64,000 nt of DNA from Paenisporosarcina antarctica (GTDB taxonomy: Bacteria > Bacillota > Bacilli > Bacillales_A > Planococcaceae): NCBI RefSeq assembly GCF_004367585.1, contig NZ_CP038015.1, positions 2,300,001 through 2,364,000 of the forward strand. Direction: 5' to 3'. Below are positions 1-64,000 of this stretch, piece by piece. How positions within the stretch are numbered: position 1 is the first letter of the stretch; each line of letters starts with the position of its first letter. The position numbers and the translations under genes are program-made. Under the pieces are notes generated by a model. It made no database searches and was not told the DNA's origin. It saw nothing but the letters and a program-made list of their open reading frames with translations.

Positions 1-1163
1 ATTACGACAATCCAAGTTTCTTCTTCATTAGAACGTTTATAAATCATGAAGCCATCTTCATTATGCAACATTTCCATCAAGCCAGTACGAAGAGCAGCTG
101 ATTTATTTCGAAGGTACTGAACATCTTCGATAAATTCAATTAATTCTTCATCGGTTTTAAAGTTATAAATTGGATGTGATTCAGGCGGCTGTGCCCCGTT
201 TACTGCAATTTCAGACCCGTAAGTCATCACTGGAACCCCAGGAATCGACAATAAAGTAGCCATTGCCATTTTCCAGCGTGTTGGTGGAAACATATTCGCT
301 TCTGTCGCATCCATTGTAAAACGTTGAGTATCAATTGAGTCGATTTGTTGAATAATTGGTTCTCCAACAGATGTCTGTGCCATTTGAGATGTCTCTTGAT
401 CTACAGTTTTAAATACATTTCGATGCATTTCTTCTTGATCATTCAACACTTTCGCATCAAAATTCGCATCACTTTGTTCATTGCTAAGTACATATAGGTC
501 TTCATTTTCTTTTTTAAGTGTTTCAATCACTGAATTTAAAAAGTTCATGTCTACACCTTCAATTGACGTGAAACGAATTCCATCAATATTATACTCTTGT
601 ACAAATGTTAAAGCTGCCTCAATTATCGCTTGTTGTGCATCTTCATTTGTTAAATCCCAAGAAGTCGTACCATCTGTATTGTTGATGACCCACGATGCGT
701 TGTTCGCATCAGAAGCTAAAACGTGTTCAGAACTTACATTTTGTATAGGGAAATCAACAATGATTCCCATTTTCTCATCATGCATATTATCAATTAATGT
801 GTTAAATTCTTCAGACGTCCCAAAATGACGTTCTAACATGCCGTAATCTACTACACGTTTACCATCATATGTATCACTAGCAAAAACTGGCCCAACTGAT
901 ACTAGTGAAAAACCCATTCTTTTGATGTGACTCAACTTTTCCGCCACACCCATGAAATCTCCACCTGCAAATGCTCCTGGTATTCTTGTATCTACTTCAA
1001 AATCATTTTCCATCGTTTTATTAAAGTATCGATCAACTAATAAATCATATATACTTTCGTCTTGAATGGTATTTCTTGCTTCTGCATGTGTATTTAGCGG
1101 AACAATCAAACTTATAATTAACGTTAAAATAATAGTAGTGCTTATCCATATATTTACCTTCAT
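1..1163 (-). CDS. Secreted GH13 (alpha-amylase family) protein, C-terminus off the left edge; likely inactive
   Basis: The reading frame is open to the left edge, so about 387 N-terminal residues are visible. It starts at an ATG preceded by GAGGAGG and has a signal peptide of about 28 residues ending near THAEA. The fold signature is GH13: an early DLLVDRYFN, and a late segment PGVPVMTYGSEI typical of the end of the barrel. The four GH13 regions can be placed. Region I is VDFPIQN (D137, usual NH replaced by QN). Region II is GIRFTS (R197 kept, T199 where the catalytic Asp should be). Region III has E229. Region IV is SIDTQRF (D278 kept, His lost). Losing the nucleophile suggests a binding or regulatory role rather than starch hydrolysis. 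A strong hairpin terminator separates it from yisL, so it is probably transcribed alone. The family call is firm; the loss of activity is inference. Confidence 0.85.
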   Translation of the reverse strand, partial: MKVNIWISTTIILTLIISLIVPLNTHAEARNTIQDESIYDLLVDRYFNKTMENDFEVDTRIPGAFAGGDFMGVAEKLSHIKRMGFSLVSVGPVFASDTYDGKRVVDYGMLERHFGTSEEFNTLIDNMHDEKMGIIVDFPIQNVSSEHVLASDANNASWVINNTDGTTSWDLTNEDAQQAIIEAALTFVQEYNIDGIRFTSIEGVDMNFLNSVIETLKKENEDLYVLSNEQSDANFDAKVLNDQEEMHRNVFKTVDQETSQMAQTSVGEPIIQQIDSIDTQRFTMDATEANMFPPTRWKMAMATLLSIPGVPVMTYGSEIAVNGAQPPESHPIYNFKTDEELIEFIEDVQYLRNKSAALRTGLMEMLHNEDGFMIYKRSNEEETWIVV

Positions 1164-1347
1164 GTGAGGTCCTCCTCTAACGAATCTTCATTCGTAATTT
1201 TACCAAACAGAACTGAGACTCGCCATGTTTTACAAAGAATTCACATAAATATAGGTCAAACCTGTGAAAATCATGTGCTAGATATAATCATTGGCTATTA
1301 AAATTTGATAATCATTATATTCCTATTAGAAATTGGACTCGAAATTC

Positions 1348-1387
1348 TCCAACTTGCAAGACATTTTTCCAACTAAGAAGACATTGC
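1348..1387. repeat. Two tandem 20-bp repeats
   Basis: Two adjacent 20-bp units begin at 1348 and 1368. Each starts TCCAACT and shares AAGACATT, with 15 of 20 positions identical. They lie between the yisL terminator and the GH13 gene. The function is unknown. Short-period repeats with a CCAAC core recall the 21-bp arrays elsewhere in the window, but the sequence is not the same family. Confidence 0.55.
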
Positions 1388-1404
1388 TCACTCTAAAAGT
1401 ATCT

Positions 1405-1437
1405 AAAAAACCATCTTATCTACTTTCAGATAAGATG
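1405..1437 (-). terminator. Rho-independent terminator of yisL
   Basis: An 11-bp perfect stem (CCATCTTATCT with its complement, 5-nt loop) at 1411-1437 is followed on the minus strand by six T at 1410-1405. It sits 24 bp after the yisL stop. Confidence 0.9.
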
Positions 1438-1461
1438 GCTTCAGTAATTCTACATTTAAAC

Positions 1462-1851
1462 CTACATGCTAGCTAAAAAGTTAAAGCCCATTGGTAATTT
1501 GAAACCTAAGAACATTGTGATAAACAAGAAGACAAACAACAAAATCCAGAACATAGTTGTTGGCTTGTGTTTTTTCGAGCGAACTAAAACCATTTCCATC
1601 ATCCCGATGACCAAAATGCCTCCAATTAATTTCAATCCATAAAGCATTCCCATATCGAAGTTCATGCCTTCGATGAATAATGCAATACCTGTAATGATGA
1701 TGAACACATAAAATAATCGTAACACCATATGAGTAATTTTTTGTCCTTTACTGCCGTTTGTTAAAATAGCAGCGATAAGGAACAAAATAATGCCAATTGC
1801 CCAAGTGGCAATGTGTAAGTGTGTGCTAGCTAAAAAATCCAAAAATCTCAC
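1462..1851 (-). CDS. yisL: YisL-family (UPF0344) membrane protein
   Basis: This small integral membrane protein has 129 residues, with about four hydrophobic segments and short basic loops. It opens MRFLDFLASTHLHIATWAIG and matches the UPF0344/YisL family of Bacillales in length, topology and the early HLHIATW motif. No biochemical role is established for the family. As in B. subtilis, it neighbours yisK, which supports orthology. The gap to yisK is 105 bp, so it may have its own promoter or be the last gene of the run. Confidence 0.85.
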   Translation of the reverse strand: MRFLDFLASTHLHIATWAIGIILFLIAAILTNGSKGQKITHMVLRLFYVFIIITGIALFIEGMNFDMGMLYGLKLIGGILVIGMMEMVLVRSKKHKPTTMFWILLFVFLFITMFLGFKLPMGFNFLASM

Positions 1852-1956
1852 CTCATCTAATCTAATTAATAGTTCTAATCTATCCTATCATAAGTCGAGT
1901 TCTTACAGAGTTATGAATAAGCTAGCTTGTTGACCATTCCATGAACACTGTGTATG

Positions 1957-2859
1957 TTACTCGAATCGATTAGATAACGTCCCGATTCCTTCGACCGATA
2001 TTTTCACTGTATCCCCTGCTGCTAAAAACTTAGGAGGATTAAATCCTTTTCCAACACCAGAAGGGGTACCAGTTAAAATCACATCACCTGGTTCAAGCGT
2101 CACGAGAGCAGAAATTTGTGCGATTAATTCCTCTACAGAGAAAATCATATCTCTCGTATGCCCATTTTGACGCAGTTCATCATTCACTTTTGTCACAATT
2201 GATAAACTTTGTGGATCAGGTAATTCATCTTTCGTTACTATATAAGGACCCATAGGACATGAGCCTTTCAAACTTTTCCCTAAGAAAAATTGTTGATGTT
2301 TCGATTGAAGATCACGAGCTGTTAAATCATTCGCAATGGTATAACCAAAGATATGGTCATACGCTAATTTCTTTGGAACATTGTCACCTTTTTTACTAAT
2401 TACAACGGCTAATTCCCCTTCATAATCAAAAGATGAAGTGACGTTCGAATGAACAGACAATGTTTCTTCATCAGCTGCAATCGTAGTAGGTGATTTTGTG
2501 AAAATCATCAAATTTTCTGGAGCTACTTCTAAACCCATTTCTTTTGCATGATCTGCGTAATTTCGCCCGACACCAAAAATATTTTTAGGTGTACGTGGAA
2601 TGGGTGACAGCCATTCAATACTTGAGAATGTCCGCTTAAATTGAGTTGGTTCTTCAGACTTCGATGCCGCTTCTGCAAGCTTTCTCATTTGTTCTACAAA
2701 ATCCATCCCGTTCGCAATTCCTTCAACAATTGTTGTTGGAAAACTTGGTAATACTTGAAGCGTGTCTTGTATGGCTAAAACGTCCCAAACAGCTTCTTCC
2801 TTTTTAACCTTAGGACCAAAACTGATTTGACCTTCAAAACGATAAGATAATATTTTCAT
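1957..2859 (-). CDS. yisK: Fumarylacetoacetate-hydrolase family protein YisK
   Basis: This 300-residue cytosolic protein has an N-terminal extension and a C-terminal FAH domain (about residues 95-298). Visible family motifs are FGVGRNYADHAKEMG, the metal-binding DYEGELAVVI, NDLTARDLQ, and GDVILTGTPSGVG near the C-terminus. The B. subtilis counterpart is known as an oxaloacetate decarboxylase that associates with the actin-like protein Mbl; length and order next to yisL support that orthology. The start is an ATG with AAGGAGTG upstream. It follows the DUF418 gene by 42 bp and probably belongs to the same transcript as addBA-DUF418. The exact substrate cannot be read from sequence. Confidence 0.85.
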   Translation of the reverse strand: MKILSYRFEGQISFGPKVKKEEAVWDVLAIQDTLQVLPSFPTTIVEGIANGMDFVEQMRKLAEAASKSEEPTQFKRTFSSIEWLSPIPRTPKNIFGVGRNYADHAKEMGLEVAPENLMIFTKSPTTIAADEETLSVHSNVTSSFDYEGELAVVISKKGDNVPKKLAYDHIFGYTIANDLTARDLQSKHQQFFLGKSLKGSCPMGPYIVTKDELPDPQSLSIVTKVNDELRQNGHTRDMIFSVEELIAQISALVTLEPGDVILTGTPSGVGKGFNPPKFLAAGDTVKISVEGIGTLSNRFE

Positions 2860-2901
2860 ACAATGACACTCCTTCTAAAAAATGAATTTGTTTAATTCAG
2901 T

Positions 2902-4092
2902 TTACGACACTTCATCATTCTTTTCATCGTTTTTATTTATTTTTTTGCCATATGTTGCTCTTTTCCATATGATTTCGACAGGTCCTTGATTAAATTTAGA
3001 GAACCATATTTCAGCAAAAATCAGTTGAATGATAAAGATTCCAATTGCCATCCAGGTTCCTGTCACTAAATCCATTTTTCCGTAAAAACCTAATCCGTAA
3101 GAGTAGAATATCGTGGTCGCAATTAAAGACTGCGTTAAATAGGTAGTCATTGACATGCGTCCTACTTTTGCTATTGGGTTAAATAGTTTTCGGAACATAG
3201 ATAATTGGCAGAGCATCGTAATTAATCCCGCGTACCCAATAGCTACTAATGGGCCTCCAAATATATCTTGAACATACATATAATAAAAATTTGGTTCAAT
3301 AAAAAATGGCAGAACTTTAATCGCATAGCCTACGACTAAAGTTACTAAAGTGAGTACAAACCAAAACGGTAACTTGTCAGATGTACGTTCAATTAATTTA
3401 CTCTTCGCAGCCACTACTCCAAGTAACATATAAGGCAAAATGGTAATGCCAATTAAAAACAATGCGCCAGACTCAATATTTGCATAACTCCAATCCGCAG
3501 CTCTTTGAGCAAATATATCTGTCCAAGAACCTGTACTAAATGCAACGACTGACGCTTCCATTTCTTGTATGCCTGAATAAAAAACTCCGTCTGAAGCTAC
3601 ATAAATATAAGTTAATAACGCAAGTCCCATATTTGGAATAGCGTATAGCGTAAGTGCAATCACCAGTAACCAAACACGCGACAGTCGTAATAAAAAGATA
3701 ACAATAAAACCACTAAGTGCGTAGGTAATTAATATATCACCAGACCATAAAAGAAAAGCGTGAATAATACCAATAATGAACAACACACTTAATCTACGTA
3801 TACCAAGTGCAATAAACGACATGCCTCGTTCTTGTGATTTAATAAATTGCATGGTTAATCCATAACCAAACAGCATCGCGAACAACGGATAAACACTCCC
3901 TTGTAAGGCGATGTCTATCCATTGAAATGTATCTATATCACTCGGATCTGTATACCAAGTATAGGGATTTATGTAGTAATAGGGTGTATGGAAAGCTAGC
4001 ATATTGACGATAAAAATACCAAGTAACGAGAAACCTCTCATCATATCAATTGCTATTACTCGTTCTTGTAATTCAGTAGGTCGAACCTTCAC
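2902..4092 (-). CDS. DUF418 (YeiB-like) integral membrane protein
   Basis: This 396-residue polytopic protein has about ten hydrophobic segments. The N-terminal motif IDMMRGFSLLGIFIVNM and the C-terminal MSMTTYLTQSLIATTIFYSYG, followed by PVEIIWKRATYG, are hallmarks of the DUF418/YeiB family, which is related to acyltransferase_3-type membrane proteins. The function is not established; transfer of acyl groups or transport across the membrane has been suggested for relatives. The start lies 2 bp downstream of the addA stop, so translation is probably coupled to addA. That placement is not a functional link I recognise. The C-terminus ends in a charged, Lys/Asp/Glu-rich tail. Confidence 0.85.
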   Translation of the reverse strand: MKVRPTELQERVIAIDMMRGFSLLGIFIVNMLAFHTPYYYINPYTWYTDPSDIDTFQWIDIALQGSVYPLFAMLFGYGLTMQFIKSQERGMSFIALGIRRLSVLFIIGIIHAFLLWSGDILITYALSGFIVIFLLRLSRVWLLVIALTLYAIPNMGLALLTYIYVASDGVFYSGIQEMEASVVAFSTGSWTDIFAQRAADWSYANIESGALFLIGITILPYMLLGVVAAKSKLIERTSDKLPFWFVLTLVTLVVGYAIKVLPFFIEPNFYYMYVQDIFGGPLVAIGYAGLITMLCQLSMFRKLFNPIAKVGRMSMTTYLTQSLIATTIFYSYGLGFYGKMDLVTGTWMAIGIFIIQLIFAEIWFSKFNQGPVEIIWKRATYGKKINKNDEKNDEVS

Positions 4093-4094
4093 AA

Positions 4095-7000
4095 TTAATC
4101 CTCCAGTACAATTGTCTGATCAGAGTCAAACAAGTACAGTATTTTCTCTTTGATTGTAATTGATAAAATATTCTCTATCGCTTGTTGATATAGCGCTAAC
4201 TGTAATCCATAGCGATGATGCATTTCCCGTAAAATGGCTGCTTCTGTTATGAGTACACCTTTAATTTTATCTGTCTTATAGTCAAGAAGTATCCATTCTC
4301 CATCCGCTTCTTGAAATAAACAATCTGCGATTCCTTGTAATAATTGAATGTCACCATCTTCATCTTTCAAACCATAAGTAAATGGTACTTCACGCAATTG
4401 TTGTGAAGCTTGACGTAGGCGAGAAGCAATTGGTGAATGTAGAAATGCTTTAACTGCATCTACTTTTATTGCTCCCGCTTCGTTTATAGTTAACAACTGT
4501 TTGTCTGCAAGTTGGTGTATAAATCCTTCAATGGCTTTGTTCGTAGGATCTAAATGAATGTCTACATGTTGCATCGCCGTGTGCATCGCTGTCCCGATCT
4601 CTGCACTTGAAAGTTTGCGCTCGCCTTGTTGTAGAAAAGCTGGGCGTTTGTAAATGCTAGAAATAGCCTGTTGTACTTGACTAGGTCTAAAAAATTCAGG
4701 TTCATCTTCTTTGCGCAATTGATCGAGTCGCTTCAGCTCACTTACCGATTGTTTCGAGCGTTTGGTAATAGATCTCTCATGAGAATACACCGCATTAAAC
4801 CGACGCTCTACTTCTGACAGCATATCTTTAGAAAGCACTTTATCTTCACTCGTAGTAAGTGATTCCGAAGGTTCTTCTAGTGCGTTAATTTGACGTAAGT
4901 CCTCCACAAAGATTGACTCAAATGACCACTGTGATGGATGTTGCATCACATGTGTATGTGACTGTCCTTGCCACAATGCAAAGTCGTGATGTCTAGCTAC
5001 TGCAGGTCCAATCCAATCTAAAAAACCTTTGGCCCGTGAACGAACATACTCTGGTAACATATGACCTTCAATACTCGCGATATCTTGCCACTTACTTATG
5101 GATTTTTCTACATCTTTGACCGTAGCAACAAGCATGAGCTTTTCTTTTGCCCGTGTCATGGCTACGTATAAGACACGCATTTCTTCTGATTTCAACTCCA
5201 TTTGTTTCTTTTCTTTTATTGCTAAAAAAGGAAGCGATGTATAAGAAATACGTTTTTCTGGATCCACCGCTTTTACAGCTAAGCCAAATGTTTGGTCAAA
5301 TAAATATAACTCATTAAAATCCATTTGATTAAAATCTCGTCCTAAACCAGCAATGAATACATATGGAAATTCAAGTCCTTTAGAAGAGTGAATGGTCATG
5401 AGACGGACGACGTTCTCTTTTTCACTCATAGCACGTGCAGTCCCTAAATCATCTCCACGCTTTTTCATTCGGTCAATAAAACGTAGAAAACGAAATAACC
5501 CTCGGAAAGAAGATTTCTCATAAGATAATGAACGGTCATGCAACGCTCGTAAGTTTGCTTGACGTTGCTTACCTCCTGGCATCGCACCAACCATTTCGTA
5601 ATAATGGGTATCCATGTAGATCCGCCAAATTAAATCCGCTAATGACCCTCTACGTGCCAAATCACGCCATTCTTCATAATGTAAGAAGAAGCGTTGTAAT
5701 TTTTCAGCTGTAGCCTGGTTAATTCCACTACCACCAGAATGCACAAAGTTTTTAAGTGCCTCATAAAACGGCTCTTTCGGTGCAGATAGACGGATTTGTG
5801 AAAGTTCAGATTCAGTTAAGCCGACAAATGGTGCCCTCAGAACAGATGCTAATGGGATATCTTGATACGGATTATCGACTATTCGCAATGTATTTAACAT
5901 AATCATCACTTCGAGTGCATCAAAATAACCTTTGGATAGATTCGCATATAGTGGAATTCCAGCTTGTTTAAACTCTTCAGTTAAATCAGCTGACCATGTC
6001 ATCGATCTCATCAGAATGACAATATCGGCATATTCGAGAAGACGTTCATTTTTTGTCCATGGATCCATCACCATGGTTTTATCATCCATTAATTTACGGA
6101 TTTTACCGATGATATAGCGTGCTTCCGACTGTGATTTTTTTAATTCTTCCAGTTCTTGAATCTCTTCATTCGCTTCTGATTCTTCGCTTACCAATTCTTC
6201 TTGTTGCTGTGATAGAAGGGTAAGCTCTACTGCAGACTTTTTATTAGGGAACGGAGCTCCTGGTTTTAAAGCAGCCGCTTCATCATATTCAATTTCACCA
6301 ACACGCTCCCCCATGATTTGAGAAAAGATAAAATTAGTCGCGTGTAAAATTTCCGGACGACTTCGGAAGTTGGCATTTAAGTCGATTTTGACGCCTGTAT
6401 GTAAAGCCTCTGTTGTAAACGTCAAATACTTTGCCAAGAATAGCATGGGTTCTGCTAAACGGAAGCGGTATATCGATTGTTTTACGTCTCCTACCATAAA
6501 CATATTGCCATTTGCTGCAGTTCCAGTTTTAACAATTTGTAAAATGGTTTCTTGCAAGCGATTCGTATCTTGATATTCATCCACCAACACTTCTTTAAAC
6601 TGCCCCATTACATCTTGCGCAATGTTTGAAGGAATGAGCTGACCATTTTCTTCCTTGGTCAAAATTTGTAGAGCAAAATGCTCAAGGTCTGAGAAATCAA
6701 CAATTCCTCGCTCATTTTTAGCAGCACGGTACTGTTCACCGTAGGCAAGAGTTAACTCGACTAATGTTTTGAGAATCGGATGCATGAGCCTCATTTCTTG
6801 GAGTAATCGCTCGGGTCTCCGTGTGAAATAAGCATCTTTCACGCCATTCACGCGTTTCTTTAATTGATCTCGCTTGTCTTTTGCTTTTTTAATGAGTTCT
6901 TCATCAAAAGTGTCTTTCGGAATGCGAGCTGCTGTAGCAAATTTTATACTTTGGAAGTAGTCAAAGGTCGATGTCCATGGCTGTGTAGAGATACGACGAA

Positions 7001-7808
7001 TTGCTTCTGCAATCAATAGTTGATCTTGCTCTACTGTGGTCCCGTAAGGAGCGGGACCTGCCGGTTGCAAGGCCAATTGACGCATTTCTTCCGTCATACC
7101 GTAAGCTTCTTCAAGAGTATGCTGAATGGTTAATTTAAGCGCATCGATAAATGGGAGGTCATCTATTTCCATATTGTCAGGTACATCATAATTTTCTGGA
7201 ATCGCCAGTAACCATTTCTTAGGTTCAGGGTGAACACTAGCAGCAAAATGCAATTTATCAATCAGTGTTTCAATCATTTGATCGTCACGGTCTGTCGTAA
7301 AACTATCCACTAGTCGGTATATCTCTAGCGGATTATCGGCTTTATATGCAACTTCCAAAACCTCTGCTAATACGTCGTCACGAATCAGTGCAGCCTCTGC
7401 ATCATTTGCAAGTCTAAATCCTGGGTCCAAATCTAGCACATACGCGTACTGTTTGACGATGGATAAACAAAATGAATGCAGTGTGGAGATTTGTGCCTTG
7501 TTTAACAAGCTTAGCTGTCTTCTTAAATGGTTTGATGTCGGATCTAAAGCGAGTGCTTTTTCTAAAGCTTCCGCCATTCGATGACGCATCTCAGCTGCAG
7601 AAGCGTTGGTAAACGTTACAACTAATAATTCATCTACATCAATAGGATTTGTTTGTCGGATCATTTTTCGAATTAAACGTTCAATAAGAACAGCAGTTTT
7701 TCCTGACCCTGCGGCTGCAGATACTAGGACGTCACGCCCTTCTGCAAATATGGAGCGCCACTGAGCATCTGTCCAAGTGACGTCTTGTGGTTTAGTGGGT
7801 ATCAACAT
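4095..7808 (-). CDS. addA: Helicase-nuclease AddA (RecBCD-like)
   Basis: This is the 3'-5' helicase and nuclease subunit of AddAB, which resects double-strand breaks for RecA loading. At 1237 residues it fits the family. Walker A GSGKT is at residues 34-38, UvrD-type motifs follow (DFSDLEHFALQ, LVDEYQDTN, GDVKQSIYRFR), then VRLMTIHSSKGLEFPYVF and LYVAMTRAKEKLMLV. The C-terminal nuclease motif is LLDYKTDK (D1176, K1178). The ATG at 7808 was chosen because AGAGGAGG lies just upstream; an in-frame ATG at 7859 adds 17 unlikely residues. The gene overlaps the addB end by 17 bp, as expected for coupled subunits. Confidence 0.96.
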   Translation of the reverse strand: MLIPTKPQDVTWTDAQWRSIFAEGRDVLVSAAAGSGKTAVLIERLIRKMIRQTNPIDVDELLVVTFTNASAAEMRHRMAEALEKALALDPTSNHLRRQLSLLNKAQISTLHSFCLSIVKQYAYVLDLDPGFRLANDAEAALIRDDVLAEVLEVAYKADNPLEIYRLVDSFTTDRDDQMIETLIDKLHFAASVHPEPKKWLLAIPENYDVPDNMEIDDLPFIDALKLTIQHTLEEAYGMTEEMRQLALQPAGPAPYGTTVEQDQLLIAEAIRRISTQPWTSTFDYFQSIKFATAARIPKDTFDEELIKKAKDKRDQLKKRVNGVKDAYFTRRPERLLQEMRLMHPILKTLVELTLAYGEQYRAAKNERGIVDFSDLEHFALQILTKEENGQLIPSNIAQDVMGQFKEVLVDEYQDTNRLQETILQIVKTGTAANGNMFMVGDVKQSIYRFRLAEPMLFLAKYLTFTTEALHTGVKIDLNANFRSRPEILHATNFIFSQIMGERVGEIEYDEAAALKPGAPFPNKKSAVELTLLSQQQEELVSEESEANEEIQELEELKKSQSEARYIIGKIRKLMDDKTMVMDPWTKNERLLEYADIVILMRSMTWSADLTEEFKQAGIPLYANLSKGYFDALEVMIMLNTLRIVDNPYQDIPLASVLRAPFVGLTESELSQIRLSAPKEPFYEALKNFVHSGGSGINQATAEKLQRFFLHYEEWRDLARRGSLADLIWRIYMDTHYYEMVGAMPGGKQRQANLRALHDRSLSYEKSSFRGLFRFLRFIDRMKKRGDDLGTARAMSEKENVVRLMTIHSSKGLEFPYVFIAGLGRDFNQMDFNELYLFDQTFGLAVKAVDPEKRISYTSLPFLAIKEKKQMELKSEEMRVLYVAMTRAKEKLMLVATVKDVEKSISKWQDIASIEGHMLPEYVRSRAKGFLDWIGPAVARHHDFALWQGQSHTHVMQHPSQWSFESIFVEDLRQINALEEPSESLTTSEDKVLSKDMLSEVERRFNAVYSHERSITKRSKQSVSELKRLDQLRKEDEPEFFRPSQVQQAISSIYKRPAFLQQGERKLSSAEIGTAMHTAMQHVDIHLDPTNKAIEGFIHQLADKQLLTINEAGAIKVDAVKAFLHSPIASRLRQASQQLREVPFTYGLKDEDGDIQLLQGIADCLFQEADGEWILLDYKTDKIKGVLITEAAILREMHHRYGLQLALYQQAIENILSITIKEKILYLFDSDQTIVLED

Positions 7809-10800
7809 GTGGCGTGACCTCCTCTTTAATTCTTTGCGTGATTTCTTCAGGTGTGGCAATTGCTAGTTTACGATACTGTTGGTCAACATCAGTTGGATCA
7901 AACTGACACACACTTCGGAAATTACAATAGTCACAAGCTGTTTTATCTTTCATGCGATAAGGTAAAACGCGTGTATCTCCTGACAACATGCCATCTCCAG
8001 CTTGTTGATGCTTGGTTCGTACAAAAGTTCGCAGGTTTGCCAAATCTTCCGCAGACACGACTTTCGAAAAAGCTTTTGAAATGGACCCATCTTTATTAAT
8101 TCGTGCTGGAATAACTTTAGATGTTCCGGAAATTTCCGTATCCATTTCATTTAAAACATGTGCATCGTCGACTAGTAAGCCACGCATTTTATATTTCTTA
8201 AACACTTCTTCTGCTAAATCCATGTCAGATAGTTCCTTTGCTAATTTCAACATAGGGTTATGAACATGAACATATAACACACCAGCTGGGTCTGCTTGCT
8301 GTCCTAACCAAATCATGGAGTTTGATACAGCAACGTCCAAATACGTCAGCATTTGCAAAGAAATGCCGTAGTACACATCATTTAGATCAAGCCCTTTAGC
8401 GGATGATTTGTAATCGACTATACGGACAAACTGCTGCCCTTCAATAACTGCAGCATCCACGCGATCGATTCGTCCGCGCATTTTCATCATGTGACCATTT
8501 TTAAGTGGAATTTCAAGTGTTGGCAATTCTTCTCCTGGACCAAATCCTGCTTCGATAGCAATGGGTACAAATGTTGAAACACTCGCATGATCTCGCAACG
8601 TCGTCATCGTTCGTTGTAATATTTGAACAAGCTTGCGTTGAATGTATTGGTATCTTCTTGAACTTAGTAAAATTTGATGCACGAAGTGAGGTGAAATCGC
8701 ATCAACTGCTTGTCTCGCCAAATTCCAAGCTTGAGTAGTTGAAAGTTGAGCCCAAGTTAATCCAAGTCGCTGCGTTTCGTCTGCAATCCATTTTAAAGAA
8801 GCATGGAATAAATCTCCGATTGCTGGTGCTTCGAGCAGATATTGTCCACGTTCTTCTAAACGCAATCCATATGTCACAAAGTGGGCAAAAGGACAACTGT
8901 AATATTTCTCAACACGAGAAACACTCGATGTAAATGAGTCACCATATAAAGCATTTGTAGTATCACGATCTAAACGTTGTGCTTTTATTGGCTTGGCAAT
9001 TGGTTTTATGACACGCTCGAAAATACTCTGCCAAAATGGATCGTTTTTATAATATGAAGCAACAGCTAGCCATTCTTCTTCTAGGTTTCCTTCTACTGTC
9101 GATTGCTTTAATTTCGTTGCCATAAATGGCAGAGTTGTACGTGGGTGTTGAATGTAATCAATGGTACTTTCTTTTAACACGGCTGGATCAATAACTGCGA
9201 CTTCAACTTCTATATTCGGTAATAATTGCTGTAGTCGCTTAATGTAAGTAGATGGCAGTAGTGCTTTGCCTTCTTCATCAGCCACTGCATAAGACACAAA
9301 AAGTTTTTCAGAAGCAGTTGTCACAGCACGGTATGCCATATACGATTCATCCATCAGACGCATTTTAGACGTTGGTGCAAGTTCAAATCCAATTTGCATA
9401 AACCATTCTCGTTCTGTATCTGACAGTAATCCTTCTTGTTCTAAGCGCTTTGGAAATACACCGTCATTTACACCCACGACAAAGGCTGATCGAATATTAG
9501 ACAAGCGAGATAAATCAACCGTAGCGACTGTTACTTGATCAAGTGAAGGTGGAATGCGAGAGAACTCCAGTGTGTCAAATCCTTCTTCAAGTAGACGTAG
9601 ACTTTCTTTAGGTGTTAAATTTTCATCACCAAACATCAATACAAATTGATCCAATACGTCTATCCATTGTGACCAAGCTTGATCATGTTCAGTTGCAAGC
9701 AAGAGATGACCTTGTTCATTTTCATGATCTTTTAACACTTGTAACTTTTCGTAAACTTGTAGACTTTCCATCAATTCAAATAGTGCTTGTGCTACTGACT
9801 TTCCTGTCTCACTCACTTTAATCTTTTTAGCAAACTCTTCAAGTGGGTTTAACACGAAATCTCGCACAGCTGTTATGTCCGCTTGGATAGCTCGTTCTTC
9901 ATCGGTTTGTGCTTTTGAGTGAAATTCGAGTCCTCGATACTTTTTGACGAACCAGCGTCGTTCATCTGTCCATCGTTCTCCATAAATCCCTTGAGATATA
10001 ACGAAGTTCTCTAAGCGATCCGCACGTTCACGCCAAATCTGTATATTTGATTGAAGAGGGAAAAATAAATCTGTTTTTATCGCTCTAAACATAGGTTCGT
10101 ATTGGTAGTCACTCAAAACCGCTTCAAATGCAGAACGACTAAATTCAATTAATGGATGATGAAGCATCGCTTTTTTCCGGTTAATGAATACCGGAATATC
10201 GTATTGTGCAAATGTGGTTTCAATTAGTTCATCATAGACCTCAGCTTGTCTATAAAGAACGGCGATGTCTTGATAGCGCATCTGTTCATCTCGCACGAGT
10301 CGTCTAATATGTCTTGCTACCGCATGAATTTCTGCGCGACGGCTGTCAGCTTCAATCACATGGACATGCTCATGATCATCTATTGCTGGAGCGGGATAGC
10401 TATGTAAGTTCGCTTCGATATGTTTTATTTCATTGTTTTTAAATCGTTTATTTTCACTTAAATGGACAGATAGTTCAATTGAAACAGAGCTTTCTCGAGC
10501 CATTTCTTTTAATCGTTCAGCCGTTTTTGCGGCACCATGAAAAAGAGATTGGTCATCCATTAAATCTTGTATTTCATCATCTAGTGGAAGCGCAATGGTA
10601 ACGCGTTTCGCATGTTTCATCAACTCGCCTAAAATTTCGTACTCTCGCGAAGTCATGGTCACAAAACCATCCACATAAATATCAGATTCAGCAATAATTA
10701 CGGAATCCCGAATCTGCTTTGACAACAAAGCATAATACCCTTCACTATCTATATACGCAGTTCCGAGGCGTTCTTCTAATGCTCGAAGTAAAACGGACAA

Positions 10801-11286
10801 GTCATGAGTTTTGTCTTGAAGTGTACGAGGGGCATCCATTTGCTTTAGAGATTCTTCAAGTGAATGCAAGGTGTCATAATCAAGACAGTAGCGAGTAAAT
10901 TCCTTTAATAACATTTCCATTTGATCCGTAAAGCCTCGTTTATTTGCAGCTTGTTTAAAGAGCGATAATTCTTCTTTATGTTCTTCTAGCAATCTACGAA
11001 TTAACATACGGTAGCCAAAGCCACTTATCTCTTGTCGGCTGATTCCACCAGTTTCTTGCAATACACGCCAAGCGAGCCTTTTAAAGGTTGTAACTTGCGT
11101 TCGAATAATTCCGTTTACTTGCCCAGTTGTCGATAATGCTGATTCAGTGGAAAACGACATTTGATCAGGTACGACAAAGAAAATAGGTGCTCCAAGTGGA
11201 TTATTCATTGACGCTTGCGCAACTTCATCTCTTATTAGTTCAGATTTCCCTACACCAGCTCGTCCAGTTATCAATCGAAGTGACAC
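7792..11286 (-). CDS. addB: Helicase-nuclease AddB
   Basis: This is the partner of AddA, 1164 residues. It opens MSLRLITGRAGVGKSELI, with Walker A GRAGVGKS. The middle carries the inactivated-helicase fold, which recognises Chi in the family. The C-terminal part has the nuclease motif VRIVDYKSSAK and an iron-sulfur cluster signature: one Cys in YYSCPFAHF and three in CDYCNFRSVC (C1118, C1121, C1127). A GGGGG-type ribosome site precedes the ATG. It is first in the apparent operon addB-addA-DUF418-yisK. Upstream, the signal-peptidase terminator isolates it from the previous gene. Confidence 0.96.
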   Translation of the reverse strand: MSLRLITGRAGVGKSELIRDEVAQASMNNPLGAPIFFVVPDQMSFSTESALSTTGQVNGIIRTQVTTFKRLAWRVLQETGGISRQEISGFGYRMLIRRLLEEHKEELSLFKQAANKRGFTDQMEMLLKEFTRYCLDYDTLHSLEESLKQMDAPRTLQDKTHDLSVLLRALEERLGTAYIDSEGYYALLSKQIRDSVIIAESDIYVDGFVTMTSREYEILGELMKHAKRVTIALPLDDEIQDLMDDQSLFHGAAKTAERLKEMARESSVSIELSVHLSENKRFKNNEIKHIEANLHSYPAPAIDDHEHVHVIEADSRRAEIHAVARHIRRLVRDEQMRYQDIAVLYRQAEVYDELIETTFAQYDIPVFINRKKAMLHHPLIEFSRSAFEAVLSDYQYEPMFRAIKTDLFFPLQSNIQIWRERADRLENFVISQGIYGERWTDERRWFVKKYRGLEFHSKAQTDEERAIQADITAVRDFVLNPLEEFAKKIKVSETGKSVAQALFELMESLQVYEKLQVLKDHENEQGHLLLATEHDQAWSQWIDVLDQFVLMFGDENLTPKESLRLLEEGFDTLEFSRIPPSLDQVTVATVDLSRLSNIRSAFVVGVNDGVFPKRLEQEGLLSDTEREWFMQIGFELAPTSKMRLMDESYMAYRAVTTASEKLFVSYAVADEEGKALLPSTYIKRLQQLLPNIEVEVAVIDPAVLKESTIDYIQHPRTTLPFMATKLKQSTVEGNLEEEWLAVASYYKNDPFWQSIFERVIKPIAKPIKAQRLDRDTTNALYGDSFTSSVSRVEKYYSCPFAHFVTYGLRLEERGQYLLEAPAIGDLFHASLKWIADETQRLGLTWAQLSTTQAWNLARQAVDAISPHFVHQILLSSRRYQYIQRKLVQILQRTMTTLRDHASVSTFVPIAIEAGFGPGEELPTLEIPLKNGHMMKMRGRIDRVDAAVIEGQQFVRIVDYKSSAKGLDLNDVYYGISLQMLTYLDVAVSNSMIWLGQQADPAGVLYVHVHNPMLKLAKELSDMDLAEEVFKKYKMRGLLVDDAHVLNEMDTEISGTSKVIPARINKDGSISKAFSKVVSAEDLANLRTFVRTKHQQAGDGMLSGDTRVLPYRMKDKTACDYCNFRSVCQFDPTDVDQQYRKLAIATPEEITQRIKEEVTPHVDTH

Positions 11287-11375
11287 ATGAATGCCCCCTT
11301 TTTTAGTATTAGTTCAAACATGCTATTCAGCAGCAACATTATGTCGCTCCTACTTTAACAACCTTTTTCAACAAA

Positions 11376-11448
11376 TAAAAATCCCGAAAATGTTCTACCT
11401 CTATTGTACATAACTACTGTGAGAGGTGGAAATTATTCGGGATTTTTA
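11376..11448 (-). terminator. Long terminator hairpin overlapping the end of the signal peptidase gene
   Basis: AAAATCCCGAA (11378-11388) pairs with TTCGGGATTTT (11436-11446), and a nested ACCTCT/AGAGGT stem lies inside. On the minus strand the outer stem ends in a T-rich run. The ascending arm includes the last codons and stop of the signal peptidase gene. Confidence 0.8.
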
Positions 11449-12005
11449 CCAATAAAATTAATAGTTGCCGTTTCAAGAGGCCAGTATCTAGCAACTACTT
11501 TTCCGACGATGTCTTCTTTTTTTACAAACTTAAAATAACGACTATCCAAACTCTCTCTGCGATTGTCACCTAGTACAAAATAAGAATTATTCGGAACACG
11601 AACATTTCCTGTTATTTCTTTAAGCGTGAAATTTTCTGTCAAACGTTCATCTGGATTATGATAGGCAATAAATGATTTTAAATATGGTTCTTCCACACGT
11701 TTTTTATTTACAAAGAGCATGTCATTGTCATACGAAATTAGATCTCCTGGTATTCCAATCACCCGTTTTACATAATCTTCATTTGCGTCTGTATGAAAAA
11801 CTAACACATCTAAACGATTGATGTCTCCAATTGAATAAGAAATTTTACTCACTAATACTTTATCTGAACTTTGAAGTGTAGGGTCCATCGATTGACCAGA
11901 AACCGAATAATTTGTTACAACAAATGAGCGAATGACAATAATAACAATTATTCCAATAACAATTGCTTTAGCCCATTCCCAAGTCTCCTGTTTCAACGTA
12001 TTCAA
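11433..12005 (-). CDS. sipS: Type I signal peptidase
   Basis: This membrane-anchored serine protease removes signal peptides from exported proteins, of which this window encodes many. It has 190 residues with one N-terminal membrane segment (about 13-31). Catalytic Ser39 is in SVSGQSMDPTL and the general-base Lys80 is in DYVKRVIGIPGD. The later box, FVLGDNRRESLDSR, is also present. Length and single-span layout match the prokaryotic-type Sip enzymes of Bacillus. Its start overlaps the preceding TVP38 gene by 4 bp (ATGA), and the pair is also adjacent in B. subtilis (yhjE-sipV). Which Sip paralogue it is cannot be fixed. Confidence 0.93.
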   Translation of the reverse strand: MNTLKQETWEWAKAIVIGIIVIIVIRSFVVTNYSVSGQSMDPTLQSSDKVLVSKISYSIGDINRLDVLVFHTDANEDYVKRVIGIPGDLISYDNDMLFVNKKRVEEPYLKSFIAYHNPDERLTENFTLKEITGNVRVPNNSYFVLGDNRRESLDSRYFKFVKKEDIVGKVVARYWPLETATINFIGKNPE

Positions 12006-12640
12006 ATCGTGGGCCCCTTCCTCTCTTGTCGCTCTTTTTGAATCATGCGAAAGTCTGCTTCCACTCGAGCATTTAACCTATTTTCAATTTGTTTACCTAT
12101 AAGCCATAACAACACAATAACCGCTACTACAATAGCTGTTCGAATAGGTTGTGTGATAAGTGCTTTTATGTCATAACCAATGAAACTAATTGTTAAAATC
12201 ATCACAAATTTCCCGGCCAGTAATGCCCATAAATAGGTCTTCTTTTTCATGTCAGATAAGCCTGCTACAACATTAACAAGCGCTGATGGTGAAAACGGAA
12301 AACATAGTAATAAAAATAGTGGACCAAATCCATTTTTTTCAATCCACTTAATTAATTTTTGAACTCGTTCATGTTTAGTCATAAAACGAAGAAATCGTGC
12401 ACGACCATATTTCCGAATAATGATAAAGACTAAGTATGAGCCAACTGTCGTACCAGCCCAAGATAATAAAAAACCTATCCATAAACCATATGCGCTAGCA
12501 TTCGCAAAAACAAATACAAATAGCGGTAAAAACGGTAAAAATGCTTCTAGGAAAGGTAATAAAAATCCGATGATAGGTCCAAGTGATCGATATTCTCTAG
12601 TCAGTTCTAATAAATTTTCAGCTGTTAACCAATCGAACAT
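12002..12640 (-). CDS. yhjE: TVP38/TMEM64 (VTT/DedA-like) membrane protein
   Basis: This 212-residue membrane protein has a VTT domain. Motifs include FLLPFLEAFLPFLPLF, the GTTVGSYLVFIIIRKYGRARF stretch, and FPFSPSALVNVVAGLSDMK. Members of this superfamily, including DedA proteins, are implicated in lipid carrier recycling and membrane homeostasis; that role is inferred here. It ends in a charged cytoplasmic tail. It is translationally coupled (4-bp overlap) to the signal peptidase, the same order as yhjE-sipV in B. subtilis. Confidence 0.85.
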   Translation of the reverse strand: MFDWLTAENLLELTREYRSLGPIIGFLLPFLEAFLPFLPLFVFVFANASAYGLWIGFLLSWAGTTVGSYLVFIIIRKYGRARFLRFMTKHERVQKLIKWIEKNGFGPLFLLLCFPFSPSALVNVVAGLSDMKKKTYLWALLAGKFVMILTISFIGYDIKALITQPIRTAIVVAVIVLLWLIGKQIENRLNARVEADFRMIQKERQERKGPTI

Positions 12641-12696
12641 TGTTCCTCATCCTCAAAGTAGTAGTTGTCCATCAGTTTTCCCGAGACTAACATTCA

Positions 12697-13254
12697 TCAA
12701 ACATCCTGATAATGAATGATCATATGTATGATTGACAGTGTGTCACAGGTATTCACATATTGGTGAGTTTGATTTCCTGCAAACACCAGTGTGTCTCCCT
12801 TTTGTAAATGCACTGTTTCAGTTTCAAAAATTATATTCATTTCTCCATCGACAATCGTTAACGACTCTTCTACTCCCTCCATATGAGGAATACTTTCGTA
12901 TGAACATTGAGGGTCTAACTCAATTCTGTAAAACTCCCATCCACGTTTTGGATCATATGGAATAATTGAAAAGACTCTATACCGTCCATCGTCTTCAGTT
13001 AAAAACGGAATCTCTGAAGGGGATATTTTTTTTGACATAGATTTAGAGGATTGGAGCAAAGAGGAAAAGCTAATCTTTAAGCCATTCGCAATCTTCCAAA
13101 TTGTCGATACTGTTGGGTTTGACTCCCCTTTTTCCATTTGTGCAAGCTGAGCTTTACTGACATTTGTTAATTTCGCAATATCATCTAAACTCATGCCACG
13201 TTGATGTCGAACTTTTTTAAGTTGCACACCTAAATTACGACTCATTTGTTTCAT
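12697..13254 (-). CDS. XRE-family regulator with C-terminal cupin domain
   Basis: This 185-residue regulator has a helix-turn-helix at about residues 8-63 (LKKVRHQRGMSLDDIAKLT, then KAQLAQMEKGESNPT) and a small cupin sensor domain at about 105-180 (GEMNIIFETETVHLQKGDTL, HQYVNT). This two-domain design is common among local repressors or activators that sense a small ligand. It is divergently transcribed from azlCD with 67 bp between the coding starts, so control of azlCD and of itself is likely. An alternative ATG three codons downstream is possible; the ribosome site does not decide between them. Confidence 0.88.
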   Translation of the reverse strand: MKQMSRNLGVQLKKVRHQRGMSLDDIAKLTNVSKAQLAQMEKGESNPTVSTIWKIANGLKISFSSLLQSSKSMSKKISPSEIPFLTEDDGRYRVFSIIPYDPKRGWEFYRIELDPQCSYESIPHMEGVEESLTIVDGEMNIIFETETVHLQKGDTLVFAGNQTHQYVNTCDTLSIIHMIIHYQDV

Positions 13255-13268
13255 ACCCTCACCTCTTA

Positions 13269-13297
13269 TTGTTTATTTTATCATACAGATGTATAAT
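13269..13297 (+). promoter_or_regulatory. Sigma-A promoter of azlCD
   Basis: TTGTTT at 13269-13274 and TATAAT at 13292-13297 are separated by exactly 17 bp. The -10 box overlaps the first in-frame ATG of the azlC frame, which helps rule that codon out. Confidence 0.7.
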
Positions 13298-13321
13298 CTA
13301 TTAAACATTAAGGAGGAAAGA

Positions 13322-14014
13322 ATGCAAATGACATTTATCAATGGAATTAGGGCAGGTTTAAGCATTGCCATTGGCTACTTTCCTATCGCCTTAACATTTG
13401 GCTTACTCGCGAAAACGACCGGCTTATCTATGTGGGAAGCAACTGCCATGAGTATGTTTGTTTTTGCTGGTGCTGCACAATACATATCATTAACGCTAAT
13501 CTCTACAGGTGTTGACCCTATTTTAATCGTTTTAAACACGTTTGTCGTTAACATTCGTCACTTTTTGATGACTGCTTCACTAAATGAAAAAATGCAACCA
13601 GATGCGCGTTGGAAAAAAGCCATCTATGCATTTGGTGTGACTGATGAAACATTCTCAGTCTTAGCCACGCAAAAACAAAATAATATTAGGACGACATATG
13701 CAGCAGGAGTCATTGTGATTTCATATGGCAGTTGGGTTGTATTTACAGCGTTAGGTCATGTAATTGGTGCTAATTTACCAATGTTCCTGCAAGCGTCAAT
13801 GTCGATTGCCTTATATGCGATGTTTGTCGGATTATTAGTTCCTTCGATGAAAGGCAATCGTAAAGTAGCTTTACTCGCTTTGTTTGGCGCGCTCATTCAC
13901 AGTGTTCTGTACTTTAGTGGGTTGCTTTCAACTGGTTGGTCCATTTTAGTGGCAACCCTTGGTTCTGCGATTTTAGTTGAGCTTTTGTATGCTAAGAAAG
14001 GACGTGTCGTGTAA
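13322..14014 (+). CDS. azlC: AzlC-family branched-chain amino acid exporter, large subunit
   Basis: This 230-residue membrane protein has about seven hydrophobic segments. Motifs typical of AzlC/YgaZ include GIRAGLSIAIGYFPIALTFG, SMFVFAGAAQYISL, and VVNIRHFLMTASL, followed by FGVTDETFSVL. AzlC works with AzlD to export branched-chain amino acids or analogues in B. subtilis. The ATG at 13322 is preceded by AAGGAGG with 6-bp spacing; an earlier in-frame ATG at 13289 falls inside the promoter. The last base of its stop overlaps the azlD start (TAATG). Confidence 0.92.
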   Translation: MQMTFINGIRAGLSIAIGYFPIALTFGLLAKTTGLSMWEATAMSMFVFAGAAQYISLTLISTGVDPILIVLNTFVVNIRHFLMTASLNEKMQPDARWKKAIYAFGVTDETFSVLATQKQNNIRTTYAAGVIVISYGSWVVFTALGHVIGANLPMFLQASMSIALYAMFVGLLVPSMKGNRKVALLALFGALIHSVLYFSGLLSTGWSILVATLGSAILVELLYAKKGRVV

Positions 14015-14322
14015 TGGAGACTTGGTATTGGTGGATGTTAATTGGTATGGCTATTGTGACCTATATTCCACGTGCTTTTCCGTTAACCTTTTTAGAAGGA
14101 CGTAAACTGCCTCCAATAGTTACAGGAGTATTAGGGAATATTCCATATGCTGTATTAGGAGCTTTAATATTTCCCGCTATATTATTTGTGCAAGAAGGAA
14201 ATTTTTTGTTCGGATTAATTGGCGCCATTGCAGCCTTTGCGATTGCATTTGCAGGTGCCAATGTAATCCTTGTTGTCATGGGGTCAATTGGCGTACTAGC
14301 GGTTTATAGTTTGATTTTTTGA
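14014..14322 (+). CDS. azlD: AzlD-family transport subunit
   Basis: This 102-residue protein has three to four hydrophobic segments. YIPRAFPLTFLEGRKLPP is the characteristic N-terminal AzlD/YgaH motif. It is the small partner of AzlC and is coupled to it by a 1-bp stop-start overlap. Both genes are probably controlled by the divergent XRE-cupin gene. No obvious U-tracted terminator was found right after it; the next 430 bp are repeats. Confidence 0.92.
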   Translation: METWYWWMLIGMAIVTYIPRAFPLTFLEGRKLPPIVTGVLGNIPYAVLGALIFPAILFVQEGNFLFGLIGAIAAFAIAFAGANVILVVMGSIGVLAVYSLIF

Positions 14323-14401
14323 TATGTCAGTGGTGCATGAGCGAAAAAAAAACCGAGCAAACTGCGGCCGGTCCTTTTAAGAAGAGTAACCATAGTAGCC
14401 T

Positions 14402-14520
14402 GTTGATTTCCACTACGGTGGACGCTTTTCGCGGGCATGGCTTCAGTCTCCTCGTCATTGCAAAAACATGTGCTCCTGCAGTTACTCGTCGCAAAGCGTC
14501 CGCCTGAAACGGAAATCAAC
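14402..14520. repeat. 119-bp inverted-repeat element (REP/MITE-like)
   Basis: The element begins GTTGATTTCC (14402-14411) and ends with the exact complement GGAAATCAAC (14511-14520). Inside, GGACGCTTT (14420-14428) pairs with AAAGCGTCC (14493-14501). It could fold as one long interrupted hairpin on either strand. No convincing protein is encoded. A second, shorter element at 39.6 kb shares the terminal ACGGAAATCA motif, so this is probably a dispersed family. Confidence 0.7.
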
Positions 14521-14597
14521 TATATTAATGAATCATTTTTTTGTCCAAAACACCTGAAACACTGGATTTATGGAACTAAAATTACTTTCTTATCTTT

Positions 14598-14623
14598 AAA
14601 AAAAACGACGGGATTTCCCGTCG
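14598..14623 (-). terminator. Terminator downstream of the cst operon
   Basis: CGACGGG-ATTT-CCCGTCG at 14606-14623 is followed on the minus strand by a run of at least eight T. It is the first clear terminator after the rhodanese gene, 137 bp away. Confidence 0.75.
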
Positions 14624-14659
14624 CCTAATTAGTTCTGTTTACTTTTTAGTGCAACACGC

Positions 14660-14722
14660 TGTTCTAGGTTGATCGAGTTACGTTCCAGGTTGATGCTATG
14701 ACTCGCCTTAGTTGTACAAAAT
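14660..14722 (-). repeat. Degenerate array of 21-bp repeats, third copy in the window
   Basis: On the minus strand this reads TTTTGTACAACTAAGG, then CAACCTGGA, then CAACCTAGA. The plus-strand cores are at 14706-14714, 14684-14692 and 14663-14671, at 22 and 21 bp spacing. Core and spacing match the arrays at 34.0 and 35.3 kb, but the orientation is opposite. Confidence 0.6.
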
Positions 14723-14760
14723 ATTACCGCCTCGACGATAAATCGTGAGAGCTTATACTC

Positions 14761-15111
14761 TTACTGCCATTGACTCATTCCGCCACGAACATTCACTACA
14801 TTTGTAAAGCCGGCTTTCTTCAATATGCCAGCTGCCCGAGAACTCCGCATTCCACTTTGACACAAAACAATCGTTTCTTTTGAAGCATCAAGTTTTGTTA
14901 ATTTTGATGGCAATTGGTCTAGTGGGATATTCTGGAATTGAGAAATATGTCTTCCTTTATATTCGCCAGTCGTTCGTACATCTACAAACTGTTTTGATTT
15001 TTCGTTAAGTATTCCACGTAATTCTGTTGTGGAAATCGTTTTAACACCTTTTGCGGGTTTCATTCTCCAAACAATAAATGCGACAACTATCGCGATAAGT
15101 ATCCATTCCAT
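14761..15111 (-). CDS. Membrane-anchored single-domain rhodanese
   Basis: This 116-residue protein has an N-terminal membrane segment (about 3-16) and a rhodanese domain. The active-site loop is LCQSGMRSSRAAG, with the persulfide-carrying Cys in CQSGMRS, and the domain ends NVRGGMSQW. Such proteins move sulfane sulfur between acceptors. It is the last gene of a persulfide-response operon: cstB, a glutaredoxin-like gene, cstR, then this gene 12 bp downstream. The membrane anchor suggests it works next to the membrane, perhaps near the respiratory chain; that is inference. Confidence 0.88.
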   Translation of the reverse strand: MEWILIAIVVAFIVWRMKPAKGVKTISTTELRGILNEKSKQFVDVRTTGEYKGRHISQFQNIPLDQLPSKLTKLDASKETIVLCQSGMRSSRAAGILKKAGFTNVVNVRGGMSQWQ

Positions 15112-15123
15112 TAACTTTCACTC

Positions 15124-15384
15124 CTATCTACTTCTCATGAGTAACTGAACAGCTTGCTTTACATGTTCATCTGAAGGATGACCTTCGGCAATGCTTGTCC
15201 GTACACAACGTTCTAAATTTTCACTAACAATTAAACCGATGGTCCGGTCAAGTGCACCTTTTATTGCACTCAATTGAGTCACGACATCTGTACACTCTCG
15301 TGCATCTTCAAGCATTCGAAGAACACCATGCAGCTGTCCATCTACTCGATTTAAACGATTTGTAATTTGTTTTGAATAATCCAT
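15124..15384 (-). CDS. cstR: CstR-type persulfide-sensing repressor (CsoR/RcnR family)
   Basis: This 86-residue all-helical regulator of the DUF156 family opens with QITNRLNRVDGQLHGVLRML. The two family cysteines are at residues 31 (ARECTDV) and 60 (ENLERCV). The copper-binding His that CsoR has four residues before the second Cys is Asn56 here, so the set is that of the persulfide sensor CstR rather than a copper sensor. It lies within an operon encoding a persulfide dioxygenase-rhodanese and a rhodanese, which fits. Its likely operator is the palindrome in the cstB promoter. Confidence 0.87.
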   Translation of the reverse strand: MDYSKQITNRLNRVDGQLHGVLRMLEDARECTDVVTQLSAIKGALDRTIGLIVSENLERCVRTSIAEGHPSDEHVKQAVQLLMRSR

Positions 15385-15412
15385 TGGTGTTTCGCTCCTC
15401 TATAAATAATAA

Positions 15413-15430
15413 AGAGGGCGTTTGCCCTCT
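15413..15430 (-). terminator. Intra-operon hairpin, weak terminator or attenuator
   Basis: AGAGGGC (15413-15419) pairs with GCCCTCT (15424-15430) around a 4-base loop. On the minus strand it is followed by TTTATTATTTA. It lies between the glutaredoxin-like gene and cstR and may lower cstR and rhodanese output relative to cstB. Confidence 0.5.
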
Positions 15431-15433
15431 ATA

Positions 15434-15670
15434 TTAAGCTCTAACAAGTTCCAATACACGATTAGGATCAAACCCTAGAACCCATTGACCATTAATATTT
15501 GTTTGTGGTACACCCATTTGTCCAGTTGTTTCTACTAATTTTTGTGCTGCTGCAGGGTCAGACTGAACATTCACTTCTGTAAATTCGATTTTATTTTGTA
15601 CCAAGAAATTCTTCATCATGTCGCAATATGGACATGTAGTAGATGAATATACCGTTACTTTTGATTTCAC
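15434..15670 (-). CDS. Glutaredoxin-family thiol protein
   Basis: This 78-residue thioredoxin-fold protein has a CPYC redox motif in STTCPYCDMMKNFL and the cis-Pro/GG-type segment MGVPQTNINGQWVLGFDP. The size and CPYC are of the NrdH/glutaredoxin-like group. It sits 18 bp downstream of cstB and upstream of cstR, so it may reduce persulfidated or mixed-disulfide proteins. That role comes from context, not from any motif. No signal peptide is present, so it is cytosolic. Confidence 0.85.
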   Translation of the reverse strand: MKSKVTVYSSTTCPYCDMMKNFLVQNKIEFTEVNVQSDPAAAQKLVETTGQMGVPQTNINGQWVLGFDPNRVLELVRA

Positions 15671-15688
15671 TTTAAATTCCCTCCTAAA

Positions 15689-17065
15689 TTATGCTCTAAT
15701 AAATGCATCGTAGCCGCCAATCATATGTTTTACATTCGTATACCCTAGAGATTTCAAGACACTTGCACCTATTGCAGAGCGTGCTCCACCTTTACAATTC
15801 ATTAAAATTGGTGTGTCTTTATTTAATGTTGTTTCACGAAGTTTTCCTAAGAAATGATGGTGTGCCCCTTCAATATATCCTTCTTTCCATTCGGTATCAT
15901 TACGAACATCCATCACATAACCGTCTGGCATTTCTTGTTTAAACGTTTCAACTGAAATCGTTTCATATGTTGTTAAATCCATTTCTTTTAATAAAGATGG
16001 ATCGATAAACGCTTTTATTGAATCCAAGTGAATCGATTGGAGGGAAGCGATAATTTCTTCACGATTTTCTTCCTCCGCAATAATCACCATTTGCTCATCG
16101 TAGGACACTAACCAACCAGCCCAATTTGTAAAAGATTTATTAAAGGGAATATTAATAGCACCTGGGACAAGTGTATTCTCCACCAAATTTGATGGGCGTG
16201 TGTCTAATACGAAAACAGATTCGTTTTGTAATTCTCTTTCAAACGCATCTTTTGAATCAATAACAGAAATAACATGATCAACTATAATTGCAGGTCCTTC
16301 TTTATTCACTTTTTTCATTTCTTTGAAATAAACCGGCGCTTCTGGTTGATCTGCTAATAATTCTTTAACAAATAGCTCTTCCGTTTCTTCTTTCATCGCC
16401 CAGTTAAACATTTTTTCATAACCTACTGTTGAAGAAGGAACCGCTCCAAGTGATTTCCCACAGGCTGATCCAGCTCCGTGACCTGGCCATACCATCATGT
16501 AGTCAGGTAATTGTTTAAATCGTTGTACTGATTTAAACATAGCATGTGCACCTTTTTCTGCTGTATCTGCAATTCCTGCAGCTTTTTCAAGTAAGTCAGG
16601 ACGACCAATATCACCAACAAATACAAAGTCACCAGTGAAGATTCCCATTGCTTTAGTTGAGCCACCCCCACGATCGGTTACGACAAATGAAATACTTTCT
16701 GGGGTATGCCCAGGGGTATGCAATACCTCAAAATCAATGTTACCAATTGAGAATAATGAACCTTCTTTTACCATCTCGACATTTACCCCTTCGGTATATT
16801 GGTATTTCCAATCCGCATCACCTTCGTCTGATAAATATAATTTCACACCTAAATCATGTGCTAATTGTCGAGAACCTGAAACGAAATCAGCATGTATATG
16901 AGTTTCTGTAGCAGCTGTGATAGTTAATCCTTCTTTTATTGCAACTTCAATTACTTCGGAAGAATCACGCGCGGGATCAATAATGATTGCCTCACCAGTT
17001 CGCTGACATCCAACTAAATAGGAATACTGAGCTAATTTTTCATCAAAAAATGACTTTAAAAACAT
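15689..17065 (-). CDS. cstB: CstB-like persulfide dioxygenase-rhodanese fusion
   Basis: This 458-residue enzyme has three parts. An N-terminal metallo-beta-lactamase domain has ETHIHADFVSG (H56, H58, D60), LHTPGHTPES (H116, H120) and FVGDIGRPDLL. A degenerate rhodanese-like domain lies in the middle, about 270-350. The C-terminal rhodanese has its Cys at 424 in LMNCKGGARSA. C20 and C202 correspond to further cysteines of Staphylococcus aureus CstB. Known members convert persulfides to thiosulfate and clear excess sulfane sulfur. It is first in the operon, directly behind the palindromic operator. Length and domain order match CstB well. Confidence 0.92.
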   Translation of the reverse strand: MFLKSFFDEKLAQYSYLVGCQRTGEAIIIDPARDSSEVIEVAIKEGLTITAATETHIHADFVSGSRQLAHDLGVKLYLSDEGDADWKYQYTEGVNVEMVKEGSLFSIGNIDFEVLHTPGHTPESISFVVTDRGGGSTKAMGIFTGDFVFVGDIGRPDLLEKAAGIADTAEKGAHAMFKSVQRFKQLPDYMMVWPGHGAGSACGKSLGAVPSSTVGYEKMFNWAMKEETEELFVKELLADQPEAPVYFKEMKKVNKEGPAIIVDHVISVIDSKDAFERELQNESVFVLDTRPSNLVENTLVPGAINIPFNKSFTNWAGWLVSYDEQMVIIAEEENREEIIASLQSIHLDSIKAFIDPSLLKEMDLTTYETISVETFKQEMPDGYVMDVRNDTEWKEGYIEGAHHHFLGKLRETTLNKDTPILMNCKGGARSAIGASVLKSLGYTNVKHMIGGYDAFIRA

Positions 17066-17108
17066 AATTAAACCCTCCAGTTTTTTAAATGAATTCTTTA
17101 TTATTTAT

Positions 17109-17137
17109 AATATACCACAGGGGGTATATTTGTTCAA
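17109..17137 (-). promoter_or_regulatory. cst operon promoter with embedded CstR operator
   Basis: Minus-strand -35 TTGAAC (17137-17132) and -10 TATATT (17114-17109) are 17 bp apart. The palindrome TATACC-N6-GGTATA (17111-17128) fills most of the spacer and overlaps the -10. Bound repressor would block RNA polymerase, as known for CsoR/CstR family promoters with C/G-rich-centred operators. Confidence 0.8.
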
Positions 17138-17178
17138 GTGATTTACTTACTATTAGTTGTCTAAATTATTATTGCCAT

Positions 17179-17210
17179 AAAAAAAAGCCTTTACACCAGA
17201 GTGTAAAGAC
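17179..17210 (-). terminator. Terminator of the csbA end of the ctpB-minJ-csbA run
   Basis: CTTTACAC (17189-17196) pairs with GTGTAAAG (17201-17208). Eight T follow on the minus strand. It lies 10 bp after the csbA stop. Confidence 0.88.
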
Positions 17211-17217
17211 GTTTTAT

Positions 17218-17454
17218 TTAATTTTTGTAACGCTTCATCATACGTGATGCATACCAAAATCCAAGCGTTAAGGAAATCACATCAATGACATACAATAGCC
17301 AATTATGTGTATACCCCGCATAAACTGAAGCTGTAATAAGGGCTATAGTTAAAAATAACGAAACAATATGCGAAAATGTGATTCGTGTAAATAACACTAC
17401 TAGTAACCCTGGTAAGAATAAAGCTAAAATAATTTTAGTAAACATAGATTCCAT
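17218..17454 (-). CDS. csbA: CsbA-family small membrane protein
   Basis: This 78-residue protein has three hydrophobic segments and a basic C-terminus (SRMMKRYKN). Length, the motif LLVVLFTRITFSH and the overall profile match CsbA (DUF2198), a sigma-B-controlled membrane protein of unknown role in B. subtilis. The start at 17454 has AGGAGA 7 bp upstream. It follows minJ by 10 bp. In B. subtilis csbA neighbours uvrBA; those genes are not seen here, and the cst operon lies downstream instead. Confidence 0.82.
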   Translation of the reverse strand: MESMFTKIILALFLPGLLVVLFTRITFSHIVSLFLTIALITASVYAGYTHNWLLYVIDVISLTLGFWYASRMMKRYKN

Positions 17455-17464
17455 TGATGTTCTC

Positions 17465-18634
17465 CTATCTTACGACCAATAAACCGAGACGATGGTGGTC
17501 GTGACGATAAATAACATGTTGGCGCAATCGTACTTCTCCTTGATGATCAAGTACCTCAAGTCTACAATGTGCTGCATTTATTTGAATCGCTTCATATAAT
17601 TCTTGTTCATTTGTAACTGATTGTCCGTTTACTTTGCGAATACACTCACCAATAACAAGCCCCATCTTATCAGCAGGTGATTCAGGTAAGACGCCAGCAA
17701 TCATAACCCCTAAACTTTGAGGAGCAACTGCATAATTTCCTTTTCGTTCCTTTGTATCAAAGTAAATCCAAATGCCGATACGTCCCAAAGCACCAATTGC
17801 TAAACTTACAACTGCCATAATCGGCATCCATATTGCCAATAATGATAAACTAATAATCATTATTCCAACAAGCATAACTGCTTTTCCTATTTTAGGGAAT
17901 AAGTTTACCGGAAGGGTACTTCTAGCTTTCTGTTGGAATCCAATTACAATCGGAAATAACACGAAACCAAATGATTCACTGCCTAATGTAAATTGAGGCC
18001 AGTATGGAAAAAAATCTGGTATTACATTTCCGGGTACTATTACTAATATAGGAATCATCCATAAGCGTTTTGATAAATAGCTAGCGACTGTTAAACCACG
18101 TGAAGACTTTTCTAAAAATGGTGAGGCAGATTCGGCAGCTGTTTTACGTATGAGTAGACCTTCTACAATAACTGCCGCACCAATGATGAAAGCAACAGGC
18201 AACGACACACTAATCCAATTGATATTTGGGAACCATTCGAAATTTAAAACAGAAAATGCTACATCCATTTCAAATCCAATCCATAATGCACCTATAGCAA
18301 GCGTGCCAGCTATAACTGGTGATCCCACTTGATACATGAAAAGCACGACAAAAAGCACACTTATAATACTATACGCTACAATCCAATCTGTAGTAAGTGT
18401 TAGACCAATTCCAATACTAAGTATTGATAAAACTAGTGCGTAAATCCAAATATCGGAGAACATTGTCTTCGCTTCTGTCCATCCCCATAAGATACGCGTT
18501 CGGAAAGATCGTCTTTCTCTTTTTACTCGAACGTAACCTAGAAGTATTGCGAATAGAATCGCAACATAAAACAATGGGTTAATAAATAACTTGCCGAACC
18601 CTTTTACTATTTCTAATCCTACTTCTTGCCACAT
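17465..18634 (-). CDS. minJ: MinJ-like topological determinant with PDZ domain
   Basis: This 389-residue membrane protein has about seven to eight hydrophobic segments in residues 15-290, followed by a cytoplasmic PDZ domain (LGVMIAGVLPESPADKMGLV, IRKVNGQSVTNEQELYEAI). MinJ links DivIVA to MinCD and so helps place the division septum. Length and the TM-then-PDZ order fit, and its place beside ctpB and csbA is conserved. The ATG at 18634 with GGTGG upstream was preferred over an ATG at 18679, which adds a polar 15-residue stretch without a ribosome site. The start remains uncertain. Confidence 0.85.
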   Translation of the reverse strand: MWQEVGLEIVKGFGKLFINPLFYVAILFAILLGYVRVKRERRSFRTRILWGWTEAKTMFSDIWIYALVLSILSIGIGLTLTTDWIVAYSIISVLFVVLFMYQVGSPVIAGTLAIGALWIGFEMDVAFSVLNFEWFPNINWISVSLPVAFIIGAAVIVEGLLIRKTAAESASPFLEKSSRGLTVASYLSKRLWMIPILVIVPGNVIPDFFPYWPQFTLGSESFGFVLFPIVIGFQQKARSTLPVNLFPKIGKAVMLVGIMIISLSLLAIWMPIMAVVSLAIGALGRIGIWIYFDTKERKGNYAVAPQSLGVMIAGVLPESPADKMGLVIGECIRKVNGQSVTNEQELYEAIQINAAHCRLEVLDHQGEVRLRQHVIYRHDHHRLGLLVVR

Positions 18635-18716
18635 AAAACGAAACACCACCCATTCAACGGTTCGTACATTTCTTTCCATTGTAACAAACCGTTGATGGAA
18701 TGCGTATAGGTTTTTT

Positions 18717-20144
18717 CTACTTTTGAAGAGAGTGGAATAAATAGCCTAAAGACATTTGCAGTTGATTGTCATGTTTCTTGCTTTTTTTATAGGTCAAAAT
18801 CGTTTCTCTAAGCTCACGATTAAACAAATTGTCCATTGTTGCCTCGGACTTTAATTTCTTCTCTTTTTTAAAAGCTAGCACAGCTTTTGCTGTATCTTCA
18901 TCAAAATATCCATCTTCTCTTGAAATAGAATACCCAAGTGCTTTCAACACCTTTTGTCCGTACATGATATCTTCATGAAAATCTCCAACTTGATAAGAAC
19001 CGCTAATTGGTAGGGGTTCCATCTCGTAAAGTTCGCTTGCTTCAACTTCAAAGTCTGCTTGAATCCCAGTGCCATGAATCCATTGTTGCTTCGGTGTTAA
19101 CCATTTATGCGACGATAATTTCACTTCTCCACCATTAGTTAGTTCCCATGTTTCTTGAACAGTGCCCTTACCAAAGCTTTTTGAACCTGAGATAAGTGCA
19201 CGTTGGTTGGATTTTAATGCACCACTTAAAACTTCACTTGCAGAGGCACTACCTTCGTTTTGTAATAACACAATCGGAATCTTATTCATGACTTTTAAAT
19301 AGTCATCTTCTTCCGTTACTTTTACTGATAAAGGCTCAAGTACACCTTTTGGATCTTGCATGTATGCATAAATTTGTCCGTTTTTCAACATCGTTCCAAT
19401 GACTTGTTCAACGCTATGTAAATATCCACCTGGATTGCCTCTAACATCTATTAATAAACCATCAATACCTTGTTTAACTAATGTACGAGTTTGTTTTTCC
19501 CATTCTTCTGCGGTTTTTTCACCAAATAGCGATATGCTGACATAGCCAATTGAAGATTCATCTTGCTCGATACGCTCACTTGTAACTGTATGAATTTGAA
19601 GGGATGATCTTATCATATTTAATTCCATGTGCCGATTATCAGTTTCTCGAAATACAGTTAGAGTAACACTTGTTCCTTTCTTACCTTTGATTGCAGAAAG
19701 TAATTGACTTAAACTCTTACCTTCTAAACGCTCACCATCTACTCGTACGATTTCATCATAAGGCTTTACTCCAGCTTTTTCAGCAGGTGATTCTTTCATC
19801 GGCGTAACTACAATAAAACGTCCTTTATTTTGAACAATTTCCAACCCAATACCAACGCGCTCGTCCGACAGTGATTCACGATGCGATTTGGCTTCGTCTT
19901 TAGTCATGTATTTGCTGTATGGATCTCCAATGGTTTCGGTCATGCCTCGAAGCGCACCTTCAATCAGTTTATCTCCTTCTACCGAATGAACTGAACTGTT
20001 CAAAATTCGTTCATAGGCCTCATCAATTGGCGCCATACGACTAATTGGAGTGCTTGCCTTATCTTTTTTAGGTGCCCAAAAAATTAGTAAACAAAGAATC
20101 AAAATAACAATAAAACCAAATAAAAAAAACCGGCTTCGTCTCAA
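18717..20144 (-). CDS. ctpB: Carboxy-terminal processing protease CtpB (S41A)
   Basis: This 475-residue membrane-anchored protease has an N-terminal membrane segment (about 5-24), a PDZ domain (about 95-180, GIGLEIVQNKGRFIVV), an S41 catalytic core and a C-terminal peptidoglycan-binding domain (YGQKVLKALGYSISREDG). The catalytic pair is Ser301 in EGSASASEVL and Lys326 in SFGKGTVQ, with the same 25-residue spacing as known CtpB/Tsp enzymes. CtpB cleaves exported proteins, in sporulating Bacillus the SpoIVFA regulator. Its place between minJ and ftsX is conserved, although two extra genes and the M23 gene intervene here. Confidence 0.93.
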   Translation of the reverse strand: MRRSRFFLFGFIVILILCLLIFWAPKKDKASTPISRMAPIDEAYERILNSSVHSVEGDKLIEGALRGMTETIGDPYSKYMTKDEAKSHRESLSDERVGIGLEIVQNKGRFIVVTPMKESPAEKAGVKPYDEIVRVDGERLEGKSLSQLLSAIKGKKGTSVTLTVFRETDNRHMELNMIRSSLQIHTVTSERIEQDESSIGYVSISLFGEKTAEEWEKQTRTLVKQGIDGLLIDVRGNPGGYLHSVEQVIGTMLKNGQIYAYMQDPKGVLEPLSVKVTEEDDYLKVMNKIPIVLLQNEGSASASEVLSGALKSNQRALISGSKSFGKGTVQETWELTNGGEVKLSSHKWLTPKQQWIHGTGIQADFEVEASELYEMEPLPISGSYQVGDFHEDIMYGQKVLKALGYSISREDGYFDEDTAKAVLAFKKEKKLKSEATMDNLFNRELRETILTYKKSKKHDNQLQMSLGYLFHSLQK

Positions 20145-20228
20145 ATAATATCGCCCCCTACTACTTATCTTCGTTTAAGTGTATGAATAAGTAGGCGGCT
20201 ATACGACTTGAAGATGCCAGATTTATAA

Positions 20229-20807
20229 TTAATCTAAGTTTGAAACGAACTCTTTCATCATTTTCTCATCCATCGGTCCAACGATTTTGTTTTGAATTCG
20301 ACCTTTTGTGTCTATCATATAGGAAGTCGGAATAGTGATGGCTTGATACATTTCTCCAACTACACCTTTTTCATCCATTGGAATTGGAAAAGTTAATCCG
20401 TAGTCTTTAACAAACTCATTCAACTTATCCACACCACGATCCAGGCTCGTTAAATTAACCGCTAAAATTTCAACATTTGCGTCTGTTGCATATTTTTCGT
20501 AGTAATTTTGCATATGAGGCATTTCTGCCTTACAAGGAGGACACCATGTTGCCCATAAGTTAATGATAACTTTCTTGCCTTTTAATTCTGAAAGACGAAT
20601 TTTTTTTCCATCAAGCGTGTTTAATTCAAAATCCGGGGCAATGTCCCCTTTATTTAATCCTTCCTTAGTTGCCACTTCCACCATATCAATGCCACGCTGT
20701 TTACTCGAATATGATTCTTCCTTGTCGACATTATTTTTTACAAATCCAGCCATAACAATTGCAATCATACCCCCGATTATAATCAGGCCAAACATCTTTT
20801 TCGTCAT
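20229..20807 (-). CDS. TlpA/ResA-like extracytoplasmic thiol-disulfide oxidoreductase
   Basis: This 192-residue protein has an uncleaved N-terminal membrane anchor (about 5-23) and a TlpA-type thioredoxin domain. The redox motif is WATWCPPCKAEMP (C88, C91), and the cis-Pro segment TIPTSYMIDTKGRI is present. Relatives reduce apocytochrome c (ResA) or act on spore or exported proteins (StoA). The cytochrome c lipoprotein at 25.1 kb is one possible client, but that is speculation. It overlaps the upstream membrane-protein gene by 4 bp, so the two are translationally coupled. Confidence 0.87.
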   Translation of the reverse strand: MTKKMFGLIIIGGMIAIVMAGFVKNNVDKEESYSSKQRGIDMVEVATKEGLNKGDIAPDFELNTLDGKKIRLSELKGKKVIINLWATWCPPCKAEMPHMQNYYEKYATDANVEILAVNLTSLDRGVDKLNEFVKDYGLTFPIPMDEKGVVGEMYQAITIPTSYMIDTKGRIQNKIVGPMDEKMMKEFVSNLD

Positions 20808-21460
20808 AATTTCCCCCCCTTTAGTTTATTGTGCTTATTCGTTTTATAGTAGACCATTACAAAGGAAATCACGAATAATCCTGTGACAAATAATGGTGTT
20901 TGAAACATACCAAGTGGTTGGATAAGTGAGACAAATATATGTACACCTAAAAACAGGAGAGTTAATTGTATACGCCAAACACTCGATATAGACGCTTTCA
21001 ACCAAGTTAGAGTTGTAAATCCAGCAAAAAGCACCACCGTAATGACTTTTTGCCAAAGCGCTGTTTCATTTAATAAAACCATTATAAATTGATACAAAGA
21101 TTGTACCATTACTAAAGCAATCAGCATGGCAACTAGTTCCCTTTCAGGCCAGTCTTGTCGTCGAAGTAGCCATAATAATCTAGCAAGTGCAACAATCAAG
21201 CCAATAAATAAACCTGTTGTTCCTCCATTGAAATACAAAATTGAAAGTGGAAAATCGATAATCATATCAAAATCAGTAATGATAACACTTAATTTCCAAG
21301 CTAGTAAAAAAAGGATTGCTGTATCCGAAAACCACTGCTCTGTAACTTTTCCGAATATGCGCCACAAAACGATTCCTGTAATAAGTATCGCCAAAATAAC
21401 AGCTATCCATGATGAAGGGACTGTTAGCGACTTAATAATATACCACTCGGTTACTGGCAT
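20804..21460 (-). CDS. Polytopic membrane protein coupled to a TlpA-like thioredoxin
   Basis: I do not recognise this family with confidence. The protein has 218 residues and about seven hydrophobic segments. The ATG at 21460 has AAGGAG upstream; an ATG at 21523 lacks one. The segment ILYFNGGTTGLFIGLIVAL recalls the glycine-rich loop of prolipoprotein diacylglyceryl transferase (Lgt), but the Lgt catalytic residues are not evident. Because it overlaps the TlpA-like gene by 4 bp, it could pass electrons to it, as CcdA does, though no conserved membrane cysteines were seen that would support that. Confidence 0.7.
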   Translation of the reverse strand: MPVTEWYIIKSLTVPSSWIAVILAILITGIVLWRIFGKVTEQWFSDTAILFLLAWKLSVIITDFDMIIDFPLSILYFNGGTTGLFIGLIVALARLLWLLRRQDWPERELVAMLIALVMVQSLYQFIMVLLNETALWQKVITVVLFAGFTTLTWLKASISSVWRIQLTLLFLGVHIFVSLIQPLGMFQTPLFVTGLFVISFVMVYYKTNKHNKLKGGKL

Positions 21461-21754
21461 CGACAATCTACTCCTTTTTATATACCCTATATCGTATAAT
21501 ACTCGATTTGGATTTTTCCGCAAGCATACTGTTTGAAAATCGACTTGTAATTTGAGTTGAAATTATGTCTCTTAAATAATTGTATCTAATCAACCTAACG
21601 CTAAGTGGCAACAAACAATGATCACATTTACTAACGTATATGCCGCCTTTTCGGTTCGTTCAATCGTGGGATAACGAATACTAGATAACTATCCACCGTG
21701 AATGGTATAAATAGAACGAAATACGAATAATAGTCGTTTGTATAGATATAAACT
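21461..21754. other. Intergenic region with no convincing gene
   Basis: Apart from a likely promoter area just upstream of the membrane-protein gene, nothing recognisable was found. A 76-residue minus-strand frame at 21631-21861 runs into the M23 gene end and has no ribosome site. Confidence 0.5.
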
Positions 21755-21794
21755 AAAAAGTGTTCACTCTCAAAAACAACATGAGAGTGAACAC
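21755..21794 (-). terminator. Terminator of the ftsE-ftsX-M23 operon
   Basis: GTGTTCACTCTC (21760-21771) pairs perfectly with GAGAGTGAACAC (21783-21794). A T-rich run follows on the minus strand. Confidence 0.9.
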
Positions 21795-21806
21795 TAGAAT
21801 CTTTAT

Positions 21807-23189
21807 TTAAAATGATACATATCGTATCGGGTTTACAGCATTTGAACGTGCTCCATTCCATGGACCTACGTGAACTTCAAAGTGTAAGTGTGGCCCTGTT
21901 GAACGACCTGTACTTCCCATTTTGCCGATTACTTGTCCTTTTGAAACAGCTTGTCCAGAACTAACATTAAATCCATTTAAATGTGCATAAACGGTTGTGA
22001 AAATTTGACCATCAATCGAATGGGTAACCATGATTACATTTCCGTAAGTCCCCATTGGTGCTGCGTATGAAACAACGCCGTCTGCTGCAGATAAAATCGG
22101 TGTTCCAGGGCTATTGGCAATATCACTTCCATAATGAAACTCATTACCAGACCCAATGTTACGCCCGCCATATGTAGATGAGAATCGACCAGCAGCAGGA
22201 CGTGTCCAATTTCCTGAAGATACAACAGGAGCAGGAGTTACAACTGGTGCTGCAACGGATGTTTTGCTACTTTTATTTGATGCTGTTTTTTGTCTACTTT
22301 GTTCTGCCTCTTTTTGTCTAGCTTGTTCTGCCTCTTCTAGTCGTTCACGTTCTTCAGCTTCTTTTTTCTTGCGGGCAATTTCAGCTTGACGGGCAACTTC
22401 TATTATACGTGCTTGTTCTACTACTATTTTACCTTCAACGTTTTTGCTAATTTCGTATACATGATTATGTTCATCTTCAAGTTCAGTTTTTTCTTGTTTA
22501 AAAGTCGCTTGTTCTTTTTCTAGTTGATCTACTAATTTATCTTTAGAAACTTTTTGAGAATTAAGACTTGCTTTAAGATTTAGTAAGTCGTCGCGGCTTT
22601 GTTGTTGTTTAGTAAGTTTTTCTTCAACTAAACCCTTTTTCTCGTCTAGTGAATTTACATCAATCGCTTGCTCTTCAATAATTTTCTGATCAGCATCCAT
22701 AAGTGTATTGACAGCAGAGAAACGGTCAATAAAATCCGTAAAACTACTTGCACCAAGTAAAACGTCCAAATAATTTACAGAACCGCCACTTTCTTGAACT
22801 GCACGTAGTCGTTCTTTTATTAGTTCATCACGTTCAGCAATCTTTTTTTCTAATACATTAATAGATTCGTGTAATTCATCAATTTCTCTATTAGTTCGTT
22901 TAATGTCAACTAGTAGACTATCAACCTCACTATTTGTTTCATTAATTTTATTATCAAGAGTTTGAATTTGAGCATGTATCTTTTCTTGATTAGTTTGATT
23001 TTGAGATATATCGCCTTTTTTCTGGATAATTGATGAATTCAATTGGTTCTTTTTTTCCTCCAATTGTTTATGCTCATTTTGCAAATTATTTAATGAGTTC
23101 GCCAATGCAGTAGGTTGTGTCATGAATATTGAACACCCCAACACTGTCACTATGGTTACTAACAAAAACTTAGATTGTTTCTTTCTCAT
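21807..23189 (-). CDS. Coiled-coil M23 murein hydrolase / FtsEX effector
   Basis: This 460-residue exported protein has a signal peptide (about 1-30), a long coiled coil (about 30-290, many heptads, EnvC/PcsB/CwlO-like), an Ala/Glu/Arg linker and a C-terminal LytM/M23 domain. Zn-ligand motifs are FHYGSDIA and GPHLHFEVHVG. The ATG at 23189 has GGAAGGGG upstream. It starts 24 bp after the ftsX stop. FtsEX is known to activate coiled-coil hydrolases (EnvC in E. coli, PcsB in streptococci, CwlO in B. subtilis), so this is the likely partner. Here the catalytic domain is an M23 endopeptidase, whereas B. subtilis CwlO has NlpC/P60. Confidence 0.9.
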   Translation of the reverse strand: MRKKQSKFLLVTIVTVLGCSIFMTQPTALANSLNNLQNEHKQLEEKKNQLNSSIIQKKGDISQNQTNQEKIHAQIQTLDNKINETNSEVDSLLVDIKRTNREIDELHESINVLEKKIAERDELIKERLRAVQESGGSVNYLDVLLGASSFTDFIDRFSAVNTLMDADQKIIEEQAIDVNSLDEKKGLVEEKLTKQQQSRDDLLNLKASLNSQKVSKDKLVDQLEKEQATFKQEKTELEDEHNHVYEISKNVEGKIVVEQARIIEVARQAEIARKKKEAEERERLEEAEQARQKEAEQSRQKTASNKSSKTSVAAPVVTPAPVVSSGNWTRPAAGRFSSTYGGRNIGSGNEFHYGSDIANSPGTPILSAADGVVSYAAPMGTYGNVIMVTHSIDGQIFTTVYAHLNGFNVSSGQAVSKGQVIGKMGSTGRSTGPHLHFEVHVGPWNGARSNAVNPIRYVSF

Positions 23190-23212
23190 GTTCGGCCCCT
23201 TCCAAAATCGTG

Positions 23213-24097
23213 TTATACGCGTAAAAACTTTCGAACTGACATAAAACTTCCCCATATGCCAATAAAAATTCCCATTAATAAAATGAGACCGTTGACTTGG
23301 TACAAGAATGGAGTAAGTGGTAATAGATTAAATAATTCACCTTCTAAATATGGTTGAACTACTCTATATAAATTGTAATAAAGTAGAGTAACGAGTGTGA
23401 TAGGTAAAATCGCACCCAATATTCCAATCCACATTCCTTCTAACACGAATGGAATTCGAACAAACCAATTTGTAGCACCAACTAGTTTCATAATTTCAAT
23501 TTCGCGACTACGAGCTAAAATTGTAATACGAATAGTGTTTGAAATTAAAAACATTGCTGTAAATAGTAAGGCTCCAATCAAGACTAAACCTACATTTCGT
23601 GCACCATTTAAAAAACTAAATAGCTTTTCAATCTTTCCTTCACCATACTCTACTGAATATGTATTATCGAGACGATCAATACGTTCGGCTACTTTTATTG
23701 TATCTTGAGGGTCTAAAGCTTTCACATAATATGCTGCACGGAGCGGATTATTTTGATCCGATAACCCCATATTTTTACCGAAGTCTTTAATTAAGTCTTT
23801 AAGTTCATTTTCTTTTGTTGAATAAACAACAGATCCTACACCATTTACTTTATTAATATCAGTTTCTAATTTACTAACTTCGTCTTCTTCAGCAGTAAGT
23901 TCAACTAATACTTTTATTTCAACATCTTTCTCTAAATCATCTGCAACTTTATTTAAATTCATCATGATCATGACGAATACGCCAACTAAAAGTAAAGTAA
24001 CTGTCACAGCGCTTGCTGATGCAAAAGTCATCCAGCCATTTCTACTTAAACTTTTGAAACTCTCACGGAAATGACGTCCTACAGTTCTAAATTTCAT
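23213..24097 (-). CDS. ftsX: Cell division/elongation ABC permease FtsX
   Basis: This 294-residue membrane protein opens MKFRTVGRHFRESFKSLSRN, followed by four membrane segments and a large extracytoplasmic loop after the first (about 50-170), the site that binds hydrolase partners. The FtsX permease core appears in RITILARSREIEIMKLVG. The start at 24097 has GGAGGTGA upstream and lies inside the end of ftsE (11-bp overlap). The length is within a few residues of B. subtilis FtsX. Confidence 0.96.
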   Translation of the reverse strand: MKFRTVGRHFRESFKSLSRNGWMTFASASAVTVTLLLVGVFVMIMMNLNKVADDLEKDVEIKVLVELTAEEDEVSKLETDINKVNGVGSVVYSTKENELKDLIKDFGKNMGLSDQNNPLRAAYYVKALDPQDTIKVAERIDRLDNTYSVEYGEGKIEKLFSFLNGARNVGLVLIGALLFTAMFLISNTIRITILARSREIEIMKLVGATNWFVRIPFVLEGMWIGILGAILPITLVTLLYYNLYRVVQPYLEGELFNLLPLTPFLYQVNGLILLMGIFIGIWGSFMSVRKFLRV

Positions 24098-24773
24098 AAC
24101 CGTAGTCACCTCCAAGTTCATCACGAACAACGAGCCCACCTTCAACTGCGATAACTCGATGTTTAATGGTATTTACTATTTCCTTGTTATGAGTTGCCAT
24201 AATAATGGTTGTGCCTCGACGATTTATTTCTTCAAATAAATTCATAATATCCCATGCAGTTTCGGGATCTAAGTTACCCGTAGGCTCATCTGCAATCATC
24301 ACTTTTGGTGTATTCACAATAGATCGTGCAATCGAGACACGCTGTTGTTCACCACCTGAGATTTCAGTTGGGAACATACGAGCTTTATGTTTAAGTCCTA
24401 CTAAATCTAATACTTCCATTACACGTTTTCTAATGACTTTTTGTGGTTGTTCGATCACTTCTAAAGCAAAAGCTACGTTTTCGTAAACATTTAAGAGAGG
24501 TAATAATTTGAAATCTTGAAAGACAACGCCTATTTGACGTCTTAAAAGCGGTACTCGTTTTGACTTTAACTTTGCTAAATTAATTCCGTTTACAACTATA
24601 TCTCCGCTCGTTTGACGCTCTTCTCTATACATCATTTTGATGAAAGTCGTTTTACCAGCCCCACTAGGACCCACAACATAAACAAATTCACCTTGTTTAA
24701 TTTCTATATTAATTCCATTTAAAGCAACAATACCGTTCGGATATTTCTTGTATACATTCTTCATTGAAATCAT
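24087..24773 (-). CDS. ftsE: ABC ATPase FtsE
   Basis: This 228-residue ATPase has Walker A GPSGAGKTT, signature SGGEQQRVSIARS, Walker B VMIADEPTGNLD and the His switch MATHNKE. With FtsX it transmits ATP hydrolysis to an extracellular peptidoglycan hydrolase. The ATG at 24773 has TAGGTGG upstream; a further in-frame ATG would add 29 non-conserved residues. The length equals that of B. subtilis FtsE. Confidence 0.96.
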   Translation of the reverse strand: MISMKNVYKKYPNGIVALNGINIEIKQGEFVYVVGPSGAGKTTFIKMMYREERQTSGDIVVNGINLAKLKSKRVPLLRRQIGVVFQDFKLLPLLNVYENVAFALEVIEQPQKVIRKRVMEVLDLVGLKHKARMFPTEISGGEQQRVSIARSIVNTPKVMIADEPTGNLDPETAWDIMNLFEEINRRGTTIIMATHNKEIVNTIKHRVIAVEGGLVVRDELGGDYGYEI

Positions 24774-24968
24774 ATGTTTGTAACCACCTATATTTACTGA
24801 TTGCTGCCTACTATTTTTTCCGGCAATATTATTATAACAAGAATTACGACAATACTTCATTACATTCCTATTACAAATTTCTTGTATAAGTCTATGAAAT
24901 CTTAGAATATGACTAATTTCTTAAAAACAAACTAATAAATGCATTTTTATTAACCAAAATTAAACAAT

Positions 24969-24978
24969 CCCCCCCCCC
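24969..24978. repeat. Homopolymer of ten C
   Basis: A run of ten C lies in very AT-rich intergenic DNA, between the cccB terminator and ftsE. In a low-GC genome such a tract stands out and is prone to slippage. It is about 195 bp upstream of the ftsE start. Confidence 0.9.
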
Positions 24979-25008
24979 ATTATCCCTAATCATTCGACGT
25001 ATTTTCAC

Positions 25009-25042
25009 AAAAAAAAAAAAACCAGTGCTGTAACCAGCATTG
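25009..25042 (-). terminator. Terminator of cccB
   Basis: A stem of CCAGTGCTG and CAGCATTGG (25022-25042) is followed on the minus strand by at least eleven T. Confidence 0.88.
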
Positions 25043-25052
25043 GCTTTTCCTA

Positions 25053-25385
25053 TTATTTTTTAGTTGATAACCATTCTGCAACTACTTCTGCTTCTGCACC
25101 CTCAATTATCTTAGGTGGCATTGCCCCTTGTCCATTTAGAATCACATTTAAAATTTCTTCTTGTGAAAGACGAGAACCAACATCATTTATAGCTGGCGCA
25201 TTTCCTTGCCCTTCTAAATTCCCACCGTGACAACTAATACATTTACCTTCTGCAATTTTTTCAGCATCTTGAGATTCAACTACTTCTACATCTTCACCTG
25301 TTGGTGCTGCCGTATCGTCTTCGCCACCACATGCAGCAAGCATTAATACTGACCCAAAAATAGCTGTTAATAATTTCTTGTTCAT
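25053..25385 (-). CDS. cccB: Cytochrome c-551 lipoprotein
   Basis: This 110-residue protein has a lipobox LMLAAC (lipid-modified Cys19), an acidic linker and a small class I cytochrome c domain. The heme motif is CISCHGG (C49, C52, H53) and the likely axial Met89 is in GQGAMPP. It is an outer-face electron carrier for the respiratory chain, as in Bacillus CccB, and lies upstream of ftsEX just as in B. subtilis. An AAGGAGG site precedes the ATG. Confidence 0.93.
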   Translation of the reverse strand: MNKKLLTAIFGSVLMLAACGGEDDTAAPTGEDVEVVESQDAEKIAEGKCISCHGGNLEGQGNAPAINDVGSRLSQEEILNVILNGQGAMPPKIIEGAEAEVVAEWLSTKK

Positions 25386-25436
25386 CCTTTTCCCTCCTTA
25401 AAATAGTTATATTATTACACTTAAAGTATACCAAAT

Positions 25437-26300
25437 TTAGGCACGTTTGAAACCCTCACCGACTACTTCATAGGCATCTGTTACAATGACAAAAGCAGCT
25501 GGATCAACTTTTTTTACAACTTGTTTCAATTTCGTGAATTCTGTTTGATAAACGACTACAAGTAAAATTGGACGCTCTTGTTCCGTATAACCTCCAAATG
25601 CTGAAAGTCTTGTCACGCCGCGATTTACTTCATTATATATAGCATCCCTAATTTCTTCTTGTTTATTCGTGATGATATATACCATTTTGGATTGGCTAAA
25701 GCCAAGTTGAATGATATCAATGGTTTTTGTTGTAACAAATAAACCAATTAAAGCATATAAACCTTTTTCAATATCAAAAACAACGGCCGCTGACAGTACA
25801 ATCAGACCATCAATTAACATGACGCTTCTTCCAAGTGTAAAACCCGTATATTTCGCAATAATTTGTGCAGCTAAATCTGTTCCTCCTGTTGATGCACGAC
25901 CTCTGAAAACAATACCTAAACCAACACCAACAGATATACCTCCAAATAATGCACCGAGTAATGGATTTAGTGTTGCAGGTTCCCAACTAGCTGTTAATAA
26001 TACAAATAAAGGTAAAGTGAGTGTACCTGCTAGTGAACGAGCACCGAACTGTTTACCAAGAAAGATAACACCCGCAATAAACAAAGGTATATTAAAGGCA
26101 TATTGCACAAAACCTGGCTTCCAATCAAACAATCCATATAATATAGTACTGATCCCACTAACCCCACCAGACGCAACTTCATTTGGTAATAGAAACACAT
26201 TGAAACCAACAGCGATAATGGCTGCTCCAATGATAATGTACACATATTCTAAAACCGCAGCTACCCACGGATGTTGTTCTTTTTGTTTATTAAGATTCAT
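25437..26300 (-). CDS. yvjA: YitT-family (DUF161/DUF2179) membrane protein
   Basis: This 287-residue protein has five to six membrane segments (motifs NVFLLPNEVASGGVSGIS and GRASTGGTDLAAQII) followed by a cytoplasmic DUF2179 domain (about 210-285, including KVDPAAFVIVTDAYEVVGEG). The role is not established; a transporter is often suggested. Synteny between cccB and prfB identifies it as the YvjA member of the family. Confidence 0.88.
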   Translation of the reverse strand: MNLNKQKEQHPWVAAVLEYVYIIIGAAIIAVGFNVFLLPNEVASGGVSGISTILYGLFDWKPGFVQYAFNIPLFIAGVIFLGKQFGARSLAGTLTLPLFVLLTASWEPATLNPLLGALFGGISVGVGLGIVFRGRASTGGTDLAAQIIAKYTGFTLGRSVMLIDGLIVLSAAVVFDIEKGLYALIGLFVTTKTIDIIQLGFSQSKMVYIITNKQEEIRDAIYNEVNRGVTRLSAFGGYTEQERPILLVVVYQTEFTKLKQVVKKVDPAAFVIVTDAYEVVGEGFKRA

Positions 26301-26579
26301 ATAAATCCTTCTCTCTTCATAGAAAATTTCCCAATAGAAGTATAGCAGACAGCTACAGAAGTGGGAAGTTTAGCACAGTAAAGTGAAGATCAATAATGAC
26401 CATACTAGAACTTCGAAAATTTGCATGAATTTTTATTCACTTCAATAATTTTTCAACAAGTATTTGTGGCCTCAACTTGGACTTTGTATTGAAAATGATT
26501 TCACGAAATGACAGTTTTTCATTGTTAAAATCAAATCCTTTATCATAGCTGTCAAATTAATTAACTGTTCTCTCAGAAC
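26301..26579. other. Intergenic region, no gene seen
   Basis: This AT-rich spacer lies between prfB and yvjA. Part of it must hold the yvjA promoter, but no element could be singled out. Confidence 0.4.
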
Positions 26580-26614
26580 AAAAAAAAGCGAGCACCCTTC
26601 TTCCTCGGTTGCTC
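26580..26614 (-). terminator. Terminator of the secA-prfB operon
   Basis: GTGAGCAACC and GGGTGCTCGC (26588-26614 on the plus strand) form the stem, with an eight-T run on the minus strand. Confidence 0.85.
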
Positions 26615-26624
26615 ACTTTCTCTA

Positions 26625-27729
26625 TTAGTTCATTCTTGATCGTAAATATGCATTGACAAATAAATCGATGTCACCGTCCATAACGCCTTGAACATTACCA
26701 CTTTCTGCACTAGTTCGGTGATCTTTCACCATTGCATACGGGTGGAATACATATGAACGTATTTGACTGCCCCATCCAATTTCTTTTTGCTCTCCACGAA
26801 TTTCAAGCATTTGTGCTTCTTTTTCTTCAATCTTCAATGCATATAATTTCGCTTTTAACATAGTCATTGCTTTTGCTCGGTTTTTGATTTGAGAACGTTC
26901 CTGCTGACACGTTACGACTGCGCCTGTTGGCAAGTGAGTGATACGTATGGCAGAGTCAGTCGTATTAATATGCTGACCACCTGCACCACTTGCGCGGTAC
27001 GTATCTACTTTCAAATCTTCCGTACGAATATCAATTTCTATTTCATCATTAAATTCTGGCATGACTTCACACGAAACGAAAGAAGTGTGACGTCTTCCTG
27101 ACGAATCGAAAGGAGAAATCCGAACGAGGCGATGAACACCTTTTTCCGCTTTTAAATAACCGTAAGCGTTGTGCCCTGTAATACCAAGTGTGACAGATTT
27201 AATTCCCGCTTCGTCCCCAGCTAAGTAATCCAAGGTTTCCACTTTGAATCCTTTTTTCTCAGCCCAACGTTGATACATGCGGAGTAACATCGAGCCCCAG
27301 TCTTGAGACTCGGTACCTCCCGCACCTGGGTGCAGTTCTAAAATTGCGTTGTTTTTGTCATATTCTTCACTCAGTAACATTTGCAATTCGAAGTCATTCA
27401 TCTTCGCTGTGAATTCTTTCATTTCATTGGCAAGTTCTTCGTGCAATTCTTCATCTGCTTCTTCACGTAATAACTCAAGCGTCATTTCTAAGTTTTCATG
27501 AACCTCTACTAAATCATTAAACTCATTAACGATTTCTTTCAACGCATTGCCGTCACTAATAACGGCTTGAGCTGCATTTTGATCATTCCAGAAATCAGGC
27601 ATTGACATGTTTTCATCTAACTCTGCTATACGAGCCTCTTTGTTTTCTAAGTCAAAGAGACCCCCTAAAGTCTGATAATTTTCCAGCTATTCTATCTAAT
27701 TCATTTCTTACATCTGATAATTCCATCAT
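26625..27729 (-). CDS. prfB: Peptide chain release factor 2, expressed by +1 frameshift
   Basis: Two frames join to give about 367 residues. The first 25 codons start at 27729 (ATG ATG GAA, GGAGG 8 bp upstream) and end at an in-frame TGA. The second frame begins with GAC at 27653 and runs to 26625. Domain features of RF2 include the [11 protein letters not shown] segment, the GGQ loop [13 protein letters not shown] that releases the peptide, and the end motif [12 protein letters not shown]. It follows secA by 19 bp in the same orientation, as in B. subtilis. Confidence 0.95.
27651..27666 (-). promoter_or_regulatory. Programmed +1 frameshift signal of prfB
   Basis: The minus strand reads AGGGGG-TCT-CTT-TGA-C. 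The Shine-Dalgarno-like AGGGGG three bases before the slippery CTT, and the UGA stop in context UGAC, are the classical autoregulatory RF2 site. Low RF2 makes the ribosome pause at UGA and shift. Confidence 0.95.
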
Positions 27730-27748
27730 TATTATATCCTCCGTTGTT

Positions 27749-30256
27749 TCACACTGCACCGTGACAATGTTTAAACTTCTTGCCACTGCCGCATGGGCAC
27801 ATTTCATTTCGTCCGACAGTTGCTTCGCTTCGAATAGGCGATTTCTTAACGGTACCACCATCTTCTTTCGGGTTTACTGCCTGACCTTTTGCCACTTCTT
27901 CTCGTTGCAAGTTATTACGTATTTCAGCTTTCATGGCATACTTAGTCACGTCTTCTTGAACAGAATCAACCATGGCTTCGAACATTGTAAATCCTTCGTT
28001 TTGATACTCTCGAAGAGGATCAATCTGTCCATATGCACGTAAATGAATTCCTTGTCGCAACTGATCCATCGCATCAATATGGTCAATCCATTTTGAATCA
28101 ATCGAACGTAGTAAGACAACTTTCTCAAATTCACGCATACGTTCAGGCGTCATTTCTACTTCCTTCGCATTGTAATGCTCATAGACAGCCGTTTTTAAGT
28201 AATCGACTACATCATTCTCTGACTTACCAGTTAAATGCTCTTGAGTTACAACTCCCTCAGGCAATAGGTTTGCGAAAGTGAAATCTTCAAGACCTTTCAA
28301 ATTCATATCGCCTTGCTTATCAGGAGAAACGTGAGCAGCAACTGCTCGCTCAATTACATCATCAATCATCGTTTCAACAAGACCACGCATATTATCTGTC
28401 TCTAGTACTTCTAAACGTTCTTTATAAATAATCTCACGTTGTTGACGTAACACATCATCATATTGAAGCAAACGTTTACGTGCATCGAAGTTATTTCCTT
28501 CTACTCGTTTTTGTGCGCCTTCAACAGCACGTGTCACCATTTTAGATTGGATCGGCGCTGTATCATCCATTCCCAGACGCGTCATCATTGCACGCATATT
28601 GTCTGAGCCAAAACGACGCATTAATTCGTCTTCCATTGATAAATAGAACTGCGTTATACCTGGGTCTCCTTGACGACCTGAACGACCACGAAGTTGATTA
28701 TCAATACGACGAGATTCATGACGTTCTGTACCAATTACTGCTAAGCCGCCAACTTCGATCACGCCTTCGCCTAATTTAATATCCGTACCACGACCCGCCA
28801 TATTTGTTGCAATCGTAACGGAGCCTTTATGGCCTGCTTCGGCAACAATTTCTGCTTCATGCTCATGATTTTTCGCGTTCAACACGCTATGACGGATTCC
28901 ATGTTTCGTTAACAATTTTGAAATTATTTCAGAAGTTTCTATTGCAACAGTACCTACCAAGACAGGTTGACCTGCTTTATTGCGCTCTGCAATATCATCT
29001 GCCACTGCTTTATATTTACCTTCCATTGATGAATAAATTAAGTCTGCACGATCGTCACGAACAATAACTCGATTAGTTGGAATGACAATAACATTCATAT
29101 TGTAAATGTTACGGAATTCTTCTTCTTCCGTTTTTGCAGTACCAGTCATACCAGAAAGTTTTTCGTACATCCGGAAAAAGTTTTGGAACGTAATGGTAGC
29201 CATCGTCATGGATTCATTTTGAATCTCTAGGCCTTCTTTCGCTTCTATAGCTTGATGAAGACCATCAGAATAGCGTCTACCTTTCATTAAGCGACCTGTG
29301 AATGAGTCAACAATTACAACGCTATCTTCTTGAACAACATAATCCACATCATTGTGCATACTAGCATGTGCCTTTAATGACTGATTAATCGCATGATTTA
29401 AACCAACATGCGTCAACTCAAACAAGTTATCTATTCCAAACGTTTTTTCAACTTTTTCAATACCTGCTTCAGTTAATACAACGCCTTTAGTCGACTCATC
29501 ATACGAATAGTCTTCTTCTTTTCGAAGTGCGCGAACAAGTGCATTTGATTGCTTATAAAGTTGAGCAGATTTTGCAGCTTGCCCTGAAATAATTAGCGGT
29601 GTACGTGCTTCATCAATTAATATAGAGTCAACTTCGTCAATTACTGCAAAATAAAGAGGACGTTGAACATGTTCTTCTTTGTACAACACCATATTGTCAC
29701 GTAAATAGTCGAATCCTAGTTCATTATTTGTCGAATAAGTAATATCAGCTGCATAAGCTTCTCGTTTCTCATCTTTATTTAAACTGTTTAAATTTAACCC
29801 AACAGTTAAACCTAAGAAGTTATACAATAGACCCATTTCAGCAGCATCACGGCTTGCTAAATATTCGTTTACAGTTACAACATGAACACCTTTTCCAGTG
29901 ATTGCATTCAAATAAACCGGCATTGTGGACGTTAATGTCTTCCCTTCACCGGTTTTCATTTCTGATATATTTCCTTCATGTAGCGCCGCAGCACCCATTA
30001 CTTGAACATGGAAAGGGTACATCCCTAGCACACGTTTCGATGCTTCTCTAACTACTGCATATGCTTCCGCTTGAATATCGGCTAATTCAGTCCCTTTAGC
30101 AAAAAGACTTTTAAACTCATCAGTTTTAGCACGTAACTGTTCATCAGTTAATGCTTCTATGTCTTTTGCAAATGTTTCAACTTGATTAGCAACTTTTTCT
30201 AATCTTTTCAGATCACGCTTATTTAAGTCAAATACCTTATTTAATACACCAAGCAT
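27749..30256 (-). CDS. secA: Preprotein translocase ATPase SecA
   Basis: This 835-residue motor drives export through SecYEG. It opens [21 protein letters not shown]. Walker A is MKTGEGKT, the DEAD-type site is [17 protein letters not shown], and motif VI is [13 protein letters not shown]. The C-terminal zinc finger is [14 protein letters not shown]. The ATG at 30256 was chosen from homology; its ribosome site (GGGAAGTG) is modest, and an upstream ATG adds 20 unlikely residues. It is the general SecA; no SecA2 paralogue is present in this window. Confidence 0.96.
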
Positions 30257-30309
30257 TAGATTCACTTCCCATTTAGTCTCAAACTTTATTTTACCACTGC
30301 TCTTATAGT

Positions 30310-30383
30310 GGTGCAAATAACGGACTTCTCTCTTTCATCTACTATAAACATTTATATTTTGATTTTTATTAGGTCTTTGCACC
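30310..30383 (-). promoter_or_regulatory. Inverted repeat in the secA leader
   Basis: GGTGCAAA (30310-30317) and TTTGCACC (30376-30383) are exact complements 58 bp apart, with further AAGTC/GACCT complementarity inside. Transcribed from further upstream, they would form a long stem ending 53 nt before the secA start. No known secretion-responsive element was recognised. Confidence 0.4.
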
Positions 30384-30453
30384 AATTGTCTTGTAATACT
30401 TTTAACTAATACACTCACAATAGATTCATGTTAACCGGTTCTTGATATAAGAC

Positions 30454-30488
30454 AAAAAAGAAAGCCCAAGTAAATGGACTTTCTTTTT
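30454..30488 (-). terminator. Terminator of hpf
   Basis: A stem of AAGAAAG and CTTTCTT around a CCA/TGG extension ends in a T-run on the minus strand, just after the hpf stop. Confidence 0.85.
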
Positions 30489-30499
30489 GTTCATAAAAA

Positions 30500-31060
30500 T
30501 TAATTTGTTTCGATTAAACCATACTTACCATCTTTACGTTTGTAAACAATATTTGTAGCGTTCGACTCAGCATCTGTAAAGACGAAGAAATTATGTCCTA
30601 GCATATCCATTTGCAAAACCGCTTCTTCTTGATCCATTGGTTTTAATTCAAATTGTTTTGTTCGAACAATTTGGAAATCCTCTTCATTTTCATCCTTGAA
30701 CGCCGCTTGTTCAGGAGACTGGAAATTAGCAAAGAATGTACCTACTCCTTCACGTTCACGGAACTTGCGATTAACCTTAGTCTTATGTTTACGAATCTGA
30801 CGCTCTAATTTGTCGACGATTAAATCAACTGCTGCATATAAATCGTTATGTCTTTCTTCAGCACGAAGCGTTAGATTCTTCATTGGAATCGTAACTTCAA
30901 CTTTTGTTTGACTATCATTATAAATTTTCAAATTGACATTTGCGTTCGCTTCAACTTCTTCAGCAAAATAACGTTCTACTTTATTAATTTTACTTTCAAC
31001 GTGCTCGCGAATCGCAGGAGTTACCTCAACGTTTTCACCGCGAATATTAAATTTTAACAT
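30500..31060 (-). CDS. hpf: Long-form ribosome hibernation promoting factor
   Basis: This 186-residue protein has an N-terminal S30AE domain (about 1-100, MLKFNIRGENVEVTPAIREHV) that occupies the mRNA channel of the 30S subunit. A linker leads to a C-terminal dimerisation domain (about 125-182, IVRTKQFELKPMDQEEAVLQ). The long form joins two ribosomes into 100S dimers in stationary phase. AGGAGG lies 7 bp before the ATG. In B. subtilis the gene (yvyD) is under sigma-B and sigma-H control, and matching elements are visible upstream here. The flagellar genes that separate it from comFC in B. subtilis are absent. Confidence 0.95.
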   Translation of the reverse strand: MLKFNIRGENVEVTPAIREHVESKINKVERYFAEEVEANANVNLKIYNDSQTKVEVTIPMKNLTLRAEERHNDLYAAVDLIVDKLERQIRKHKTKVNRKFREREGVGTFFANFQSPEQAAFKDENEEDFQIVRTKQFELKPMDQEEAVLQMDMLGHNFFVFTDAESNATNIVYKRKDGKYGLIETN

Positions 31061-31097
31061 GTAAACTCCTCCTTTAATTAAGGCTATGTAAACCTTA

Positions 31098-31132
31098 TTC
31101 TACATATCCCCTCTTAACTCCTGCTACAAACT
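31098..31132 (-). promoter_or_regulatory. Candidate overlapping sigma-B and sigma-H promoters of hpf
   Basis: Sigma-H-like: GCAGGAGTT (31125-31117), 15 bp, then GAAT (31101-31098). Sigma-B-like: GTTTGT (31132-31127), 14 bp, then GGGGAT (31112-31107). Each has one to two mismatches per box to the consensus. The dual arrangement mirrors what is known for B. subtilis yvyD. Confidence 0.5.
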
Positions 31133-31178
31133 AAAATATTTTTCGAATTTTGTCGAAAGAAGTCTTTTTTTCAGATAA

Positions 31179-31799
31179 TTACGCACGAATAAGTGTCACA
31201 GCGATTACTCTTTGAGCACCGGATTTCTTCAAAGCATAGGCGGCATGATGCAGTGTGGTGCCAGTTGTATACAAGTCATCGACTAATAATATGTTCTTAT
31301 TTTGAACGTCGGTTGTAACTGAAAAAAATAATTCTGAAGACATGCGATCTTTTTTCGATTTTCCTACTTGTGAACGATTTAGCGTCTTTGCTAAAACATG
31401 TGTAAACGGAACATTTGCTGCAATAAGCAATTGATCTACTTGCGAAAAAGTTCTCATCAGCAACATTTCCGGATGAAGTGGAATGGGTACAATTAGTTCC
31501 TGAACTTTATTTAACAATTGAAAATCAGAAACAAAGATTTTTGCTAAGTCCACGTCAAGCTGAAATTTATATTGTTGAAATACTTGTTTCATCCATTCAT
31601 TGTAGATGTAAATTGATTGGACGGAATCAAGAGCTCCATCATATATTGTCCCTTTCCACTCATTTTCACTCTCTCTATCCTTCATTTTTTCAAATTTAGA
31701 CAAGCATTTTTCACAAATTACATCAGGCTCTTTAATTAATAAAAGTTTCCTCCATGATGCTTTTTCCGAAAATGAAGAGGAACAAATTAAGCAAATCAT
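31179..31799 (-). CDS. comFC: Competence protein ComFC (phosphoribosyltransferase-like)
   Basis: This 206-residue protein has an N-terminal zinc-finger segment (CLICSSSF, then CEKC) and a type I PRTase fold with PRPP-loop motif ILLVDDLYTTGTTLHHAA. It is required with ComFA for DNA uptake in competent Bacillus and Streptococcus; its enzymatic activity is not settled. The start overlaps the comFA stop by 4 bp (ATGA). No comFB lies between them. Confidence 0.93.
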   Translation of the reverse strand: MICLICSSSFSEKASWRKLLLIKEPDVICEKCLSKFEKMKDRESENEWKGTIYDGALDSVQSIYIYNEWMKQVFQQYKFQLDVDLAKIFVSDFQLLNKVQELIVPIPLHPEMLLMRTFSQVDQLLIAANVPFTHVLAKTLNRSQVGKSKKDRMSSELFFSVTTDVQNKNILLVDDLYTTGTTLHHAAYALKKSGAQRVIAVTLIRA

Positions 31800-33145
31800 A
31801 ATTTTGATCGTTTCTCATTATGTGCTTCTATCGTTGCTTTAGCCTTATCCATCGCAAAAGAAATTCCATGATGAAAAAAAACTATATCTCCACCAGGATG
31901 ATCAACAGAACGACCAACACGTCCACTTATTTGAATTAACGCGCTACTAGTAAATATCGCTTCATCTGCTCCAACAACTGCTACTTGGACATTTGGTATA
32001 GTAATTCCTCGTTCCAGTATGGTGGTTGTAAGTAAACCACACACTTTCTTTTCTCGAAGTTGAAGTACCTTTTCTTTTCTATCTGGATCTTCTGCATGTA
32101 CAGCTCGGATATCTTGGTGCATCTGCTGAAATAAAGGTAGCGCACGTTCCATTAAGGATATTGTTGGAAAAAAAATCAGAAACGGTTGATCTTTTTTGAG
32201 ACATTGTTGTGTCCACTTCTCTAACTTTCGTGAAAGTTCCCCTTTATGCATATGCTTTCTATAGTTCCATAATCCGACAAAACGAGGTACCGGCAATAAA
32301 AAACCATGAAAGCGCTGTGATATTAGCGAGATGTTGACAGCTTGTCCTAAAAGCTCATCAGAAGGAGTTGCAGTTATCGTATGAACAACAGCGTGTATCT
32401 TTTTCGCTTTTTGTACGGCAAATTGTAAGGACTTATCCACCGTATAAGGAAAAGCGTCCGCTTCATCTACAAATACAACGTCAAAGGCTTCTTCAAAACG
32501 CAATAATTGATGAGTTGTTGCCAAAATGAGTTGAGCATAGTTTGTATGTTCAGGTGATCCACCGTATAAAGCATGGATGATGGTTTGCGGAAAGACTTGT
32601 TGAAACCTTGGAACGAGTTCGAGCACCACATCTGTCCTCGGTGTTGCTACACAAACTCGTTGACCTTGCTTAAGTAAATCAAATATTGCTGGGAATAATA
32701 GTTCCGTTTTTCCAGCTCCGCACACCGCGTGTATTAAATGGCTTTGATTTTTATGGATACTATTCATCAACTCTTCTGAAGCTTGTGCTTGTTGAGGAGT
32801 TAAAGTCCCAGACCACCTAAAGTTGTGCTCCAAAATTGATTTGATTTCTGGTCCTGTCCAAGTAATTAACTCGGTGCAACTACTGACTCTTCCCATACGA
32901 ATACAATGTCTACAATACAAACAAGTACCGTTACATTTAGCACAGTGAAAAGCTGTCAACTGCTTGCTTGCGCAACGTCGACATTGACGATGGATTTGTT
33001 TACCTTGGGATAGTTGATTCGACTGAATGCCTTTGTGGGGAGTAATGAAACCTTTGTCAATAAAATTATCGATTACAGATGAAGAAAAAGGGGTATGTTC
33101 CTTCAACCAAATTCGACCTGATAAAAAAGCTTGTACGTCTTTCAT
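31796..33145 (-). CDS. comFA: Competence DNA translocase ATPase ComFA
   Basis: This 449-residue DEAD-box-like helicase has an N-terminal four-cysteine zinc finger (CRRCASKQLTAFHCAKC, CLYCRHC), Walker A CGAGKTEL, Walker B VDEADAFPY, a TATPS motif III and a C-terminal helicase motif QISGRVGRSVDHPGGD. It drives transforming DNA across the membrane. The ATG at 33145 was selected because GGAGGG is correctly spaced. An in-frame ATG two codons upstream is too close to it, and a further upstream one lacks a site. Confidence 0.94.
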   Translation of the reverse strand: MKDVQAFLSGRIWLKEHTPFSSSVIDNFIDKGFITPHKGIQSNQLSQGKQIHRQCRRCASKQLTAFHCAKCNGTCLYCRHCIRMGRVSSCTELITWTGPEIKSILEHNFRWSGTLTPQQAQASEELMNSIHKNQSHLIHAVCGAGKTELLFPAIFDLLKQGQRVCVATPRTDVVLELVPRFQQVFPQTIIHALYGGSPEHTNYAQLILATTHQLLRFEEAFDVVFVDEADAFPYTVDKSLQFAVQKAKKIHAVVHTITATPSDELLGQAVNISLISQRFHGFLLPVPRFVGLWNYRKHMHKGELSRKLEKWTQQCLKKDQPFLIFFPTISLMERALPLFQQMHQDIRAVHAEDPDRKEKVLQLREKKVCGLLTTTILERGITIPNVQVAVVGADEAIFTSSALIQISGRVGRSVDHPGGDIVFFHHGISFAMDKAKATIEAHNEKRSKL

Positions 33146-33196
33146 GAGCATCCCTCCAATATGGATTGAACTCATTCCTATCCACTTATTTTAACC

Positions 33197-33225
33197 AAAA
33201 AAAAACCCCGCGTCTATGCGAGGTT
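33197..33225 (-). terminator. Terminator of the 33.2-33.8 kb lipoprotein gene
   Basis: AACCTCGC and GCGGGGTT form the stem (33204-33225), followed by a nine-T run on the minus strand. It separates this gene from comFA. Confidence 0.88.
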
Positions 33226-33234
33226 TATGAATAG

Positions 33235-33813
33235 TTATTGTGCTACATCACCGATGAAATAAACGCTAGTCACACGCCAGTTTCCATCCTCTTTAATAAA
33301 AACGGTCACTTGCCGACCTGTTCGGTCAAGCTTTCCACCAGTTGATTCTTGCTTAAGTGAAATAGAGAGCGAAGCATAAACTTGTGCTTGATTTTCATTA
33401 TATTTAATAACCGTCACATCTTCAGCCGTTCGATTCACTTCATATTGAGTAAACGTTTCTTTTACGAACTTTTCTTCTCCCTGGTAATCAAACCCTTCAG
33501 GTTCAGTTGCGATTACAGACATATATTTCTCAATATCCTCTTCATTAAAAGCAGTTATATACAATTCAAATACTTCTATTAACGATTTTTTCTCTTCTGC
33601 AGGTACATTTTGAGCTTCCTCAATATCAGTTCCCACCATTTCAAACCCAACATCAGATTTCGCTTGATCCTTCACTTCATGTTCCAACGCACTATTTTCA
33701 CTCGTGGATTCACCATCAGATACTGAACCAGTTTCATCACTATTTTCTTTACTCGCACAAGCTGACAAAAGTATTGAAATCATCACAAGCATGATAATAT
33801 ATTTAAATTTCAT
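33235..33813 (-). CDS. Lipoprotein with NTF2-like domain
   Basis: This 192-residue protein has lipobox ILLSAC (Cys at about residue 19), a long Ser/Glu-rich linker, then a domain at about 75-190 with the pattern of NTF2-like/DUF4440 folds (EVFELYITAFNEEDIEKYMSV at the start, VTVFIKEDGNWRVTSVYF at the end). It is surface exposed and anchored to the membrane. No enzyme motif is seen. It has its own terminator and a good AGGAGG site, so it is probably monocistronic. The degV gene that lies between comFA and degU in B. subtilis is not here. Confidence 0.8.
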   Translation of the reverse strand: MKFKYIIMLVMISILLSACASKENSDETGSVSDGESTSENSALEHEVKDQAKSDVGFEMVGTDIEEAQNVPAEEKKSLIEVFELYITAFNEEDIEKYMSVIATEPEGFDYQGEEKFVKETFTQYEVNRTAEDVTVIKYNENQAQVYASLSISLKQESTGGKLDRTGRQVTVFIKEDGNWRVTSVYFIGDVAQ

Positions 33814-34018
33814 TATGTTCGTGCCTCCTACTAGGTTATTGTGTCATAAAATTTGAGACCTAACAATTATTATAACCTCTTTCAAAATATAGACGACACT
33901 GAAGTTGTGAAAGTTTCGTGGTGAATCTATAGTATTGCTGTTGCCTATCGAGCGACCAATAGAATGAGATGATATGGGCAATTATTTATTACAATTTGCA
34001 CTAAAAGTGAGGGGATTA

Positions 34019-34112
34019 AGTGAGTCGACATCTTTTTGTACAACCCGGAGCAGCATTGTATCAACCTGGATAGTCATTCTAGCAACCTGGACAACAACTT
34101 TGTCAACTTGGA
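34019..34112 (+). repeat. Array of four 21-bp repeats, left copy
   Basis: AGTGAGTCGAC at 34019 is followed by four cores CAACCCGGA, CAACCTGGA, CAACCTGGA and CAACTTGGA, starting at 34041, 34062, 34083 and 34104. The spacing is exactly 21 bp (two helical turns), with variable 12-bp intervals usually ending in T/G-rich sequence. A stray unit, TTTGTACAACCTGGA, lies at 34171-34185. The layout resembles serial transposase-binding sites at transposon ends; that is inference. Confidence 0.8.
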
Positions 34113-34262
34113 GCCACGTGTGCCGACGCTTTACAGTTTGGCGAGGATATTTAAAGTAAGTCAAAATTATTTTGTACAACCTGGAAAATAAATACTCAAT
34201 TTACTTGCTAACATATTGGTAGAAATGATATTTTTCGTTATCTCCCAAAAAATTAATAAGGA

Positions 34263-35257
34263 GTGATTTTTATAGACGAAAAACGTGCAATGCCTGACTC
34301 ACTTAACGTTTACTTCAGGTTACTTCAGCGCATTCCGGTTCACCATCCACTCTATGTGGAAATAGAATCAAGAATTAATAGGATACTTGTTGGTTACAAT
34401 GGTGAAGCTTATGTAGATTATTTTTTGAAGAACATTGAATTCCCTATAAGATATGCAATTTTAAAAGAAACTAATATATGGTCTTCCCCAAGGTCAATGG
34501 TCCAACTTGATACACTTATTATTACACCTAATTTCATATGTATTTTAGAAATAAAAGCAATTAAAGATAAAATAGCATTTTAGCAAAATCCTGCTCAATT
34601 AGTTCGTGAATTAGAAGGTGTTCAAACTTCATTTAAATGTCCGGAAGAACAGTTAAAACGCCTCGAACGAAGGTTAGCCTTTTGGATGAAATCAAATCAA
34701 ATCAATCTACCTATAATCAGTTTCATAGTACTTGCATTCTCAAAAACACATGTAAGTTTGCCCCCAAAAGAATAAAAAATTATTATGGGATGCGATATAG
34801 GCTCTTATATCGAAGATTTATTTACATTACCCTAATGCTATCTCAAAAGAAGTTTACTCAACTTATTAATAAAGTGAAACAAGCACAAACGAGATTTCCC
34901 CCAACCCCACTGATAAATATTATCCCAATTGATTATTCCCTTATAAAAAAAGGACTTATATGTCCTAAGTGCTCGTTATGGATTGACAGTCTATTTAAAT
35001 GTCCAACTTGTAAAATATCTAGAAAAGTAATGATACTTAATGCTTTAGAGGATTGGTTTTATTTGATGAAGCATACAATGACGAATAAAGAATGTTTAGA
35101 CTTTCTTAAGTTAAAGGATAAAACATATGCATCACATATATTAACCAGATCACAATTGATACCAAAAAACAACGGACGTTATAGGTACTACAAATTAGTA
35201 GATGATGAGATTAACGTCATTAGAAAAGTGAGTAAAAGGAATTCAAGAATAATTTAA
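34263..35257 (+). pseudogene. Decayed NERD-domain (nuclease-related) protein gene
   Basis: Pieces of one NERD-family protein are spread over two frames. The first frame gives EKRAMPDSLNVYFRLLQRI, LVGYNGEAYVDYFL, QLDTLIITPNFICILEIKAI, then a TAG at 34581. The same frame continues with QNPAQLVRELEGVQ and LPIISFIVLAFSKTH to a stop near 34771. A second frame resumes around 34770 and gives the C-terminal zinc-ribbon (CPKCSLWIDSLFKCPTC) and TNKECLDFLKL...NNGRYRYYKL. At the position expected from AAGGAG (34258-34263) the start codon is ATA (34272). So the gene has lost its start, carries a nonsense codon and is frameshifted. It lies between two direct copies of the 21-bp array. Confidence 0.85.
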
Positions 35258-35291
35258 GTAAGAAACAAATCTACTTATCTGAGTTTATTAA

Positions 35292-35385
35292 AGTGAGTCG
35301 ACGTCATTTTGTACAACCTGGAGCTCCATTCTGTCTACCTGTATGTCCATAAGTTCAACTTGGACAGCGTCTTCGTTAACCTGGA
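35292..35385 (+). repeat. Array of four 21-bp repeats, right copy
   Basis: The same AGTGAGTCGAC (35292-35302) is followed after the same 22-bp offset by cores at 35314, 35335, 35356 and 35377 (CAACCTGGA, CTACCTGTA, CAACTTGGA, TAACCTGGA), again exactly 21 bp apart. It is a direct repeat of the left array, 1273 bp away, not inverted. Confidence 0.8.
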
Positions 35386-35421
35386 ACAACACAATGCATC
35401 ACACCTAACCTAAAAAAAATC

Positions 35422-35463
35422 AAAAAAAAAAAGCCTCTCACAAGGGCAAGCTTGCGAGAGGCC
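35422..35463 (-). terminator. Terminator of degSU
   Basis: GCCTCTC (35433-35439) pairs with GAGAGGC (35457-35463) around inner GC-rich sequence. The minus strand ends in eleven T. It is 11 bp after the degU stop. Confidence 0.92.
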
Positions 35464-35474
35464 ACTAATACGAA

Positions 35475-36149
35475 TTAACGTACTTCAACCCAACCATTTT
35501 TAATGGCTGTGACTACGGCTTGTGTACGATCATTTACGTTCATTTTTTGAAGAATACTTGATACATGGTTTTTTACAGTTTTTTCAGAGATGAACAAAGT
35601 TTCACCTATTGTTCGGTTACTTTGACCATCTGTTAATAATTGAAGAACTTCGCATTCACGTTTTGTTAATAAGTGGAATGGTCGACGAATTTCTGATTGA
35701 TGGAATGACCCTTTGTTTTCACGTTCGCTTAAGCGTCGGAATTCTGCAACAAGATTTCGAGTTACTTTTGGATGTAAATAAGAACCGCCAGCAGCGACAA
35801 CTTTAATAGCTTGGATGATTGCATCTGCATCCATCTCTTTTAACATGTATCCAAGAGCACCTGTTTTTAGAGCGTGCATTACATAAGATTCGTCATCGTG
35901 TATGGACAGCATAATAACTTTAGCTTCAGGATATTTCGCCAATAACTCGGCAGTTGCTTCCACACCATTTTTGCGCGGCATATTAATGTCCATGAGCATT
36001 ACTTCTGGTACATATTGTTCATACAAGCTTAGTGCATCACTTCCATCATCACCTTCAGCAATCACTTCAAATGAATCTTCAAAATCTAATATACGTTTTA
36101 CACCTTCACGGAATAATTGGTGGTCATCTATAATTACAATTTTAGTCAT
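35475..36149 (-). CDS. degU: Response regulator DegU
   Basis: This 224-residue regulator has an N-terminal receiver domain (phospho-acceptor Asp54 in MLMDINMP) and a C-terminal LuxR-type helix-turn-helix ([35 protein letters not shown]). DegS-DegU controls exoenzymes, competence and motility in Bacillus; the many exported hydrolases nearby are plausible targets, though no DegU site was identified. The ATG at 36149 is 8 bp from GGAGG, while an ATG two codons upstream is too close to it. Confidence 0.95.
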
Positions 36150-36188
36150 TGTCATTTCCTCCTAATGTATAAAACACACACTTCTATG

Positions 36189-37334
36189 TTATTCCTCATT
36201 TAATGGAATTTTAAACTTCATAATTGTTCCATTGCCAAGTGAGGATTTAACAATCATCTCACCCTTTAATAAATCAATACGTTCTTGCATTCCAATTAAT
36301 CCAAATGAGCTTTCTCGAACGAGACGTTGGTCAAATCCAGTTCCATTATCTTTTACAGTAACTGTTACCATTCTAGGAGTCCATTCAACATCTACCCAAA
36401 TGTTTTGACATTTACCATGTTTCGTCGCATTTGTTACGGATTCTTGTACTAAACGAAAAACAGCAATTTCAAAATTGGATATGAGCCTTCGCTGTTCTCC
36501 ATGTGAACGGAAGTTAATTTGGCAACCAGTATTATATTCTTCTATATTCATTAAGTATTTTCTGATGGTTGGCACTAGTCCTAAATCATCTAAAGCCATT
36601 GGTCTCAAGTCATAAATAATTCGTCGCACCTCTGTCAATGCAATTCGAACCATCAATTTTAAACTCGTTATTTCAACTAAAGCTTCATCTATTCCGTTTT
36701 CTCGGTATGTTCGTTCGATTAAGTCTGAACGCACTAGCACATTGGCCATCATTTGAGCAGGGCCGTCATGTATTTCTCGAGATAATCGCTTACGCTCTTC
36801 TTCTTGTGCTTCAATAATCTTTAAACTAAAATCTTGTTTAAGTTTGGCTGTCTCTAATGCTGGTCCCACATTTTTCAAATCAGATGTTAAGTAGTTGGTT
36901 ACTACATTTGCTTGCCCAGCCAGTTGATCCGCATGCAAAATGGAGTCGTTTAATTCATTTAAACGACGTTCTAAATCATCTCGACGTTCGTGTAATTGAC
37001 GATCTTCAGTTCGATTAATGGAAAGTTTAATTTGCAAATCATTTGCTTGTTCATATGCCTCTCGCACTTGCTCTTCTGTAAACGTGTTAAAATGCTTGGA
37101 CACATCACCAAGAGTTTTACGAGAAATACGTGTTTCTTCTACAAGCAAATCACCTTCTATTAAAACAGCAGCTAATTTTGAATGAACAATCTCCAATTCT
37201 TTTTGCATCTGTAATAAGCTTTGGCGATTTTGTTCGCTTATAATAAAGATATCGTTTTTGGAACGGTTCATCGTTTGAACCATTTGACTGAAAATATGAT
37301 TTAGTGAATTGATATCTACCTTTTTCCCAGACAT
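36189..37334 (-). CDS. degS: Cytosolic sensor histidine kinase DegS
   Basis: This 381-residue kinase lacks membrane segments. It has an N-terminal coiled-coil DegS sensor domain (about 1-165), HisKA_3 with His189 in EERKRLSREIHDGPAQ (same position as in B. subtilis DegS), and an HATPase domain (VQESVTNATKHG, VTVKDNGTGFD, FGLIGMQERIDLL). It is transcribed with degU. It is divergent from yvyE with about 180 bp between, as in B. subtilis. Confidence 0.96.
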   Translation of the reverse strand: MSGKKVDINSLNHIFSQMVQTMNRSKNDIFIISEQNRQSLLQMQKELEIVHSKLAAVLIEGDLLVEETRISRKTLGDVSKHFNTFTEEQVREAYEQANDLQIKLSINRTEDRQLHERRDDLERRLNELNDSILHADQLAGQANVVTNYLTSDLKNVGPALETAKLKQDFSLKIIEAQEEERKRLSREIHDGPAQMMANVLVRSDLIERTYRENGIDEALVEITSLKLMVRIALTEVRRIIYDLRPMALDDLGLVPTIRKYLMNIEEYNTGCQINFRSHGEQRRLISNFEIAVFRLVQESVTNATKHGKCQNIWVDVEWTPRMVTVTVKDNGTGFDQRLVRESSFGLIGMQERIDLLKGEMIVKSSLGNGTIMKFKIPLNEE

Positions 37335-37518
37335 CAGGTAGTCTCCTTTTTGTTCAAGTAACTGTTGGAAGAATCACGATCCAATCATTTTTCTTCTCTA
37401 CTATAGTATACGCCATATATGTCAATATTCCTGCAATGACTTGATTAATTATATCACTATATACATAAGAAATTATTAAAATTACATGACAACTAGATGT
37501 CATTAGGAGTGAATCAAT

Positions 37519-38151
37519 TTGAGAAAAGATTATTTTACTGTAAAAGGGTTAGGCGAATCAGAATTGATTATTCAAAAATCCCGTTTCCTAACCTATGTGA
37601 ACCGTGCTGAATCGGAACAACAAGCTCAAGCATTTATTCAAGAAATTAAATCACAACATAAATCTGCCAATCATAATTGCTCTGCTTATTTAATTGGAGA
37701 GCATGATTCTATTCAAAAAGCTAATGATGACGGGGAACCTAGTGGAACTGCTGGCGTTCCCATTCTTGAAGTATTAAAAAAACAAGGATTGAAAGATACA
37801 GTTGTCGTAGTAACAAGATATTTTGGTGGAATTAAATTAGGTAGTGGCGGCTTAATCCGTGCTTATGGCAAAGCAACTACTGAAGGTTTACAAGCATCCA
37901 GTATTGTGGAACGACGTCTTCACCTTTTAATGAAGGTATCTGTCGATTACTCGTGGCTTGGTAAAGTTGAGAATGAAATACGTAACTCCACGTATCCATT
38001 AAATCGAATAGATTATGCAGAATCTGTGGAACTATTTCTATATGTCCCCGTATTAATGGTAAAGTACTTTTTCGATTGGATAACAGAAATGACGAACGGA
38101 CAAGCTAATATCAAACAGCACTCACAAGATTTTCTCGAATTCGACATATAA
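37519..38151 (+). CDS. yvyE: YvyE/YigZ (IMPACT) family protein
   Basis: This 210-residue protein has an N-terminal IMPACT/UPF0029 domain (FTVKGLGESELIIQKSRFLT, DDGEPSGTAGVPIL, RYFGGIKLGSGGLIRAYGKA) and a C-terminal ferredoxin-like DUF1949 domain. The biochemical role is unsettled; a proline dipeptidase was once proposed for relatives. The start is TTG at 37519, with AGGAG 9 bp upstream. It lies between degS and the LCP gene as in B. subtilis. Confidence 0.92.
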   Translation: MRKDYFTVKGLGESELIIQKSRFLTYVNRAESEQQAQAFIQEIKSQHKSANHNCSAYLIGEHDSIQKANDDGEPSGTAGVPILEVLKKQGLKDTVVVVTRYFGGIKLGSGGLIRAYGKATTEGLQASSIVERRLHLLMKVSVDYSWLGKVENEIRNSTYPLNRIDYAESVELFLYVPVLMVKYFFDWITEMTNGQANIKQHSQDFLEFDI

Positions 38152-38164
38152 AATAACAAATCCT

Positions 38165-38193
38165 TTTACGGTTTTAATAAATCATTGTATAAT
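38165..38193 (+). promoter_or_regulatory. Promoter of the LCP gene
   Basis: TTTACG (38165-38170) and TATAAT (38188-38193) are 17 bp apart, located 88 bp upstream of the start codon. Confidence 0.6.
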
Positions 38194-38280
38194 GAATAGG
38201 AATGTAGTCAATTACACCTAACCAGCTACAATTGGCTTATTGTACATGTAGGATCATTTCCTACTCAAAGGAGAATTAAT

Positions 38281-39357
38281 TTGAATCGACAACAATATAA
38301 ATCGTCTAAAGGATCTTCATCAAATAAATCACTAATCATTAAAATCTCACTCTTGTTCATTACATCGTTACTTATTTGTATTACGGCTTACGGCATATTC
38401 TTAGTTAAAAAAGCGGAAAGTGCAGCCGATAGATCTTTAGAAAGCATTAATCGAGACAAATCTAGTTTGCGAGATGAAAAGGTAGAGCCTCTGGAAGATA
38501 ATATATCTATCTTATTTATTGGTGTTGATGATAGTTCAACACGTAATCAAGGTTCAAATACGCGCTCAGATGCGTTGCTTGTTGCCACTTTAAACAATGA
38601 GAGTAAATCAATTAAACTTTTAAGTATTCCTAGAGATTCTTACGTTTATATACCAGAAGTCGGCTATAAAGATAAGATTACACATGCCTATGCATTTGGA
38701 CAAACAGAGGCCACAATAGATACAGTAGAAACCATGCTTGATATTCCTATCGATTATTATGTACGATTGAACTTCGATGCTTTTATAGATATTGTTGATT
38801 CTCTTGGAGGTATCGAAGCCGATGTTCCTTATACATTAGTAGAACAAGATGCTCAAGATAAGAAATCAATTAACCTTGAAAAAGGATATCAAGAATTAAA
38901 TGGAGCGGAAGCTTTAGCCCTCGTGCGTACTAGAAAAAAGGATAATGATATCGAACGCGGAAAACGACAACAAATGGTTTTGGAAGCAATAATGAAAAAA
39001 TCAGTTTCTGCTTCTTCATTTACAAAGTATGGAGATTTAATTGATGCCGTTGGTGATAATATGAAAACAAACATGACTTTTAATGAAATGAAATCAATGT
39101 TTGAATATGGTAAAAACGGTATGCCTTCTATCGAACAGTTAAGTTTATTAGGGGCTGACGATACGAGCACTGGTATTTATTATTATCAGTTAAATGAAGA
39201 AAGTCTTGCGGAAATTAAAGACACCATGCAAAATCACTTAGAATACGAGTACAATCCAACAGAGTTAACTTCTGAAGATGAGACTTCGGAGTATTCAATT
39301 GAAACAGATGAACGCACCCACTCACATTCACAATCTGAAAGTACCGACCAGCCTTAA
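38281..39357 (+). CDS. tagV: LytR-CpsA-Psr glycopolymer ligase (TagV-like)
   Basis: This 358-residue protein has one N-terminal membrane segment (about 20-43) and an extracellular LCP domain (about 75-300). Core motifs are ILFIGVDDSSTRNQGSNTRSD, LLSIPRDSYVYIPEVG, KITHAYAFG and ALALVRTRKKDNDIERGKRQQ. LCP enzymes move wall glycopolymers from undecaprenyl carriers to peptidoglycan. Starts at TTG with AAGGAGA upstream. By order (degS-yvyE-this gene) it corresponds to B. subtilis TagV/YvhJ. There tagO is next, whereas here 22 kb intervene. The C-terminus is acidic and low complexity, ending in a His/Ser/Gln-rich tail. Confidence 0.9.
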   Translation: MNRQQYKSSKGSSSNKSLIIKISLLFITSLLICITAYGIFLVKKAESAADRSLESINRDKSSLRDEKVEPLEDNISILFIGVDDSSTRNQGSNTRSDALLVATLNNESKSIKLLSIPRDSYVYIPEVGYKDKITHAYAFGQTEATIDTVETMLDIPIDYYVRLNFDAFIDIVDSLGGIEADVPYTLVEQDAQDKKSINLEKGYQELNGAEALALVRTRKKDNDIERGKRQQMVLEAIMKKSVSASSFTKYGDLIDAVGDNMKTNMTFNEMKSMFEYGKNGMPSIEQLSLLGADDTSTGIYYYQLNEESLAEIKDTMQNHLEYEYNPTELTSEDETSEYSIETDERTHSHSQSESTDQP

Positions 39358-39399
39358 TTGGCCACTGAAAAACATACGTTTTTAATATTTATTTAATTG

Positions 39400-39443
39400 A
39401 AAAAGGCGACATTTCGTTCGATTTGAACGAAATGTCGCCTTTT
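39400..39443. terminator. Bidirectional terminator after the LCP gene
   Basis: A nearly perfect stem of about 19 bp, with GGCGACATTTCGTTC pairing around a 5-base loop, is flanked by A and T runs on both sides. Confidence 0.93.
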
Positions 39444-39630
39444 CTTTCGTATTTCTTACTCTGCTTCCTTCAGTAAGGGCATAATTCGTTTGAGGTTTAC
39501 GGCAAATATCACTATGGCTCATTGCATCTTCATACCATATAGACCTGCATATGATGCTACATTTACTCGTGTCGATGTTTAAACTCACTATGTTTTTCTG
39601 GAAAATAAATGGGAAAACTCTTGACTAATG

Positions 39631-39705
39631 GTAAGAAAGCTTTCATGTTCCTGCATCGCTACGCTAGCTTCGAAACATGAAAGCGCGCAGCAACGGAAAT
39701 CACCT
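39631..39705. repeat. Inverted-repeat element related to the 14.4-kb repeat
   Basis: GCTTTCATGTT (39640-39650) pairs with AACATGAAAGC (39675-39685), followed by ACGGAAATCACC. On the minus strand it begins GGTGATTTCCGT and carries GCAGGAACATG, close to GTTGATTTCCGT and GCAGGAGCACATG of the 14.4-kb element. The rest of 39444-39760 contains no intact gene. Confidence 0.5.
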
Positions 39706-39760
39706 ACACTAGTCCAAAAGCAAAGAAATTATAAATTAACTTTTTCAGTAGACTCGCCAT

Positions 39761-39797
39761 AATGAACCCCACATTCATCTTGAATGTGGGGTTCATT
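39761..39797 (-). terminator. Strong perfect hairpin after the subtilase gene
   Basis: A 17-bp perfect stem (AATGAACCCCACATTCA and complement) has a 3-base loop. The usual T-run is missing, so it may stabilise mRNA ends or terminate inefficiently. Confidence 0.65.
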
Positions 39798-39806
39798 ATT
39801 TATTTA

Positions 39807-42800
39807 TTAGTTACCTAAATATTTATCAAGTTCAGCCAAGACGCTATCAGGTACTGCTAATTTACCACCTAATACATCTACGTACTCAACTCCAAGTTTT
39901 TGTAAATGTTCACCAAGTTCTGGAGTAACATTTTTACCAACGATATATACGCCAGAACCTTCTTTAGCCGCTAATACTCCACCAGCTAAAGCATCCGCAA
40001 AGTTTACACCAGTTGATACATATACTCTCTTAGTTTCATCTGCAAAGAATTTTGAGATGGCAACTGAAGTAGCATAACGTGAAGAACCAGAGATACGGTG
40101 ACCGTTTGGTACAGAATTTAATACACTGTCGTTCACTGCTAGTTTACCACCGATCACGTAAGACTTCTCTACGCCAGCTTTTACTAATGCATCTTTTGTA
40201 ACTGCTGGTAACGATTTGTCACGTGTTAATAGGATTGGCATACCTTGCTCAGCCGCATAGCTAGAAACTGACAATGCATCTGGGAAGTTTAAGCCACTCG
40301 CAATTACAGCAGTATCGTATTTACCGAACTTGCTAGCAATTTTAGCAGCTGTTTCATAACGGTCTTTACCTGAAATACGCTCAACTACAATTCCTGATTG
40401 AGTTAATTTCTCTAAAACGTTTTTCGAAATCGCAGTTTCGCCACCAAGAACAACTACTTTAGAAGCGCCTAAACGTTTGATTTCATCATAAGTTGAAGCG
40501 GGTAATGAACTTGTTTTAGAAAGTAACAATGGACCACCATTCAGATGTGCTAATGGAACACCAGCTAATGCATCCGCATATTGATCTCCGCGAGCTAGAA
40601 CAACTGTTTCTGCTGATTCCCAACCTTTTTGGCTTACTTTTACTGCAGTTTCATAACGATCTGATCCTGAAATACGTTCAGCACGTAATTCTGATGCAGA
40701 GCGATCAACTTTAACTTCTTTCGTCACTTTATTTCCAGCAGCATCTTCAACAACTACATTGAATGAATTTACACCTTTAGCTAAATCAACTGTTACTGCT
40801 ACTTTTTCATCCGTAGGTGTAAGGAATTTCGTCTCATCAATGAATTCACGGTTAAAGACAACATCTCCATCCACAGTTACTTTAGCAGCGTTAAAGTTAT
40901 CTTTAACAAATATGTTGAAATCTAATTTCGCAACATCATTATTTACTACTGATGGAGCGTCATGACCAACCGTTGGTGCTGTAGTGTCAACGTAGATAGG
41001 ACGAGCAATTTCAAACGCGTTGCCATTTACATCGACTGCTTTGATCTTAATGTTTTTGTACCCATCTGTAGTAAAGGCTACTGTTGTTTCGAAATTGTAA
41101 ACTTTTTTCTCTGCGTCATAAGTAAACGCAACATCTTTGCCTTCAACAGTTAGAGTTGCAAGAGCTTCATCCTCCACGGTACCTTTTACTAATACATTTT
41201 TCGTATTGTAAAGACCTAATGCAGAAGGTGTCGCATCGCCTAAGAAAATAATAGGTAAGTTGTCATCACCAATTACGTTACCTTCATAACCTAAATTGTA
41301 TGCGTGATCGACAGGTACTACATCAATCGATTTTACATCTTTTGCTTCATATCCATAATCACCTAAGTTAACTTCCGTTTTAGATGCATCTAGATACGTT
41401 TTGCCAGTTACATCTACACCATTAATGTAAAGTGCATAGAATGCAGTACCGACACCTTCATCTGTAAATTTAAAATTAGCTACGTTAGTTTCAGCGTTAT
41501 ATGAGATTTCAGCTGTTGGAGCAACTGTATCTACATAAACCGGTAGTTTAGTTGACTGCCATTCAGCATTTTCATAGTCCACTTTAGCTTTAAGCTCGTA
41601 GTGGTATAAACCATCTACAACTGTTTCATTTTTAACTTTACCGTCCCAAATACGAGATTCATTGTAAGAGTACCAGCTACCAGTTCCACCATTGTAGTAG
41701 TTTTTGCGAACATCTTGTTCTTTATTAACTGAACGTAATTGATTCGCACCAGTGCTATCTAATACATTTGTTTCAAATTCTTTTGCGTTACGTAGTAAAG
41801 ATGGCAATGCAAGAACATCTTCCATTAATCCATCGTTATTTGGAGACATTACATATACTTCTTTTCCATCTACTTCAATCGTGTCTTGGAAATAGTTACC
41901 TTTGTCATTTAACATATTCGAGAAATTATTGAATTCGAATAGGTCTTGATAGAATTTATCGTCACCTTCAAAATCGTCAACGATCTCTGGACGGTCCCAC
42001 TCACCATAGAAGCCGATATATGGAACGACTAAATCAGGGTTTGTTACATCTTTACTATTGAATTTCAAGAAACCTTCAACGAATACGTCTTGTTCAATTG
42101 CTTTGAAGATGTCTTTTCCATCATTATTAAGTCCTGGAACTTTAGCGTCTGTTAAATCGATTGAAACCGTAACATCCACTTTACCATTTGCAGGAACTGT
42201 AACTGTTTCTGGTGCAGATACTTTCACGTCTTTTAAGTCACCAGACTGTAATTGGTTGTAGACAATTTCGCCATATTCTTCGAATCTATCAGCAAGTACT
42301 GAAGTGTCTACATCATACTCAACAGCTTTATCTGTTAAGTTTTCAGCTGTAACAGTCATGGTGAATGTTTTGCTTTGGAAATCTTTTACGTTTACTTTTG
42401 CTTCTCCAGTAGTTTTATCCGTTACGACAACTGGTGTGTTAACTGCAGCAAACAATTGCATCATACCTGCACCTTGACGTCGAGGAGAAACTTCACTACC
42501 GTCTAAACCTGTTGTAATATCAGCAGTGTTCATTAATAATTTTTTAGCCAAACGTGTACGTTGATCAGCTGTGTAACTGTCAAAGCGCGCATCACCTTTA
42601 AGGTATTGTTGAATTAATGCTGCACCACCTGCCACGTGTGGTGCCGCCATTGACGTACCGCTCATAACCGTATATTTATCGTCATTTACTGTTGAGTAAA
42701 TATTTCCACCTGGAGCTGAAAGTTCTGGTTTGAACTCTAAGTCTGGTGTTACTCCCCATGAAGTAAAGTCAGTTGAACGGCCTACTTCTGGATTTTCTTT

Positions 42801-44456
42801 TTTGTCAGTTTGGTTTACACCTAAAGTAACAGAACCACCATCCTTAAGAACTTCTTCAAGCGCTAAACCTTCAGCACGTGTTGATTTCATAAATGGAATA
42901 TCCCAGCCACCTTGGTCTTTGTAGAACACTGTAGATGTTGAGTTATATACGACAATTCCTGCAGCACCAGCTGCTGCTGCATTAATCGTTTTATCGACAA
43001 ATGTGAGTGCACCACGTTCAACAAGTACGACTTTGCCTTTAACATCGATTCCATCGTAGTCTGATTTAGCTCCTAATGCAGATTGATTTCCTGAAAACGC
43101 TTTCAAACTTACTACTTCTACTTCTCCAAGTGTTGTCCAATCATCTACACCGAAACCAGTGATTGATTGGCCATCACCTGATAATGTATGAGTAAACTCA
43201 TAAACTAAGTTTCCTGTTGCTGCAACTTGCACTGTGTCTTTGTTTAATCCAGGTGAACCAACTAAACCATAATCCGGATTTTGATAATATGGATTATCAT
43301 ATCCGTAGCCGATTGTACCTGAGTTACCCGCTGAAACAGATGCCACAATTCCATTTGCAACTGCTTTAGATATCGCTAAATCTTCTGCACTGTTTTCTTC
43401 ATAGAAAGAAGAAGTTGAACCTAAACTCATGTTCAATACATCTGCACCTAATTTAACTGCATCATCAATAGCCGCTAAATAAATATCAGAGAATGTTGAT
43501 GGGAAGTTCGGGTCATTACTGAAAACTTTCATACCAAGTAGTTGAGATTCTGGTGCAACCCCTTTGATACCACCGTTAGTCGTATCTCCGTTTGCTCCAA
43601 CAGTACCAGCAACATGCATACCATGCATTGATGCATCAGGACCGAGATCCTTAATCGTATCGTTTTGGTCATAGTAGTTATATGCAAAAGGAACTTTAGG
43701 CGTATAGAATTTACCAGTCAAACCTGAAGCCGTAACTTCAGCAGAAGTAAGTTCACCTGATGTTGTATTGGTTAACACAAAATCCTTATGATCTGGGTCG
43801 ATACCAGAGTCTATAACGGCCACAATCATTCCTTCACCTTTATACTTAGCGTCAGCCCAAGTTTGATAAGACTGAATAAAGTCATGACTTTTCGTCATAT
43901 CTGGCGTAACTTGTGGTTTTTCGTATTCATTCGCTAAATAAACTTTTTTTACATTCGGTAAACTTTCAATTTTCTTGACATCAGCAAAGCGAACTTGTCC
44001 ACTGAATCCGTTGAAAGTAGTTGTATAGTCAAACTGTGCATCGAAACCGATACCTCGAGAAGAAATTGTGTCTTTCAATGACTTATGAGCCTTTTTAAGA
44101 CTTGAATCAATTTTTGCTTTTTCTGTAGAAGATAATTCTTTGTAGAGTAAACCTTTTTCAGTTGCAACTTCAACAGCAGAAGATCCCTCTACTTCGACAA
44201 TAACGCGAACTTGATCGTTTTCTTTCAAATTAGCTTTTAAATCTTTTTTGTTTTCGAACTTTTTCTCCGAAAGTTGTTTCACAAGCTTTGCTTTTTCATT
44301 CGATAACACATTTAGCACTTTTGAATCTTTTTCAAGATTCGTACTTGGAGCTTTTGTGGTAGTTTGTGCCGAGACAAAAGAAACGTTGCTAAGTACAAGA
44401 CCTGTTGCTAAAAATGTAGATAGATACTTTTTCCATACTTTTGAACCATTTACCAA
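39807..44456 (-). CDS. Large secreted subtilisin-like protease with CWB2 wall anchor
   Basis: This 1549-residue protein starts at TTG (44456) with GGAGG 8 bp upstream; an ATG further up lacks a site. It has a signal peptide (about 1-30), an I9-type propeptide (about 80-180) and an S8 peptidase domain with Asp216 (AVIDSGIDPDH), His278 (MHGMHVAGT) and Ser602 (SGTSMAAPHVAGG). A PA insert (about 420-550) precedes the Ser. Fn3-like and Ig-like domains follow, then three CWB2 repeats at about 1245-1545 (ERISGSDRYETAV, ERISGKDRYETAA, HRISGSSRYATSV). It resembles cell-envelope proteinases (C5a-peptidase type). CWB2 repeats bind secondary wall polymer, so it is probably displayed on the surface. Confidence 0.93.
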   Translation of the reverse strand: MVNGSKVWKKYLSTFLATGLVLSNVSFVSAQTTTKAPSTNLEKDSKVLNVLSNEKAKLVKQLSEKKFENKKDLKANLKENDQVRVIVEVEGSSAVEVATEKGLLYKELSSTEKAKIDSSLKKAHKSLKDTISSRGIGFDAQFDYTTTFNGFSGQVRFADVKKIESLPNVKKVYLANEYEKPQVTPDMTKSHDFIQSYQTWADAKYKGEGMIVAVIDSGIDPDHKDFVLTNTTSGELTSAEVTASGLTGKFYTPKVPFAYNYYDQNDTIKDLGPDASMHGMHVAGTVGANGDTTNGGIKGVAPESQLLGMKVFSNDPNFPSTFSDIYLAAIDDAVKLGADVLNMSLGSTSSFYEENSAEDLAISKAVANGIVASVSAGNSGTIGYGYDNPYYQNPDYGLVGSPGLNKDTVQVAATGNLVYEFTHTLSGDGQSITGFGVDDWTTLGEVEVVSLKAFSGNQSALGAKSDYDGIDVKGKVVLVERGALTFVDKTINAAAAGAAGIVVYNSTSTVFYKDQGGWDIPFMKSTRAEGLALEEVLKDGGSVTLGVNQTDKKENPEVGRSTDFTSWGVTPDLEFKPELSAPGGNIYSTVNDDKYTVMSGTSMAAPHVAGGAALIQQYLKGDARFDSYTADQRTRLAKKLLMNTADITTGLDGSEVSPRRQGAGMMQLFAAVNTPVVVTDKTTGEAKVNVKDFQSKTFTMTVTAENLTDKAVEYDVDTSVLADRFEEYGEIVYNQLQSGDLKDVKVSAPETVTVPANGKVDVTVSIDLTDAKVPGLNNDGKDIFKAIEQDVFVEGFLKFNSKDVTNPDLVVPYIGFYGEWDRPEIVDDFEGDDKFYQDLFEFNNFSNMLNDKGNYFQDTIEVDGKEVYVMSPNNDGLMEDVLALPSLLRNAKEFETNVLDSTGANQLRSVNKEQDVRKNYYNGGTGSWYSYNESRIWDGKVKNETVVDGLYHYELKAKVDYENAEWQSTKLPVYVDTVAPTAEISYNAETNVANFKFTDEGVGTAFYALYINGVDVTGKTYLDASKTEVNLGDYGYEAKDVKSIDVVPVDHAYNLGYEGNVIGDDNLPIIFLGDATPSALGLYNTKNVLVKGTVEDEALATLTVEGKDVAFTYDAEKKVYNFETTVAFTTDGYKNIKIKAVDVNGNAFEIARPIYVDTTAPTVGHDAPSVVNNDVAKLDFNIFVKDNFNAAKVTVDGDVVFNREFIDETKFLTPTDEKVAVTVDLAKGVNSFNVVVEDAAGNKVTKEVKVDRSASELRAERISGSDRYETAVKVSQKGWESAETVVLARGDQYADALAGVPLAHLNGGPLLLSKTSSLPASTYDEIKRLGASKVVVLGGETAISKNVLEKLTQSGIVVERISGKDRYETAAKIASKFGKYDTAVIASGLNFPDALSVSSYAAEQGMPILLTRDKSLPAVTKDALVKAGVEKSYVIGGKLAVNDSVLNSVPNGHRISGSSRYATSVAISKFFADETKRVYVSTGVNFADALAGGVLAAKEGSGVYIVGKNVTPELGEHLQKLGVEYVDVLGGKLAVPDSVLAELDKYLGN

Positions 44457-44538
44457 AATAAATTCCTCCCTAGAGTTCCCTATTTGCAGCAGAGAAAATA
44501 AAGACTTTTTATTCAGTTTTATATTCCTCGCATTACAA

Positions 44539-44568
44539 ATCATACCAAATGGACCTTATCATGGTCAA
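44539..44568 (-). promoter_or_regulatory. Promoter of the subtilase gene
   Basis: The minus strand has TTGACC (44568-44563), an 18-bp spacer and TATGAT (44544-44539). This predicts a leader of about 75 nt. Confidence 0.6.
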
Positions 44569-44710
44569 TCTATTTTTTGATAATTTAATATATTGAAAAC
44601 CGCATTGTAATCAACGTGTAACTTAAAATTTATAGTGTTAAAGCTTAGAGTCTGTTAAAATTAACAATGGTAACTAGAAGGAATATAGTATCTTGTTCGG
44701 AGTGAACTTA

Positions 44711-46225
44711 TTGAAAAGAAATCTAACCATATCTGGTTTATTGCTCATATTAGCAACCCTCATATTAAAATTTTCAGGTCTTTTACGTGATATGGTTTTG
44801 GCCTATTATTTTGGAGATTCTAATGAAGCAAGTGCGTATTTAGTGGCATTTATATTGCCGAATATTTTCATTTTATTTTTTGCAACAGGAATGAAAAATA
44901 GTTTTGTACCGAGTTACATTTTAGCGACAATAAATAATAAATCTGAACATCACTTTTCACAAATAATGCGAGTTACTACCATATTTGGACTAAGTGTCAC
45001 AGCTATTGGCATTGTATTCTCGCCAATTATTTTGCCCAGAATGTATCCTGACTTTAATGCTGAAACAATACAGTTAACCATTACCGTAGCGACTATCTTT
45101 TTTGTGTCAATAACCTTCTCTGCAATGAATTCTGTGTATGAGGCATATTTGGATGCAGAAAGTCGCTATTCAATTTCTGTTTTCTCACAAACCATTGTGA
45201 TCACATCGTCCATATTATCAGCGATATTATTCTCACAACAAATAGGTATTTATGCTTTTGCATATGGTTATTTAGTTGGAGCAGTTCTCTCATTTTTAAT
45301 GAAGAAGTTTTTCTTTATCCCAAAAAATTCTCATACAATTGGTGGCAAGCTCGATAAAAACGAGATCAAACCATTTGTTATGATTTTTATTCCAGTAGGT
45401 ATTACAGTAATGGTTGGTCAAGTAAATCTCATTATTGATACCATTTTTGCTGGACAATTTGCAGAACAAGCTGTCTCTTATTTAAATTACGCCAAAAATA
45501 TTGTACATTTTCCACAAGCCATAATTGGTGTTACGATAGGAACCATTATTTTCCCAGTCCTTTCGAAGGCAGTAGCGAATAAAGATAAGCAACAGTTTAA
45601 CCGCAGTGTAGAAAAAGGATTAATACTTACACTCTTCTTAATACTTCCTGCAATTGCAGGAATGATGCTATTAATGGAAGAATTAATTGAGATTATATAT
45701 CAACGAGGGGCCTTCACAGCTCAAGCATCGTCGGCAACCGCTACTGTCGCTTATTTTTATGTTGGTTCTGTGTTATTTTTTAGTTTACAAAATACAATTA
45801 ATAAAGCTTTTTATGCAAAGCAAAATGGACATATTATTTTGCGAATTAGTATATTTTCAGTTTTCCTAAATATTGCACTTAACTTCCTATTTATATATTG
45901 GTTAAAATCGTATATTGGGATACCGCTAGCATCTTCAGTCATGGCCGCAGTTTATTTCGGTTTAAATATTATAGTCTATCAGAAAACAGAAGATCGCTTG
46001 AACTGGACGTATTTAATGAAAAGTATAGGAAAAATAGTACTCTCTTTAGCATTAATGGTTGCTATTTTAATGTTGTCGAGTACTTTGTTAAAAGATATGC
46101 ATCCTATAGTAAATATCTTAAGCACGAGCATTATTGGAGCAATCGTTTACCTGAGTTCCAGCTACATTCTTAAAATTGACGTGTTTTCTGATGTAGTTAA
46201 ACGATTTATGAAAAGGAGAGTGTAA
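44711..46225 (+). CDS. MurJ/MviN-type lipid-linked glycan flippase
   Basis: This 504-residue membrane protein has about fourteen hydrophobic segments and MOP-superfamily motifs typical of MurJ: FSGLLRDMVLAYYFGDSNEASAY, FVPSYILATIN and YQRGAFTAQASSATA. It could flip lipid II or, given its neighbours (deacetylase, polymerase, acetyltransferase), another undecaprenyl-linked glycan. The TTG at 44711 with CGGAG 8 bp upstream was chosen; an in-frame TTG six codons earlier is possible. It is first of a four-gene run with gaps of 4-13 bp. Functional assignment to MurJ proper versus a pathway-specific flippase is open. Confidence 0.85.
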   Translation: MKRNLTISGLLLILATLILKFSGLLRDMVLAYYFGDSNEASAYLVAFILPNIFILFFATGMKNSFVPSYILATINNKSEHHFSQIMRVTTIFGLSVTAIGIVFSPIILPRMYPDFNAETIQLTITVATIFFVSITFSAMNSVYEAYLDAESRYSISVFSQTIVITSSILSAILFSQQIGIYAFAYGYLVGAVLSFLMKKFFFIPKNSHTIGGKLDKNEIKPFVMIFIPVGITVMVGQVNLIIDTIFAGQFAEQAVSYLNYAKNIVHFPQAIIGVTIGTIIFPVLSKAVANKDKQQFNRSVEKGLILTLFLILPAIAGMMLLMEELIEIIYQRGAFTAQASSATATVAYFYVGSVLFFSLQNTINKAFYAKQNGHIILRISIFSVFLNIALNFLFIYWLKSYIGIPLASSVMAAVYFGLNIIVYQKTEDRLNWTYLMKSIGKIVLSLALMVAILMLSSTLLKDMHPIVNILSTSIIGAIVYLSSSYILKIDVFSDVVKRFMKRRV

Positions 46226-46230
46226 GGGAA

Positions 46231-47112
46231 TTGAAGAAACTACTCGTCAAAGTATTGAATCCTCTAGCAATTCCTTTAACAAAAAATATTTTAAAGAGCT
46301 TTTACAAAGGCAATCTTAAGGTTACTAATCTAGAACAATTAAAAAACGTTGTCGTATTTTCACCACATGTTGATGATGAAACAATTGGGCTAGGAGGCAC
46401 TATTAAAAAGTACACGGATCAACAAACAAAGGTTCATGTTATTACAGTGACAGACGGTGGGAAAAGTAATCGACACGTCAATAACTTATCGGCCATGCGT
46501 AAACAAGAATTAAAAGTAATCCAACCTATTCTTGGTATTTCATCACTTACCTTTCTAGATTATCCAGATGGTCATGTCAATCAAGTCCAGTCATCGGAAG
46601 ACTTCATAAAAGTAATAGAAGAGTTCAAGCCTGAAATTATTTATACAACTAGTTTTGTTGATGCACATACGGATCATACTGCAACAGCTCATTTACTTGC
46701 CGACGCATTAAAGACAGCTAACCATCAACCGAAGATGGTACGTCAATATGAAATTAATTGTCCAGTCCCTCCCGAATTTATTAACTGCGTGATTGATATT
46801 ACAAATGAAAATAATGCGAAGCAGCAAGCGATAACATATTTCAAATCTCAAGTAATTGCATTTGATGGATTTATCTTATTATCAAAACTCAAATCATCAA
46901 TTATTTCAAAAGGACCATCAATCGTTGAAACATTTATTGAATCTTCTGTTGCCGATTTCATTAATCAATCAGACTTACTGAAATCGAATAATTTATTAGA
47001 TTTTTCACATGATTTTAAACAAGCGAATCGCAGTTCAACATTATTACTTGCAGTATTTAAAAATTTAGAAAGAAAACGAAAGATTTATCGACAACTTCAG
47101 AATCTTTCCTAA
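46231..47112 (+). CDS. PIG-L family deacetylase
   Basis: This 293-residue protein has the zinc-binding motifs of the PIG-L/LmbE fold: VVFSPHVDDETIGLGG (usually PHxDDE) and the later HTDHTATAHLL. Family members deacetylate N-acetylglucosamine-containing substrates. No signal peptide is evident, so it likely acts at the cytosolic face on a lipid-linked sugar. Starts at TTG with AAGGAGAG about 10 bp upstream, and is 5 bp after the flippase stop. The pathway role (wall or surface glycan modification) comes from neighbours. Confidence 0.87.
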   Translation: MKKLLVKVLNPLAIPLTKNILKSFYKGNLKVTNLEQLKNVVVFSPHVDDETIGLGGTIKKYTDQQTKVHVITVTDGGKSNRHVNNLSAMRKQELKVIQPILGISSLTFLDYPDGHVNQVQSSEDFIKVIEEFKPEIIYTTSFVDAHTDHTATAHLLADALKTANHQPKMVRQYEINCPVPPEFINCVIDITNENNAKQQAITYFKSQVIAFDGFILLSKLKSSIISKGPSIVETFIESSVADFINQSDLLKSNNLLDFSHDFKQANRSSTLLLAVFKNLERKRKIYRQLQNLS

Positions 47113-47125
47113 AATGGAGGCCACC

Positions 47126-48592
47126 ATGCGACAGAACTACACCAAATATTTACCTTATACATGGCCAATTATTATGGTCATTTTAATATTAACCGCTTAT
47201 AGTATGAACTCAGTACTTGGTTATTTTGTTTCTATAGTACTTTTTATTATAGCTTTGGCTAGCCCTAAGAAAGCCATATTATTACTATTTTTGTATGTAC
47301 CACTTCGACCGTTTCTAATTGAATTAAATCCGGCCTTACGTTTAGCAGGAGATTTGATGATTGTAGGAGCTTTTCTACATGTAGTCTGGCAATCTCGCTA
47401 TAACTTACGCTCTCTATTTTCATTTCAGCTCTTTGAATACGGATACTTTGCATTCTTAGCGATTGGTTCAATTTCAGCACTTTTAAATAATATTGGATTT
47501 ATACCAGTCATTCTCCAGCTTCGAGCATTTATCATGTTTTACTTAATTTATTACATCGTAAAACGACTTGATATTAGAAAAGAAGATATTTTACAAGTCT
47601 TGCATGTTTTTATATGGACAACTCTTTTGATTCTCGTACAAGCGTTGACAGAAAAACTATCCATAAGAGGGTTATTCATGCCAGAAGCATGGAAAGAACT
47701 TCCTCTTTCTTCTAAAAATAGGGTTCGAGTTTATGGAATGCTCGGCAATCCCAATGTTTTAGGTATTTACCTAGGTTTTGCTTACTTTATATTCTACTAT
47801 GCAAAGAAATATATTTTACATTATAACAAAATATGGATGCAAATTTTGCAATACTTCACCATTGGCATTTTTGTCTTAACATATTCTAGAGGAACTTGGA
47901 TTGGTTTTTTAATCATCGCTGTGGTGTATGTTCTTGCTTCACATAATTTGGCGTTAATTAAAACGATAGTCATTCAAGTGGCTATTTCTCTCGTTGTTAT
48001 TGTCTTGCCAATTAACTTTGTTACTAACTTGATAGAGAATACTTCCATAGGTCAAGAAAAAGTACAAAACATACAACAATTTGATGTCGGTGGTAGCTCA
48101 GGCTTCGTTGATCGTTTGGGAAGTACATTTAATGATGATACAATTACAGGCAGTCAAAGTTCGGGACGTCTATTTATTGTAAAAAAAGGTTTTGAAATCT
48201 TTAAAGATTATCCAATTATTGGTACAGGATTCTCAACTTTCGGAGATTCTTCGTCATTGTCCCGAATTTCCCCTATTTTAGTTAAATACGAAATTGATAG
48301 AAAGTTCTATTCAGACAATCAGTACATTCAAATTATTGTTCAAACTGGTGTTCTTGGTGTGATAAGCTTTACAGTATTCTTGCTAGGTATGTTATACGCG
48401 CTATTAAAGACAAAACGCTCAAAATTAGCTAAATTAATGATTGGTGTTGTATTCGGCGCATTCTTTATGGGACTTGTTTATAACTTATGGGAAGCAGACG
48501 TGTTTACATTGGTATTCTTTACTTTACTAGCCGTCTCTTTAAATAACCAGTCTCGATTCCAGTCAATTCATGAAGATCTTACAAGGGGTTGA
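47126..48592 (+). CDS. O-antigen ligase / Wzy-like polymerase
   Basis: This 488-residue polytopic protein has about eleven hydrophobic segments and a large extracytoplasmic loop (about 300-385) carrying SQSSGRLFIVKKGFEIFKDYPIIGTGFSTFG, the signature region of Wzy_C/O-antigen ligase proteins. It would polymerise or ligate repeat units on the outer face. The ATG at 47126 follows GGAGG with 5-bp spacing; the ATG at 47114 lies upstream of that site. It is third in the glycan run. Confidence 0.85.
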   Translation: MRQNYTKYLPYTWPIIMVILILTAYSMNSVLGYFVSIVLFIIALASPKKAILLLFLYVPLRPFLIELNPALRLAGDLMIVGAFLHVVWQSRYNLRSLFSFQLFEYGYFAFLAIGSISALLNNIGFIPVILQLRAFIMFYLIYYIVKRLDIRKEDILQVLHVFIWTTLLILVQALTEKLSIRGLFMPEAWKELPLSSKNRVRVYGMLGNPNVLGIYLGFAYFIFYYAKKYILHYNKIWMQILQYFTIGIFVLTYSRGTWIGFLIIAVVYVLASHNLALIKTIVIQVAISLVVIVLPINFVTNLIENTSIGQEKVQNIQQFDVGGSSGFVDRLGSTFNDDTITGSQSSGRLFIVKKGFEIFKDYPIIGTGFSTFGDSSSLSRISPILVKYEIDRKFYSDNQYIQIIVQTGVLGVISFTVFLLGMLYALLKTKRSKLAKLMIGVVFGAFFMGLVYNLWEADVFTLVFFTLLAVSLNNQSRFQSIHEDLTRG

Positions 48593-48596
48593 ATAG

Positions 48597-49502
48597 ATGA
48601 TTCGTTCATACATTGCGGGTGATGAATCAGGCATTAATACTTTGTTTGAATCCGTTTTTCAAAAAAAACGTTCCTTGACCGAGTGGCAATGGAAATTCGA
48701 AACACTTAGTTCCAATTTTCCAATCATCATTGTCGCTGTAGAAGACAATCAGATAGTTGGACATGCAGCATGCCTATTGTTTGACGCTGTTAACGTCGAT
48801 GGGATGCCCATCATAATCGGAGAACGAGTTGATATTATGGTACATCCTAATTACCAAGGACTTGGAATCTATTCTCAAATTGTTAAAGAGCTAATAAAAG
48901 AAAGTGCGAAACAAAATGCAGCATTTTTATACGGGTTCCCAGCTGAAAAAGCTAAGAATATCTTCATTACGATTGGTCAAGCTACAGATTTAGGAAACAT
49001 CAATCGATACGTTTCCTTGAATCTCCCTTCTTTACGAAAAAATAAACAACACCAATTGATGAAGACGTTACCCGAATTTGATTTGGTGAATATGTCCAAT
49101 ATAGATTTTGACTCTACAATTTATGTGAAACGTTCAAAAGCATTTCTAAAAAATCGCTTTATTAAGCATCCTTCGATTGACTATTATGTATATCAATCAG
49201 ATTTATCCTATGTAATTTACAGAATTGATCGCTTAAAATCAATCATTCCAATCTATTCAATAGTAGATATTTTAGCTGTAGATGAGGTTGCTTTGTTAAT
49301 AAATTTTAAAAAAGCTATAGGTTTTAGTGTTGTCTCAACTTGGGGAATTCCAAACACCCCATTAGAGAGAGCACTTATGAAAACCGGATTTAGCGTTCAA
49401 TCGAGTCCAATGCCATTTGTCGTGAAAACGTTAAAAAATCATGATTACGGTCAAACTTTTAACAACTGGCGTATATTACAAGGTGATGTAGATTCTTTTT
49501 AA
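48597..49502 (+). CDS. GNAT-family acyltransferase
   Basis: This 301-residue protein has an N-terminal GNAT domain (about 1-130): IIVAVEDNQIVGHAACL, then the acetyl-CoA-binding VHPNYQGLGIYSQIVKELI. The second half (about 150-300) is not recognised but is typical of two-domain GNAT proteins in envelope-glycan clusters. It begins 4 bp after the polymerase gene. Likely role: acylation of a sugar or amino sugar, by inference from context. It is the last gene of the run and is followed by a strong terminator. Confidence 0.8.
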   Translation: MIRSYIAGDESGINTLFESVFQKKRSLTEWQWKFETLSSNFPIIIVAVEDNQIVGHAACLLFDAVNVDGMPIIIGERVDIMVHPNYQGLGIYSQIVKELIKESAKQNAAFLYGFPAEKAKNIFITIGQATDLGNINRYVSLNLPSLRKNKQHQLMKTLPEFDLVNMSNIDFDSTIYVKRSKAFLKNRFIKHPSIDYYVYQSDLSYVIYRIDRLKSIIPIYSIVDILAVDEVALLINFKKAIGFSVVSTWGIPNTPLERALMKTGFSVQSSPMPFVVKTLKNHDYGQTFNNWRILQGDVDSF

Positions 49503-49622
49503 ATATCTACTTATACGAAGTTGATTAATAAAATAGAGGTTTAATTGTAAGATAAAGATAAAAACAAGTTTTTTTTCAGCTCATATTATACTAAACATAT
49601 TTTAATTCTTGTACAAGTAGAC

Positions 49623-49662
49623 AAAAAAACCCGATGACAATTTCCTGTCATCGGGTTTTTTT
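49623..49662. terminator. Bidirectional terminator between the glycan run and the nucleotidase gene
   Basis: A 16-bp stem (AAAAAACCCGATGACA and complement, 6-base loop) with T-runs on both strands serves the two convergent genes. Confidence 0.94.
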
Positions 49663-49671
49663 GTGGTTCTA

Positions 49672-52131
49672 TTATTCATAAATTTCGTAGTATGTGTCGT
49701 CAGAAACTGCAAGTTTACCACCAGTAACGATATATGTTGCTGACGGATTTCCGTCTATATATTCTTTTACTTCAGTAGGAAGCCCTGCAAGACCAACTAA
49801 CAATACCGGTGCATCGTATTTCGCTGCTAAAACACTACCTGTAAGAGCATCAGCAAAGCCACTACCGCTTGCTACGAATGAAGCCCAAGCCTCACCGTGA
49901 AACGTTTCAGCTACAGCAACCGATGTTGCATATCGTGTTTTACCTGAAACACGAGTTGGCGCTGGTAGAGCGTTTTCAACTGCTTCGCTAACTGCTAATT
50001 TACCACCGATAACATAAGATTTCTTAACATTAGTTAATGCAGCTTTTGTAGCTGCTGGAATACTATCAGTTCGTGTTAAAAGAATTGGTGTTGATGATTG
50101 TGCAGCGTAAGATCCAATAGATAATGCATCTGGGTATGTTAAACCAGATACTACAATTGCTTCTTCAGGTGTACTAAGTTCACGAGCCACTTTTGCAGCT
50201 GTTTCGTATCGGTCACCACCTGCAATCCGGCGAACAGAAATTCCTATATCATATAAACTATCTACTACTTCTTTAGAAATCGCTTTAGATCCACCCATGA
50301 TAACAACTTTCTTCGTACCTAGACGTTTTAATTCATCTACAACGCTCGCTGGAAGTGAATTCGTACGTGTTAATAAAATTGGTGAATTTAATTGGTATGC
50401 TAAGGGTCCTGCAGTCATCGAATCAGCAAACTCATCACCACGAGCAATTACAACTGTTTCAGCCGAACTAAATCCAGCTTTTGAAATTTCTACAGCTGTC
50501 TCATAACGACTCTTACCAGCTAAACGTACTTGATTAATACGACCTTCACGATCACCATTAATTGTATCGAGACCTTGAATGTAGTTAATGAATGTCTCCC
50601 AGTCAGCATTTCCTGGCTCACTTACTTTTCCAGTGTCATAGGCATCTTTAAACATTGAGTAGCCATCTCCACCTTTAGCAGTGAACGAGTTAGTAGCCAC
50701 TTTATATGTTTTTTCAGAATCTAAAAACGTTAAGTTGCCTTCTTCATCTTGAACAAAAGCAGAAATGACACGACTACCTGCTTCTTGAGTGTTGTCATAA
50801 TTAACAACTAAACCTGCAACATGTAAAAATGCACCTGATTCTTTAGGTGATTGACTAACACTATGCTCAAGTGCTGAATAAATAGCATCACCTGGTAACT
50901 CCATAATTGCCAATGAATTTCCAAATGGCATTACTGTTAGAACTTCACCAACAGTTATATCTCCTTTGTTAATTGAAGCGCGGATTCCACCACCGTTTTG
51001 AACAGCGATAACTGTATCTTTATCAATTTTTTTTGCAGCATCTAACATTCCATCTGTCATTAAGTTTCCAAGATTTGTTTCACCAGTGCGAACATTTCCA
51101 CGTTCACCATCTAAGACAGAAGTTGTGGAAACACCTGTTGATTCATTTTTCACTTTTTCTATTTCATCTGAGTAAGGCTTTAATTTAGCTGCAGCATCCG
51201 CATCCTCGGTAGCATCTGATACCGTGTGTAGTTTAGATGTGTGGCTAGTAAGTTCTCCAGTTTCATTAAATGTTACATTTAATTCACCTAATAATTTATT
51301 GTATTCATTTGCTTGAACGATTATCGTGTTCGCAGCGTTAGCACGATCAATTAAGCGACCCCCATCAAGTTTAGTGTGGGTGTGACCTCCTACGATAATA
51401 TCAATATCAGGTACTTCAGTTGCTAATGTTAAATCGTTATCATAGGCATCATCAAAACCTAAATGAGTTAATGCAATGATCTTATCAACGTCATTTGCTT
51501 GTAAATAAGCAACTGCTGCTTTAGCTTCTGCAATATACTCAGTAAATTCTACAGATTTAGGACTTGAAATAAACTCTGTTTCTGCTGTTGTCAAACCGAA
51601 TATTCCCATTTTTTCTCCGTCAACTTCTTTAATAATCCCATCAAAAACCTGACCTGATTCATCATTTCCACCAAATCCATTAGTTTGTAAACCTGCAAAT
51701 AGTGGATCTGCTGTAAATGAAGTATTTGCACTAATTATAGGAAACTCTGCATTTGCCACAAAATCTGCTAATGCTTTATGGCCATCTGAGGAATCCCCTA
51801 AATCAAATTCATGATTTCCAAAAGTCATTGCATCGTATTTCATCATATTCATAAACTCTAAGTCTGCTTGACCTTTGAAACTATTAAAGTATAAAGTTCC
51901 TGAGAATACATCACCAGCATTTAATAATAAATTATTGGGGTTTTTTGTACGTAATTCCTTGACCAATGTCACTGTCTTGGCGATATTGTCTAAATTAGCA
52001 TGTGTATCATTTGAATGTATAACGGTTAATGAAAAATCATCTCCTGCTTTAACTATTACAGGATTACTAAAACTAAATAAGCTTGCTGTTAAAATAGTTG
52101 AAGATAAAATTGATATGAACTTTTTATTCAT
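49672..52131 (-). CDS. Secreted 5'-nucleotidase (UshA/YfkN-type) with CWB2 repeats
   Basis: This 819-residue protein has a signal peptide (about 1-29), a metallophosphoesterase domain (VIHSNDTHANLDNI, D42 and H44; FGNHEFDLGD; VGGHTHTKLDGG) and a 5'-nucleotidase C-terminal domain (about 340-520, TNLGNLMTDGMLDAA, VQNGGGIRA). Three CWB2 repeats follow from about 537 (VRLAGKSRYETAV, RRIAGGDRYETAA, TRVSGKTRYATSV). It would release phosphate from extracellular nucleotides at the wall. Upstream lie a PhoP-box-like repeat and a cre-like site, consistent with phosphate starvation and carbon control. A GGATGG site precedes the ATG. Confidence 0.94.
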   Translation of the reverse strand: MNKKFISILSSTILTASLFSFSNPVIVKAGDDFSLTVIHSNDTHANLDNIAKTVTLVKELRTKNPNNLLLNAGDVFSGTLYFNSFKGQADLEFMNMMKYDAMTFGNHEFDLGDSSDGHKALADFVANAEFPIISANTSFTADPLFAGLQTNGFGGNDESGQVFDGIIKEVDGEKMGIFGLTTAETEFISSPKSVEFTEYIAEAKAAVAYLQANDVDKIIALTHLGFDDAYDNDLTLATEVPDIDIIVGGHTHTKLDGGRLIDRANAANTIIVQANEYNKLLGELNVTFNETGELTSHTSKLHTVSDATEDADAAAKLKPYSDEIEKVKNESTGVSTTSVLDGERGNVRTGETNLGNLMTDGMLDAAKKIDKDTVIAVQNGGGIRASINKGDITVGEVLTVMPFGNSLAIMELPGDAIYSALEHSVSQSPKESGAFLHVAGLVVNYDNTQEAGSRVISAFVQDEEGNLTFLDSEKTYKVATNSFTAKGGDGYSMFKDAYDTGKVSEPGNADWETFINYIQGLDTINGDREGRINQVRLAGKSRYETAVEISKAGFSSAETVVIARGDEFADSMTAGPLAYQLNSPILLTRTNSLPASVVDELKRLGTKKVVIMGGSKAISKEVVDSLYDIGISVRRIAGGDRYETAAKVARELSTPEEAIVVSGLTYPDALSIGSYAAQSSTPILLTRTDSIPAATKAALTNVKKSYVIGGKLAVSEAVENALPAPTRVSGKTRYATSVAVAETFHGEAWASFVASGSGFADALTGSVLAAKYDAPVLLVGLAGLPTEVKEYIDGNPSATYIVTGGKLAVSDDTYYEIYE

Positions 52132-52175
52132 TTTCCACCATCCTATGTTTTTTTTAGGTTTTCAGACCTATATTT

Positions 52176-52229
52176 AGTATAGCAAATATTACAAGTTTAA
52201 TTGTAAAAACTATGTAATTACTATGTAAA
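52176..52229 (-). promoter_or_regulatory. PhoP box with -10 element upstream of the nucleotidase gene
   Basis: On the minus strand TTTACA, ATTACA and TTTACA (52229-52224, 52218-52213, 52207-52202) repeat every 11 bp with 5-bp gaps. This matches the Bacillus PhoP consensus TT(A/C/T)ACA. A -10 TATACT (52181-52176) follows 20 bp later, and no good -35 is present, as in PhoP-activated promoters. Confidence 0.75.
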
Positions 52230-52238
52230 ATTTAGATT

Positions 52239-52252
52239 TGAAAGCGCTATCA
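52239..52252. promoter_or_regulatory. Consensus cre (CcpA) site
   Basis: TGAAAGCGCTATCA satisfies the degenerate cre consensus TGWAARCGYTWNCW at every position. It lies 10 bp upstream of the PhoP box, centred about 75 bp before the predicted transcription start. Confidence 0.65.
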
Positions 52253-52591
52253 TCAAGGTATATTTTAACAATTTATTGGGAAAATTTCAAGCGTTATTAA
52301 AATATATTTTCCTAGTAATCTAGAGTTCAACATCATGGGGTTAAAACAAGATTGTTAGACTGGACTTCAGTGGCTTTATATTTTGCTTATTTAGGATGGG
52401 CGGAAGGGAACAGTTATTCAATTTATATGCTACATCCTTTGCGATTAAATAAAAACAATTGGAGAACAAAAATTCTATGTTCCTGTTACATAATACGGGG
52501 GAAAAATCCTGAATCTTAATATCGCAAAGTCTTCTATCTTGACATAAATAATGGACCATTCAACTCTAATTAGTTTCACTGAATTTATCGT
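52253..52591. other. Intergenic region, no gene supported
   Basis: A 72-residue minus-strand frame (52341-52559) is Cys/Leu/Asn-rich, has no ribosome site and matches nothing I recognise. The plus strand reads fragments interrupted by stops. It may be a relic. Confidence 0.4.
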
Positions 52592-52632
52592 AAAAAATAC
52601 CCATTTTGTCTAGTAAAAACGGGTATTTTTAA
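52592..52632 (-). terminator. Terminator after the 52.6-kb gene
   Basis: AAAATACCC and GGGTATTTT pair around an 18-base loop region, with T-runs on both sides. Confidence 0.8.
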
Positions 52633-52646
52633 TTATCATTCTAAAC

Positions 52647-54254
52647 TTATTCTATTAATCCTATTAAATCTTCAATGTTTTCATTATTTATCTCATATTC
52701 TATATTTCTTTGAAGTAAATTATTTTTCTTCACTAAAATTAATTTGTCAACAATCGGTACTTTCTGCTTACCTAGCTGTTGCAGAAGTTGCTTAGTATAC
52801 AATAAATCATAATACGTAACTAGGTTATAGTCTCTACCACTAAAAGTTCCATTTCTATTAAGTTGATAATTCACTTCGTTAGCATCGTCGTTTATCCAAG
52901 CATCCCCTGTATCTATCAGAGCAGCTAACTGTAAATTTGCAGTAGATAAATAAGATACATTTCCAGTTTCTATGTAAGCAAAGTACAAATAATTCATTAA
53001 ACTAAGTGCATGATTTAATGATACATGTGTCAACATTTTATTGTTCAAATCAAAATAGTCAATTAAATATAAACCATGATCCGTAGGAATTGTATAGCCC
53101 TCTTCGACCATCTTAAGTAAAAAGTTTGCATAAACTTCTATATTTTGAGCATAATTTTCATAGCCTAAAATTTCAGCTCTCCGTAACTGACTCCTAAAAA
53201 TGTTATCGTTATGTCGAGAATCCACATAATTCGAGCCAATATTATATTTTTTTTCAAGCCAGGTACTTGTATAATTCGAATACCAAAGTCCATCTTTGCT
53301 TCGTGAATCTTCGAGTGATTTAAACTGATGTCGGTTCATGTTTTCAAAAAACCGACTTGATTCTTTTCCAAGCTCTAACGCAGAACTTCTTCCACTTTGA
53401 CGAACTAATGAGTGGACAAATGCATCTGGATGAGCAGGGAAAATTGAAGCTAATCCATGAGATAAAGTTGCATTCGGAGTAATCCATCTAAATTCATCTA
53501 CGCCAATTTTGTGTGCATTCGTTAGCTCTTCTTTACTAAATAAACTTACTTCACTCAACATTGCCCAAGTGGAAGCGCTACTTTTATTGGCTTGAACATG
53601 TATTTCCAAACCATCTTTTGTCATATTATAATTATGTGATTCTTCTAAAAACTGATAGACAGTGCTCGTTTCATCATTTTCTTCGTATGTGTGGGTAAGG
53701 TTTTTATACATTACTTGAGCACCCATTAATAATGAAATTTCTTTTGTTTCTATATAGGTTAATCTAGTTGATAATGGATCAGTATTCTTCCGGTTTTTCC
53801 TAAATGAGTATAATTCTTTTATCGGTGTATTTATCATTTCTTCCTTTAATATTGCTGATGATTTCCCTATATTTACACTAAAAACATTGTCATTTTTGGG
53901 TGATTGGAAGTCAACAAATAGTAGCGAATCTCCATTAGGAAACTGTCTTTCAGTGACTGACACCTCCCCAATTATTTTATTGATATTTGTAATACTAAAG
54001 GTTTTAATAACATCCTTAATATCATAAATCGTTGTGGTTTGGGTGGCAATTTCATTTAATGTTCCTTCAGCTACAGAGTATGTTAAAGTATTCAGCTCGT
54101 CTACTTCATGTTTTTTTTCATTCACTTGTTCTTCTGATATCGGTACAAATTGAGGCCAACCCATTACAAGAACGAAGGCAATTATCAAAATTGATACTGT
54201 GATAGATTTTGTTTTTATTGAGAGGGATTTTTTGTACCGTTTAGACTCTTTCAT
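52647..54254 (-). CDS. Membrane-anchored protein of unknown function, possible alpha/alpha-toroid
   Basis: I do not recognise this family with confidence. The protein has 535 residues: a basic N-terminus, one membrane segment (about 16-33) and a long extracellular part. Residues about 330-510 are helical and repetitive, with motifs such as SRHNDNIFRSQLRRAEILG, DHGLYLIDYF, THVSLNHALSLMNYLYFAY and LQLAALIDTGDAW. This pattern resembles C-terminal domains of D-glucuronyl C5-epimerases and other alpha/alpha-barrel sugar enzymes, but no catalytic residues can be assigned. It follows the lipoprotein gene by 113 bp, with a terminator between them. A wall-polysaccharide role is inference from the neighbourhood. 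Confidence 0.75.
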   Translation of the reverse strand: MKESKRYKKSLSIKTKSITVSILIIAFVLVMGWPQFVPISEEQVNEKKHEVDELNTLTYSVAEGTLNEIATQTTTIYDIKDVIKTFSITNINKIIGEVSVTERQFPNGDSLLFVDFQSPKNDNVFSVNIGKSSAILKEEMINTPIKELYSFRKNRKNTDPLSTRLTYIETKEISLLMGAQVMYKNLTHTYEENDETSTVYQFLEESHNYNMTKDGLEIHVQANKSSASTWAMLSEVSLFSKEELTNAHKIGVDEFRWITPNATLSHGLASIFPAHPDAFVHSLVRQSGRSSALELGKESSRFFENMNRHQFKSLEDSRSKDGLWYSNYTSTWLEKKYNIGSNYVDSRHNDNIFRSQLRRAEILGYENYAQNIEVYANFLLKMVEEGYTIPTDHGLYLIDYFDLNNKMLTHVSLNHALSLMNYLYFAYIETGNVSYLSTANLQLAALIDTGDAWINDDANEVNYQLNRNGTFSGRDYNLVTYYDLLYTKQLLQQLGKQKVPIVDKLILVKKNNLLQRNIEYEINNENIEDLIGLIE

Positions 54255-54324
54255 TCATGATCATCCTTCTTTATATATATTTCCTAGTCTCTCTAGCCTA
54301 TAACCCATTTTACTAAAGTGCAAA

Positions 54325-54360
54325 CAAAAAGTTGCAGTCCTTTAAAAGAAGACTGCAACT
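54325..54360 (-). terminator. Terminator of the amidase-lipoprotein operon
   Basis: AGTTGCAGTC (54330-54339) pairs with GACTGCAACT (54351-54360), followed on the minus strand by TTTTTGTTTG. Confidence 0.9.
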
Positions 54361-54367
54361 AATCATT

Positions 54368-55165
54368 TTACTCTATTCGATTCATTTCCATTACGTATGA
54401 CGTCTTATTATTTCCATTTGTCGTAATAGTTTCTTCTTTAATAACACCTAGACCTTTACCAAAGTAAAAACGTGTAATCGTTTGTTGTTTGGATACATCA
54501 GATACTATTGTTTGCTCAATGACCATGACGTCCTTATAAGTTCCAGCAGGTATCTTCAAGGTTAAATCATCTTCTACGACTTTCCATGCTTGAGGACCGG
54601 TTTGTTCGTTTAATAAGTCGATATATACTTCAGGAGCTGATGTTGCTTCAAAATTATCAATAGTCACATCTTCTACACCTTCAGCATTATTAAAAAGCAT
54701 AGTTAATTTCGTCGGTGTCCATTCGGATATTTGTTTCGTAACTACGTCTCCAAATGTAATGAACTCTAGCATGCGATTGCCTTTAACTGCCTTCACTTCA
54801 CGGACGATTTCAAACTCTTCAAGTAAGAATGTTTTTTTGATTGCACGTTTTGGCATATATACCACAAGACCTTTATTTGCCACAACCTCATTTTCACTAG
54901 TCGTGTCATCACTTACGCTGTCTTCCTCCGATTCATCTGCAGACTCTTTTGGTTGTTCTTCAACAACTTCTGTATCATCAACCTCAGTGATCTCTTCTGC
55001 AACCACCTCTTCTGAAGCTTCATTTTCTTTAGGTTGCGTAGTTTCGGGTTGTTCCTTTTCTTGTTCATTCGATTCTTTTTTTATATCGTTAAATTTAAAT
55101 GAGTTATCATCCGAACATGCTGATAGTATCAGGACTAATGGCACTATGGCCAACCATTTCTTCAT
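54368..55165 (-). CDS. Lipoprotein with acidic linker, unknown domain
   Basis: This 265-residue protein has a lipobox LILSAC (lipid Cys at about 17). A Glu/Thr/Asp-rich linker (about 30-95) probably spans the wall. The folded domain (about 97-265) is rich in beta-strand patterns, such as LTLKIPAGTYKDVMVIEQT and TRFYFGKGLGVIKEETI. That second motif is seen in a group of Bacillales lipoproteins without known function. It lies 21 bp downstream of the CWB2 amidase gene and shares its terminator, so the two are probably co-expressed. Confidence 0.8.
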   Translation of the reverse strand: MKKWLAIVPLVLILSACSDDNSFKFNDIKKESNEQEKEQPETTQPKENEASEEVVAEEITEVDDTEVVEEQPKESADESEEDSVSDDTTSENEVVANKGLVVYMPKRAIKKTFLLEEFEIVREVKAVKGNRMLEFITFGDVVTKQISEWTPTKLTMLFNNAEGVEDVTIDNFEATSAPEVYIDLLNEQTGPQAWKVVEDDLTLKIPAGTYKDVMVIEQTIVSDVSKQQTITRFYFGKGLGVIKEETITTNGNNKTSYVMEMNRIE

Positions 55166-55186
55166 CGGATCCCTCTTTTCGCTTTG

Positions 55187-57424
55187 TTATTTAAGTTGAT
55201 CAATTTCAGTTTTAACTGCAGTCGGCACAATGCCACCTGTGTAAAGTGATGTCTTCGTGACGCGTTGTGCTAAATAAGACGTTAAAGTTGGTCGTAACGT
55301 TTCAGAAATTGAATTGCCCACTAAGAACAATGGTGCTTGATACTTTCCTGATAAAGAAGATGAGACTAAAGCATCCGGATAGTTTGTACCCGTTGATACG
55401 ACAAATGTAGGTGATTTAAATGTTTGACTGAAATGCTCAATAAGTGCTGCATTTGTACCATATCTGTCTTTTCCAGATAGTCGTGTAACATAATCGGAAC
55501 CTGCACGCTCTTTAATTTTTTCCTCGAGAATCTTAGAAACGGCTAAAGTACCACCGACGATTACTGTCGGTTTGCTGTAAATTTGATCGTTTATTGAGTC
55601 TGAATAGGTTGTTCCATTGCTTAATACAATATGCCAACCTTGCGTTACCGCAATACTTGTTGCAGCTAATGCATCTGGGAAGTTGCTCCCTGAAGCAATA
55701 AATATCCCATTAGCTTTTGGTAATTTATTGTTAATAACTGAATTTGTTTCATAGCGTGATTTCCCAGCTAAGCGTTCAACTTTTGCCTGCGGAAGCGCTG
55801 TTTGTAATTGACTAGCAACTTTAGCTGATAAAGCAATTTCTCCCCCGACTAAAACAATTTGATTGGCACCCAATCGTTTAATTTCAGCTAATACGTCTGC
55901 GTTTAAATTACTAGCAGGATTTAATAAAATAGGTGCATTGCCATAATACATCGCAAGAGGACCAGCTGATAGTGCATCTGCATATTCAAAAGCAGTTGCT
56001 AAGACGACGGTTTTTTGTGTTTTTGTTGAATTGAAAGCGTTTGGATACAATGTTTTCGAAACTTCAATTGCAGTTAAGTATCTAGATTTTGCAGAGACTG
56101 TTTTGCTTACAGCTTTTGGTGTAATTAGCGTTGGATTCGTGTAAACGACAACTTTTTTCGTCGTGTCGTAGACAGTAGTTCCTGGCCATAAAGCGGCATA
56201 GTTTTGGGCTAATGTCTTATCGTAGAATGCTTTGAGCGTGCCATTGTCTTTATGACGCACTTCAAATGCTTGTGGCACGATAGATGACCATAAAGTGAAA
56301 TTCGTTTCTGAATTTTGAAGTGTTGCTTTTGTTAAAGATTCAGCTGATGTTTCTGCTACCACTCGTTGGTAGTGTTGATTAATGACTACTTTATTTGCAT
56401 CTAATACATCGAATTTTTTAGCAATGTAATTGGACCATCGAACTTCAGCTGTAGGATGATGAACAACACGTGTATTTCTATATTTGCTTGCGAAAGTAAT
56501 CGCTTCTTTCTCAGTTGAAAACTTCGTTTGTGTCAATTCAACAGATGGATGATACACACGATAATCGGTCGTCGTGTTATCGAAAATTGTCGTTCCTGCT
56601 CTTTTATCAAATACGGTTACATTCGTTTGTGTTTTGGCATATGTTATGGCTTCGTCTTTTGTATTGAACGTTTTAATGACGACATTTTTACTATTCTTCA
56701 CTTCGAATATTTTGAAGAACTTATCCACTCCATCAGCAAGTGCCACGGCAATCCCTTGTTGGAATTTTGCTGTTTTCACTTTACTTTCTGCAATCGGGTT
56801 GGACATGTATTCTACTTCCGAAAGAATAGCTGGTACTTGAGCATTTCGTGTAACGTAAAGACTTTGATGAACAATTCCTCGTCCTTCAGAATTCGCACCC
56901 GAATTAATGACACTTGTATGTGTAGTTTGTGCTAAACGTCCGCTTTCGACAGAATATTTTAATTGCAATGGATCTGCTGGATAGTTAGAGTCTTGAAAAT
57001 TCTTGTTATAGTAATACGTTTCATAGCCTGAATATGTTGGCGATGACGATGCGTTATGGTGAACTGAAACAAATATAGAGTTGTCGTTACGACCTGCTAC
57101 CATACTATTTGACAAACTCGTTCGGGCTTTAAGGTCTTCTGCTGAAGATGCATTAGAAAAATGTTTATCCGTCGTTCGTGTCATTTTAACTTCATAGCCA
57201 CGAGCTTGTAAAACGCCTCGTAGTCGTAAAGATACTTCTAAGTTTGCTTGTTTTTCATAATAGCCTGTTTTAGAACCCGAATAGCCAGTAGTTCCGCCAT
57301 ACTTCCCGCCGTGACCTGGGTCGATAACGATTAATGGTTTCATGACTTCTGCTGCTTGAGTTGATACCGGAATACTAAGGACAATTAATGCGATACAAAT
57401 AATTTTTATGAGTGCTTTAAACAA
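55187..57424 (-). CDS. Secreted N-acetylmuramoyl-L-alanine amidase with tandem repeats and CWB2 domain
   Basis: This 745-residue protein starts at TTG with GGGGAA upstream and has a signal peptide (about 1-24). The Amidase_3 domain (about 30-235) has zinc ligands His38 (DPGHGG), Glu57 (YEKQANLEV) and His122 (SVHHNA), and catalytic Glu203 (ILSEVEYMSN). Residues 238-430 contain four diverged repeats of about 45 residues (pattern F-x-V...EAIxYA...V...W/Y-x-N) that I cannot name. Three CWB2 repeats follow to the C-terminus. It cleaves the stem peptide from glycan strands and is probably held on the wall. The gene is preceded by a terminator inside its leader. Confidence 0.92.
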   Translation of the reverse strand: MFKALIKIICIALIVLSIPVSTQAAEVMKPLIVIDPGHGGKYGGTTGYSGSKTGYYEKQANLEVSLRLRGVLQARGYEVKMTRTTDKHFSNASSAEDLKARTSLSNSMVAGRNDNSIFVSVHHNASSSPTYSGYETYYYNKNFQDSNYPADPLQLKYSVESGRLAQTTHTSVINSGANSEGRGIVHQSLYVTRNAQVPAILSEVEYMSNPIAESKVKTAKFQQGIAVALADGVDKFFKIFEVKNSKNVVIKTFNTKDEAITYAKTQTNVTVFDKRAGTTIFDNTTTDYRVYHPSVELTQTKFSTEKEAITFASKYRNTRVVHHPTAEVRWSNYIAKKFDVLDANKVVINQHYQRVVAETSAESLTKATLQNSETNFTLWSSIVPQAFEVRHKDNGTLKAFYDKTLAQNYAALWPGTTVYDTTKKVVVYTNPTLITPKAVSKTVSAKSRYLTAIEVSKTLYPNAFNSTKTQKTVVLATAFEYADALSAGPLAMYYGNAPILLNPASNLNADVLAEIKRLGANQIVLVGGEIALSAKVASQLQTALPQAKVERLAGKSRYETNSVINNKLPKANGIFIASGSNFPDALAATSIAVTQGWHIVLSNGTTYSDSINDQIYSKPTVIVGGTLAVSKILEEKIKERAGSDYVTRLSGKDRYGTNAALIEHFSQTFKSPTFVVSTGTNYPDALVSSSLSGKYQAPLFLVGNSISETLRPTLTSYLAQRVTKTSLYTGGIVPTAVKTEIDQLK

Positions 57425-57449
57425 TGTTTCGTTCCCCGCTTTCTATTTC

Positions 57450-57478
57450 AAAAAAAATTAGGAAGGGTTGCCCCCTCC
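57450..57478 (-). terminator. Intrinsic terminator inside the amidase leader
   Basis: The RNA would form a 7-bp stem (GGAGGGG with CCCUUCC, one G-U pair) closed by a GCAA tetraloop (57461-57478), then UAA and eight U (57457-57450). It ends 25 bp before the amidase start codon, and that gap holds the ribosome site but no space for a promoter. Confidence 0.75.
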
Positions 57479-57544
57479 ATTTGCAAGTGTTATTATTGTA
57501 TAAAATTTTTATGGTATTCTCGTTCATTAAAGTACTGTGTCGAG

Positions 57545-57640
57545 CACTATACGCCTGCACACGTGACCTTCATGAGGTCAGATAGACGAATTGTTCGCCT
57601 TTCATCCTTCCAACGCAGGTATTGAACTAGAAGGCGCATT
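57545..57640 (-). ncRNA. Candidate structured leader RNA upstream of the amidase
   Basis: On the minus strand several nested complementary pairs occur: AUGCGCC with GGCGUAU enclosing the region, CCUUC with GAAGG, GGCGAA with UUCGUC, and UGACCU with AGGUCA around CAUGA. CCUGC can alternatively pair with GCAGG and would compete with the outer stem. It begins right after the SpoIID-type gene and precedes the terminator. No known riboswitch core was recognised. Confidence 0.45.
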
Positions 57641-57649
57641 CTGCTTTTC

Positions 57650-60049
57650 TTACTTAATATAATCTTTTGCTTGTTCAATACTTATTCCTTGATAATAGAA
57701 CTCAAGAATTTCTTCTGCTGTTTTCCCAGCTTTACTACGTCCATAAGCTCCATATTGACTCATGCCGATGCCGTGGCCATAGCCTGTACCGTTTAAAGAA
57801 AATTCTTTGTTGACTGTGTCGTTTTTCACTTTAAAGTCTGTGCTCATCAAAACAGTACCGCCTAATAAGTAACGTAGTTGTGGTCCAGTAAGCTTGAATT
57901 CAGTTGTGAACTTCTTAAGTGTTCCGCCAATATATTTTGATAAGCTGTATTTCATGTCTTTTGACACAACCGATTCGCCGCCTAAGTAAAATAGCGTTTT
58001 TGGTTGTTTGACGGTATCAAGATATTCAACCGGTAGTTTATTTGGATCCGGGTGTAGCAATAAAATAGGTGAATTTTTTTTTGCAGAAAGAACAGAACCT
58101 GCTAGTGCATCAACGAACGAATATGCATTACCGATGGCAAGTGAGTCACCTGGCATGACAAATTTTTTGTTGATGGCAATACTCGTATCCACTCGGCTCG
58201 TTCCGAATGTGCGGTCTGTCGCATATCCTGCTTTTTTCAACGTAGTTTCAACACCTGATGAAACTACATCTGCCCCGCCAATTAAGTTGGCAGTCGTTGT
58301 TCCACTCGATTTTAAGTAATCTGCAGTAGCTTGAGATAACTTCGTGCCTTGTTGAATGATGATTGGCATTTGGTTACGTGCAGCATAAGGACTGATAGAT
58401 AATGCATCTGACGATTTTTCGTTGCCAGTTGCAAAGAATACAGAATTTGTAGTTCCTCCGACAATTTTCGCGATTTCAAGTGATGTATCTGTGCGTGACT
58501 TTCCTGCAACTCGCTTAAATTTATAACCCATTTGTTTAAGTTCAGTTTCAACTGCAGGTGAAATGGCAATTGTTCCGCCGAGTATATAAACTGTTGCTCC
58601 CGGGTTTAAAGTTTCTTTCAAGTAGTCTTTTACAGAAGCTGGCAAAGAACTAGTCCGTGTTAATAAGACCGGTGTATCCAGTTTGTAAGCTAATACCGAT
58701 CCAGCAAGTGCATCTACTGGTAAGTCCCCTCGTCCTAATACCGCATGATCCCGTTTACCGGTCCATCCTCTTCTCGCAATTTCAACTGCTGTATCATAAC
58801 GTGAAACACCAGCAAGCGTTTCTGATTGGGCACCAAGCTCCATCGAATAATATAAGCTGTTGTCTAGGTTCGTATTACGTGCAAAGTAAGATAAATTAAA
58901 GGTGATATCTTGTACTTTTCCGGTATTTGTATATTCTGTTGTATTAATACTATTAATAGAATCGATTTTGATAGATTCTATCGTTGCATCAATTGCTTTT
59001 GCTTCCTTTAACGCTTGCAATTTAAATTTTGAAAAAGCTGTAACACTCTTTGGTGCATTTTCAAGTAGATAGTTGTTTTCAGATGTTGTACTCCACCAAC
59101 TCGCAGGATTTGTAAAGTCTATGTCATCTGTGATAGTTAATTGCTGTTTTTTAAACTGTAACGGTGCAGTCCATTTGTATTGATCATATGGATCATTTTG
59201 TGAGGTATTTATGTATGGTAGACCACTTGACCAATATTGTTGTGGCAATTCCGTTTGTCCTCCATTTGAAGCAGAGAAGAATGCTGTCACAAACCCTTTG
59301 GAACCATTTGATTTTTGATACGTCATAATCATGCCTTTTGTAGAATCCACTGCTGATGTTGTGTATTGATTAGCACTTACATAGTTTGGTGAGTGTTCTG
59401 CATCCCATACAAATCCTTGGTATACTTGGAAATTTATTGTATCATCAATTTCAAGTTGACTATTGCCATTCATTTTTGCAAATATGTATGAACGTGCTGC
59501 TACAGCTTGCGCACGGAGTGCTTGTTGACCACCAGTTGTTCCCCAACTTGCAGGCATTTCACCAGGTAAAACACCCTTTAAATAATCTTCAAAGCCAAGA
59601 TGATTTATTGGCTGTAAGTATTGAGAATTAGAAATAGTAGTGAGTCCAAATATAATGGTTCCTATATGAGGTCTTTTAATTGTTGATTTCATATTCTCAA
59701 GTAACACAAAGTTTTCATTCGCATATACTTTTGGTTCAAGTGTGAGAATTGTGAGATTGTTTTTTAGTAATTTGGATCCTTCATAAAGTGCAATTTTCGA
59801 ATTTTGGATTGCTAGTTTATATGTCATGTCTTTTTTAAGTACAATGTTGGTGTCTTCTTTTAAGACCGTGTCTCCTTTAGGGATAAATTGATACGTTTTT
59901 GAAGGTCCTAGATTATTTGTTAGTTTCACTTTAACAATGAAATTTTCTGTATCTGACGCTGCATAGACAGGGGTAGAAAAATTGAATATATGTAATATTG
60001 TAAATATTAACGTTATGGATAAAATCCATTTTAGTAGTAAATTAGACAT
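57650..60049 (-). CDS. SpoIID/LytB-type protein with CWB2 repeats inserted into the SpoIID domain
   Basis: This 799-residue protein has a signal peptide (about 1-30) and a first SpoIID segment (about 148-405) with the likely catalytic Glu164 in KGVLPGEMPASWG and QAVAARSYIFA. Then come three CWB2 repeats (about 409-708), and a final SpoIID segment from 712 (LTGPQLRYLLGG, MSTDF, GYGHGIGMSQYGAYG). SpoIID enzymes are lytic transglycosylases on denuded glycan; LytB of B. subtilis modifies LytC amidase. The amidase gene downstream is a plausible partner. The CWB2 block sits inside the SpoIID domain rather than at one end. Confidence 0.92.
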   Translation of the reverse strand: MSNLLLKWILSITLIFTILHIFNFSTPVYAASDTENFIVKVKLTNNLGPSKTYQFIPKGDTVLKEDTNIVLKKDMTYKLAIQNSKIALYEGSKLLKNNLTILTLEPKVYANENFVLLENMKSTIKRPHIGTIIFGLTTISNSQYLQPINHLGFEDYLKGVLPGEMPASWGTTGGQQALRAQAVAARSYIFAKMNGNSQLEIDDTINFQVYQGFVWDAEHSPNYVSANQYTTSAVDSTKGMIMTYQKSNGSKGFVTAFFSASNGGQTELPQQYWSSGLPYINTSQNDPYDQYKWTAPLQFKKQQLTITDDIDFTNPASWWSTTSENNYLLENAPKSVTAFSKFKLQALKEAKAIDATIESIKIDSINSINTTEYTNTGKVQDITFNLSYFARNTNLDNSLYYSMELGAQSETLAGVSRYDTAVEIARRGWTGKRDHAVLGRGDLPVDALAGSVLAYKLDTPVLLTRTSSLPASVKDYLKETLNPGATVYILGGTIAISPAVETELKQMGYKFKRVAGKSRTDTSLEIAKIVGGTTNSVFFATGNEKSSDALSISPYAARNQMPIIIQQGTKLSQATADYLKSSGTTTANLIGGADVVSSGVETTLKKAGYATDRTFGTSRVDTSIAINKKFVMPGDSLAIGNAYSFVDALAGSVLSAKKNSPILLLHPDPNKLPVEYLDTVKQPKTLFYLGGESVVSKDMKYSLSKYIGGTLKKFTTEFKLTGPQLRYLLGGTVLMSTDFKVKNDTVNKEFSLNGTGYGHGIGMSQYGAYGRSKAGKTAEEILEFYYQGISIEQAKDYIK

Positions 60050-60200
60050 TATTCTACATCCTTTGTTTTTATTTAATTATATAAGAGAAAAAGCTATTTT
60101 TCTATCAATTTTCTATAAATGAATCTATCTACCTTAGCAACTAGTTAATTTCAATAATAATTAAATAATACGTGTATAAAGTCCTGTATACTTCACAGAG

Positions 60201-60236
60201 AAAAGCCTACTAAATTTGCATTTAGTAGGCTTTTTA
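60201..60236 (-). terminator. Terminator of the NlpC/P60 gene
   Basis: A perfect stem of about 14 bp (AAAGCCTACTAAA and complement, 6-base loop) has a T-run on the minus strand. It also separates this gene from the SpoIID-type gene. Confidence 0.93.
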
Positions 60237-60244
60237 TCTACTTA

Positions 60245-61612
60245 TTATTTAAAACGGTTATAGCTTGTGAATTTATCTTTCCAGTAATAATCGGTCACTT
60301 TGTTAATTTGAACTCGATCTCCACCAGCATGAATAAATGATCCATTTCCAATATATATGCCCATATGTGAGATGCCTGCTTTATACGTATTTGAGAAGAA
60401 TACTAAATCACCTGGTTGTGGAGATGATACTTTATTTGTCATGCTATAGTACCCTGATGTATTAGTCCGAGCCAATTTAATACCCGCTGCATTGTGTACA
60501 TAATAGATATATCCCGAACAATCAAAGCCGGATGGAGTTGTACCACCGAATACATATTTTGTACCTAAGTATTGTTTGGCTTTTTCAACTAGTTTTTCTC
60601 CACTGCTTTGTTTTGGCGCTGGTGGTGGTGTTGGTTTTGAAACTGGAGCTACGACTGGCTTTGTTGCGCCTAATGCGTAAGTAGATACAGCTTCTTTTCC
60701 ACCAACAACTTTAAGTGATTTCATTTTTTTCTCTTCAATAACTTTTTCTGTTGGGACAGGTAATTTGTCTTTCCCTACTAAAAGAACAGGTACTCCTTGT
60801 TTTGCTGCGTACACAGATCCAGTTAATGCATCTGCATAACTTACTCCTGAAGCGACTAAAGGTGTAGTGTCTGTTGCAGGGTAAAATTTGTCTACAACGG
60901 CCTTAACTGTGTCATAACGACTTTTTCCTGCAATACGAATTGCACTAGTTTGTTTTAATTTCTTAAATACTGTGTCGTTTATTGCAAGTGATCCACCAAC
61001 TACAATATAATTTGAATATTTTTGCTCAAAACGAATGTCTGATGCAGTTGTTAATAATATTGGCATTCCTTTTTGAGCTGCGTAAGCTGCAATCGCTAAG
61101 CTATCAGGAAAAGATGATCCGTTTACAACAACTGCCGTTGAACCGCCTACTTGTTTCGCGATTTTTTCAGCTGTTTCAAAACGACTTTGACCTGCAATAC
61201 GTTCAACATTAGGTGTAACTGAATTTAATTTAGATTCTACTGCAGCTGAAATTGTACCAGTTCCGCCAAGAATGATAGTTTTTTTCGCGCCTAATCGCTT
61301 CATTTCGGTAATCACATCTGCAGCTACCGATGACTTTTTCACTAAAAGAATTGGTGCATTTAATTTTTTAGCAAGTGGTGCACCAGCTAATGCATCTGGA
61401 AAGTTTTCGCCTGAAGCAATGATGACGGTTTGTGAACTGCCATTTGCCCAACCTTTTTTAGAAACTTCAATAGCTGTATGATATCTACTTTCACCCGAAA
61501 TACGTGTGAAATCTCTAATTGTTTCTCCATTGGCTTGAACTTCACTATTTGCAGCAACAAAAGTAAAGGTAGCTGCTAATACTATTGAACCTAGTATTTT
61601 ACGAATTTTCAT
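60245..61612 (-). CDS. Secreted NlpC/P60 endopeptidase with N-terminal CWB2 repeats
   Basis: This 455-residue protein has a signal peptide (about 1-27), then three CWB2 repeats (about 35-315: TRISGESRYHTAI, ERIAGQSRFETAE, IRIAGKSRYDTVK), a Pro-rich linker (KPTPPPAPKQ) and a C-terminal NlpC/P60 domain (about 338-455). The catalytic triad is Cys365 (FDCSGYIYYVH), His416 (SHMGIYIG) and His428 (FIHAGG). It would cut peptidoglycan stem peptides, as LytF/CwlO-type enzymes do. The module order, binding repeats first, is the reverse of the subtilase and amidase. Confidence 0.94.
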   Translation of the reverse strand: MKIRKILGSIVLAATFTFVAANSEVQANGETIRDFTRISGESRYHTAIEVSKKGWANGSSQTVIIASGENFPDALAGAPLAKKLNAPILLVKKSSVAADVITEMKRLGAKKTIILGGTGTISAAVESKLNSVTPNVERIAGQSRFETAEKIAKQVGGSTAVVVNGSSFPDSLAIAAYAAQKGMPILLTTASDIRFEQKYSNYIVVGGSLAINDTVFKKLKQTSAIRIAGKSRYDTVKAVVDKFYPATDTTPLVASGVSYADALTGSVYAAKQGVPVLLVGKDKLPVPTEKVIEEKKMKSLKVVGGKEAVSTYALGATKPVVAPVSKPTPPPAPKQSSGEKLVEKAKQYLGTKYVFGGTTPSGFDCSGYIYYVHNAAGIKLARTNTSGYYSMTNKVSSPQPGDLVFFSNTYKAGISHMGIYIGNGSFIHAGGDRVQINKVTDYYWKDKFTSYNRFK

Positions 61613-61723
61613 ATGTATCTATAAACCCCTTTAATATTCTAATATTTAACTAATTTGATTCTATCATTCAATATGTTCTCTAAACATTACAGTTTCATGA
61701 CATATTGTAACAAACATGTATCA

Positions 61724-61757
61724 AAAAAAGCGAAGTGCATATGCACTTCGCCTTTTT
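61724..61757 (-). terminator. Terminator of tagO
   Basis: The 22-bp palindrome GCGAAGTGCAT/ATGCACTTCGC (61730-61751) is flanked by A and T runs. Confidence 0.9.
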
Positions 61758-61785
61758 TCAACATTTAAATGTCTTATTTTTATTG

Positions 61786-62829
61786 TTAGTTGTTTTTATA
61801 GCGAACAAAATTTAATAAGGGACGATAATTTTTTCCTGCCAGACCAATTAGTTCCACAACTATTTCAATTGCCACGAACATCAATGAAATGATCAGGATT
61901 CCTCCCCAAACCGTTGCTTGAGAAAAGAGAATTCCCGCTCCACCGAACATAGCCGCCATCGCATAGATTAACAAAACTGCTTGTCGATGTGAAAATCCGG
62001 AATTTAGTAAACAATGATGCAAATGTGATTTATCAGGTGCCGATAGTTTCTGTTTCGTTCGTAGTCGACGAATGATAGCAAAGAATGTATCAGATATGGG
62101 TACACCCATAATGATAATGGGAATGGCTAGTGAGATAAATGTAATACCCTTAAAGCCTAGAAGTGACAATACACCAATCATGAACCCTAGAAATAATGCA
62201 CCTGTGTCACCCATGAAAATCTTGGCAGGGTAAAAATTATAAAACAAAAATCCAAATGTACTTACAGCCAGCATCATGGACATGGCCAAAACGAACATAT
62301 CTCCCATAATAAACGCCATAATAGACAAAGTAAGCAAACCAATAGTTGAGACGCCAGCTGCTAGACCATCTAATCCGTCAATTAAATTAACTGCATTAGT
62401 AATACCGACAATCCAAAGAATAGTTAAAAAGGAGCTTAAAAACCCAAAATCTAACACTCCACCGAATGGTAAGTTAATAAATCCAATTTCGATATCCCCC
62501 AAAAACACAACAATTCCTGCGGCAATTAATTGTCCGCCTAATTTAATAATAGGTCGTATATCGTACAAATCATCCAAAACGCCTGTGATCACAATGATAA
62601 ATGCGCCGATGATAATATAAATAGCATCCGGTGATGCGGGTTGATAGATAAAATAACCTATAATAAAAGCTAAAAAGATAGCTAAACCGCCAAGTCTTGG
62701 CATAATTCGCACATGAACTTTGCGATGATTCGGTTGGTCAACTGCGCCAATTTTAATTGCGAATTTTTTTATTAATGGTGTAATTACTAATGACGCGATA
62801 AATACACCTATTAGTGTAGCCAAAAACAT
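61786..62829 (-). CDS. tagO: Undecaprenyl-phosphate GlcNAc-1-phosphate transferase TagO
   Basis: This 347-residue integral membrane enzyme has about ten membrane segments. Family motifs are PRLGGLAIFLAF, VLDDLYDIRP, TNAVNLIDGLDGLAAG and KIFMGDTGALFLGF, with the conserved Asp residues of the MraY/WecA active site. It begins synthesis of teichoic acids and other GlcNAc-primed wall polymers by loading GlcNAc-1-P on undecaprenyl phosphate. The ATG at 62829 with AAGGAGG upstream was chosen over an ATG six codons earlier that lies inside that site. The glycosyltransferase upstream on the same strand may belong to the same pathway. Confidence 0.94.
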   Translation of the reverse strand: MFLATLIGVFIASLVITPLIKKFAIKIGAVDQPNHRKVHVRIMPRLGGLAIFLAFIIGYFIYQPASPDAIYIIIGAFIIVITGVLDDLYDIRPIIKLGGQLIAAGIVVFLGDIEIGFINLPFGGVLDFGFLSSFLTILWIVGITNAVNLIDGLDGLAAGVSTIGLLTLSIMAFIMGDMFVLAMSMMLAVSTFGFLFYNFYPAKIFMGDTGALFLGFMIGVLSLLGFKGITFISLAIPIIIMGVPISDTFFAIIRRLRTKQKLSAPDKSHLHHCLLNSGFSHRQAVLLIYAMAAMFGGAGILFSQATVWGGILIISLMFVAIEIVVELIGLAGKNYRPLLNFVRYKNN

Positions 62830-62882
62830 GATTCTACCTCCTTGCATATATCGTGCACTTACTCGCCGATTATATCCACATT

Positions 62883-62910
62883 ATTATAGCATGTAAATGT
62901 TAACTTCTAA
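62883..62910 (-). promoter_or_regulatory. Possible promoter of tagO
   Basis: The minus strand has TTAGAA (62910-62905), 16 bp and TATAAT (62888-62883), located 54 bp upstream of the start codon. Confidence 0.45.
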
Positions 62911-62985
62911 GACGAATTCTTTCTACTATACTTAACAGTACCCGATTTTAACAATTGTAACCATTCTATAAGACGTTACTTCTAT

Positions 62986-64000
62986 CTATTTAGTTTCACT
63001 TATCATCATTTCATAAGATTGATAGAGAGAATTTTGTAATTGTTCGTTTGAGAAGTTTGCTTTCGCATGCACATTTAATAAATCACCCATCTGTTGTAAC
63101 GAATTATTGGCTTTTGCTGCTATCGATTCAATTAAAGCTTGCGCTAACTCGTCTACACTTTTAGGCTTTACAATCCATCCGTAATCTTTGTTAATAATTA
63201 AATCCCTTACTCCCCCAACATCCGTTGTAATAATCGGCGTATGAGCGTTTGCGGATTCTAACAAAACGAGTGGAAAACTCTCACTATATGAAGTTAATAA
63301 TGATACGTCTGCTAACGCCAATAGTTGAGGTATATCATTTCTAAATCCAAGTAATTTAATATGATTTGATAAATTACTTTGTTTAATAAGCGTTTCAATT
63401 GCACTTCGCTCAGGTCCATCACCTATAAGTAGTAGTTTAAAGTCTTTAATCGGCTTTAATTTTTCAATTGCATTTATTAATACGGCATGTCCTTTAACAG
63501 GATGTAATCTCGCAATATGGACAGCAACAAAGTCTTTTTCAGTTAAATTATAATGGGCATTGAGGTTGCTTATATCCTTGTCATAGTTAACATTTGTGTA
63601 ATCTATCCCATTAAAAATGGTAGAAATTCTTTGTTCATCGACACCGTATTCTACTAACATCTCTTTAAAACGAGTAGAAACAGCAAAAACATGATTGGCT
63701 TTCTTAATCGCTCGACGATTTAAATACTGAAAAATAAATGCTAGAGGTTTCGGTTGATGCAAAAAATCGAGTTTTGGGTCACTATGTACAGTAATTGCCC
63801 AGTGGACATTTATTTTAGAAGATAGATTGTTCATAATAAAATTAGCACGCGGTCCATGCGAATGAACAATTTCAATGCCACGTTGTATTATATGTTGATG
63901 TATTTTGTTATTTACTGTGAGGTCTAAGCGACTCTGTTGTTTTATTACGGTTACATGGATTCCTAGTTCTCTCGCTTGTTGTGCAAATGCACCATCAATT
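62986..64000 (-). CDS. Family 4 (GT-B) glycosyltransferase, N-terminus off the right edge
   Basis: The frame is open to the right edge, giving about 337 residues; an internal ATG at 63834 is not the start because clear GT4 sequence (IEIVHSHGPRANFI) precedes it. C-terminal GT1-type donor-binding domain motifs are VAVHIARLHPVKGH, LLLIGDGPER, IKLLGFRNDIPQLLALADV and the E-x7-E signature SESFPLVLLESANA. It transfers a nucleotide-activated sugar to a cytosolic-face acceptor. Position just upstream of tagO suggests wall-polymer synthesis; donor and acceptor cannot be told. Confidence 0.9.
   Translation of the reverse strand, partial: IDGAFAQQARELGIHVTVIKQQSRLDLTVNNKIHQHIIQRGIEIVHSHGPRANFIMNNLSSKINVHWAITVHSDPKLDFLHQPKPLAFIFQYLNRRAIKKANHVFAVSTRFKEMLVEYGVDEQRISTIFNGIDYTNVNYDKDISNLNAHYNLTEKDFVAVHIARLHPVKGHAVLINAIEKLKPIKDFKLLLIGDGPERSAIETLIKQSNLSNHIKLLGFRNDIPQLLALADVSLLTSYSESFPLVLLESANAHTPIITTDVGGVRDLIINKDYGWIVKPKSVDELAQALIESIAAKANNSLQQMGDLLNVHAKANFSNEQLQNSLYQSYEMMISETK

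Follow-up and report, generated by a model that had tools for sequence, protein, structure and literature searches.

Lineage-specific repeat arrays of 20–21-bp pitch accompany a branch of NERD-domain genes in Planococcaceae

The ends of IS21 and of Tn7/Tn5053-like elements carry serial transposase sites in inverted orientation, and the elements encode a DDE transposase and an ATPase. Plasmid iterons are direct repeats of about 20–22 bp that lie on one helical face. RAYT transposases of gammaproteobacteria are related to the IS200/IS605 transposases, and their REP elements are imperfect palindromes in inverted orientation (PMC2817692). We analysed a window of 64,000 nucleotides from Paenisporosarcina antarctica (contig NZ_CP038015.1, positions 2,300,001 to 2,364,000), in which direct repeat arrays bracket a gene with a NERD domain, together with related loci in other genomes. 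As in RAYT/REP systems, a chromosomal gene is flanked by its own short repeats, of which many copies are scattered over intergenic regions, gene and repeat co-evolve, there are several families per genome, and composite clusters occur (PMC2817692). Unlike in those systems, the protein is not a Y1/HUH transposase but a NERD protein with a zinc ribbon and an HTH-like tail. The repeats are asymmetric and head-to-tail, 20–21 bp apart, rather than palindromic, and at all 15 two-sided loci the flanking arrays are direct repeats, of 59–508 bp and 72–97% identity, with none inverted.

Several predicted protein sites about two helical turns apart are a likeness to the ends of IS21 and Tn7/Tn5053-like elements, but no DDE transposase lies between inverted ends here. 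With iterons the arrays share direct repeats, a similar pitch and a single helical face; unlike iterons, they are dispersed on the chromosome and have a nuclease-like partner protein and no replication gene. The NERD domain itself is shared, by weak matches, with the defence proteins PglW, MAD6 and NERD-UvrD, whose architecture differs; NERD genes of other architectures lacked arrays in 35 of 38 loci. The NERD-plus-array system is apparently undescribed so far. The open-access literature, seen mostly through titles and the openings of abstracts, yielded no prior description of NERD-linked repeat arrays, and no open-access work that treats NERD, nuclease, tandem repeats and Bacillus together was found.

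The window locus

The features of the window that concern us are as follows.

33235–33813, minus strand: DUF4440-type lipoprotein gene, left neighbour of the locus
34018–34117, plus strand: upstream type A array, a leader and four 9-bp cores at 21 bp
34151–34185, plus strand: partial third copy, leader and first unit, a degenerate remnant of a duplicated array
34332–35206, plus strand: NERD pseudogene, with N-terminal nuclease-related domain, zinc ribbon (CPKC..CPTC) and HTH-like tail
35291–35390, plus strand: downstream type A array, direct, with cores at 35314, 35335, 35356 and 35377
35475–36155, minus strand: DegU-like response regulator gene, right neighbour of the locus
14663–14722, minus strand: degenerate solo type A array at a separate intergenic site

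The leader AGTGAGTCGAC is present twice, at 34019–34029 and 35292–35302, and in both arrays the first core begins 22 bp from the leader start (34041 and 35314). From there the cores follow in exact 21-bp steps. Those of the upstream array are CAACCCGGA (34041), CAACCTGGA (34062), CAACCTGGA (34083) and CAACTTGGA (34104), and those of the downstream array are CAACCTGGA (35314), CTACCTGTA (35335), CAACTTGGA (35356) and TAACCTGGA (35377). The two arrays, of 100 bp each, run in the same direction and share 74% identity. Neither the DNA between them nor that adjoining them encodes a transposase. No inverted repeat was found within them, the cores are asymmetric, and Rfam gave no match at either. The first-pass annotation of this DNA had described the common leader, the 22-bp offset and the four evenly spaced 9-bp cores, and direct arrays that enclose a dead NERD gene and no transposase; all of this is borne out by the window coordinates. 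The partial third copy and the degenerate minus-strand array from 14663 were absent from it.

Compared with an intact relative, the NERD gene is disrupted by three in-frame stops and a change of frame. It still scores 36.5 bits against PF08378 (NERD), compared with 49.9–67.1 bits for four intact relatives and a curated Pfam cut-off of 22.1. In two relatives, G006 and G003, direct type A arrays at the same locus enclose a NERD gene that is intact. In G007 a single array is present here, without a NERD gene, and in G005 the locus is broken by a larger rearrangement. An intact type A NERD gene is present in Paenisporosarcina quisquiliarum SK 55 (L114:3594–4487). G007 also carries a type A array at the place orthologous to the solo array at 14663–14722. 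We regard the window as probably containing a decayed member of a protein-plus-array family, in which the type A gene is dead and its arrays are decaying. Elsewhere in the window (39807–44543) lies an S8-type protease gene of 1578 residues, with repeats near the C-terminus that look cell-wall-binding.

NERD architecture and core sequence

Arrays of 20- or 21-bp period with differing cores lie beside most Paenisporosarcina NERD genes, usually close 3' of the stop codon and sometimes upstream as well, and 40 loci added from other Planococcaceae gave the same pattern. We sorted the NERD genes from loci of Planococcaceae and other Bacilli families by C-terminal type, using a profile made solely from protein sequences. 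An array was counted when one of 20–21 bp lay within 700 bp of the gene at a periodicity score threshold of 37, which shuffled flanks reached in 2 of 151 cases. Arrays are linked to one architecture: they accompany 65 of the 73 genes with a C-terminal zinc ribbon and HTH-like tail, and 3 of the 38 with other architectures (p = 1e-17). Five of the eight misses among the former scored 34–36 at 20 or 21 bp, just under the threshold. Of such genes outside Planococcaceae, three (from two families) are accompanied by arrays and one, from yet another family, lacks them. The pairing of NERD gene and array, which extends over Planococcaceae and at least two further families of Bacilli, is well supported. 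With the queries used, the gene family was found on no plasmid, phage or viral contig, unlike most mobile elements.

The NERD-linked arrays have a period of 21 bp in 54 cases and of 20 bp in 11, and the best period at one gene is 15 bp. Two-turn phasing had been read in the first-pass annotation as a sign of a protein lying along one face of the DNA, and these periods, held across differing cores, lend that prediction good support.

Matches of the linked proteins in Pfam and NCBIfam were limited to NERD and weak zinc-ribbon/HTH hits; no Y1/HUH transposase domain and no Cas or Tas effector domain was found in them. The tail has an invariant CxxC..CxxC followed by ITNxEFRxFLxI, and shows a weak resemblance to HTH_17 and to the zinc ribbons of transposases. 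AlphaFold2 models it with modest confidence (pLDDT about 64–72) as a ribbon-like region and three helices. The full-length model was unusable (pLDDT 38.6), and the models, as weak predictions, matched no solved fold. A loose D..ExK pattern for the putative catalytic residues of a PD-(D/E)XK-type nuclease is present in 61 of the 73 genes.

The core sequence is specific to the NERD lineage. By eye, AGTTGC-type cores go with WWLGIED tails and CCGCTCATAGA with TNRQFRHF..SRH tails, while CCGCAAATAAA, CCGCACCTCAA and TGAGCGATAAAT each have their own tail type. Motif similarity correlates with C-terminal identity (Mantel r = 0.19, p = 0.0005, the smallest value possible at 2000 permutations), and is 0.71–0.81 for pairs with at least 50% identity and 0.33 for pairs below 25%. 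The correlation between core and C-terminus holds after N-terminal identity has been regressed out, and the converse holds as well. As the N-terminal half also covaries with the core, the comparison alone does not single out the tail, which is a candidate reader of the array.

Distribution and turnover of the arrays

Our sample contained one genome per species. G000 denotes the window's own genome, type A the arrays of the window, type B those with ACAACGTGGA and type C those with CCAACTTGGA. The recurrence and preserved spacing on which the first-pass reading depended were both found in a whole-genome pattern search: the type A pattern is present in five of nine Paenisporosarcina genomes, at 4 to 16 places each, while a reversed control pattern had no matches. 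At one mismatch it was found in none of the other 252 Planococcaceae genomes. Type A arrays start with ATTTTGTRCAACC, have at least two units and are intergenic, with otherwise unrelated flanks. The array loci examined are, with two exceptions, outside long ORFs, and many array positions are common to species whose flanks are only about 75–84% similar.

Solo arrays scattered over a genome match the NERD genes resident in it. The core GAACRGGAWTAAA of the intact NERD gene at G000:C1:2781741 gave 84 array-pair matches in G000 and none with the control; in this family the gene is intact and its arrays are abundant. Four 21-bp arrays were found in 400 kb of G075, which belongs to another genus. 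Two match the resident genes G075h and G075d as the best of 65 motifs; one of the others has no assigned NERD gene and one is probably coding. Overall, a resident NERD gene provided the best or joint-best of the 65 motifs for all six solo arrays tested, in two genera. Solo arrays also remain in G005, whose cognate gene is broken, and in G007, in which none was found at the locus.

Orthologous sites differ between species in the presence of arrays and in the family that occupies them. Between engB and hemA, the array of G006 is of type A, and that of G003 is a GAGCGATAAA array with a degenerate type A one next to it. G007 has GAATGGATGAAAA arrays and G000 a GAACAGGAATAAA array; neither G002 nor G001 has any. 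These are four array families in four species, each matching its resident NERD gene as best (joint-best in G003). The degU locus is occupied by a reverse type C array in G004 and by another NERD lineage, accompanied by a 20-bp array, in G001; in G002 it is empty. The differing families and empty sites at both places indicate that array families come and go at shared sites. G002 is empty at both, with flanks too diverged to place an insertion point, and the genomes compared yielded no insertion that shows a clean target site or a duplication of the target. We therefore infer movement from presence and absence and from amplification.

Closely related arrays differ in a characteristic manner. Across nine alignable arrays of G005 and G006, changes affected 4 of 429 core positions (0.9%), 18 of 192 positions in the 8-bp spacers (9.4%) and 74 of 3660 flank positions (2.0%). 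Cores differ from spacers (p = 8e-7, and still p = 8e-4 without the most changed array) and spacers from flanks (p = 4e-7), while the difference between cores and flanks is not significant (p = 0.14). Array lengths in these two genomes differ by 21 or 42 bp, that is, by whole units gained or lost. Between L156 and L041, from two near-identical genomes, spacers change several times faster than flanks, as if units were swapped between arrays.

Arrays also form local tandem clusters, spaced roughly 200–370 bp apart, that take in local sequence such as a terminator. Type C clusters of this kind, with periods of roughly 200–370 bp, were seen in G004 and G007 (L317–L326), where the neighbouring sequence is duplicated and includes a terminator at L325. 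Type C copies at unrelated loci have merely about 105–135 bp in common. Copies of type B (L078, L079, L095 and others) have sequence in common beyond the array, for roughly 100 bp on the upstream and 150 bp on the downstream side, with a GAGCNNNNGCTC hairpin at the array end; no matching NERD gene for type B was recognised in G000. Relative to replication in G000, with origin and terminus placed by GC skew, 20 of 23 type B arrays (p = 0.001) and 16 of 18 of the GAACRGGAWTAAA family (p = 0.008) have the same orientation. As the motifs are written, type B and the GAACRGGAWTAAA family (G000:C1) take opposite replication senses.

Some array loci show other rearrangements. A type A array adjoins the apparently truncated end of a metal-transport ATPase gene (L315:3042 and L316), which suggests an array-linked deletion or rearrangement, and at L087 an apparent IS3-type orfA starts directly after a type B array, into which it seems to be inserted. 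G000 has two IS21 elements (L070 and L071, with istA and istB) whose ends bear serial repeats of their own, of TTTACCAC type. We had considered type B and C arrays as IS21-like ends, and rejected this once these istAB elements were retrieved, as their ends differ.

A proposed mechanism and its rivals

The account that we favour, and consider the likelier one, is that the NERD protein binds its own array as DNA and that its nuclease promotes the spread of the array, with spread and decay resembling those of RAYT/REP. A protein of roughly 320 residues, nuclease-like at the N-terminal NERD domain and with a zinc ribbon and HTH-like domain at the C-terminus, would recognise a lineage-specific core of about 9–13 bp repeated head to tail every 20–21 bp. 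One protein would occupy two helical turns, so that successive copies would sit on the same DNA face. That a fixed 20–21-bp pitch goes together with many unrelated cores speaks for such an arrangement on duplex DNA, which the tail may be the part to bind. The NERD domain may then cut DNA at or near arrays, leading to array copying into new intergenic sites, as has been proposed for RAYT on REP, and the same activity could account for the duplications, both tandem and direct, that are seen around the gene. We have more confidence in the predicted binding than in the predicted copying. An extended form of this proposal, in which NERD proteins copy arrays into preferred intergenic sites with an orientation set by replication, and protein specificity and core turn over rapidly together, is plausible but more tentative.

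Some of the same observations would fit arrays that serve the cell. The NERD protein could have an architectural, regulatory or self-versus-foreign role, with arrays as binding stations at neutral or insulated intergenic positions, spread by ordinary recombination. Orthologous positions held in common by species with such diverged flanks, cores that change less than spacers, the replication-related orientation of type B and the GAACRGGAWTAAA family and the failure of the searches to find the gene on plasmids or phages are all consistent with this. Against it stand the many unrelated families within a genome, families that are dying (as in the window), sets that differ between species and the use of one site by different families, a turnover that looks selfish or drive-like rather than reflecting one conserved function. 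We consider a cellular role rather unlikely, though it is the rival to be taken most seriously. Improbable by comparison is a function as RNA, in which arrays would be transcribed behind the NERD gene as guides or antitoxin-like RNAs (compare type III toxin-antitoxin and CRISPR/TIGR-like systems). The usual position of the arrays directly after the NERD stop codon and the alternation of repeats with variable, fast-changing 7–8-nt spacers fit this reading. Yet among eight array strands only type C, with its terminal hairpin, folds above shuffles, an RNA needs no pitch common to unrelated cores, solo arrays occur at many loci without a gene, and the window arrays have no Rfam match.

Two further readings can be largely set aside. 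Degenerate IS21- or Tn7-like transposon ends that captured a NERD gene would account for the resemblance to the IS21 elements of G000, which also have serial end repeats of similar form, and the first-pass annotation had compared the arrays with Tn7, Tn5053, Mu and IS21 ends. This reading is largely refuted and very improbable: no transposase lies between the window arrays, the ends of both IS21 elements in G000 are inverted and have a different core, and two-sided NERD loci are always direct. The core follows the NERD lineage, and the gene travels with the array whose core it matches, which also tells against the earlier suggestion that the gene was cargo picked up by the arrays. Least credible, to the point of being negligible, is a coding origin in a heptad-repeat protein, for which 21 bp would be seven codons and some array frames are indeed open. 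It is rejected because the 11 NERD-linked arrays at 20 bp do not keep frame; the position of nearly all examined array loci outside long ORFs also speaks against it.

If array binding and spread by NERD proteins are as we propose, they would provide a role for a NERD branch that is common but uncharacterised, and account for one class of the intergenic repeats of Planococcaceae. They would also constitute a second kind of system, beside RAYT/REP, in which an enzyme is paired with its cognate dispersed repeat, differing from it in both enzyme and repeat. The natural protein–core pairs, 65 from a small genome sample, would then be a ready-made set for a protein–DNA recognition code.
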